From Candidatus Parabeggiatoa sp. nov. 3 (GTDB lineage: Bacteria; Pseudomonadota; Gammaproteobacteria; Beggiatoales; Beggiatoaceae), in NCBI GenBank assembly GCA_003645185.1, contig QNEL01000020.1, positions 1 to 33,840 on the forward strand: DNA of 33,840 nucleotides. The letters run 5' to 3'. Under the pieces are notes generated by a model. The model saw nothing but the letters and a program-made list of their open reading frames with translations, was not told the origin of the DNA and ran no database searches. A program made the position numbers and the translations under genes. Positions 1-33,840 of this stretch are shown piece after piece (positions within the stretch are counted from its first letter, which is position 1; the number at the start of each line of letters is the position of its first letter).

Positions 1-112
1 CCCACCATTAAAATCATAATAGATCAATGTAGGGTGGGTAACGTCTTTATGTTGCCCACCATTAAAAATGTCGAATGGGCAACGTGGTTGCCCACCCTCT
101 TTGAAAATAATG
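1..112. repeat. Dispersed GGGTGGGTAACG / GTTGCCCACCC hairpin repeats
   Basis: Inverted arms of the type GGGTGGGTAACGT and GTTGCCCACCC occur twice here. Variants recur near 4250, 16121-16152, 16808-16880 and 28204-28270, so this is a dispersed intergenic repeat. No gene is visible before 189. Confidence 0.7.
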
Positions 113-124
113 AAAATGAATTAT

Positions 125-154
125 CCTTGCGCCTCTTGCGCCTCTTGCGTTATT
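125..154. repeat. GCGCCTCTT short tandem repeat
   Basis: The unit GCGCCTCTT is repeated directly upstream of the first gene. The same unit returns at 9155-9188 as one arm of a larger inverted repeat. It is a low-complexity dispersed repeat of unknown role. Confidence 0.6.
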
Positions 155-188
155 ATTTTTACTTCATAAAAGAGCCTATTACACGACT

Positions 189-1580
189 ATGATCGACACC
201 ATCATTACGATAGTTGACGCATTAGCCGCCACTTACGATGCCTCCAAATGTATCAGCAATCTCATGTTCGGCGACAAACAAGACAAATACTTACAACAAA
301 TCGCCACCGACATGAAAGACATGAAAGTCCATATTGAGCGACTGTCAGACACCATCTTATACGCCGTCAATTTAGATGGCATAGACACCCTTGACACCCA
401 AAAACCGCAATACTTCAATGACTTACGCGAAATACGCCAACTTTTAGAACCCCTACAAAAAGTGCAGAAAGAACCCCTGCTCTCCTCGGCCATGATTGAA
501 GCGCCACGCCCAATGCGCTCAAAAAATCCGCGTCACGTCTTGCAAGACATCTCACCCTTAGAATACATCACCATTCCAGTCGTTGATCATCCCTGGGAAC
601 CGATGTTATTTCAAGAGAATGGCATCTATTATGTCGGTTGGCAAACGCCAGCCTACTTATCCAAATTAGGTTGCCAATATCCCTCACACTGGGCACTCAA
701 TGACAATGTCTTGCCACAAAACCAATTAGCCGAAAGTCACCCCTTGGTATTAAATCCCAACAAACCCAAGCCTGTTGAACAACCCAAACCCGCCAAGAAG
801 CCACGGAAATCAAAAGCGGGTACAAAACCCTCCGCAAAACCCGGTACGGTATTTCGTGATCCCTTAAAAGACGGAGGCGAAGGCCCTGAAATGATCATTA
901 TTCCGGCTGGCACATTTCGGATGGGCGATATTCAAGGCACAGGTGCTGCTGATGAAAAACCAGTACATCAAGTCTCACTAAAAAGCTTTGCAATGGCGCG
1001 TTATCCGATTACCTTTGCTGAATATGATCTATTTTGTGAAGCAGCAGTTAATCGAAAGAAACCCAGTGATAAGGGCTGGGGGCGTGATAATCGCCCAGTG
1101 ATCAATGTATCTTGGGAGGCTGCCGTCGCTTATTTCAAATGGCTAACAAAACAAACCGGCAAACCTTATCGTTTACCCAGTGAAGCCGAGTGGGAATATG
1201 CCGCTCGTGCTGGCACGGATACCAATTATTGGTGGGGAAATGAAATCGGTCAAAATCGTGCCAATTGTGATAACAGCGGCAGTCAATGGAGTGGCAAACA
1301 AACTTCCCCAGTCGGTTCTTTTGATCCAAATCCCTTTGGTTTATATGACACTGTAGGCAACGTTTGGGAATGGTGTGCCGATCCTTGGCATAAGAATTAT
1401 GAAAAAGCACCGACTGATGGCAGTAATTGGGAAAAACAGGGTAAAAATGAACGTCTGCTTCGTGGCGGCTCGTTCTACAACAACCCGAACCTCTGTCGTG
1501 CTGCCAACCGTCTCAGGTACTCGTCGGACGACCACAACTGGGACCTCGGTTTCCGTGGTTGCGCGGACTTAGCACTGTAA
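189..1580 (+). CDS. Formylglycine-enzyme/C-type-lectin-fold protein, probable retroelement-diversified protein
   Basis: 463 residues. The first ~100 residues are helical and unrecognised, followed by a Pro/Lys-rich linker (about 190-215). From about 222 there is an FGE-sulfatase (SUMF1-like) domain: EMIIIPAGTFRMGD, RPVINVSWEAAVAYFKWL, YRLPSEAEWEYAARAG, GLYDTVGNVWEWCAD, then LLRGGSF near the end. True formylglycine-generating enzymes have two catalytic cysteines after RGGS; only one Cys is present here, so a binding role is likelier than sulfatase maturation. The last ~40 codons differ sharply from the rest: about 60% G+C against about 43% just upstream, and nearly every Asn, Asp, Tyr, Phe and Leu codon there ends in C. 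That is the pattern of a retroelement variable repeat copied from an AAC-rich template. The fold is one used by known variable proteins. The target is unknown. Confidence 0.85.
   Translation: MIDTIITIVDALAATYDASKCISNLMFGDKQDKYLQQIATDMKDMKVHIERLSDTILYAVNLDGIDTLDTQKPQYFNDLREIRQLLEPLQKVQKEPLLSSAMIEAPRPMRSKNPRHVLQDISPLEYITIPVVDHPWEPMLFQENGIYYVGWQTPAYLSKLGCQYPSHWALNDNVLPQNQLAESHPLVLNPNKPKPVEQPKPAKKPRKSKAGTKPSAKPGTVFRDPLKDGGEGPEMIIIPAGTFRMGDIQGTGAADEKPVHQVSLKSFAMARYPITFAEYDLFCEAAVNRKKPSDKGWGRDNRPVINVSWEAAVAYFKWLTKQTGKPYRLPSEAEWEYAARAGTDTNYWWGNEIGQNRANCDNSGSQWSGKQTSPVGSFDPNPFGLYDTVGNVWEWCADPWHKNYEKAPTDGSNWEKQGKNERLLRGGSFYNNPNLCRAANRLRYSSDDHNWDLGFRGCADLAL
1461..1568 (+). other. Candidate diversity-generating retroelement variable repeat (VR)
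   Basis: This is the 3' end of the FGE-fold gene, from RGGS to near the stop. It is GC-rich with codons TTC TAC AAC AAC, AAC CTC, CTC AGG TAC, GAC GAC CAC AAC, GAC CTC. This is what adenine-specific mutagenesis of AAC-type template codons would leave: the first two bases vary and the final C is kept. I found no matching template repeat and no reverse-transcriptase gene in the window, so the element would act in trans or be a stranded VR. The edges are approximate. Confidence 0.7.
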
Positions 1581-1692
1581 CCTCTTGATTTTTAGCACTT
1601 TACACTGGGATTTTTTACTCTTTTACTCTTTTGAAAGGGTATTGTTTGCCAAAGTGCTATTTTTTAATCTTAAGTTTGAAGTGAGGGGGTTT

Positions 1693-1726
1693 CGGCCCGC
1701 GCCCTGCGCGGGCCGCGATTTTTTTT
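1693..1726 (+). terminator. Rho-independent terminator (or VR-associated hairpin)
   Basis: A perfect 9-bp GC stem (CGGCCCGCG / CGCGGGCCG) with a 5-nt loop is followed by eight T within a few bases. It lies 113 bp after the stop of the FGE-fold gene. A GC-rich hairpin just downstream of a variable repeat is also a known retrohoming feature, so both readings are open. Confidence 0.7.
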
Positions 1727-1737
1727 GAGGCCTATAG

Positions 1738-1846
1738 TTCTTAGCGCGAAGCGCGAAGCGTGAGATAAAATCTCACGCCAAGGCGCTTCGGCGCAAAGAT
1801 TGATTAAATCAGCGGTGTCATGATAATCAGTCAAATCTGTGTTCTA
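1738..1846. repeat. GCGTGAGAT-AAA-ATCTCACGC inverted repeat and dispersed ATGAYAATCAG repeat
   Basis: A 21-nt inverted repeat at 1758-1778 sits inside larger GCGAAGCG / CGCTTCGGCGC arms. It is followed at about 1815-1846 by a copy of a dispersed repeat that also occurs at 17846 and 22022. Confidence 0.6.
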
Positions 1847-1864
1847 TTTTTTTTACGGTTCATT

Positions 1865-2152
1865 AACGCAACTGATAACTGATAACTGATTTTCACGCAA
1901 AAGTTGCGCGCAACTTTTGCGTGAAACTGATTTTCACGCAAAAGTTTTTGCGCGCAAAAACTTTATTTCACGCTAAAGTTTCGCGAAGCGAAACTTTAGC
2001 GTGAGCCGAAGGCCAGCGAAGCTAAATGTGAAACTGATTTTCACGCAAAAGTTTTGCGCGCAAAACTGTATTTCACGCTAAAGTTTCGCGAAGCGAAACT
2101 TTAGCGTGAGCCGAAGGCCAGCGAAGCTAAATGTGAAACTGATAACTGATAG
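1865..2152. repeat. TAACTGA heptamers and two tandem palindromic cassettes
   Basis: TAACTGA-type heptamers at 1869-1891 are followed by a perfect 34-nt palindrome (1892-1925). Two tandem copies of a ~105-bp cassette follow. Each has an AAGTTTTGCGCGCAAAACTT-type palindrome, then a 16-bp-arm palindrome (CACGCTAAAGTTTCGC, 3-nt loop), then a GCCGAAGGCCAGCGAAGCT tail. The tract ends with more TAACTGA units just before the ptuA ribosome-binding site. No gene is present in 1581-2172. Confidence 0.85.
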
Positions 2153-2172
2153 ATTTTATAGGAGATGATGAT

Positions 2173-3468
2173 ATGAGAATTAAGTCTCTTGAGGTGCAAA
2201 ATTTTAAAGGTTTTGAATACAAAAAATTGCATTTTTCACCTCAATTTAATGTATTAATTGGTAATAATGGGAGTGGTAAAACAGCGATATTAGATGCTTT
2301 AGCGGTGAGCATGGGTGGGCTGTTGCTCGGCTTTGATGGGATTGCTTCTCGTTCCATCAAAGAGGAAGAAGTTCGTCAGGTTTACCGCCAATCGGGTCAA
2401 ATTACTGAACTTATTCCACAACATCCGGCTATTGTGCAGTGTGTTGGACAGATTAATGATTCAAACACCCTAAGCTGGGAACGTCGTTTAAATAAAAAAC
2501 AGGGCAAAACCACACGCCAATATGCTAAAACAATCAGACAATATGGTGAACAATTACAGAAAAAAGTAAGAGATGGCGAGCCTGTTGTATTGCCTTTATT
2601 GAGTTACTATAGTACAGCGAGACTTTGGCTTCAGAAAAAAGATAAAGTCGAATTGGTTAAACCCGGATCGCCTACTTCAGGATATGTGGACTGTTTGGAA
2701 ACGGCTTCCAATGAAAAAATGCTGATGGGTTGGATAAAAACCATGGAAATTGAGGCCTCACAGCGGCAAGCATTGCTTTTTGTGTTAGAAGGCTTACGGG
2801 ATGCTGTCAAAAATTGTTTAGAAGGCTGTGAATCGCTTTATTTTAGTGTGCAATTGGATGGGCTTATCGCACGGTTTGGGAATGGGCAAACCCTGCCTGC
2901 TTATCTGTTAAGCGATGGACAGCGGACTATATTGACAATGGTAGCCGATATTGCCTATCGAGCGGCCGTTTTAAATTCACATTTAGGCGAAAAAGCGGCC
3001 CTCGAAACGCCAGGCATCGTACTCATTGATGAAATTGATTTACATCTACATCCCGAATGGCAACGAACAATAGTCGAGCAATTAAAAACGAGCTTTCCTA
3101 AAATTCAGTTCATTGCCACAAGCCATTCTCCCATTATCATTCAATCTTTAAAACCGGGTGAAGTGATTAACTTGAACGATGAACAGATTGGCGACTATTA
3201 CAATAAAGGAGTTGAAGACATTTTAGAATGGGTTATGGGAGTGGCTAACTCACCGCAAAGCGAAGGCCGCTTAAAAATGATGGAAGTGGCAAGAGAATAT
3301 TATCGGCTATTAGAACACGCTAAGGAGAGGGCACCAGAGGAACTTGAGCGAGTCAAAGCGCGTTTAGATGAATTATCGGCACCTTATAGTGATAACATTG
3401 CCTATCATGCTTTCCTAGAAATGAAACGTGAGGTAGCTGGATTAGGAGATGACAATGCGTCCCGTTGA
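2173..3468 (+). CDS. ptuA: PtuA-like ATPase of a Septu-type defence pair
   Basis: 431 residues, an SMC/ABC-like ATPase of the AAA_15/AAA_21 type. It opens with the strand MRIKSLEVQNFKGF typical of this group. Walker A is GNNGSGKT (30-37), the signature-like segment LSDGQRT (246-252), Walker B VLIDEID (283-289) followed by a D-loop-like HLHP, and the switch His is in ATSHSP (His318). GGAG lies 8 nt before the ATG. The gene overlaps the following HNH nuclease gene by about 14 bp, so the two are translated together. ATPase + small HNH is the gene pair of Septu anti-phage systems and of retron effectors. Known for the family: PtuA and PtuB form a complex that cuts invading DNA. No reverse transcriptase is beside it, so a stand-alone Septu-like system is the better reading. 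The assignment rests on motifs and operon structure, not on a search. Confidence 0.8.
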   Translation: MRIKSLEVQNFKGFEYKKLHFSPQFNVLIGNNGSGKTAILDALAVSMGGLLLGFDGIASRSIKEEEVRQVYRQSGQITELIPQHPAIVQCVGQINDSNTLSWERRLNKKQGKTTRQYAKTIRQYGEQLQKKVRDGEPVVLPLLSYYSTARLWLQKKDKVELVKPGSPTSGYVDCLETASNEKMLMGWIKTMEIEASQRQALLFVLEGLRDAVKNCLEGCESLYFSVQLDGLIARFGNGQTLPAYLLSDGQRTILTMVADIAYRAAVLNSHLGEKAALETPGIVLIDEIDLHLHPEWQRTIVEQLKTSFPKIQFIATSHSPIIIQSLKPGEVINLNDEQIGDYYNKGVEDILEWVMGVANSPQSEGRLKMMEVAREYYRLLEHAKERAPEELERVKARLDELSAPYSDNIAYHAFLEMKREVAGLGDDNASR

Positions 3469-4132
3469 ACGTGGTGAACAACCCACTGATGACACTGGAA
3501 AACCAATCCGTTTTATGAAATATCAAGAAGCGAGTCCTTATTTAAAGGAACGATTGGGGAGATATTGTTCATATTGCGAAATGCACTTACCAGCAGGGCT
3601 GCATGTAGAACACATACAACCCAAATATCATCATCCTCAACAGAAATTAGACTGGAATAACTTTTTGTTAGCTTGTGTTCATTGTAATAGTGCAAAAGGG
3701 AATACAAATATTATCGCAACAGAATATTACTGGCCAGATCAAGATAATACTTTTCTGGCTTTTGAATATGGGGAAGAGGGCTCAATCAGGCCTAATCCAA
3801 AACTGACACCAGAACAACAGCGTTTAGCTTTAAAAAGCCTCGCACTTTTTAATTTAAGCCAGAAGACTTGTCCTGAAAATGATCCTCGTTTACTTCAACG
3901 TCGTGAAGCTTGGGAAATTGCTAAAGAAGCCTATACTGATTTACAAAATGGCGCAACCATTAGAACCGTGAAAAGATTAGCTCAAGCCAAAGGATTTTGG
4001 TCAGTTTGGATAACCGTTTTTCAGGACAATCCTGAAATGTTAAATCTGTTTATCCAAGCTTTCCCAGGGACTTGTCAACAGTGTTTTGACGAATCCGGTC
4101 AAGCTGTGAAGCGTTTCGGCGGGGCAATATAA
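3455..4132 (+). CDS. ptuB: PtuB-like HNH endonuclease (TIGR02646-like)
   Basis: 225 residues from the chosen start. AGGAG (3444-3448) touches an ATG at 3449 but is correctly spaced (6 nt) from the ATG at 3455. That start gives MRPVERG, the usual opening of this family as I remember it. The HNH/zinc core is CSYC (Cys38, Cys41), HVEHI (His50, Glu52, His53), WNNFLLAC and CVHCNSAKG (Cys74, Cys77, Asn78). These residues supply the zinc ligands and the catalytic His/Asn of a beta-beta-alpha-metal nuclease. The C-terminal ~120 residues are helical and without motifs. Partner of the ATPase encoded just upstream; expected to degrade DNA when the complex is triggered. Confidence 0.8.
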   Translation: MRPVERGEQPTDDTGKPIRFMKYQEASPYLKERLGRYCSYCEMHLPAGLHVEHIQPKYHHPQQKLDWNNFLLACVHCNSAKGNTNIIATEYYWPDQDNTFLAFEYGEEGSIRPNPKLTPEQQRLALKSLALFNLSQKTCPENDPRLLQRREAWEIAKEAYTDLQNGATIRTVKRLAQAKGFWSVWITVFQDNPEMLNLFIQAFPGTCQQCFDESGQAVKRFGGAI

Positions 4133-4235
4133 CGGGATAGAACGCTGATTCTCATGATGAGACTGATTTTGCGCTGTTCCAAAAAATAAAGTATTGTCGA
4201 ATCGTTCAGTGATAGGGTATGAAAAATGAACGAAA

Positions 4236-4330
4236 ATCGTGGCACCCGCTTGCCCACCCTACAAAAACACTTACAACTTTGCGCCTTTGCGCGAAGCGTG
4301 AAATAAAATCTCACGCTTCGCACTAAAAAC
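4236..4330. repeat. CCCACCC repeat end and GCGAAGCGTGA hairpin
   Basis: In the 297-bp gap after the HNH gene there is one arm of the GGGTGGGC repeat and a hairpin with 11-bp perfect arms (GCGAAGCGTGA / TCACGCTTCGC) at 4291-4321. There is no T-run, so it is not a clear terminator. Confidence 0.6.
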
Positions 4331-4429
4331 ACAAAGCCTATCTCACAAATCTGGCTAATTGATCACCTTTACGCAAAACGTCAAATTAAAATTGAATTCA
4401 CCATCAACATAAAGGAATCTATTTAAACG

Positions 4430-7400
4430 ATGCCACGTCATTTACCGGAACCTCAAATTCGTCGTCATAAAACCGTTCCAACCGCGCTGCGTATTGCGGT
4501 GATTGTGCGTACTAAGGATCGGCCTCACCTGCTCGCCCGTAGTTTACAAAGTTTGCTTGAACAAGATCGACGGCCTAATGAAGTGATTGTCGTCAATGAT
4601 GGTGGAGTGGCTATTGATGATGTCGTGAACGGGTTTTCAGAATTGCTGATTCACCTGATCAATAATGCCACGAATCAAGGCAGGGCGCGGGCCGGTAATC
4701 AAGGCGTACAAGCCAGTCAATGCGATGTCATTGCTTTTTTGGATGATGATGATCGCTTCTTGCCCGATCATCTGCAACGTTTAGAAAAAGCCATGTTGGC
4801 TTTTGATGCCAAAGTCGCCTATTCCGGTTGTCGTTTGCTCAAAAGAGATACCTTGGGCGATAAAGTCATCTTGCAAGAAAAGGCAATCGGTCAATTTAAT
4901 GAGCCTTATGATGCTGAACGGTTGCGCTATGAAAACTATATCCCATTGATTAACTTATTGATTAATAAGGCTTTATGGATAGAAGTCGGCGGTTTTGATG
5001 AATCGTTTGATATGTTTGAAGATTGGGATGTCTTACTGCGCTTATCCCTACATACTTCGTTTTATCACGTTAATTCCATGACAACGGATTATGCGATTTG
5101 GGGCAATACCCAGATTACGCAAAGCCGTGATCAACAACGTTGGCGAGAGGTTTATCGGCAGTTTTTAGAAAAACACTTGATGCCGTTGCCGGCAGCTAAG
5201 CAATTGCAATACTTGGCGGAATATTGGCGCGTGAGTCAAGAGCGTCGTGGCATCATGCAAGATACCACGGTGGAAAAACAGGATTTACAATTGCAAGTGA
5301 TCCAAAGTACGCAAACTGTGGAAGAATTGCGCCGAAATCTTCAACAATTACAACAAGAAAAGACGCAATTACAGTCGGATTGGGGCCGCAAGTATGATCA
5401 ATTACAATCCGAACATCGTGAATCACAATCGGATTGGAAACGTAAGCATGAGCAATTGCAAACGGAACATAACCAATCACAAGCCGATTGGCGTAGCCAG
5501 TATGAGCAATTGCAAACGGAACATAACCAATCACAAGCCGATTGGCGCTGCAAGTATGAACAGTTGCAAGCAGACAAGGCTAAACAATTAGAGCAGTTGC
5601 AATCCGATTGGACGCGCAAACATGAGCAGTTGCAAGCGGAACAGAGTCAATCACAGTCTGATTGGAGTCGCAAGTATGAGCAGTTGCAATCTGAACATAC
5701 TCAATCACAGTCTGATTGGAGTCGCAAGTATGAGCAGTTGCAGTCGGAACACGCTAAACAGCTCACGCAGTTACAGTCGGATTGGACAAGCAAGTATGAA
5801 CGTTTGCAATCAGATTATACTTGCTTACAGTCTGATTGGATGGCGAAATATGAACTGTTGCAATCTGAAGAGGCAGAACAGCGGGCCCAGTTGCACTCTG
5901 AATGGAAAGAGAAATCTCAGCAGTTGCAATCCGATAGTGCGGATCAATATGATCAATTGCAATCTGCCTATACGCAACAAGAAAAGCATTTCAAGCAGCA
6001 ACAGGCCGAGATGCTAGAAGTCATGGATGAACGGCAAACTCGTTTGGATGAGCAGGATAAACGTTATGCTGAATTGTTGGCTGAATCACAACAAGAACAA
6101 CAGCAATGCTTATCGCTCCAACAAAGTCTGCATGAAGTCAGTCAGCAAGTCGCTGTCGGCCTGACACCGGCCGCCCTTGAGAAAATTTTCTTGTCAAAAC
6201 CGGTACCCAATTACGCATTAGCCAGCGTATCCGGTAACGTGATCGATGATTATCAACGTTTCCTAGATTGGATTCGCGGGAAAGCAGCACAATTAGAGGC
6301 ATTAGAACAACAGTTCACCGCGCAAATTGAGCCGATACAGACTGAGTCTGATAATGTGCGTACTCAATTGCGTACCCAATTAACGGATTTGATTCAGCTG
6401 ATTTTGGCTTCGCGCTGGCCCCAAGTACGCCGTTATGCTGCGCTTGTACAAGAGATTGAAAAACAAGTCGAGCATTGGTTTTCACAAACAGAACAGTATT
6501 GGGCTACCACCAAGACAGCCATTAGCCCGCAACTCGGATTAAATGTGCTGCAAAAACATGAGGTTAGCCATATTTCAGAACTGCCGCCAGCACGTCCGTT
6601 GTCAACGGTGTCTCCCACATTTAAGAGCATTGCCGGCACACCTGAAAAGCAAAGCGTGATGGAAGGGGTGAACGAATTAGGCACAGTGCCTGTCATATTG
6701 ACGACGAATGTCGTTGTCGCGTTTACCATCCATTGTACTTTAGATGACTTCTTTGAACTGGATATCTTATTAGGCACCTGTCTACGCATTAATACGTGTC
6801 AAGTGCGCGTCATCATCCGTTATTTTGAAACGAAAACACCGCTGCGCGTCATTGACATAGAAGGGGTAGACGTTTTTGATAACTATTTTTATCCCATTCG
6901 CTTTGAAGCGATAGCGGATTCCAAAGGCAAAACGTATCAAGTCGAAATCGACTCACCCGATGCCACCGATCATTCCAGTATTGCAGTGTGGTGTCATCCT
7001 AAACAACCTGATGTTGATCAGGCGCAATCCTTACCCGAACCGATTTCACCGCAAAGCTTGCCGACTTGGATACAAGACAGTTTGTTAGCTCTTCCCGTGC
7101 CCGCACGATTAAGTGCCGAATCGGCTGAGCATGGCGTCGTCGTGTGTGGGATAAGCGAATCAACACCGCTATTGAACGTGCAAGTGTTTTTCAGGGCACT
7201 CGAAACGGCCTTAAAACAGGCCGATATCACTGGACAAATGGTGCTATGTGGACAATTCAATCCCGATTTACAAGCGTATTGTGAACAACATCACCTTACC
7301 ACCTTAGACAGTACAGCAGAGCATGTTGATTTACCGCTCATACTGGAATGGGGGCAAAAAGCGAAACAGCTTGAATCGCTTGAATCGCTTGAATCGCTTG

Positions 7401-9034
7401 AATCGCTTGAATATATATGGTGTTGTGAACTGACAGCCATACCACAAGCAGATATCGTGGAACGGGCAATAGAGATGTTGAGTGATTGCCCCGAAGCGGG
7501 CTTGTTAGTGCCTTTAGAAAAACACAGCGATGGCAGAATCCGAGCCGGTTATGCCCTATTAATGCGTGATGGTTTATTGCATACCCATTTAGCGGGGCAA
7601 CCTGCTGATCATCCTTATTATGGATATCGGCGCACCATTCTTGCCGCGAGTAGTCAATTAGTCTTGCTCAAACAGGCCGCTTTATCTGAGATTGATATCG
7701 ACAGCGTGCGTGCTTACCGCACGCCCATGTACCAAGTGACAGAATTGATTTGGCAATTGAAAACGCAATCCTATCAGGCCGTTTATGAAGCCGCATTCTG
7801 TTATGAACAGGATCAACCTTATCCTGCCTTTACGGATTCAGATTACAACCAAGACAGTGAATACTTTTATCACCGTTTTCAGTCGCAGCTACCGACACAC
7901 ACGTCTCCATTTATGCCGCTGGGCTATCAGTTAAACCCAGAACAGCAACCCAGCGTATTAGTGATTGATGCCACCTTGCCCATGTTTGATGAAGACTCTG
8001 GCTCCTTGCGTTTGTACACCTTATTAAAAATCTGGGCCAATTTGGGATATCGCATCACCTTTATCCCAGATAACTTGGACAGTCAGTTTAAATACCGTCA
8101 CGCACTAGAAGCCTTAGGTATCGAAGTTTTTCATGGCAACTATAACCTGCGCGACGCGATGGCTTCGCGGCAATTTGATTTTGCGTTTATCTGTCGAGTA
8201 GACATGGGGCATCGTTATATTCCTTTCTTGCGTTTATTATCACCCAAAACCGTGATTTTTTATGACACGGTAGACATTCACTACATTCGCGAACAACGTC
8301 AAGCCGAGATCGAAAACGATCCCAAACTGGCCGAAAACGCACAAGCCACTAAACGTAAAGAATTATCCAATTGCTTATTAGCCGATAGCGTGATTACGGT
8401 AACCGATGATGATGCGAAACACTTACAAGAAGCCTTGCCGCAATTAGCGTATGCCGTGATACCCAATATTCATCAACTGCACCCGCTGCCTGAAACGACT
8501 TACGCGCAACGCGAAGGATTAGTCTTCATAGGTAATTACAACCATCAACCCAATGAAGATGGCATGTATTATTTTGTTGAAACGGTATTACCGAAAATCC
8601 AAGCCCGTTTACCAGAGATTCGGCTCTACTTGATTGGCAGTAACATGAAAGAGAAAATGAAAACATTGGCAAATGAAAGCGTCAAAGTGATCGGTTGGGT
8701 AGATCAAGTGGAACCCGAATTTGCCAAGCGGCGCGTCTTTGTTTCTTACTTACGCTATGGGGCAGGCATGAAAGGCAAATTGGGGCAAGCCTTATCTCTC
8801 GGATTACCCGTCGTCACCACCCAGATTGGCGCAGAAGGGATGGGGCTTGAAGAGGCAGAAACGGCTTTGATTGCAGATGAACCAGAAGCGTTTGCAGAAG
8901 CGGTGCATCGTTTGTATACCGATTCAACATTATGGGAAAAACTGTCGCGTCAAGGAAGGGATTATATAGAACAGCATTATGGTGAAAATGCAGTACGCGA
9001 CAAACTGCGTGAATTGTTGGCACATTATCACTGA
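4430..9034 (+). CDS. Two-headed glycosyltransferase (GT2 + coiled coil + GT4-like)
   Basis: 1534 residues, presumed cytoplasmic (no signal peptide or membrane helix seen). Residues ~20-230 are a GT-A family 2 domain: IAVIVRTKDRPHLLARSL, EVIVVNDGG, NQGRARAGNQG, and the metal-binding acidic run DDDD at 105-108. Residues ~290-580 form a charged coiled coil built on an 18-residue repeat (QSDWSRKYEQLQSEHTQS and variants). Residues ~580-1170 are less clear, with a short (Leu-Glu-Ser) repeat near 981-995. Residues ~1173-1534 are a GT-B family 4-like domain: VLVIDATLPMFDEDSGS, GLVFIGNYNHQPNEDGM, YGAGMKGKLGQALSLGLPVV. The likely job is synthesis of a surface polysaccharide or protein glycan, with the coil as spacer or oligomerisation segment. 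A weak ribosome site (AAGGA) lies about 13 nt before the ATG. No glycan-operon partner is adjacent, so the substrate cannot be named. Confidence 0.85.
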   Translation: MPRHLPEPQIRRHKTVPTALRIAVIVRTKDRPHLLARSLQSLLEQDRRPNEVIVVNDGGVAIDDVVNGFSELLIHLINNATNQGRARAGNQGVQASQCDVIAFLDDDDRFLPDHLQRLEKAMLAFDAKVAYSGCRLLKRDTLGDKVILQEKAIGQFNEPYDAERLRYENYIPLINLLINKALWIEVGGFDESFDMFEDWDVLLRLSLHTSFYHVNSMTTDYAIWGNTQITQSRDQQRWREVYRQFLEKHLMPLPAAKQLQYLAEYWRVSQERRGIMQDTTVEKQDLQLQVIQSTQTVEELRRNLQQLQQEKTQLQSDWGRKYDQLQSEHRESQSDWKRKHEQLQTEHNQSQADWRSQYEQLQTEHNQSQADWRCKYEQLQADKAKQLEQLQSDWTRKHEQLQAEQSQSQSDWSRKYEQLQSEHTQSQSDWSRKYEQLQSEHAKQLTQLQSDWTSKYERLQSDYTCLQSDWMAKYELLQSEEAEQRAQLHSEWKEKSQQLQSDSADQYDQLQSAYTQQEKHFKQQQAEMLEVMDERQTRLDEQDKRYAELLAESQQEQQQCLSLQQSLHEVSQQVAVGLTPAALEKIFLSKPVPNYALASVSGNVIDDYQRFLDWIRGKAAQLEALEQQFTAQIEPIQTESDNVRTQLRTQLTDLIQLILASRWPQVRRYAALVQEIEKQVEHWFSQTEQYWATTKTAISPQLGLNVLQKHEVSHISELPPARPLSTVSPTFKSIAGTPEKQSVMEGVNELGTVPVILTTNVVVAFTIHCTLDDFFELDILLGTCLRINTCQVRVIIRYFETKTPLRVIDIEGVDVFDNYFYPIRFEAIADSKGKTYQVEIDSPDATDHSSIAVWCHPKQPDVDQAQSLPEPISPQSLPTWIQDSLLALPVPARLSAESAEHGVVVCGISESTPLLNVQVFFRALETALKQADITGQMVLCGQFNPDLQAYCEQHHLTTLDSTAEHVDLPLILEWGQKAKQLESLESLESLESLEYIWCCELTAIPQADIVERAIEMLSDCPEAGLLVPLEKHSDGRIRAGYALLMRDGLLHTHLAGQPADHPYYGYRRTILAASSQLVLLKQAALSEIDIDSVRAYRTPMYQVTELIWQLKTQSYQAVYEAAFCYEQDQPYPAFTDSDYNQDSEYFYHRFQSQLPTHTSPFMPLGYQLNPEQQPSVLVIDATLPMFDEDSGSLRLYTLLKIWANLGYRITFIPDNLDSQFKYRHALEALGIEVFHGNYNLRDAMASRQFDFAFICRVDMGHRYIPFLRLLSPKTVIFYDTVDIHYIREQRQAEIENDPKLAENAQATKRKELSNCLLADSVITVTDDDAKHLQEALPQLAYAVIPNIHQLHPLPETTYAQREGLVFIGNYNHQPNEDGMYYFVETVLPKIQARLPEIRLYLIGSNMKEKMKTLANESVKVIGWVDQVEPEFAKRRVFVSYLRYGAGMKGKLGQALSLGLPVVTTQIGAEGMGLEEAETALIADEPEAFAEAVHRLYTDSTLWEKLSRQGRDYIEQHYGENAVRDKLRELLAHYH
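5372..5970 (+). repeat. In-frame 54-bp tandem repeats encoding the coiled coil
   Basis: Roughly ten copies of an 18-codon unit (CAG TCT GAT TGG AGT CGC and onward) occur within the glycosyltransferase gene, covering about residues 315-514. Some units are interrupted by an extra AKQLEQLQSDW half-unit. Some neighbours are nearly identical at DNA level, as expected of recent slippage or unequal exchange. Confidence 0.85.
7370..7414 (+). repeat. In-frame 9-bp tandem repeat (Leu-Glu-Ser)n
   Basis: Four perfect copies and one partial copy of CTTGAATCG lie inside the glycosyltransferase gene. Because the unit is a multiple of three, copy-number changes would keep the frame. Confidence 0.9.
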
Positions 9035-9094
9035 CGCAAAGTTGAGTATTAGTACAACGAATATTGCTACTAAACGAATTAAGTATTTAAAGAA

Positions 9095-9190
9095 AACGCT
9101 AAAGACGCTAAAGGCGCTAAAGACGCTAAAGATACTCTGTAAAATCTAGCGTCTTTGCGCCTCTTGCGCCTTTTGCGCCTCTTGCGTTAT
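9095..9190. repeat. CGCTAAAGA tandem repeat with inverted GCGCCTCTT arm
   Basis: Four to five 9-bp units (CGCTAAAGA and variants) are followed by TAGCGTCTTT and TTGCGCCTCTTGCGCC, which are partly complementary to them. Found just downstream of the glycosyltransferase gene; no T-run follows. Confidence 0.7.
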
Positions 9191-9246
9191 AAAAAAATAT
9201 AAAAAAGAACTCTCATCATAAGCAAAATGCGTTGATTTCAAAAAAA

Positions 9247-9366
9247 GCCTTATCAGTTATCAGTTCCACGCAAAAGTTTTGCGCGCAAAACTGTATTTCA
9301 CGCAAAAGTTGCGCGCAACTTTTGCGTGAGCCGAAGGCCAGCGAAGCTAAATGTGGAAATCAGTGA
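9247..9366. repeat. Palindromic cassette bounded by TTCCAC / GTGGAA
   Basis: TATCAGTTATCAGTTCCACG leads into GTTTTGCGCGCAAAAC and a perfect CACGCAAAAGTTGCGCGCAACTTTTGCGTG-type palindrome. The GCCGAAGGCCAGCGAAGCT tail and ATGTGGAAATCAG end it. The same ends are seen at 20212-20392 and 26070-26250. Confidence 0.85.
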
Positions 9367-9596
9367 TTTTGAAAATACTCCTTGGTTAATGGCCTGTAAA
9401 TTGCTGGCAAGATAGTAGGGGCAATGCCTTCCAATAACCCCACAGCAATCTGAAGGGGAGAAAGCAGTAAATGCCCTAAGCCTGTTAGGGCTATTGAGAA
9501 ACCTTGTTCCACACTCGGCCCTCATGAGTGCGTTGAGGTGTTGCACAGGCAGAAATCAAACACAACCCTAAAATAAAGAATCAGTGTTTTTTTCAT
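9360..9596 (-). pseudogene. Decayed small lipoprotein gene
   Basis: Reading down from the ATG at 9596 gives MKKTLILYF. A change of frame gives LGLCLISACATPQRTHEG, a lipoprotein signal with lipobox ISAC. A further change returns to the first frame for FSIALTGLGHLLLSPLQI and AVGLLEGI, and then YYLASNLQAINQG continues in yet another frame. At least three frameshifts are needed to read it through. The 3' end runs into the palindromic cassette, which probably replaced the original terminus. The product would have been a short envelope lipoprotein of unknown role. From 9600 to 10120 I see nothing else. Confidence 0.55.
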
Positions 9597-10123
9597 CTTA
9601 TGGTTTTATCGCGTTAAATAACCACTATAGATGTTTAGAAAAAATTTTGTATTTGAAAATAATGGTCTGAAAATCTATAGAGCGGCTATAATAGGCCAAA
9701 TTAGAATATTAGCTTTTAATTTTAAACGATTGAATAACGCTAACTAAACTGATTTCATTTATCATTTATAAATATTTTTGCTATATTATTAAATATAGAT
9801 TTCAACATTCAATGTTCATTTTTTGCACAGAACTTAGAATATTGAGATGAAACGCAAGTGAGCAACCGTGTGTTCAAAGTGGAAAATTTGAATACTGATA
9901 GGTGTCTAACTCTGTTGCGTCTAGTCATTAAAAATTTTCAGTTCATTTGATTTGTCCCTTTTGAATCTAAATTATTGATGAAATCGTATTTTAACGAGTG
10001 ACATTATTTAGGGATAAATCTATTATAAAATCAAAAATGATTGATAGAGGTCGATAGAATTGTTATCTAATCTGATAGTCGTTAGATAGGTTAGATTAAC
10101 CTCAAAAAATGATTAATATACAA

Positions 10124-10164
10124 TTCCACGCAAAAGTTTTTGTTATAATAACTTTTGCGTGGAA
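10124..10164. repeat. 15-bp-arm inverted repeat TTCCACGCAAAAGTT
   Basis: Perfect arms TTCCACGCAAAAGTT / AACTTTTGCGTGGAA surround an AT-rich centre. It is a minimal form of the palindromic cassettes, about 60 bp before the next gene. As RNA it would form a strong hairpin. Confidence 0.8.
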
Positions 10165-10223
10165 GGTTATTTCAACTAAAATAAGTACCCATATCACATA
10201 AACTAGTAAGGTGGAGGATAAAT

Positions 10224-11093
10224 TTGATCAGAGCCATTATTTTCACGATTTTTGGCGGTGTTACGGTTGGTGTTATGTTACTCTGGATAGAATACAGCTT
10301 TTTTATTCCTTACTATAACGTTCCTGAAGCGACTTCAACAACACCAATGAGTTTTCATCAGACACCCGGTAAAATCTTTCATGATTACTTACAAGATGGT
10401 AACTTAGGTCCTGAAATGGTACTGATTCCGGCCGGTCAATTTCAGATGAGAAACACACAAGATAAAAATTCGCTTGAGGAAACTGCTATACAGAATGTCT
10501 TTGTAAACCGCTTTGCAATCGGGCGTTATGAGGTGACTTTTGAGGATTATGACCGTTTTGTAAAGGCCACTGGCCAATCTAAGCCAGATGATGAAGGTTG
10601 GGGGCGAGGTAATCGACCCGTCATGAATGTCTCTTGGCTAGATGCCATTGCTTATACAAAATGGTTGACTCAACAAACCGGAAAACAATATCGTTTGCCT
10701 ACCGAAGCGGAATGGGAATATGCCGCACGATCTAATACGGATACACAATATTGGTGGGGAAACGAAATGAGGACGAAACAAGCGAACTGTGATGGTTGTG
10801 GTAGTCGCTGGGACAATAAAAAAACTGCGCCAGTCGGTTCATTTACGCCGAATTCCTTTAATTTATATGACACTGTCGGAAACGTTTATGAATGGACGTG
10901 TTCAGAATATGAAGATAAATATACTGGAAAAGAGCAATGCTGTTTTACCAGCATGAACCAGAATATTTTTCATGTTATTCGGGGTGGTTCTTGGTATAGC
11001 TTACCCAACTACGTGCGAACAGCTTCTCGTTTTAGGCGCAGAATAGACAAGCACGATTTTACGATTGGATTTAGGGTGGCTAGGAATCTGTAA
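10224..11093 (+). CDS. Membrane-anchored FGE-sulfatase (SUMF1-like) domain protein
   Basis: 289 residues from a TTG start; GGAGG at 10213-10217 lies 6 nt upstream and fixes the start. Residues ~3-30 are a hydrophobic signal anchor, so the domain is probably periplasmic. From ~62 an FGE-like domain follows: EMVLIPAGQFQMRN, RPVMNVSWLDAIAYTKWL, YRLPTEAEWEYAARS, YWWGNE, LYDTVGNVYEWTCSE, VIRGGSWYS. The catalytic Cys pair of true formylglycine-generating enzymes is missing after RGGS, so sulfatase activation is unlikely. It is clearly related to the first gene of the window. Its C-terminal codons have the ordinary AT-rich composition, so it does not look like a retroelement target. No sulfatase is nearby. 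Confidence 0.8.
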   Translation: MIRAIIFTIFGGVTVGVMLLWIEYSFFIPYYNVPEATSTTPMSFHQTPGKIFHDYLQDGNLGPEMVLIPAGQFQMRNTQDKNSLEETAIQNVFVNRFAIGRYEVTFEDYDRFVKATGQSKPDDEGWGRGNRPVMNVSWLDAIAYTKWLTQQTGKQYRLPTEAEWEYAARSNTDTQYWWGNEMRTKQANCDGCGSRWDNKKTAPVGSFTPNSFNLYDTVGNVYEWTCSEYEDKYTGKEQCCFTSMNQNIFHVIRGGSWYSLPNYVRTASRFRRRIDKHDFTIGFRVARNL

Positions 11094-11168
11094 AAACCCT
11101 TTTCCCAAAAATCTTTCCAAAGAAGGGGAAGAAAAAATGATTGATCACGGATAACTCTGATAACTGAT

Positions 11169-12470
11169 ATGAATCCCTTTATTCAAAAATTGGTAGATGA
11201 TCTGAAAACGTTTTCTTCGGAATTACTCTTGCCTGGTTTACATGCGACACAACAAGTGTCTACAGACATGGGAACTGTCGCGAGTACCACGGCTTTGTTA
11301 AAATCCATTGATTTTTTGACCAATTTAATTCCCCAGCTAGTGATGGAGCTACAGACGACGGATAGCACCCATAAATTTCTGGTGCATTATACGCCTTCAC
11401 CTAAGCAGGCCACTTTCTCGCGTCGACCAAATGATTATCAACTGGATATAGCCAAACGTCTGTTGCCCGCTCACTGGCTTCGTATTTTACAGGTTGCCGA
11501 AATTGATCTTCGGCCATTGCGCTGGTTAGTCTATTTGCTTGAGTTACAACAAGCAGCCTTAGAAAAAGTGCATACACGCACCATTAAATATATTGATGAC
11601 TCGTTGCTTACCCAGCAAGGGCAATCAAGTTATGCACAAAATGATCGGGCTACCTTGTTAAACATGCGTTCACGTTTGGATGAAGCTTATGCTAAACTCG
11701 AAAATGCGCGTACGACTTTATTGCGTACTGTGCAGTTCAAATTAGTCCCATCTTCAAACTTGCCCCACCCTTATCCCCGTTCGGCAGCTTGGCTTCACTT
11801 AAGACGTTTTGCCCAACAATTTATTAAGCCAAAGGAATATTTGCCAAGTTTTCTACACAATCTGTTACATGGCACAGTAGAAATTGCGGATACGCCTTAT
11901 TTATATCAACGCTGGTGCGGCGTTAAATTACTTTCCGCATTTGAATCATTAGGCTGGATATGCCGTGACGATCCAACAGGGGCTTTGTTTCTCGGCGGAG
12001 AAGTGCGTTTATATAAAGCGGAAATAGAACTCAATATTTGGATAGAACCTCGATTATCACGACGTAAAGCGCATCCGAGCGGATTTCTTTGTAAAGAAGT
12101 GACTGAAACGCATCCTGATTATTTGATAGTCACGCCTGGCCCAAGTGGTATTGATGCTTTTATTTTAGATCCTACAACAACATCTGATTATGAGATTCGC
12201 CAAGGTAAAGCGAAGTATCTTGATACCATAGAAGCGATGTCGATGGCAAGCGTTGCTGGGATTCCGGTGGTGCGTAATCCGCTTCGAGCGTGGTCAGCCG
12301 CCCCCTTGCACACCCCTCATTGCGAATTAGACGATTCTGAAGGGCGCACAGGGACTATTCCTATGCACCCTTTAGATTGGTCACCTGTGCCGCTTTTAGA
12401 ATGGGTTCGGGATATTCATAATTATGCACTGGCTTGGGGCACCGGTAAAATGCTGATGGATGACAATTGA
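11169..12470 (+). CDS. Uncharacterised 433-residue protein, possible degenerate PD-(D/E)XK domain
   Basis: I do not recognise a family with confidence. The N-terminal ~200 residues are helical; the middle has YLYQRWCGVKLLSAFESLGW. The C-terminal part contains ETHPDYLIV, then IDAFILDPTTT, then GKAKYLDTI. That arrangement (PD, strand ending in an acidic residue, later K-x-K-Y-x-D) resembles DUF2357/McrC-type PD-(D/E)XK nucleases, but the catalytic Lys after Asp is Thr, so an active nuclease is doubtful. The ATG directly follows TGATAACTGAT with no Shine-Dalgarno sequence. It lies 75 bp after the preceding gene on the same strand and may be cotranscribed with it. No signal peptide is seen. Confidence 0.75.
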   Translation: MNPFIQKLVDDLKTFSSELLLPGLHATQQVSTDMGTVASTTALLKSIDFLTNLIPQLVMELQTTDSTHKFLVHYTPSPKQATFSRRPNDYQLDIAKRLLPAHWLRILQVAEIDLRPLRWLVYLLELQQAALEKVHTRTIKYIDDSLLTQQGQSSYAQNDRATLLNMRSRLDEAYAKLENARTTLLRTVQFKLVPSSNLPHPYPRSAAWLHLRRFAQQFIKPKEYLPSFLHNLLHGTVEIADTPYLYQRWCGVKLLSAFESLGWICRDDPTGALFLGGEVRLYKAEIELNIWIEPRLSRRKAHPSGFLCKEVTETHPDYLIVTPGPSGIDAFILDPTTTSDYEIRQGKAKYLDTIEAMSMASVAGIPVVRNPLRAWSAAPLHTPHCELDDSEGRTGTIPMHPLDWSPVPLLEWVRDIHNYALAWGTGKMLMDDN

Positions 12471-12532
12471 GTAGAGACGCATTGCCATGCGTCTCTCATT
12501 GCCATGCGTCTCTCATTGCCATGCGTCTCTAC
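12471..12532. repeat. Three 17-bp tandem repeats inside an inverted repeat
   Basis: CATTGCCATGCGTCTCT is repeated three times, starting at the codon after the stop of the preceding gene. The outer arms GTAGAGACGCAT / ATGCGTCTCTAC are inverted. It can fold as alternative hairpins; no T-run follows. Confidence 0.8.
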
Positions 12533-12559
12533 TCTCCGTTTAACAGCTATTGACAAACT

Positions 12560-12871
12560 AAAACCCGTAACTACAAGGATTGTATATAAAAAAGGATTTA
12601 AACGCACCACGAACTAATCCCTAAAGGATTTAAACGCACCACGAACCAATCCTTTATTATACTCGTTGATCACGTTTTTTCTTTTTGACTTTTTTGAAGA
12701 TTTTATGATTTTCAGTTATTTCAATGAGTTAGAATTTGTAAACAAAAAGACTGCTAAAAAATGGAGAGACTTGTGTCTATTCCTAAGTCATTGATTATTC
12801 AATAATCACAAATGTCAAATGCTAAAAACTTGAGCATTGAGTTATATACAATCCTTGTAGTTACCGGTTTT
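12560..12871. mobile_element. 312-bp MITE-like element with 29-bp terminal inverted repeats
   Basis: The ends (12560-12588 and 12843-12871) are inverted copies differing at one position and contain CTACAAGGATTGTATATA. Inside, near the left end, are two direct copies of a 30-bp unit (12591-12620 and 12623-12652) starting AAAGGATTTAAACGC. No coding sequence is seen. Related ends with CGACAAGGATTGT occur near 16209 and, inverted, near 20171-20187. Confidence 0.6.
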
Positions 12872-12884
12872 AATTAGGCTGGTG

Positions 12885-12950
12885 GGCAATGACTTTGTTT
12901 GCCCCTACCTAAAAGTTTTTTTTGCCCCAGTTTTGCGCGCAAAACTTTTA
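12885..12950. repeat. GGTGGGCAA hairpin and GTTTTGCGCGCAAAAC palindrome
   Basis: Members of two dispersed repeat families lie between the 312-bp element and the 3' end of murA. No gene or clear terminator is seen. Confidence 0.6.
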
Positions 12951-13036
12951 CATGAACCAAAGCGACACTAAAAATTGTGCCCGCGTGCGGTATACTTGTG
13001 GGTAAAGATAAGACAGAAAAAGGGGAGATTAGGCGA

Positions 13037-14296
<1,260 letters not shown>

Positions 14297-14333
14297 TCAG
14301 TTATCAGTTATCACATTAAGTTTTGTGAACATT

Positions 14334-15121
14334 TTAAGATTGCATCAAGGAGACCTTAAAAAAATCACGTAATGCTTGCCATTCAGGTAGTATTGCTACA
14401 ACATCGTTTGGATGATTACGACACCATTTACCCCGTTCTGCCCGAAAATGACCGGCAGACTGAAAACAATTATCAAGACACCAAGCATTCATCGCTGCCA
14501 ACAAATCCTTACCAGAAAACCAGAGCAGGACTTTTTCTATTTCTTGGCAAAAATCTTGATTAAATTGGTCTTTAAAAGAGTTGTAATCTGAAAATATCAA
14601 TTCTGGAACAATTATATTTTAAGTCCTTGAATAGAAATCTCCCATTGAATCTTGCAACCAAGTATAAGTCGATTTTTCTGAACAATCTTTAAAAATCGCT
14701 ATTTCCTTTTTATTAATTAAATTCACTGGATCGTGTTTGTAAGTCATAATGGGGTGGTAAACTTCTTTTCGCAATACCAATGATCCATCTTGCGGCTTCA
14801 TAAAAACGTATATGATAAGCGGCAGTCCGTAATTGGATTTGGTAATGAGCCCCATCAATATTGGGAAAGGCGGATTGTACTATCAAAGGTTCTAAAAGAT
14901 AATTTTCGATTTCATGCCGACACCAATGCCATCCGATTACTTGACCATTTTCTATAAAGGGTTGTAGCTGTTGATATGTCGTTAGGCGGATCGTAGTCAA
15001 AATCTCTATCTCTCAAAAAGAAATGAAGTTTTTTCCTCAATGTCGTGCGTGTACGGGCTTCGGGTTTAAGACTATACTTAGAACCGCCACGTTCTAGGGT
15101 GGTTTTCCCTTCAAAGTTCAT
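14334..15121 (-). pseudogene. Frameshifted TOPRIM-like (DUF4435-type) gene of a defence cassette
   Basis: Three overlapping minus-strand pieces join into one protein only by changing frame. They are FFLRDRDFDYDPP (ending near 15000), then GWHWCRHEIENYLLEPL and FYEAARWIIGIAKRSLPPHY (15000-14713), then FSGKDLLAAMNAWCLDNC to the stop (14600-14334). The DRD pair followed by an HEIENYL block resembles DUF4435/DUF3226-type TOPRIM nucleases. The N-terminal TOPRIM Glu region seems to be missing. Two or more frameshifts mean it should be non-functional. It follows an ATPase remnant on the same strand, as in ATPase + TOPRIM (OLD-like) defence pairs. Confidence 0.55.
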
Positions 15122-15143
15122 CTAATTTTCATCTAATTTACCC

Positions 15144-15437
15144 TCAACCAGTAAATAGGTGATTGACATTAGGATTCTTGATCTTCGTAGAAGAAAATAA
15201 GGCTATGTTTGCTGGCACAAATCCATTCCAGTGAAAAGAATTGATGTCAGCAATTTTACGTGTTGCTAAAGAAAGAACGAACTAGCGCAATAGCTTGAAG
15301 CACCACTTACTTTTTCCAGAGCCATTATCACCTACAAGACAAGTTAAAAAACGGGGTTTGCCACCATATTCTGTTAAATCCATTTCAAAGTGTTCTAAAC
15401 CTTTGAAATGATCTATTTCAATGGTTTTGAGTTTCAT
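15144..15437 (-). pseudogene. Truncated, frameshifted SMC/OLD-like ATPase
   Basis: From the ATG at 15437 the reading is MKLKTIEIDHFKGLEHFEMD and LVGDNGSGKS (Walker A), after which the frame breaks. VVLQAIALVRS continues in a second frame and LATRKIADINSFHWNGFVPA in a third, ending at TGA 15144. Only the N-terminal ~100 residues remain; the signature, Walker B and switch His are gone. It differs from the intact PtuA-like ATPase. It was probably the ATPase partner of the TOPRIM-like pseudogene downstream. Confidence 0.6.
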
Positions 15438-15459
15438 GTTGTATTTTATTGACTTTATG

Positions 15460-15525
15460 ACAAACTAAAGTTTGTACTCCGACTTGCGGAATGAGCTTGT
15501 CGAAGGGGCAAACTAAAGTTTGTAG
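15460..15525. repeat. Paired CAAACTAAAGTTTG palindromes
   Basis: Two copies of ACAAACTAAAGTTTGTA-type palindromes are separated by TTGTCGAAGG. A related arrangement is found at 33536-33610. Confidence 0.65.
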
Positions 15526-15549
15526 TACGAAAACCGACAAGAGTGATTG

Positions 15550-16092
15550 TTATTGTTGAAGCAACCAGGCTAGAATGTTAGCAATATTCCAAGCATCATC
15601 CACGCCACGGTGATGCGTACCTTCTAAAGGCAAATTCAACTTTCTCAATGCAGCGGCCATGCCGATGGGTTTCTTTAACTTCAGGGTTTTGGCAAACATT
15701 TGTTTGACATTGATGTGTTCTTGAGAAAAGGGGTATTCGATTCCTTTGTTTTGACATTCTCTGTCAAATTGCTTTCTGTCATAGGCACCATAACTGGCCC
15801 AAATATGTTGTTTTGAGAAATAGCGCGTTTGTAATATTTGACAAGCTTCTTTTAAGGTCATACCGATTTCAACATCATTTTGCGTCAATGTGGTTAATTC
15901 AGTGCAAAATCGACTGATTTCTGAATGCGGTTTGACGATAAGACTCTCGCTGGCAATTCTGTCATAGTAAACGGTATCTAAAAGACAAATGCCGATTTCT
16001 ATGATTTCATTTTTCTGGCCTTCAGGTATTTTGCCTTTCCAGCAGGTGGCTTCTATATCTATTACTAAAAATTTTTCGGTTTGATGGGACAT
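15550..16092 (-). CDS. DEDDh 3'-5' exonuclease (DnaQ/ERI-1-like)
   Basis: 180 residues, a single RNase T/DnaQ-type exonuclease domain that removes nucleotides from 3' ends of DNA or RNA with two metal ions. All five catalytic positions are visible: Asp12 and Glu14 in VIDIEATCW, Asp105 in YGAYDRKQF, and His161 and Asp166 in THHRGVDDAWNIA. The DIEATCW start and compact length fit the ERI-1/KapD-like subgroup, often acting on RNA, better than the polymerase III epsilon subunit. It lies upstream of the decayed ATPase/TOPRIM genes on the same strand and may be a housekeeping RNase or once part of that cassette. No strong Shine-Dalgarno precedes the ATG. Confidence 0.85.
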   Translation of the reverse strand: MSHQTEKFLVIDIEATCWKGKIPEGQKNEIIEIGICLLDTVYYDRIASESLIVKPHSEISRFCTELTTLTQNDVEIGMTLKEACQILQTRYFSKQHIWASYGAYDRKQFDRECQNKGIEYPFSQEHINVKQMFAKTLKLKKPIGMAAALRKLNLPLEGTHHRGVDDAWNIANILAWLLQQ

Positions 16093-16120
16093 ATTTCAAC
16101 TAAATCTCTATCATGGGAAT

Positions 16121-16152
16121 GGTGGGCAACCAAAACACGTTACCCACCCTAC
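16121..16152. repeat. GGTGGGCAAC / GTTACCCACC hairpin repeat
   Basis: One more copy of the dispersed GGGTGGG inverted repeat, upstream of the exonuclease gene. From 16153 to 16745 I see no gene: only AT-rich sequence and a CGACAAGGATTGT motif near 16209. Confidence 0.65.
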
Positions 16153-16745
16153 ATTTTTTCATTCGTTTTATTGATGTTACAATAATAGAAAGCGATTATA
16201 TATCAAAAGCAAACGACAAGGATTGTCTATAAAAGCAAAATACTGATTCTTACCACCTATCAGTTTTCAAATTCCATGTGATCAATACACGCATTTATAA
16301 CAGGTATTGATATTAATTTATTAATAAAACCTGTCTGTTAGACTCTGTGGTATTCTGTGGTACTCTGTGTACGCCGTAAAGAAAAAAAATTCTGGATTTT
16401 TCTGTCCACCCTTAAAATCAAATCGCTAACGAAACAGGTTGGCTGGATGTATATTGTTATGCTATTTGTTATACTAAAAACACATAGGTTTCCATACTAT
16501 AGCAAATTTGGATGTCAACCTGCCAAATCTTAAAGACTTGGCAAATTTTTTACTTAACCAAAATTAAAAATGCTATATTAATCATAAGCTTGAGCAACTG
16601 AATGAATTTTCACATCCCCCAACCATAAGCCGCCATAGATAAAATACCGTAGGTAAATCTATGATGTAACCGCTTGCCATTTGTCCTATTTCCGCCAGCG
16701 CCTAGCGAGACGAAAAGAGGCAAAAATTCTTTCTAATTAATGGTA

Positions 16746-16951
16746 GGTCAGACCTAGTGTGTTAAATTTCAGGTATTTTTGCTACTTTTTTTTCACCCCC
16801 GATTTGTAGGGTGGGTAAACGGGCGGCATTGAACTCAATATCAAACCCAGATTTCACCGCCCGTTTGCCCACCATCCCCCCTTCAGTGAATAAAAATAGG
16901 GTGAAAAATAAACCCAGAAATTGGCTCAAATTTAACACCCCAGGTCAGACC
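16746..16951. mobile_element. 206-bp MITE-like element with nested inverted repeats
   Basis: The outer 24-bp ends (GGTCAGACC...GTTAAATTT and AAATTTAACAC...GGTCAGACC) are inverted with three mismatches. Inside, GGTGGGTAAACGGGCGG at ~16812 is the inverted partner of CCGCCCGTTTGCCCACC at ~16858. No coding sequence is seen. It looks like a short non-autonomous element into which, or around which, the GGGTGGG hairpin is built. Confidence 0.5.
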
Positions 16952-17078
16952 AAAAAAAACTTTGCCCAACCATATAATATAAATTTTATCTCACGCATTT
17001 ATCAAGAATTAAATCGTTCAGAACGAACTGCTATTCACAGGCAAAAATCGCTTTTTGCTGTCCGAGTGCATACGATTG

Positions 17079-17690
17079 CTATATTTTTGCTATTAAAAAC
17101 AGGCCTGTACCAATCATTACAGCACCAGCAGTCATGTTTATTCCTTTTTTTGCCCTAGAGCTTTCAAAAAGTAATCTAGATTTATTCGCCATATATGCAT
17201 AACCTAACTTTGTTCCGCCTACAGCTAGAGTTGCGACAACTATGACAATGCCTGTATCAAAAACAGATACATTAGATAAATCAAGAAACGCTGGAAGAAA
17301 ACTGATATAAAATAAGATTGCTTTTGGATCACCTAAAGTCATAAACAGCCCACACAGAAAATGAGAGGACCAAGATAATGCTTTAATTTCCTGAATTTCT
17401 ACGGACTTTGTTCTCCATAAGCCTATTCCTAACCAGATAAGATAAGCACTACCAAGGTAGATAAACAGACTACTCATCGTTTCAGCAATAAACCCTAAGC
17501 CGTAAAGGGCCAATATTATGAATATCAGATCGCCAGCGATTATCCCTAAGACTGTGACAAGGCCATGAATAAATCCCGATTCAATTGTTCTGGCTACCAC
17601 AACAAATACACTAGGGCTGGGGATAATAGCCAAAACAAACATGGCTCCAAACAATGCGACAGTACTACTTAATGTCATGCTACTTTCCAT
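17079..17690 (-). CDS. LysE/RhtB-family amino-acid exporter
   Basis: 203 residues, inner-membrane protein with about six hydrophobic segments and the family's usual length (200-210). Early in the protein VLAIIPSPSVFVVVARTIESG matches the conserved P-x-P segment of LysE/RhtB exporters. LFIYLGSAYLIWLGIGLWRT and LFMTLGDPKAILFYISFLPA are the other hallmark blocks. Such proteins expel amino acids or similar small metabolites by proton exchange; the substrate cannot be told. An alternative start is at the fourth-downstream ATG (17678). It stands alone on the minus strand. Confidence 0.9.
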   Translation of the reverse strand: MESSMTLSSTVALFGAMFVLAIIPSPSVFVVVARTIESGFIHGLVTVLGIIAGDLIFIILALYGLGFIAETMSSLFIYLGSAYLIWLGIGLWRTKSVEIQEIKALSWSSHFLCGLFMTLGDPKAILFYISFLPAFLDLSNVSVFDTGIVIVVATLAVGGTKLGYAYMANKSRLLFESSRAKKGINMTAGAVMIGTGLFLIAKI

Positions 17691-17845
17691 AGAAAATCTA
17701 AGAGCAATATAATATAAGCGGGTGCTGCACTATGCTATAAAAATATTTATTAAGCATTGCCATCTGTCTCAGTTAATTCTTGCTATCAAGCTTTGAATCT
17801 GTTGTTCATTTTCTATAGCCTAACGGCGTAAATTAATCAGCGTTA

Positions 17846-17916
17846 ATCATGACAATCAGCGCAATCTGCGTTCTATCACGTTGTTGAAAATTCACTTATT
17901 TTCTGTTTAACATCAT
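17846..17916. repeat. Dispersed ATGACAATCAG...TTTTCTGTTTAACAT repeat
   Basis: A ~70-bp segment with a clear relative at 22022-22092 and a shorter one at 1815-1846. The shared parts are ATGACAATCAG, GCAATC, GCGTTCTATCA and TTTTCTGTTTAACAT. It lies in the 356-bp gap upstream of the LysE-type gene, where I see no gene. Confidence 0.6.
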
Positions 17917-18046
17917 GTTGATCACGACAACTTAGCGTCTCGATGCGCTTCGCTGGAGAATGAAAATGAATATGACAAAGTCAAATTAACGATTAAGCTC
18001 ATCCGCCGTCAACGTAGGAGGTGAGCGGGAGCGCCATGTTAGGCTC

Positions 18047-18361
18047 TTATGTTCTTTGATAGTAGTCAAATCCCTCAAAAGTATTCTCAAGCGCACGTTC
18101 TAGTTTTTGATATTCTCTATCGTCTCGGTTAAAGGTTATTTCTAATTGCCCATCATTGTCCATTTCTGAGGCTGCTTCTTTATCCATTTGAATCGAAATG
18201 CTTTCTCGCTGTAATTTGACACTGAGCAGATGGCCGTACCATGACCAACCTTGGTCGCAATATTCTATGTAGGGTTTGTCCCAGCCGAACCGAATATCGT
18301 CCTCAGTAAATTCGTATGCTTGCTGAAACATGAGATAAAAATCTTCATCTTCTGTTGAAGA
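18047..18361 (-). CDS. Imm10-like immunity protein, 3' exon
   Basis: The open frame runs from the intron boundary (codon TCT at 18361) to the stop at 18047; the first internal ATG is at 18331 and has no ribosome site. The block FYLMFQQAYEFTEDDI, then GWDKPYIEYCDQGWSWYG, then LEITFNRDDREYQKLERALE matches the pattern I recall for immunity protein family Imm10 (YLLLQR, EFDEQD, YIE-x-DQ, YGG). Such proteins neutralise toxins of contact-dependent or polymorphic toxin systems; no toxin gene is nearby. Codons upstream of the ATG (SSTEDEDFYL) also fit the family, so a start at 18331 would truncate the protein. Joined to the exon at 19158-19244 it gives about 133 residues. Confidence 0.65.
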   Translation of the reverse strand, partial: SSTEDEDFYLMFQQAYEFTEDDIRFGWDKPYIEYCDQGWSWYGHLLSVKLQRESISIQMDKEAASEMDNDGQLEITFNRDDREYQKLERALENTFEGFDYYQRT

Positions 18362-19157
18362 GTTAAACTAAGCCCCCTACGTCACCGTAAAGGACTCGTC
18401 TTCAAAGCACAAGCCATGAGACTGATCCCGAACACGGCTTCTCTCCTAACTGTTGTTATTTGGCCTTTCATGGCCTTTCCAATACCGTCTTTAAACTGTT
18501 ACTCGCGTAACATCATTTCATCATGCTCTGAGAATTACTTCCCACTCATGGTATTGATATATTTAATGACTATACTGTTCTCAGTTAGCAGTGTACACGT
18601 AGGCATATCCCCTTTATTACAAAGAGGCTTTAGCTTTTTGCACAATCCTGTTAAGCCTATCTATTAAAGTTTGATAAACGGAACTCACCGCCATAAAAAT
18701 GTTCGGGATGAGTCTAATAAACTTAATTACCCCGTTTCCAAAGATTGGCTATATTCAGACTTAGATATTATCTATACGCCGTGGTAATGATTCTTACGAA
18801 TCCAACACCTATCATATTACTAGGGCTTTGTCATAAGTGTTTTCTTACCAAACACGGATTGTAACTTAGCTTGTTTCCGCTTGTTGTCACGACGTTTTAT
18901 GTGCATCGATAATTTCTTGCGTTATCATATCTGATTATCTAGCACTGTTTAATAAGCTAATTCATTAAACAACACATTATTCCCTGCTTTATCAGAATTT
19001 TATCAGGAATCCAATAAGGGAATTGACGTAGACTTTAGGTCATCTTGAGATAGCTTTAATCTCACAATCTTTGAATTATCACAATAGGCTTTAAAAACTG
19101 CCAAATTGGGCTCATGTTACGCACATTTTAACGTGCTTTGCATGAAACGGGTCGCAC
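18362..19157 (-). ncRNA. ORF-less group II intron (ribozyme) inside the Imm10-like gene
   Basis: 796 nt. The 5' end on the minus strand is GTGCGACCC, the GUGYG consensus, with a typical ATGTGCGTAAC a little further in. Near the 3' end, AAGCCGTG and CATGGCTT pair as a domain V-like hairpin (about 18420-18452). After TTTGAAGACGAGT comes a domain VI hairpin with about 12 bp and a GUGA tetraloop, then CTTAGTTTAAC, giving an A 7 nt before the AC end. Removing it joins two coding pieces in the same frame. The last exon bases TTGGGCT are complementary to AGCCCAA at intron nt 46-52, though this is unusually early for EBS1. No reverse-transcriptase ORF is inside, so mobility or efficient splicing would need a protein from elsewhere. 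Confidence 0.65.
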
Positions 19158-19244
19158 AGCCCAAAGAACAGTCAGCCATCCCCAGTCTTCTGAAGTCGCC
19201 GAAAAATTGTTAGCTTTAAATCCGTTTTTCATTTCGGTGTTCAT
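19158..19244 (-). CDS. Imm10-like immunity protein, 5' exon
   Basis: 29 codons from ATG 19244 (or ATG 19232) to the intron boundary: FKANNFSATSEDWGWLTVLW and then Ala. It is directly followed by GTGCGAC and ends on a codon boundary, so it joins in frame with the exon beginning at 18361. The composition and position fit the first strand region of Imm10-type proteins. Without splicing, translation would run into the intron and stop within about ten codons. No clear Shine-Dalgarno is seen. Confidence 0.5.
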
Positions 19245-19318
19245 TTTTTTTCTATAGCGGCGCAAAAAATACTTTTGTTTGTAAGTGTGCAAGTATTTTT
19301 CCGGTATTTAGGGTTATT

Positions 19319-19356
19319 GCAAAAACCCAGTTTTTGCCAAAGACTGAGTTTTTGGC
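19319..19356. repeat. Two adjacent small hairpins
   Basis: CAAAAACCCAGTTTTTG (19320-19336) and GCCAAA...TTTGGC (19336-19355) fold next to each other between the GyrB-like gene and the Imm10-like gene. They might end transcription of the former, but the stems are AT-rich and weak. Confidence 0.4.
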
Positions 19357-19395
19357 TGTGTTCCTGACGATTAAAACTTCAGCTTGATTAAATTA

Positions 19396-20010
19396 TTAGC
19401 AGTTAATGCTAATGATAAGTTCTGGCATTGCTTGCCTGATTTGGCTAACCCATTTTTGTAAACCCACCTTATCAAAATTGATTTTATGAAAAAGACATAA
19501 GTCAGGTTTAACTCGCAATTTAGTAAACTCTTTGCCTTCGTATTCTTTGATTTCAAAGTGCGATAATGGGAAACCTTTTGAGTATGTTTGTTTTCCGATA
19601 TGATTCTTTGATGCGGTTTCTATCTCCAATTGACTTGATAGCGCGTTGACTACCATGATTCCTATTTCACAAAACTTCCCACCAACTTCTAAATTCTTCT
19701 TCATATTTTGACAGGCGTGCAATCTAGTCATTATGAGTTCAGCAACGCATATACCGTCTTCCGGTATCATTTCTAGTGACATGCCCGCATCATACTCTAT
19801 TTGAAATTCAGAAACGCCAAGCAATATCGCTATATTAGTGCAGATTCCATTTATATGTTCGTCTAATGCATGACAGAGACACTGCTGAACCATTTGATTC
19901 TGAATCGCCGGTTCACTCGGATCACCACCCAAATACATAGAGGAACGTTTCCGTACTGCTTCTTGCCCACTAATTAGCTTTATATCTTCACGACTGTATT
20001 TCTTTTGCAT
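19396..20010 (-). CDS. Degenerate GyrB/ParE N-terminal (GHKL) domain protein
   Basis: 204 residues with an AAGGA ribosome site before the ATG. SGQEAVRKRSSMYLGG aligns with the LEAVRKRPGMYIG start of GyrB/ParE, and MIPEDGICVAELIMTRLHA and VVNALSSQLEIE match the segments around the ATP site. The catalytic features are gone: the base Glu (E. coli Glu42) is Gln43, the Mg-binding Asn (Asn46) is His47, the GRGIP glycine box reads AGMSLE, and the GGLHGVG lid reads GGKFCEIG. The protein stops after the GHKL domain, without transducer, TOPRIM or GyrA-binding parts. The open frame is intact despite these losses, so it is more likely a non-catalytic paralogue than a fresh fragment. Role unknown; it might bind gyrase, but that is speculation. 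Confidence 0.75.
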   Translation of the reverse strand: MQKKYSREDIKLISGQEAVRKRSSMYLGGDPSEPAIQNQMVQQCLCHALDEHINGICTNIAILLGVSEFQIEYDAGMSLEMIPEDGICVAELIMTRLHACQNMKKNLEVGGKFCEIGIMVVNALSSQLEIETASKNHIGKQTYSKGFPLSHFEIKEYEGKEFTKLRVKPDLCLFHKINFDKVGLQKWVSQIRQAMPELIISINC

Positions 20011-20154
20011 GTCATTCCTTACGTGTGCGCTAACGCCGAACTATTTGATTGATTATATATTATATTAATACTCTGTTTTTTGCAGGTATTTATATCAAGT
20101 CAGAGAGTTTAAAGAAATTTTATCAGACATATCTGGAAAATTCTGAAAGGGCGA

Positions 20155-20392
20155 CAAATCCTTTATTATAAACAATCCTTGTCGTTTTGGATGCGACTCA
20201 TTATCAGTTATCAGTTATCAGTTCCACATTTCACGCTTAAGTTTCGCTCCGCGAAACTTAAGCGTGAAATAAAGTTTTTGCGCGCAAAAACTGTATTTAG
20301 CTTCGCTGATCTTCGATTCACGCTTTCACGCTAAAGTTGCGCGCAACTTTTGCGTGAGCCTTCGGTGCGCGAAGCTAAATGTGGAAATCAGT
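20155..20392. repeat. Inverted ACAATCCTTGTCG motif and palindromic cassette
   Basis: ACAATCCTTGTCG (20172-20184) is the inverted form of the motif near 16209. TAACTGA-type heptamers on the complementary strand (TTATCAGTTATCAGTTATCAG) follow, then TTCCAC, a perfect CACGCTTAAGTTTCGC / GCGAAACTTAAGCGTG palindrome, AAGTTTTTGCGCGCAAAAAC, a second core palindrome, and the closing GCTAAATGTGGAA. The right end overlaps the 3' end of the next gene. Confidence 0.8.
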
Positions 20393-21280
20393 TATCAATT
20401 CATTGCTACAAAAACGATTATCTATGGTAATCTTCTTGACAATTGGGTTGCTATCGCAGCTAATTGTATAAAAGTGTTCATAAACCATCCCTATTTTAAG
20501 GTATTTTACTACCTTTTGATTCTCACAATGCGTTTTGCTTAACTCAGTTTTCATAAGACTTACAAATAAATCTTCATCGTCTAATGACAAATTTAAAGTA
20601 TAGTAATATTGCAGTTTCTTGCTTTCTTTGAGAAAAACAAGTTTTTCTAATGTGGTATATTGATCCACTTGCTTTGGTATGCTTTGATTATGGCGTTCTA
20701 CCACTGATTCTAGTGTTTCTATCAATTTGGCAGGATACCAAACAACGTGTTGATAGAGTGGAATAAAAACCAGTAAAAAACCGGCCAAAAACCCTGATAA
20801 CAAAAACATTTTATAATGTCTGGTTATCTTTTGAATATCTTTGTCAGTCAATTTTTCTAAATATTCGACGAGTAGATTGGTGTTTGAGCAATTTAAAACG
20901 CAGAGTTTCAACTGTATTAAATAATTTGAAAGTAAAGGTATGTAAACTTTTTTACCATTACCAACAATATAGATAACATCATAAAATAAAATCCTTTTTT
21001 TATAAACTTGGGTTATGTGATTCCATTCAATACAAGATTGTGCCCAAGGTGTATATTTGAGTCCTTCAAAAGACACCCTTGCTTTATAATATGTCGCTAG
21101 TGGCACCATAATGATTGTTGTTATTAAGACTTTACTAATAATTCTATCGTATGCAAAATAGGCCAAGCCATATTTTCCAACAAACAATGCCACAAGGGAT
21201 GTTTGTATCAAAATCATTAAGCATACCAAAAGCACGACAGATAATAAATCAAGTCCAAAGCTACATTTTTTCATGTTCAT
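20375..21280 (-). CDS. Membrane protein of unknown function
   Basis: 301 residues, unrecognised. Hydrophobic segments lie at about 10-34, 48-64 and 157-177. Between the second and third there is a ~90-residue cytoplasmic segment rich in beta-type residues (YKARVSFEGLKYTPW, RILFYDVIYIVGNGK). After the third, about 120 residues would be periplasmic and contain LQYYYTLNLSLDDEDL, ELSKTHCENQ and EHFYTISCDS. These resemble a small gammaproteobacterial domain that I remember only as a pattern of YHYTL followed by two Cys. The final codons (ITDFHI) and the TAG stop are provided by the palindromic cassette, so the true C-terminus was probably altered. No Shine-Dalgarno is evident. It stands alone. Confidence 0.65.
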   Translation of the reverse strand: MNMKKCSFGLDLLSVVLLVCLMILIQTSLVALFVGKYGLAYFAYDRIISKVLITTIIMVPLATYYKARVSFEGLKYTPWAQSCIEWNHITQVYKKRILFYDVIYIVGNGKKVYIPLLSNYLIQLKLCVLNCSNTNLLVEYLEKLTDKDIQKITRHYKMFLLSGFLAGFLLVFIPLYQHVVWYPAKLIETLESVVERHNQSIPKQVDQYTTLEKLVFLKESKKLQYYYTLNLSLDDEDLFVSLMKTELSKTHCENQKVVKYLKIGMVYEHFYTISCDSNPIVKKITIDNRFCSNELITDFHI

Positions 21281-21339
21281 GTTGATTTAGGATTTGTGAA
21301 AATCTCTTTCAAAGAATCTACTTATCTACTTTCTGAAGG

Positions 21340-22140
21340 GGGCTACAGAAAATCGTGCCATGCACCATTTCACGCGCGTAGCGAGACAAAGCGCGTGAAA
21401 TACAGTCTAGTTGCCCAAGTTGCCCAAGGCCATAAAACCTATAAAATCCTGAACTTTTGAACTACTTTTTGAACAAAACTATATTTCACGATTTCACGCT
21501 AAAGTTTCGCTTCGCGAAACTTTAGCGTGAAATTTCACGCTAAAGTTTCGCTTCGCGAAACTTTAGCGTGAAATAATGTTTTTGCGCGCAAAAACGTTTG
21601 CGTGAAATTCACATTTCGCGTAGCTAAATACCGTTTTTGCGCGCAAAAACTTCTTAAGTGAAAAACTGAACAGTCACTGTGAACAAAAGTCTTGAGTTTT
21701 ACTGGTATTAATAATTTTAACACCCGCCTATCAAACAGGCCATCACAGCCAATATTATACTGTCCACCATTTCACTTAAGAAGTTTTTGCGCGCAAAAAC
21801 GGTATTTTGCGCTTTTGCTGAAGTGAAAGGTTAGTCACCACCACCTGACTTTCGCGTTAAGACAACTGCTTTAGCTGTTGGCTGTGTCTGATAATAGCGA
21901 CCTTATGACAATGCTAAGTATATTTAGCGATTTTTGTAGTGGTTCGTTAAGATGTTGAACATAATTAATCAAGAGAAGCTAAAATCAAGATCAGCGTTTC
22001 ACTTAACAAGTTTTTGCGTGGTGTCATGACAATCAGTGCAATCAGCGTTCTATCAAGATTTGTTCAAACCCTCATTTTCTGTTTAACATTTCACTTAACA
22101 AGTTTTTGCGCGCAAAAAAAGAGCTAAATGTGAAATCCTG
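21340..22140. repeat. Repeat-rich tract with palindromes and dispersed repeats
   Basis: No gene is seen. The tract holds two tandem perfect palindromes (TTTCACGCTAAAGTTTCGCT and complement, 21491-21573), several GTTTTTGCGCGCAAAAAC cores (about 21580, 21635, 21783, 22100) and TTGAGTTTTACTGGTATTA shared with 29178. It also has GAAGGGGGCTAC with ATCGTGCCATGC, shared with 28612-28640, and the dispersed repeat at 22022-22092. Confidence 0.8.
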
Positions 22141-22325
22141 TTGCCCACTACAATCAATATTTAGCGATTTTGGTGCCTTATGTGGACAAGATGCTTTGGT
22201 AGATGATGTATAAGGCTACGTAAAGAAACAGATTGACGCGATGGATGTGGCTATTATGATGGTTTATGGTGAACAAGTGATTATTGTTCCCAGTTAGGGT
22301 ATTTTAGTCGCACTGGCTCAACATA
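22141..22325 (+). other. Possible unrecognised gene remnant
   Basis: One frame reads FGALCGQDALVDDV, stop, GYVKKQIDAMDVAIMMVYG and EQVIIVPS, stop, GILVALAQHKALSIY. It looks protein-like but is broken by stop codons. I recognise no family. The rest of 22422-23290 also shows no convincing gene. Confidence 0.25.
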
Positions 22326-22421
22326 AGGCGTTGTCGATATATAACACCAACAATTGAGATCGTTGATGAAAGTAATTACAGGGCTATCAAAACAGTGTGA
22401 AGTTATTTTTCGACAACGCCT
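22326..22421. repeat. 12-bp inverted repeat AGGCGTTGTCGA
   Basis: Perfect arms AGGCGTTGTCGA / TCGACAACGCCT enclose 72 bp of AT-rich sequence. This may be a small element or a remnant of insertion-sequence ends; no transposase is present. Confidence 0.5.
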
Positions 22422-23311
22422 GATAAACAACAAATAACATTTAAGATTTGAAATTAAAATTAAGTTAAGGGCTATTCCTTGGGTATTGCCCCTATAAATC
22501 GTCATGGCATGGACGTATGCTTGGACACCTGTGTTATTGGCTTATGACGGTGTGCCTTATGATATGTTGATCTCGCTTGAGCTTTGAATGGAGTTTATTA
22601 ACTGTTATCAAAAAGTGACCGACAAAGATAGACTTTCTTGTACAATTTGTCCAATAAATTTTGATGACTTGAAAATAAAACTAAGTAACCCTATAATTAT
22701 TAGTTATGAGTCAGGTTGACTCATAACGAGAAAGGTTTTTTTGTATTTGGTATTGGGAAAAAAAGTGGGTAAATAGTTCTTCAAACTTCGTTACGAAACG
22801 CCCAATCTCGGTTTGAAGCCCTATTTTACCCAACCGGGACTGCTTTTCTTTCTTACAGTACATGGTTATATCAGACCATTTTTGTGGAACTGATATCAAC
22901 TTATGTGCCTGCTCAACCAGGACTCTAGTTGCATATCGAAGGAGTTATCTTTAGCTCGCGAATTACCTAAAAATGTCCAACTTTGTCTAACTTTTTAGGA
23001 GCAGCAGTTGATCTCGCACAGCGAAAAATGAATATTTTTCCTTCTAAAAGTATTTTGATAACTGATAACAATTGGCTGTTCACTGTTCACTGATAATAAA
23101 TGCTTGTAGTCATTTTAAAAATACATTACTATGTGCGGATTGTAGTGGTGAGTCTGATGAGATTTTAATCGATCAAATTGCGATCACATTGCATTTATTG
23201 AAATGATGATTTTAAAAAAAGACTGCTTTTATTTAAGTCTTATTTCAGCGTTATTAAAGAATAACCCACCTTAACAGGTGGTTTTAGTTGATAGAATGAG
23301 GTTAAATTAAT

Positions 23312-23512
23312 ATGAAAGGTACCGTCAAGTGGTTTAATGAAACCAGAGGATTTGGTTTTATTTCTCCGTCAGATGGCAGTAGAGATGTGTTTGTTCACTT
23401 TTCCTGTATTCAAAAAGAAGGATTTAAAACCCTTAATGAAGGACAAACTGTTGAATTTGAATCAACAGATGGGCCAAAGGGCCCCCAAGCGACAAAGTGT
23501 TTTCCAGAATGA
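23312..23512 (+). CDS. Cold-shock domain protein (CspA family)
   Basis: 66 residues, a single cold-shock domain of standard length. It binds single-stranded RNA or DNA and melts RNA structure. The start is [19 protein letters not shown], where RGFGFI is RNP1, and DVFVHFS is RNP2. GAGG lies about 10 nt before the ATG. An apparent small hairpin (CCACCT / AGGTGG, about 23266-23281) lies in the leader just upstream. The gene is monocistronic with its own terminator at 23640. Which of the several csp paralogues of the cell it is cannot be said. Confidence 0.95.
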
Positions 23513-23639
23513 AACCCGCGGTGAATGTTTTAGAGCAGTGTAAAAGCGTGTTTCAAAAGTTTTAAGAATTGTTTTTTGAAAACAATGCGTTAGGCTGAAT
23601 TCTAAGACAGACTCTAAAAGGAAAAGAACGAATTATAAG

Positions 23640-23671
23640 GCCCGTTACCTGTGAAGGTGCGGGCTTTTTTT
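23640..23671 (+). terminator. Rho-independent terminator of the csp gene
   Basis: GCCCG-TT-ACCT / AGGT-G-CGGGC stem with a GTGA loop is followed directly by seven T. It lies 128 bp after the csp stop and just before the convergent prepilin gene. Confidence 0.85.
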
Positions 23672-23736
23672 GTTTTCAGAGGCCCCTTTTTCAAAGCGTG
23701 ATGAGTCAAAAAGTGGTTGGCAATCTGCGATAGCGT

Positions 23737-24360
23737 TTAGAGAGAAAAATACAATTTATGTTTTACTTGGCTTGTTCTATTGTCTTCATCGTAATCATTT
23801 TGATTGCTGCGAATACGACCTTTATTTGCTATAAGATCATCTGAGTGTGATTCCAAGATAATGGCAATATGACCTGGTATTTGAGTCAATCCAACGAATA
23901 ATGGCATGTTTTTGCCTTGCGCGCCATTGTCCAAAGAATTGCTTGAGATGCCTATTATTCCAAAATAGGGATTGGCAGGTTGCTCTTGTTGATTATCAGC
24001 ATTCACTCTTAAAACCAAATTGGCATAACGCAAATGTGACCAAACGAGACGTGCTTCGTCGTTTTTACTTTCTGAATCAAAATGACCTTCAATCACACCA
24101 TCCCCATTACCATTTGTTATAGAAATGTCCTCATTGTCTCCAAACTTTAAGTCGGCCCATTGATCATCGCCCGGTAGAGCATGGTAACGTTCCTGATAGA
24201 TAGAAACCGCTTGAGCAAGACTATTAAAGCTATTTTCAATATTTTGGATTTTGGCATTGGTGATCATCTCTTTTCCTTTAAGTACCATGCCTAACAGTAA
24301 ACCCACTATGACTATCACTATAGACATTTCTACCAATGTAAAGCCTTGTCGTTTTTTCAT
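23737..24360 (-). CDS. Prepilin-like protein 1 of a tandem trio
   Basis: 207 residues from the chosen ATG at 24360, which has AGAGGG about 8 nt upstream. The type IV prepilin leader is MKKRQG followed by FTLVEMSIVIVIVGLLLGM, with Glu at position 5 of the mature protein. PilD would cleave after Gly6 and methylate the Phe. The mature body starts with the long hydrophobic helix and then has IYQERYHALPGDD and a C-terminus ending LYFSL, shared with the two paralogues upstream. It is likely a minor pilin or pseudopilin that assembles into an inner-membrane-based filament. No assembly ATPase or secretin gene is in the window. Confidence 0.85.
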   Translation of the reverse strand: MKKRQGFTLVEMSIVIVIVGLLLGMVLKGKEMITNAKIQNIENSFNSLAQAVSIYQERYHALPGDDQWADLKFGDNEDISITNGNGDGVIEGHFDSESKNDEARLVWSHLRYANLVLRVNADNQQEQPANPYFGIIGISSNSLDNGAQGKNMPLFVGLTQIPGHIAIILESHSDDLIANKGRIRSNQNDYDEDNRTSQVKHKLYFSL

Positions 24361-24616
24361 TGTATCTTCCCTCTTATGATCAATGATCACTCGATGTGCT
24401 ATTTTTTTTAACACACTGATTTATAAAGCTTTTTAGCAATAACAGTACAAAATAAAGTGTATTTATTTTCTTAAAGAAAAACAAACAGTTAATTTTATAG
24501 GCCTATCCACAGCAAAGCTTAAACCCCCCGTTTTTTTAACGAAAGAACATTGGTAGTGATCAATTATCTGTTTCCTGCTGTAAGAGCAATCCCCCGCGCA
24601 AGCCCCATTAAACAAT

Positions 24617-25237
24617 TCACAAGGCAAAGTACATTTTATGCCGTATAAAAGCCTGTTTATAATTAAATTCTTCAGTTTGAATACGGCCCATGTGTGGTTG
24701 ATTATCGTCAAGACGTGACTCAAGTATGATAGCAGCGTGATTGGGAATGTTGGTGAAACCAACAAATAAGTCAGAAAGGGTTATAGGAATCCTGCCTATT
24801 GTTTGAGAAGAAACCCCAATGATACCGTTAAATGTTTGAACCGGCAGTTCAGTCGAACCCGGTTCACCTTTAATTAAATCAGCTAAACGTAAATGTGCCC
24901 AACAATGGCGACTTTCTTTGCTTTCATCCGGGGTTTGGGAAGCATCATCAAATTGACCATTGATATCGCCATTGCCATTGCCATTCATAATGGTGGTGAT
25001 GTGTTCAGGGAAGAGTGTAAATTTTTTTGTTGCCAGTTTATCATCCCCTGGTAATGCTTTGTAACGATCTTGATAGGTATAAATCGCGGCCGATATGCCT
25101 TTGTAGTCATTCTCAAGTTGTTTAATTTTGGCGTTGAGAATAATTTCTCGTCCCTTGAGTACAGCAGCCAAAAGCATGCCGACAATCACCACCACTATGG
25201 CGATTTCTACCAGTGTAAACCCGGCTTGCCTGTTCAT
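24617..25237 (-). CDS. Prepilin-like protein 2 of a tandem trio
   Basis: 206 residues from ATG 25237, with GGAAG about 9 nt upstream; a start 15 bp earlier would add five residues before the leader. Leader MNRQAG followed by FTLVEIAIVVVIVGMLLAAV. The body has IYTYQDRYKALPGDD, HCWAHLRLADLI and IILESRLDD, and ends KMYFAL, all aligning with its neighbours. Same predicted fate: PilD processing and incorporation in a pilus or pseudopilus. The gap of about 256 bp to the next gene downstream means the three genes may be separately transcribed copies rather than a tight operon. Confidence 0.85.
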   Translation of the reverse strand: MNRQAGFTLVEIAIVVVIVGMLLAAVLKGREIILNAKIKQLENDYKGISAAIYTYQDRYKALPGDDKLATKKFTLFPEHITTIMNGNGNGDINGQFDDASQTPDESKESRHCWAHLRLADLIKGEPGSTELPVQTFNGIIGVSSQTIGRIPITLSDLFVGFTNIPNHAAIILESRLDDNQPHMGRIQTEEFNYKQAFIRHKMYFAL

Positions 25238-25382
25238 GATATTGACTTCCAATGGTCATTTAGTTTGTACTAAATCGGTAAAGTCAGGCAGGAGGGCGTT
25301 CAGGATTAGCTTAGCTTCTAAAACGAATGAACTCCTGTAGCGCCTACAACGAATGAATTGTTTAAATGTCTGCAACGCCCTT

Positions 25383-26018
25383 TTAAATAAGAGAAAAATA
25401 CAAGTTAATATCACCCGCGTCTTTGATATTACCCGTAATATAATCGGGGTTTGTTTTGTCAGTTTGAACACTCCCATCATTTGGGTTGCTATCGTCCGAA
25501 CGTGCTTCAATGATAATGGCAATCTTAACGGGAATCTTAGAAAATCCTATGTACGTTCCCATTTTCTTAGCGGTTTGATCACTCCTAATCTTATCTGTCT
25601 CGGAAGAAACACCTGTGATACCATTAAAAGCGTTAATAGGTTGATCAAGCGAGGAAGGCTCACCATCCACTAATCCGGCAGCACGCAGATGTAACCAAAA
25701 TATACGGCTTTCCACAGTATCTGAATCCGTATTATTAAACTCTCCCTCAATACCATTTTTACCATCACCCTTTGGAATTGTTGCCCCTGCTTCTGGAATA
25801 AATCTTTTGTCTGCTCGTGAATCATCCCCTGGTAACGCACGATAACGATCTTGATAGCTATAAATGGCAGCCGTGATGCCCGTAAAATCATTCTCAAGAT
25901 TTTTAATTTTGGCTTGAGTAATAATCTCTTGCCCTTTGAGTACACCACCCAAGAGTAACCCAATAATCACCATAACAATAGCGATTTCCACCAATGTAAA
26001 TCCAGCTTGCTTTTTCAT
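25383..26018 (-). CDS. Prepilin-like protein 3 of a tandem trio
   Basis: 211 residues from ATG 26018; GGAGG lies 7 nt upstream, which fixes this start over one 30 bp earlier. Leader MKKQAG then FTLVEIAIVMVIIGLLLGGV, followed by IYSYQDRYRALPGDD, IFWLHLRAAGLV, GFSKIPVKIAIIIEAR and INLYFSLI. The three proteins share the layout of an N-terminal helix, a YQ-x-RY-x-ALPGDD block and an IAIIIE-R-DD block near the end, so they came from gene duplication. It is the first of the three in transcription order and has the best ribosome site. Substrate or function of the filament is not evident. Confidence 0.85.
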   Translation of the reverse strand: MKKQAGFTLVEIAIVMVIIGLLLGGVLKGQEIITQAKIKNLENDFTGITAAIYSYQDRYRALPGDDSRADKRFIPEAGATIPKGDGKNGIEGEFNNTDSDTVESRIFWLHLRAAGLVDGEPSSLDQPINAFNGITGVSSETDKIRSDQTAKKMGTYIGFSKIPVKIAIIIEARSDDSNPNDGSVQTDKTNPDYITGNIKDAGDINLYFSLI

Positions 26019-26055
26019 TTGATTATCCTCCGTAATCAGCCTACCCAAACTCTTT

Positions 26056-26260
26056 TCAGTTATTAGTTATCAGTTCCACGCAAAAGTTTTTGTTTGCCTC
26101 AACTTTATTTCACATTTCACATTTCACGCGCTTTGTATAGCGAAGCGAACCGAAGGTCAGCGAAGCTAAACTTCAGCGTGAATCGAAGATCAGCGAAGCT
26201 AAATAAAGTTGCGCGCAACTTTTGCGTGAAATGTGAAATGTGGAAATCAGTTATCAACAT
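26056..26260. repeat. Palindromic cassette bounded by CAGTTCCACG / GTGGAAATCAG
   Basis: The same ends as the cassettes at 9247 and 20212. Inside are partial palindromes (AGCGAAGC, AAAGTTGCGCGCAACTTTTGCG) and two CAGCGAAGCTAAA tails. It separates the prepilin trio from the permease pair. Confidence 0.8.
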
Positions 26261-26300
26261 CGCCCTGTGGACAACACGTTGTCTACTTGACTCAATATCA

Positions 26301-27032
26301 TTAATTAGGTTGATGTATTTTACGCTTAGCTGATTTCTTTTCCAAGGCTAATAATTTGTCATTAAGAAATTTAATCTCGTTAGGATCGGTGAGTTGACCA
26401 CTTTTGAGCATACCACCAATCACTAAACGCGCTCGTTCCAATTCTCCCATCTCTTCCAAAATAAAAATCTGCATTTCTTGCGCCCAACGTGGCATCGAAG
26501 AATTGGCATGGGCCGCAATCGCTTGTGCATATTTTAGCGCCAAAGGTAAATCTTTTAATTGATGTTTAGCTAATACTGTGGCATGTGCTAACCACGGCCA
26601 CCGACGTTGTGGATCAATAAAAAATTGTTCATAAACAAATTCTAGCATTTTTCGTTGTTTATCGGGATCCTGCACAGTTGAATAAAGATGACTGGCCGCC
26701 AATAGTGGATATTGACTTTTCGGATCAAGCTGTAAAATCTGTTCTAACCATTGTTGCAAGGCCGTGTAATTTAATTTGTCATAAGAAATAAATTGCCCCG
26801 CTTGATTATCATACGCTTGTAGCCAGAGCATCAATATTTTGGCACTCACAACCCGATCACCCAAACTGACAAGACGAAGTAATGCCTGTTTAGGGGGCGG
26901 TGTCAATGCCTGTATCTCAGTACGTGGCTTTGGTAATTGATAATGCATGATGATTTGCAAGCCTAAAGCCAATATTAATAGGCCTATTACCTTTTTGGGC
27001 ACATCGCGATAAGAACGTTGGAGCGATATCAT
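26301..27032 (-). CDS. Membrane-anchored TPR-like partner of the permease
   Basis: 243 residues. A hydrophobic stretch near residues 14-31 (VIGLLILALGLQIIMHY) anchors the protein. The remainder is helical, with repeat-like pieces LLAASHLYSTVQDP, LAHATVLAKHQLKDLPLALK and ILEEMGELERARLVIGGML that look like TPR helices facing the periplasm. Its ATG overlaps the stop of the permease gene by 4 bp (ATGA), so the two are translationally coupled. I recognise no named family. A role as extracytoplasmic partner of the permease follows only from the coupling. Confidence 0.7.
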   Translation of the reverse strand: MISLQRSYRDVPKKVIGLLILALGLQIIMHYQLPKPRTEIQALTPPPKQALLRLVSLGDRVVSAKILMLWLQAYDNQAGQFISYDKLNYTALQQWLEQILQLDPKSQYPLLAASHLYSTVQDPDKQRKMLEFVYEQFFIDPQRRWPWLAHATVLAKHQLKDLPLALKYAQAIAAHANSSMPRWAQEMQIFILEEMGELERARLVIGGMLKSGQLTDPNEIKFLNDKLLALEKKSAKRKIHQPN

Positions 27033-27796
27033 AAATTTTTTCGATATAAATCAAATAAACTCATACCTATTAATAACATCACATAAATAATCGTTTGCAC
27101 AACAATCTCTAACACATTATCCAAATAACCAGTGTGGTAAACTAACCATTCTGATTGAGTAAAACGTTCTAAATTAGGTAACAACATAGCCAATAACTTA
27201 ATTAAAAGATTAATGAGTTGATCGACATACGATTGAGAAGCAGAAAGTGGCCCTTGTGCCATCAATTGCATCGCACTGATACTGCGTGCCAAGATATAAA
27301 ATCCTAATACCACACTGAAGGCTTGAACGGTTTGAGGAAAAGTCAATACACACAATAAACTCAGGGCTGTGATGATGAGCAATTCACAAAATAAGGATAA
27401 GGTCCATAATCCCACCTGTTGGTAAGGGATCTCGCCTAGCAAAGCGGCACCAAACAAAATGGCAGTCATGCAAGCCACTATTGCAAATCCACTGAATTTA
27501 CCCAAAAAATAATGGCTACGCTGCATGGGTAAAGATAACCACAAATAAATTGAGTGGTCATGAAATTCATGTACCATGCTCGCAATAACAAACAGGCTTA
27601 CCACGTACACGGCGCTTAAACGTAAAAATGCGGCTAACAAACTGCTTTGATAGGCCACAGTTTCAATAAGGGTAACCTGTTCCAAAAATAGGGTGAGGCC
27701 AAAACCAATAAGCAGCAATACGAGAATGACAGCAAAGAAACGAGTACGCAAAGCCTCTGTTGTCACTAAAGCGGCAAGGGTAAAAATTTGTCTCAT
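27029..27796 (-). CDS. ABC-2-type transporter permease
   Basis: 255 residues with six predicted membrane segments; ALRTRFFAVILVLLLIGFGL opens the first. SLFVIASMVHEFHDHSIYLW and LSLPMQRSHYFLGKFSGF match the cytoplasmic loop of ABC-2 permeases. The protein would form the membrane part of an exporter, but no ATP-binding subunit is adjacent; upstream lie 1.5 kb of repeats, so the ATPase must be elsewhere or lost. The start codon is embedded in a repeat: TGTGATAACTGATGAG, where the heptamer end provides the ATG. No Shine-Dalgarno is seen. It is the first gene of a two-gene operon. Confidence 0.8.
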   Translation of the reverse strand: MRQIFTLAALVTTEALRTRFFAVILVLLLIGFGLTLFLEQVTLIETVAYQSSLLAAFLRLSAVYVVSLFVIASMVHEFHDHSIYLWLSLPMQRSHYFLGKFSGFAIVACMTAILFGAALLGEIPYQQVGLWTLSLFCELLIITALSLLCVLTFPQTVQAFSVVLGFYILARSISAMQLMAQGPLSASQSYVDQLINLLIKLLAMLLPNLERFTQSEWLVYHTGYLDNVLEIVVQTIIYVMLLIGMSLFDLYRKNL

Positions 27797-28067
27797 CAGT
27801 TATCACATCACATCAATTATCAATTATCACATCACATCAACTATTAGACGGCATTTAATTTTTAATTATAGTTTGTTTGATAATCGGTTAGTTTTAGATA
27901 TCACTAAATATCAAAAATAGGAGGGTTTGAAAACGGATAATAAGACGGAATATAACATTTATTTGATAATCGGTTAGTTTTAGTTTAGAGATCACTCATT
28001 CTACAAAAATCACATTTAATATATCTCACACGTTCTGTAAGCTTGTTTTAGTTTCAAGTTTCAAAAT

Positions 28068-28137
28068 TAACTGAACAATGTGTTCTTAGCGCGAAGCGCT
28101 CACTATACTTGGCATCGTCATGCTTTTTTTTAATTTA
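28068..28137. repeat. 70-bp exact direct repeat, copy 1
   Basis: Identical to 28385-28454 by eye. It begins TAACTGAACAATG, contains a small hairpin AGCGCGAAGCGCT and ends with eight T then AATTTA. Confidence 0.85.
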
Positions 28138-28384
28138 TACTGCGCGCGGTTATAAATTTAAACTTTTATGTATTTCACGCTAAAGTTTACTTTAGCGTGA
28201 AATGGTGGGGTAGCAAAAAAAGTTTTGCACGCAAAACTTTTGGCGCGAAACGTGTTTTTGTTGCCCACCAAATCTATATTAAAAAAGTTTTTCACATTTC
28301 ACGCAAAAGTTGCAGGCAACTTTTGCGTGAAATACAGTTTTGCGCGCAAAACTTTTGCGTGAAAAGTTATGCCCATCTGCAGTA

Positions 28385-28454
28385 TAACTGAACAATGTGT
28401 TCTTAGCGCGAAGCGCTCACTATACTTGGCATCGTCATGCTTTTTTTTAATTTA
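28385..28454. repeat. 70-bp exact direct repeat, copy 2
   Basis: Second copy of the unit at 28068, 317 bp away. The exact identity suggests a recent duplication or gene conversion. Confidence 0.85.
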
Positions 28455-29379
28455 ACAGTCTAAAGCTTTAGTTGGCTGTTGGCTGTCAAATTTAAAATTT
28501 CACGCGCTTTGTTTCGCTTCGCGAAACTTTAGCGTGAAAAAGACGATGCTATAGACGTTCAGAAAAATAATTTCACAATTTCACATAATAACCCCTTTTG
28601 AAATTATTTACCTGAAGGGGGCAGCGATAAATCGTGCCATGCTTTTCAGGCAAAAGTTTTGCGCGCAAAACTTTTGCCTGAAAATCAGTTTATAAGTTGC
28701 CCAAGTTGCCCAAGAAAATTGTTTTTCACGCTAAAGTTTTTGCGCGCAAAAACTTTATTTCACGCTAAAGTTTCGCTTCGCGAAACTTTAGCGTGAAATC
28801 GTGAAATTGTTAATTGTTAATTGTTTTTCACGCAAAAGTTTTGCGCGCAAAAACTTTATTTCACGCTAAAGTTTCGCGAAGCGAAACTTTAGCGTGAAAT
28901 CGTGAAATTGTTAATGATTTGAAATCAATCTTGATACAATAAATAAGCTGACAAAACAACTTACAAAAATGTGAACTTATGAACTTTTGAACAAAACTAT
29001 ATTTCACGCAAAAGTTTCGCGTAGCGAAACTTTTGCGTGAAATTCACATTTAGCTTCGCTAAATACAGTTTTGCGCGCAAAACTTTTGCGTGAGCCTTCG
29101 GTGCGCGAAGCTAAATAATGAACATTTCACGCTAAAGTTTCGCGAAGCGAAACTTTAGCGTGAAACACTGTTCACGCCAGTTTTGAGTTTTACTGGTATT
29201 AAAATCTATAAGTATATAATACTGTTTTGAAAACTGATGTGATCATTGATATATCACTTCCTTTATTCCACCTCAACAATTATCAGATCACATCAACTCT
29301 CATAATTAAGATGGCATCTAACTCTAGTTTGTTTGATAATTTGATAATTGAACATTGATAATTGATTATTGAAAAAAAT

Positions 29380-31101
29380 ATGTTTCATCACGCAACGTAC
29401 TTTATTCCACCTCAACATGAACATCGTTTACTGGGTTTAGTATTAATCACTTGGCTTATAGCATTAAGCTGGGATTTTTCAACTTTACCCTTTGACTTTT
29501 TATTATTGCGTCTTGTGTTGCTCATTCATTTTGGGTTATTTGTCTTGTGGCAACCTTTTTGGAATCGGCTAGATACACACCGTTTCAGACATATCGTATT
29601 ACTTAGCCTCATCATCATTTCCATCGGTGTTTTTCCCATTATGGAATTGATGACGCTTTGGCAAATCATCTTGCTTGCTTTAATGGGTGGACGCGATTTA
29701 GTTAAACCCATTGATAAAATGGTCAATATCGCAGCCATTGTCTTTTTGAGTTTGACGCTATTGACTATCAATCTACCTCAATTGTTTGTGATCAATGAAT
29801 TGGCACTGCTCTATCAATTTGCACCTGAGAGTCTGTTACTACTCAAATATGGGCTATTATTGGTGCCGCTCACCTTTTTATTGATTCCCACCGATGAATA
29901 CCGTGAATATCGATATTATATTGATTTTTTTCATGGATTAACGGTTTCAATGCTGATTATTATCATGGCCTTAGGCAGTTTAGTCATCCACTTGTCGGCT
30001 AACGTCATCATACCGCTGGCCATCTTTCAAATGTCTTTAGCCATAGCCCTTTTTATCTTGACAATCAGTTGGTTATGGATCGTCTTTGCCGGAGAACAAG
30101 GTGTGGTTCCCTTGTGGACACGGCATTTGCACCTTATGGGTAGCGCCTTTGAACAATGGTTAGAACATCTTGCCCAGCCAAGTAATTATAAAAATTTAAT
30201 GCCGCAAGAATTTTTACGTGCCGGCTTTGAACAACTGATGACTTTACCTTGGATAGCAGGTATCGCGTGGCATTCTCTCTATAGTGAAGAACTATTAGGC
30301 CATGAAGACAAACATCAAGTCGTCATCATGGTACAATCCACGGAAGTCACCGTTTATTCACATTATCGTATCAACAGCAGCCATTATTTTCAGATCAGAA
30401 TATTAATACAACTGCTAGAACATTTTCATCAAGCCAAACGTCGTGAAGCCGCTTTCGCTCAGCAAGCGCACTTACAAGCCATTCACGAAACAGGTGCCAA
30501 ATTAACCCATGACATTAAAAACTTGTTACAATCTTTACATGCCATTACCTCGGCAATAGAAATCTATCCCCCCACAAAATTTGACACAACCCAAAAATTG
30601 TTGCAAGGGCAATTACCCCATCTAACCCAGCGTTTAAAACGCACTTTAGATAAATTACAAAAACCGGCAGAATTTTCCTACTCCAATGTGCCCGTCAGTC
30701 TCTGGTGGAGCAATCTGAAGGCCCGTTATCGCAAAAGTCACATTGATTTTTACGATCAAATGGATACCGACAATGTTCTCATCCCAGAAGACTTATTTGA
30801 TAACGTCGCCGAAAACCTTTTACAAAACACACTACAGAAACGTAAGCGTGAACCTGAACTACAGATTGAAATGTCATTGTATATCAATCAACGTAATTTA
30901 AAATTCACAGTATGCGATGATGGTAGCCCAATATCCGATGACATTTTTAACAACCTTTTCAACCAACCCGTTTCTTCTCGTGACGGATTTGGCATTGGCC
31001 TTTATCATGTTGTCAAACATCTCGCCCAGACAGGGTATCGCCTGAACGTGATTTCAAATGTTGAAGGTCAAGTGTGTTTTGAATTGTCAAGTAGCGAATA
31101 A
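29380..31101 (+). CDS. Membrane sensor histidine kinase (conservon CvnA position)
   Basis: 573 residues from ATG 29380; a TTG 18 bp earlier is possible, and neither has a clear ribosome site. Residues ~20-230 hold about seven to eight hydrophobic segments, followed by a ~120-residue linker. The kinase core has a His in KLTHDIKNLLQSL (His377), an N-box ENLLQN (Asn479), a G1 box CDDGSPISDD (512-521) and a G2 box GFGIGLYHVVKHL. It would autophosphorylate on His377 in response to a membrane or intracellular signal. No classical response regulator follows; instead a Roadblock protein, a pseudo-receiver protein and a GTPase do, so the output may be the GTPase cycle. It opens a four-gene plus-strand run. 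Confidence 0.8.
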   Translation: MFHHATYFIPPQHEHRLLGLVLITWLIALSWDFSTLPFDFLLLRLVLLIHFGLFVLWQPFWNRLDTHRFRHIVLLSLIIISIGVFPIMELMTLWQIILLALMGGRDLVKPIDKMVNIAAIVFLSLTLLTINLPQLFVINELALLYQFAPESLLLLKYGLLLVPLTFLLIPTDEYREYRYYIDFFHGLTVSMLIIIMALGSLVIHLSANVIIPLAIFQMSLAIALFILTISWLWIVFAGEQGVVPLWTRHLHLMGSAFEQWLEHLAQPSNYKNLMPQEFLRAGFEQLMTLPWIAGIAWHSLYSEELLGHEDKHQVVIMVQSTEVTVYSHYRINSSHYFQIRILIQLLEHFHQAKRREAAFAQQAHLQAIHETGAKLTHDIKNLLQSLHAITSAIEIYPPTKFDTTQKLLQGQLPHLTQRLKRTLDKLQKPAEFSYSNVPVSLWWSNLKARYRKSHIDFYDQMDTDNVLIPEDLFDNVAENLLQNTLQKRKREPELQIEMSLYINQRNLKFTVCDDGSPISDDIFNNLFNQPVSSRDGFGIGLYHVVKHLAQTGYRLNVISNVEGQVCFELSSSE

Positions 31102-31135
31102 AAAGGCAACGCCAAAATAATTAATAGACAACATA

Positions 31136-31162
31136 AGGGGCAGTCGCAAAGGATTGCCCCTA
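31136..31162. repeat. GGGGCA / TGCCCC hairpin repeat
   Basis: AGGGGCA and TGCCCCT arms with a 12-nt loop lie between the kinase and Roadblock genes. Similar GGGGCAAT / TGCCCCTA pieces occur near 9417, 12900 and 22490. It could attenuate read-through but has no T-run. Confidence 0.6.
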
Positions 31163-31260
31163 CATGCCACCTCTTGATCGTTAATGGCATTGAGCGCGCA
31201 AAAACGTGTCGCAAAGAACTGATAACTTACAACTGATAATTGGTAAAGGAGTTTTACAAA

Positions 31261-31623
31261 ATGCGTGAAGAAATGCTTAAATCTATTCTGGATGAACTCA
31301 AGGGTAGCTCAAAAGATATACAAGCCGCAGCCGCCATTTCCACTGATGGACTCGTCATGTACTCTATTCTCTCCAATGATATGGATGAAGATCGCATGGG
31401 TGCCATGGCGGCCGCCATGCTTTCTTTAGGTGAACGCATTTCAGACGAATTAGGACGGGGCAATTTGGAACAAGTCTTAATTAAAGGCGAACAAGGCTAC
31501 GTCTTGATGACTCATGCCGGGCCTGATACCGTTGTTTGTGTCGTCACCCAATCTGCCGCCAAACTTGGCTTGGTTTTCTTGGATATTAAACGTGCAGCTG
31601 AATCGATCAGTAAAATCATCTAA
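31261..31623 (+). CDS. Roadblock/LC7-domain protein (MglB/CvnB-like)
   Basis: 120 residues; AAAGGAG at 31245-31251 is 9 nt before the ATG and rejects a longer upstream start. Single Roadblock/LC7 domain: AAAISTDGLVMYSIL, DRMGAMAAAMLSLGERI, VLIKGEQGYVLMTHAG and VVTQSAAKLGLVFLDIKRAA. In bacteria such proteins dimerise and act on a Ras-like GTPase, as MglB does on MglA and CvnB with CvnD in Streptomyces conservons. The GTPase encoded 1.3 kb downstream is the obvious partner. It has the best ribosome site of the four-gene set, so it may be made in excess. Confidence 0.9.
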   Translation: MREEMLKSILDELKGSSKDIQAAAAISTDGLVMYSILSNDMDEDRMGAMAAAMLSLGERISDELGRGNLEQVLIKGEQGYVLMTHAGPDTVVCVVTQSAAKLGLVFLDIKRAAESISKII

Positions 31624-31693
31624 TTCCAGCGTGTCAAAGGCGGTCACAACACGCCGACCGCCAATCACTCAAGCCAACCTCAACTGCTGAAAA

Positions 31694-32845
31694 ATGATGA
31701 AAAGCAATAAACCCATACCCTTTGCCGCTATTGGCATGGAGAAAAAAACACTGAAAATTCTTGAAATGGTGTTTAATGGTCCCGGTAAAGGCGATTATAT
31801 TCTTGTTGAAACACTTAAAGAGGCCCAAGCTTGTATTTTTGACTTAGACGGTTTAAACGGCATGAACTTATGGAAAGACTATCGCAATCAAAATCAGCAC
31901 CTGCCAACCCTTATCTTCTCACTCAATGACAAAGATATTGCTGGCACCGTTTATGTCAAAAAACCCATTGAAGTTGAAAAACTCCTAAAAGCCCTCAGTA
32001 AAATAAAACGATTATTAAAAGAACAATCACTTGAAAAAACGCTTCAAGCGGTTTCTGCCAAATCGGGGGCTGCTGAACGACAAGCACCCCGCAATGCTCA
32101 ATTAGCAACCGATATGGCCATAGAAAAGGAAGAAGAGGCAGTACATCAGTTTTGCGGCTATACTCAAGATATTAACCCCAATAACCCAGAAGAAATTAAA
32201 AAGATTTATTACGATTCCAGTCAATATCTACAAGGTTTTTTTGAAAAAGCCTTTGTGATTGCTCAGCAATTAGATAGCGGCGGCATTTTGATTGAAGGCT
32301 TATATAGCACAATGATATTGCTACAAAACCAAAATATCATACTCTGTGGTAACGAATTTCGTAACCATCAATTACGCACCATGGCCTTGTTACCCATATC
32401 AAAAAGTCATCTACGTATAGTCACCTTAAGTGAAACAGAAGTGGCAGAGCATAAAAGGACAGAACACTTAGTCGCTCGACCTTTAGATGAGTTTTTATGG
32501 CGAGTTGCCCTGTGGACATCAAGGGGACGTCTCGCGAAAGGAACCGATCTCTCTAAGAAAATCGTCTTATTACATTGGCCTAATTTTACCCGTTTAGTCG
32601 TCACCCCCTATGCTTTAAGAATTTCCGCCCTCTGGACAACACAACCCCATTCATTACTAGAAACGGTTAAAATATTAAATATTCCACAGCGTTATGTCTT
32701 CGCCTTCTTCAATGCAGCCAGTGCAATCCAATTAGCCTTTGTGGATCGACGAACTTCGCCGCGCCATTCACAAAACACCCCATCCACCAATAACAAGCAC
32801 GGTTTATTTCAACGACTTTTAGCGCGATTACGCCTTCAGGAATAA
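31694..32845 (+). CDS. Pseudo-receiver plus uncharacterised domain protein (CvnC position)
   Basis: 383 residues. The first ~110 residues have the outline of a response-regulator receiver: a strand ending in Asp (ACIFDLDG, Asp50/Asp52), LPTLIFS, then VYVKKPIEVEKLLKAL with the conserved Lys-Pro (90-91). The acidic pair normally found after the first strand is missing, so phosphorylation is doubtful. A charged linker leads to a C-terminal domain of ~220 residues with LDSGGILIEGLYSTMILLQ, LWRVALWTSRGRLAKG, VLLHWPNFTRLVVTPYALR and ISALWTT. I recognise no named family for it, though the string WPN-x-TRL recalls proteins found next to MglA-like GTPases. It sits between the Roadblock and GTPase genes, so it may link kinase and GTPase. 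Confidence 0.75.
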   Translation: MMKSNKPIPFAAIGMEKKTLKILEMVFNGPGKGDYILVETLKEAQACIFDLDGLNGMNLWKDYRNQNQHLPTLIFSLNDKDIAGTVYVKKPIEVEKLLKALSKIKRLLKEQSLEKTLQAVSAKSGAAERQAPRNAQLATDMAIEKEEEAVHQFCGYTQDINPNNPEEIKKIYYDSSQYLQGFFEKAFVIAQQLDSGGILIEGLYSTMILLQNQNIILCGNEFRNHQLRTMALLPISKSHLRIVTLSETEVAEHKRTEHLVARPLDEFLWRVALWTSRGRLAKGTDLSKKIVLLHWPNFTRLVVTPYALRISALWTTQPHSLLETVKILNIPQRYVFAFFNAASAIQLAFVDRRTSPRHSQNTPSTNNKHGLFQRLLARLRLQE

Positions 32846-32962
32846 ACTCACTTGAAATGAATATCATCAATCGGCTAGGGCAAAGGATTACCCTACGTTC
32901 ATCAAAAGGACAACGCCCTGAAATTTTCTGAAAATCGCGTTATTAAATCCGTTATACATGAT

Positions 32963-33502
32963 ATGAGCAGTTATAAACTTATTTTTACAGGGCCCTCAGG
33001 TGCCGGTAAAACAACCGCAATTTCCGTTTTAAGTGACACACCCGTCGTCAAAACCGAAGCCAAAACGACAAAACGTTTACCTACCCATAGAAACAAACAA
33101 ACGATTACAGTCGGCCTAGATTACGGCATAATCAACTTAAAAAACAAAGATAAAATTTATCTATACGGCACCCCAGGACAAGAACGCTTTGATTTTATGT
33201 GGGATATTATTACCGAAGGGGGACTTGGACTCGTTTTACTGATAGATAATGCACGCACTGATCCAATAGAAGATATGCGTTTTTTTCTCAAAGCCTTTGC
33301 CGACTTCATTCAAAAAACAAAAATCGTCATTGGTGTCACCCGCATGGATATCAGTCCCACTCCCAGGATTGCCGACTACCATCAAGCCTTACGTGCTTAC
33401 AATCTGAATCCGCCCCTATTTGATGTTGATGCGCGTCGTAAAAAAGAGGTTTCATTACTCTTGCAAGCTTTATTATACTCTCTTGATCCCAGCTTGAATT
33501 AA
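32963..33502 (+). CDS. Small Ras-like GTPase (CvnD/MglA-related)
   Basis: 179 residues, a single P-loop GTPase domain. G1 is GPSGAGKT (10-17), a switch I candidate is TITVGLDYG (47-55), G3 is GTPGQERFDFMWD (69-81), G4 is VTRMD (125-129, Arg in place of the usual Lys of TKxD) and G5 is probably DVDAR. The GTPGQ-R-x-FMWD block, with Thr-Pro in place of the Ras D-T-A, is the form I recall in Streptomyces CvnD and related bacterial GTPases. As the last gene of the kinase/Roadblock/pseudo-receiver run it is the likely output switch. It would be cytoplasmic, recruited to the membrane by partners. No Shine-Dalgarno is evident. Confidence 0.85.
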   Translation: MSSYKLIFTGPSGAGKTTAISVLSDTPVVKTEAKTTKRLPTHRNKQTITVGLDYGIINLKNKDKIYLYGTPGQERFDFMWDIITEGGLGLVLLIDNARTDPIEDMRFFLKAFADFIQKTKIVIGVTRMDISPTPRIADYHQALRAYNLNPPLFDVDARRKKEVSLLLQALLYSLDPSLN

Positions 33503-33535
33503 ATAACTTCTTCTTCAGGAGTGTTTTGAATTAGC

Positions 33536-33612
33536 GTTCAAACTTGAGTTTGCCCCTTCGACACCCTTCGACAGGCAGCAGCTCTACGTTCCAACTTTAG
33601 TTTGCTTTGCTG
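33536..33612. repeat. CAAACTT / AACTTTAGTTTGC repeat with CCCTTCGACA motifs
   Basis: The segment carries AACTTGAGTTTGCCCCTTCGACA and ACTTTAGTTTGC in pieces that resemble the repeat at 15460-15525. No gene is present from 33503 to the window end. Confidence 0.5.
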
Positions 33613-33662
33613 GTCGCACTGAAAACGGGGCGCATTCCCAAAAAAAGGGTCATTATCAATTT

Positions 33663-33840
33663 TGGCGATCCGCAAAATAACATTCACTAAAAGCGGGCCA
33701 CAAAATGAATTTTTCACTAAAAGCGGGCCGCAAAATGACATGCATTCCCAGCGGGCCGCAAAATGAATTTGGAACGAAAAGCAGCCGCAAAATGAATTTG
33801 GAACGAAAAGTGGGCCGCAAAATGAATTTGGAACGAAAAG
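33663..33840. repeat. 30-bp tandem repeat running off the window
   Basis: Six units of about 30 bp (28-31) share GCGGGCCGCAAAATGAAT. The left units end TTCACTAAAA, the right units TTTGGAACGAAAA. The last unit reaches the window end, so the array continues. There are no unique spacers, so it is not a CRISPR. Confidence 0.9.

Follow-up and report, generated by a model that had tools for sequence, protein, structure and literature searches.

The question raised by this locus is whether the 3' end of a gene for an FGE-fold protein is a variable repeat (VR), rewritten by a diversity-generating retroelement (DGR) whose reverse transcriptase (RT) is encoded elsewhere. The gene lies near the start of the window, by which is meant the whole 33,840-nucleotide stretch of Candidatus Parabeggiatoa sp. 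nov. 3 DNA that was analysed; in the 8.37 Mb assembly (G000; 853 contigs, completeness 90.02, contamination 5.34) this stretch is contig C20. The gene, the parts of its repeat and its nearest neighbours are as follows.

189..1580, + strand: target gene, 463 aa, with an N-terminal module that has no Pfam match, then a C-terminal FGE/C-type-lectin-fold domain
1452..1574, + strand: VR common to eight places in the genome (DNA search and alignment), homogenised relative to the upstream sequence
1476..1545, + strand: stretch with template-adenine (NNC / AGG-type) variable columns, columns 16-85 of a 99-column comparison
1548..1571, + strand: 3' end of the VR, rich in G+C and with little variation (nearly the same sequence in most of the eight); candidate initiation-of-homing (IMH-like) segment
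2173..3468, + strand: Septu ATPase PtuA, a neighbour given as context (PADLOC PtuA E 3e-145)
3449..4132, + strand: Septu HNH nuclease PtuB, a neighbour given as context (PADLOC PtuB E 9.2e-79)

The gene end and its copies in the genome

The FGE fold proposed in the first-pass annotation was borne out by a profile search, in which residues 232-456 of the 463-residue protein matched the FGE-sulfatase family (PF03781, E 8.4e-61). This domain is related to a solved variable protein of Treponema denticola, TvpA (2y3c, E 7.6e-16), and solved FGE enzymes also match the protein. The VR sits C-terminally in the FGE-fold protein, directly before the stop codon (1578-1580). The N-terminal module (189-830) is 57-61% identical in same-genus homologues and was found again in 13 of the 40 genomes searched; in the genome G020 (L206) the same module is joined to an FGE domain whose tail resembles the second VR family described below. 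The structure predicted for the protein from an eight-sequence alignment was poor (mean pLDDT 50), and no reading is based on it.

Positions 1461-1580 have a G+C content of 59.2%; the remainder of the gene has 45.9% and the window as a whole 40.2%, and of the 120-nt stretches with a start between 189 and 1341 none is as G+C-rich. The jump to about 60% reported earlier was therefore found as described, although the accompanying figure of about 43% for the remaining sequence of the gene was slightly low. The reported preference for codons ending in C was also recovered: among the pyrimidine-ending codons for Asn, Asp, Tyr, Phe, His and Cys and the CTY codons for Leu, 18 of 19 end in C in this segment, compared with 34 of 97 elsewhere in the gene (Fisher p 9.7e-7). 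The homogenised repeat begins slightly before 1461, at about 1452, and by analogy its segment 1548-1571 may serve in the initiation of homing. An inverted repeat after the stop codon (TAGCACTTT/AAAGTGCTA) was seen by eye and was not counted as a component of the system, since it is common to just four of the eight VR places. Between the target gene and the Septu genes lies a cluster of palindromic repeats (1880-2143), including two 82-nt copies that are 99% alike, which is possibly a miniature mobile element. The PtuA/PtuB pair (2173-4132) is directly downstream of the target gene and is given as context.

A DNA search with window 1441-1600 returned eight places in the genome, one of them the window itself; the other seven, on contigs C52, C377, C67, C543, C528, C246 and C316, are 78-84% identical to it, and together the eight form VR family 1. 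At seven of the eight places an FGE gene ends with the repeat, read in frame; the FGE frame of C543 ends just short of it. A viral origin of the repeat was considered and rejected, the exact degenerate pattern having no match in viral_contigs. FGE sequences occur at 21 places in the genome, and a second VR family was found at six further FGE genes (C2, C30, C193, C321, C354 and C726); judged by sequence, 14 of the 21 places look like DGR targets. Three of the other seven were looked at and not assigned (C43, C219 and a second FGE gene in the window, at 10224-11093), and four (C232, C33, C504 and C190) failed the text filters and were left outside the inspection.

A domain search of the 14 targets identified N-terminal partners of several kinds: fn3 (C52, C67 and C2), protein kinase (C528, C543, C30 and C193), caspase C14 (C321 and C726) and TIR (C354). 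In the window gene, C377, C246 and C316 no partner domain was recognised by this search. Partners of these four kinds suit sensors better than an enzyme, and the tail itself, which recurs at eight places and keeps its hypervariable codons to one frame, is hard to reconcile with a true formylglycine-generating or other catalytic FGE enzyme that acquired a high-G+C tail horizontally. An enzyme of that kind would match the Pfam FGE-sulfatase family and solved FGE enzymes, as this protein does, and its foreign tail would show the rise in G+C, but as an explanation of this gene it is very unlikely.

Template adenines and homogenisation of the repeat

Template, RT and VRs are all present in the sister species Ca. 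Parabeggiatoa sp. HSG14 (G003), in which one contig (C425) carries a target gene, a template (TR1) and, on the opposite strand, a 351-codon RT. This RT is of the DGR type (RVT_1 E 4.7e-21), has the motif GLPIGNLTSQ, which we take to be typical of DGRs, and is the only one of its type found in HSG14. All 16 differences between TR1 and its cis VR fall at template adenines, as do 12 of the 13 differences from a second VR on C425 and 16 of the 18 from a remote VR on another HSG14 contig (C178). With an RT, a template and a cis VR differing from it solely at template A, the locus has the composition of a complete DGR. A second template (TR2), with its own VR, is on HSG14 contig C114 (L202 2859-2960). 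Its 13 differences from that VR are likewise all at template A, and the VR protein has three TIR and two FGE stretches. No RT was present in the 7.7 kb read around TR2; an amidase-like frame lies downstream of it. The HSG14 homologue of the window gene is on C421, away from the RT contig. Neither template is an exact fit to its VR: comparison with TR2 shows differences at 17 A and 6 non-A columns, and comparison with TR1 at 14 A and 11 non-A columns.

The templates are followed by a conserved RNA of 125 positions, in which 13 of the 25 predicted pairs are changed on both sides (covarying); an Rfam search of the HSG14 template locus gave a chance-level match only. A bAvd match (PF22296) was found beside the RT of a relative (L034), and an Avd candidate frame near the HSG14 RT was seen by eye. 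The HSG14-type RT is present in 13 of 42 genomes of the family, and, beyond Beggiatoaceae, most of the closest named relatives of the HSG14 RT are from cyanobacteria (best-segment identity 60-73%).

The templates of relatives, chiefly that of HSG14, rather than one from the genome itself, were used as the key to the adenine columns. The p values obtained are a guide only, because the columns are not fully independent: in the four closest VRs (C20, C52, C377 and C67) 24 of the 30 HSG14-template A columns vary against 4 of the 69 non-A columns (p 1.4e-13), in all eight VRs 27/30 against 21/69 (p 2.4e-8), in the seven left when C316 is excluded 26/30 against 12/69 (p 7.1e-11), and in the second VR family 26/30 against 19/69 others (p 4e-8). 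Templates from seven further relatives gave the same result as that of HSG14 (8/8 templates tested agree). Among the non-A differences, columns 86-87 set C20 and C246 apart from the other six VRs, those at columns 30 and 93 are common to C52 and C377, and additional ones occur in C316, C246 and C528, most of them in C316. These differences call for more than one version of the template, or for some drift; the pattern suggests at least two versions plus drift, greatest in C316.

These observations uphold the interpretation of 1461-1580 as a VR, the repeat being shared by eight places with its variation concentrated at template-A columns. The expectation that differences would be confined to template adenines, checked here against the templates of other species, holds for most of them and fails for the exceptions listed. 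The suggestion that one retroelement may serve several targets is supported both by the eight copies with adenine-column variation and by the template, RT and remote VRs of HSG14.

Whether the copies resemble each other by homing or by descent was addressed with codon third positions at seven places (21 pairs), C543 being omitted because its frame is broken. In upstream codons for the same residue, C20 agrees with C52, C377 and C67 at 62-67% of third positions, and with C528, C246 and C316 at 47-50%. At non-A columns of the VR, the third positions of C20 agree at 85-97% with five of these six partners and at 70% with C316; for C20 and C528, 29 of 33 are alike in the VR compared with 44 of 88 upstream. 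The VR third positions were significantly more alike than those upstream in 14 of the 21 pairs (p < 0.05), the remaining seven being C52-C67, C377-C67, C528-C316, C246-C316, C316-C52, C316-C377 and C316-C67. The greater likeness within the VR therefore indicates that, once the genes had diverged, their repeats were rewritten from one common source.

Ordinary evolution of paralogues, in which gene conversion among FGE genes is combined with diversifying selection on a binding loop and no retroelement takes part, has the necessary material: FGE paralogues are many (21 places), and binding by the loop is plausible. It is nevertheless scarcely credible here: the first two bases of the codons vary freely but the third stays C, the adenines in other species' templates predict the variable columns, and protein-level selection leaves the constant synonymous third bases (18/19 C-ending) unexplained. 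On the evidence of the sequences, window 1452-1574 is very probably a remote VR of a DGR. An error-prone DGR RT would copy a template-repeat RNA encoded elsewhere and insert random bases wherever the template has an adenine, so that AAC, for example, becomes NNC. The resulting cDNA would replace the 3' end of the window's FGE-fold gene, and likewise that of seven or more paralogous places, altering the binding face of the FGE-fold protein.

Template, reverse transcriptase and DGR RNA

The first-pass annotation had looked to a template with A at the differing positions next to an RT; a genome-wide search produced none in this assembly. Searching the assembly with the inferred template returned the eight places, none of which reads as a template, and the DNA of the HSG14 template tail gave chance-level matches only in this genome. 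A covariance model of the DGR RNA likewise had no match in the genome; the same model gave five strong matches in HSG14, G020, G022 and G028, four of which were in the training set and one of which, on C114 of HSG14, was not. With the HSG14 RT as query, no match was obtained in the genome at 1e-30.

RVT_1 matches in the genome number ten, none with the DGR motif. Six are long frames that in our reading are group-II-intron-like, two are of another type (C178 and C342 of this assembly) and two are partial or weak. The C178 and C342 RTs were rejected as DGR RTs since they have no SQ-type motif of the kind typical of DGR RTs and read RGLPLG(G/A)SISP and YMDD. They are related RT-domain frames of 505 and 527 codons on the + strand (L015 from 201 on C342 and L016 from 1087 on C178), with a hydrophobic C-terminal tail that ends in basic residues, and are not DGR-like.

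Diversification by an RT encoded elsewhere, as first proposed, thus has the repeat, the adenine-column pattern and the HSG14 machinery in its favour, and the absence of RT and template from the genome's own assembly against it. That the machinery is missing through assembly is probable. The last-numbered contig, by numbering the smallest, has 2,516 bases, and the assembly seems to be without contigs under 2.5 kb; the RT cassettes of two relatives are on contigs of just 3,159 and 3,312 bases. An unassembled cassette is therefore plausible, and its loss from the bin would be easy. The lack of a template in a complete genome, which had been named as evidence against the reading, does not apply here because the assembly is about 90% complete. 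We infer that RT and template are, or recently were, present in this lineage, and are either unassembled or lost.

True loss of the machinery is possible though unlikely. Of the other three genomes of the genus, two have no intact RT: in G001 it is broken, and in G002 a 3' remnant of it is left. In the window's genome, too, the system may therefore be dead. The broken DGR RT of G001 (L061, contig C648) has a short repeated insertion and shares its contig with an FGE gene whose tail is VR-like (L154). If the VR was made by a DGR since lost from the lineage, the eight repeats would be a frozen, unchanging repertoire. The absence of RT, template and DGR RNA from the assembly would then be explained, the state of the RT in G001 and G002 would be in keeping, and so would the many non-A changes in the C316 VR. 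However, the non-A columns of C20, C52, C377, C67 and C543 are almost free of scattered decay, although the first four of these (C543 omitted) differ from one another at about 15-38% of third positions in upstream codons for the same residue, and the completeness of the assembly and the contig sizes given above also count against loss; a frozen repertoire is accordingly improbable. More doubtful still is an arrangement in which at least 14 targets and two template classes are kept and the machinery is lost, or supplied intermittently from outside the main genome, with the repertoire frozen or reactivated in trans.

Targets and known systems

The remote-VR reading gives giant sulfur bacteria a large set of candidate DGR targets of the remote kind, with links to death-type and defence-type domains, and the diversified proteins may be sensors in a conflict or defence network. 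The codon pattern suffices to recognise such targets with no template or RT at hand. RT-proximal surveys miss remote targets, a limitation that Roux et al. (2021) acknowledge for their own survey (PMC8144416). A literature search, made over titles, returned none linking DGRs with Beggiatoa or Parabeggiatoa.

The TvpA DGR of Treponema denticola resembles the system described here in its C-type-lectin/FGE-fold variable protein (2y3c), and belongs to a different phylum; it reportedly has several remote targets, with the RT present in the genome. For FGE/CLec proteins of multicellular bacteria, DGR targets that are remote or diversified in trans have already been described (PMC10907252, PMC7517822). 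The cyanobacterial DGRs, as treated in the sections consulted of Vallota-Eastman et al. (2020; PMC7517822), are alike in having variable proteins far from the RT and kinase- or TIR-type N-terminal domains; unlike the present case, they are from a different phylum and their remote proteins are described from genomes that encode a DGR RT. In Thiohalocapsa sp. PB-PSB1, a multicellular purple sulfur bacterium with a large genome, Dore et al. (2024; PMC10907252) report 15 target genes in four template classes. They also describe incomplete loci and possible remote targets, for some of which activity in trans is the best explanation. The likeness extends to FGE/CLec targets in conflict-system proteins, including TIR, kinase and CHAT, and the diversified conflict-system sensors proposed there would be compatible with the targets found here. 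Thiohalocapsa has one complete locus per class and its diversification was seen in metagenomes, whereas the present system is known from an assembly with neither template nor RT.

Follow-up and report, generated by a model that had tools for sequence, protein, structure and literature searches.

Introduction

In group II introns, domain V (D5) forms the active site; its counterpart in the spliceosome is the U6 hairpin. In degenerate organellar group II introns and in group III introns, D5 is non-canonical or missing and splicing is helped from elsewhere. D5 bears the catalytic triad and an AY bulge (PMC4424553). Group II introns that lack an open reading frame (ORF) are mobilised in trans in Thermosynechococcus elongatus (PMC2882425), and 57 annotated IIB2 introns, together with remnants and non-coding versions, are listed for Candidatus Thiomargarita nelsonii (PMC4853749).

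Here we analyse an intron in the window, a 33,840-nucleotide stretch of DNA from Candidatus Parabeggiatoa sp. nov. 3, together with its relatives in the same genome and in a sister species. Like the organellar introns, many of these introns have a non-canonical D5; however, the organellar introns lie in core genes and are individually degenerate, whereas one discrete alternative D5 recurs here across many bacterial copies. The likeness to T. elongatus lies in the many ORF-less copies, the ORF-bearing relatives in the genome and the good EBS/IBS pairing at each site, but in that organism the ORF was lost by one deletion and no altered D5 class is noted in the available text (PMC2882425), whereas about 40% of the copies here have a refolded D5. 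In Ca. T. nelsonii, dsrA contains a group I intron; the sister genome studied here likewise has one, located directly behind the dsrA start, a likeness that suggested Thiomargarita for both genomes. D5 types, exon pairing of ORF-less introns and an Imm10 insertion are not mentioned in the accessible part of that account (PMC4853749). At this sister locus (L163, G001:C3), a type-A group II intron stands directly before dsrA, and the group I intron is inside or next to the gene. A two-state D5 is undescribed in the accessible text of the open-access literature searched.

Results

An ORF-less group II intron in an Imm10-family gene

An earlier note on this DNA had claimed a maturase-less group II intron with a GTGCGAC start, an AC end and a domain VI-like hairpin with a GUGA loop, splitting an Imm10-like gene whose exons join in frame at 19158/18361; all of these observations were borne out (Table 1). 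The joined exons encode 133 aa with the junction at residues 29/30, and this protein matched the Pfam Imm10 profile PF15588 (E 4.6e-16, 59.4 bits, cut-off 28.6), with the alignment of residues 14-113 to profile positions 6-104 running continuously across the splice junction. Exon 2 alone scored 51.3 bits from profile position 19 in the genome profile search, and the unspliced reading of the gene meets a stop 9 codons inside the intron. In-frame joining alone is weak evidence for an intron and was dropped as proof, because 14 of the 137 possible GUGYG..AY pairs in the window (~10%) also join openly. The exact boundaries were accepted because family copies share these ends and the Imm10 profile spans the junction. 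The note had also proposed a search for uninterrupted homologues, and none was found in 57 relatives, 398 genomes of the phylum or plasmids; the Pfam profile is the only stand-in for one. Both exons are undamaged, and no cognate toxin partner was identified within the window.

Table 1. Positions of the exons, the intron and its parts in the window.
Feature	Position	Strand	Remarks
Exon 1, Imm10-family gene, 29 codons	19158..19244	-	ATG at 19244; joined protein matches PF15588 across junction
IBS2 TGTT, exon 1	19167..19170	-	
IBS1 TGGGCT, last 6 nt of exon 1	19158..19163	-	5/6 pairs with EBS1
ORF-less group II intron, 796 nt, GTGCGAC...TTTAAC	18362..19157	-	identical ends in other copies beside unrelated exons
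EBS2 loop GACAACAA	18881..18888	-	AACA pairs with IBS2, 4 bp
EBS1 AGCCCT, domain I	18822..18827	-	register common to six copies
Variable stem-loop	18700..18715	-	15/16 nt complementary to D5 type-B tip
Domain V region, non-canonical	18406..18440	-	
Type-B tip TCGGGATCA (canonical type A: GAGGTGAAA)	18423..18431	-	
Second D5 change, GGCTTGTGCT replacing GCACGGTT, 3' strand of helix 1	18406..18415	-	15 copies
Domain VI	18363..18405	-	stem with GTGA loop, candidate branch A at 18369
Exon 2, Imm10-family gene, stop codon included	18047..18361	-	

At the level of sequence, the element is confirmed as a group II intron by its homology, ends, domain VI (D6) and EBS/IBS pairing. It opens with GUGYG (GTGCG at 19157) and closes with AY (AAC at 18362), the 3' end reading ...GTAGGGGGCTTAGTTTAAC (terminal letters also given as TTAGTTTAAC). 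The D6 hairpin has an 11-bp stem (AGTCCTTTACG/CGTAGGGGGCT) and, 7-8 nt short of the intron's end, a candidate for the bulged branch A (18369); an extra basal helix, UUGAA/UUUAA, is possible by eye. Both EBS1 and EBS2 pair with the 5' exon, and the intron is homologous to the C107 intron (74% over 608 nt), which carries a maturase gene and a canonical D5, a domain that the window copy lacks. No maturase ORF lies within its 796 nt. The window intron also had no match to the Rfam D1-D4 models; this was dropped as evidence and is uninformative, since maturase-bearing introns of the lineage with a canonical D5 miss these models too.

Two domain V tip structures

Domain V of the window intron is non-canonical, which the earlier note overlooked; the canonical form combines an AGC triad in helix 1 with G-U, a 2-nt bulge on the 3' side and a GNRA-like tip. 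In the alignment, the canonical D5, here called type A, reads AGCCGTG-TGAGGTGAAAGTCTCA-YG-CACGGTT, and in type B the nine tip nucleotides GAGGTGAAA are replaced by TCGGGATCA or TCGGGATTA. The window copy keeps the AGC sequence, has a type-B tip and has lost the canonical 3' strand of helix 1 to a second change. When the covariance search for domain V that the note had suggested was carried out, no Rfam family matched in the window at gathering score, and neither Intron_gpII (RF00029) nor any other group II family matched at 17900-19400 even at E = 10; the alignment attributes this failure to the type-B tip together with the second change. In the same genome, 18 other copies scored above the RF00029 cut-off and others scored 17-31 bits. 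Type-A copies without the second change mostly reached 46-60 bits, above the cut-off, in contrast to about 16-31 bits for type-B copies without it and no match for the window copy.

Counted from individual genome stretches, 89 distinct intron 3' ends (37 from the window's genome and 52 from the sister species) comprised 48 of type A, 4 of type A with the second change, 26 of type B and 11 of type B with the second change, giving totals of 52 A and 37 B (~40% B) with one unclassified tip, canonical in form, counted as A. The second change was confined to 15 copies in the window's genome among these ends of the two species.

The type-A tip forms the standard helix with a 2-nt bulge, and type B forms a different 4-bp helix. 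With sequences that have the second change set aside, 103 of 104 A-helix pairs form across the 26 distinct A sequences, none of which makes a complete B helix. Across the 11 distinct B sequences, 42 of 44 B-helix pairs form; the B helix is intact in 10 of the 11, and none makes the A helix. No A/B intermediates were found, and helix 1 is retained in both types, its strands varying in step. In the RNAfold prediction, type B has a GGGA/UCUC helix capped by a UCAG or UUAG loop, and a 2x2 internal loop stands where type A has its 2-nt bulge. One copy (L149) has GAGA/UCUC, its GGGA-to-GAGA change replacing G-U by a restored A-U pair. Type B without the second change retains the triad as well as the bulge nucleotides of the 3' strand, and a bulged isomer formed through U9-A24 could, judged by inspection, restore the bulge, so that loss of catalysis is unproven. 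Folding of the window D5 was poor: its RNAfold z score was -0.98, as against -3.2 to -5.7 for six other D5 sequences.

We also considered type B as a copy or partner of the variable stem upstream (Table 1). This was rejected: complementarity to the tip over the full 16 nt exists in the window copy only, with an 11-nt partial match in one other copy (L201) and none in the other B copies, and is therefore probably incidental. Just 5' of D5, four copies (L003, L029, L030 and L055) have a third exchanged block, TTCGATAC replacing GGGAAAGA, which removes the A of the AGC triad and is found with both tip types.

Related introns, maturases and exon pairing

The host genome (8.37 Mb in 853 contigs) holds about 40 related intron copies. 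The window intron had 48 blastn matches there, the best other copy being 91% identical over 685 nt, and the related copies start with GTGCGAC and end with TTTAAC beside unrelated exons. An unbiased D5-D6 pattern found 38 sites in this genome, as against 0 for the reversed pattern. A matching maturase elsewhere in the genome, which the earlier note had suggested looking for, was found: five TIGR04416 maturases, one of them in the C107 intron, scored above the cut-off in the host genome, where the maturase genes are intact, and two in the sister species.

Exon pairing was assessed in a fixed register in the six copies, four of them type B, that have the 5' exon and domain I on one contig. EBS1 paired with its own exon at a mean of 5.5 of 6 positions, compared with 2.5 of 6 when exons were swapped, and the EBS2 run gave 4.8 with own exons and 3.3 with swapped ones (jointly, permutation p = 0.00135). 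Type-B copies paired equally well. Such a match to the copy's own exon is expected after retrohoming or RNA-guided reverse splicing.

Several copies had unusual arrangements. Two tandem, near-identical D5-D6 units 208 nt apart at L193 (G000:C460, 1300-1617) put two 3' splice sites on offer, recalling the alternatively splicing C. tetani intron. At L203 (G000:C480, 3754-4014), D5 is duplicated in tandem and the first unit lacks a D6 stem, and at L191 (G000:C745, 2590-3039) a type-B intron is nested within the apparent HNH end of another intron's maturase.

Exchange and distribution of the two types

In a tree built from the sequence flanking D5, with the tip and 3' strand excluded, the A/B label required 22 changes, of which well-supported branches impose 10 or more, and the species label required 3. 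The two types reassort nearly freely over the flanks, and some sets with identical flanks hold both. Tip columns failed the four-gamete test with the most partners of all columns in both families examined; because non-tip columns failed as well, exchange among copies appears general and is strongest at the tip. Type-B copies, including doubly changed ones, occupy many different sites with near-identical 3' ends (L188-L190 and L154-L162), which is most easily understood if the copies moved in that state.

Type B is less diverse than type A. The unbiased D5-D6 pattern also picked out nine D5 sites in four other genomes of the family, every one of them type A, and when 369 genomes of the class were searched, the type-B pattern was confined to the window's own genome; type B therefore looks, from its distribution, to be derived within the genus. 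Three exact-pattern matches in a broad contig collection had no group II signal and were about as many as expected by chance, and the idea of type B as a widespread D5 was rejected. No co-changing receptor for type B was seen by eye in domain I (D1).

Genomic context of the two types

Nine introns have a maturase gene, whole or partial, together with a D5 that can be read, and every one of these is type A (hypergeometric p 0.006, given 37 B among 89). Among resolved ORF-less introns there were 9 B and 5 A, counting the tandem copy L193 once, compared with 0 B and 9 A among maturase-bearing ones (one-sided p about 0.0025). Open frames of 80 codons or more from the 3' junction were sense in 18 and antisense in 3 A introns, and sense in 7 and antisense in 6 B introns, a suggestive difference in coding context (Fisher p 0.057 for strand bias; p 0.15 for the sense-coding fraction). 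Type-A introns are located within or ahead of AA_kinase, HAD hydrolase, Sigma54_CBD, T2SSF, AIRS, FixG_C, histidine-kinase and DsrH genes; NB-ARC, Imm10 and HNH genes harbour B introns, and the NB-ARC exon that follows a B intron is undamaged. Taken together, the maturase, strand and gene associations, modest as single tests, suggest that B introns have a reduced ability to splice and are tolerated in places where splicing is of less consequence.

Discussion

We consider it fairly probable that the window element is a genuine intron mobilised in trans, whose D5 was altered by short-tract exchange and whose splicing is now weak or lost. An ORF-less intron of the genus-resident family would have entered the Imm10-family gene by RNA-guided insertion, with its EBS1 and EBS2 loops paired to the exon directly upstream and with trans help from the maturase of a related ORF-bearing intron elsewhere in the genome. 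Type B probably reached many copies after their own insertion or independently of it, through recombination or conversion limited to a very short stretch of D5, and such exchange with other copies would have altered the window D5 before or after insertion; it now has type B and, in addition, a helix 1 whose 3' strand is destroyed. Canonical type A is kept in all maturase-carrying copies and in those interrupting core genes. The window intron would now splice poorly or not at all, and full-length immunity protein would be low or absent.

The interpretation offered in the earlier note stands as regards a group II intron splitting an Imm10-family gene, but its suggestion that immunity depends on splicing is made doubtful by the altered D5. 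Weak or lost splicing would probably disrupt the gene and, given that type B is absent from maturase introns and has no sense bias, dependence on splicing may amount to interruption: the Imm10-family gene may be interrupted rather than splicing-dependent.

It is possible, if somewhat unlikely, that the type-B D5 is instead a working alternative domain V, with ORF-less introns splicing and retrohoming through type-A maturases and Imm10 expressed through splicing. The main argument for this is the presence of near-identical, doubly changed copies at several sites (L188-L190); type B is also common to many copies at different sites and occurs in several intron subfamilies, in two species and in 37 of 89 copies, yet in none of the nine maturase-bearing introns. 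The conserved B helix, with 42 of 44 pairs, an A-U-restoring change and no intermediates, speaks for function, as do the retained triad and 3'-strand bulge nucleotides of copies without the second change and the bulge that U9-A24 might form, but no co-changing D1 receptor is seen by eye, and bulge mutations were reportedly found to block splicing by Schmidt et al. in 1996 (cited in PMC3669008). Equally good exon pairing in B copies and undamaged exons, both of Imm10 and of NB-ARC after a B intron, fit splicing; the missing sense-strand bias does not, and helix 1 of the window copy is without its canonical 3' strand as well. Mobilisation of ORF-less introns in trans is itself known from T. elongatus (PMC2882425). 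Slightly more doubtful still is the fuller proposal that type B is a catalytically competent fold without a fixed 2-nt bulge, kept in this genus beside the canonical one and specialised to ORF-less introns that depend on a maturase in trans.

It is very improbable that the mosaic of A and B is an artefact of assembly or amplification and that the true D5 of the window intron is canonical. Many contigs do stop about 122 nt inside the intron, as is typical of short-read assemblies broken at repeats, and the genome is in 853 contigs; however, contig ends at that distance imply overlaps that phase D5 with the exon, and the window copy lies 18 kb inside its contig between exons of one protein domain. 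The B structure, with its own sequence variants, is also present in the independent assembly of a second species, and nothing else was found from which the B sequence could have come. A dead, decaying relic of no special pattern is highly unlikely as well, for although D5 is degenerate and truncation or inactivation is frequent among bacterial introns (PMC4424553), everything tested outside D5 (ends, D6, EBS/IBS and exons) is intact and the D5 changes are two exact shared blocks, unlike random decay.

The Imm10 insertion alone is a modest curiosity; the altered D5 is present in many copies and in both species. If type B is inactive, the question becomes why one inactive D5 form spreads through a family by near-free exchange of a block of about 9 nt. 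If it works, the definition of the active site would be relaxed, and if the alternative fold is true, current D5 models would overlook an entire class of bacterial introns.

Neighbouring genes in the window

Upstream of the Imm10-family gene, a reading frame at 19396-20010 (-) begins, by eye, like a GyrB-like ATPase (VRKRSSMYLGG), and it had no match in Pfam or PADLOC. At 23737-26048 (-), three genes in tandem share prepilin-type N-termini (GFTLVE) and resemble one another in their pseudopilin-like sequences. An ATPase gene and the HNH gene next to it at 2173-4132 (+) match PtuA (E 3e-145) and PtuB (E 9e-79), and by these matches the pair is assigned to the Septu type of anti-phage defence.
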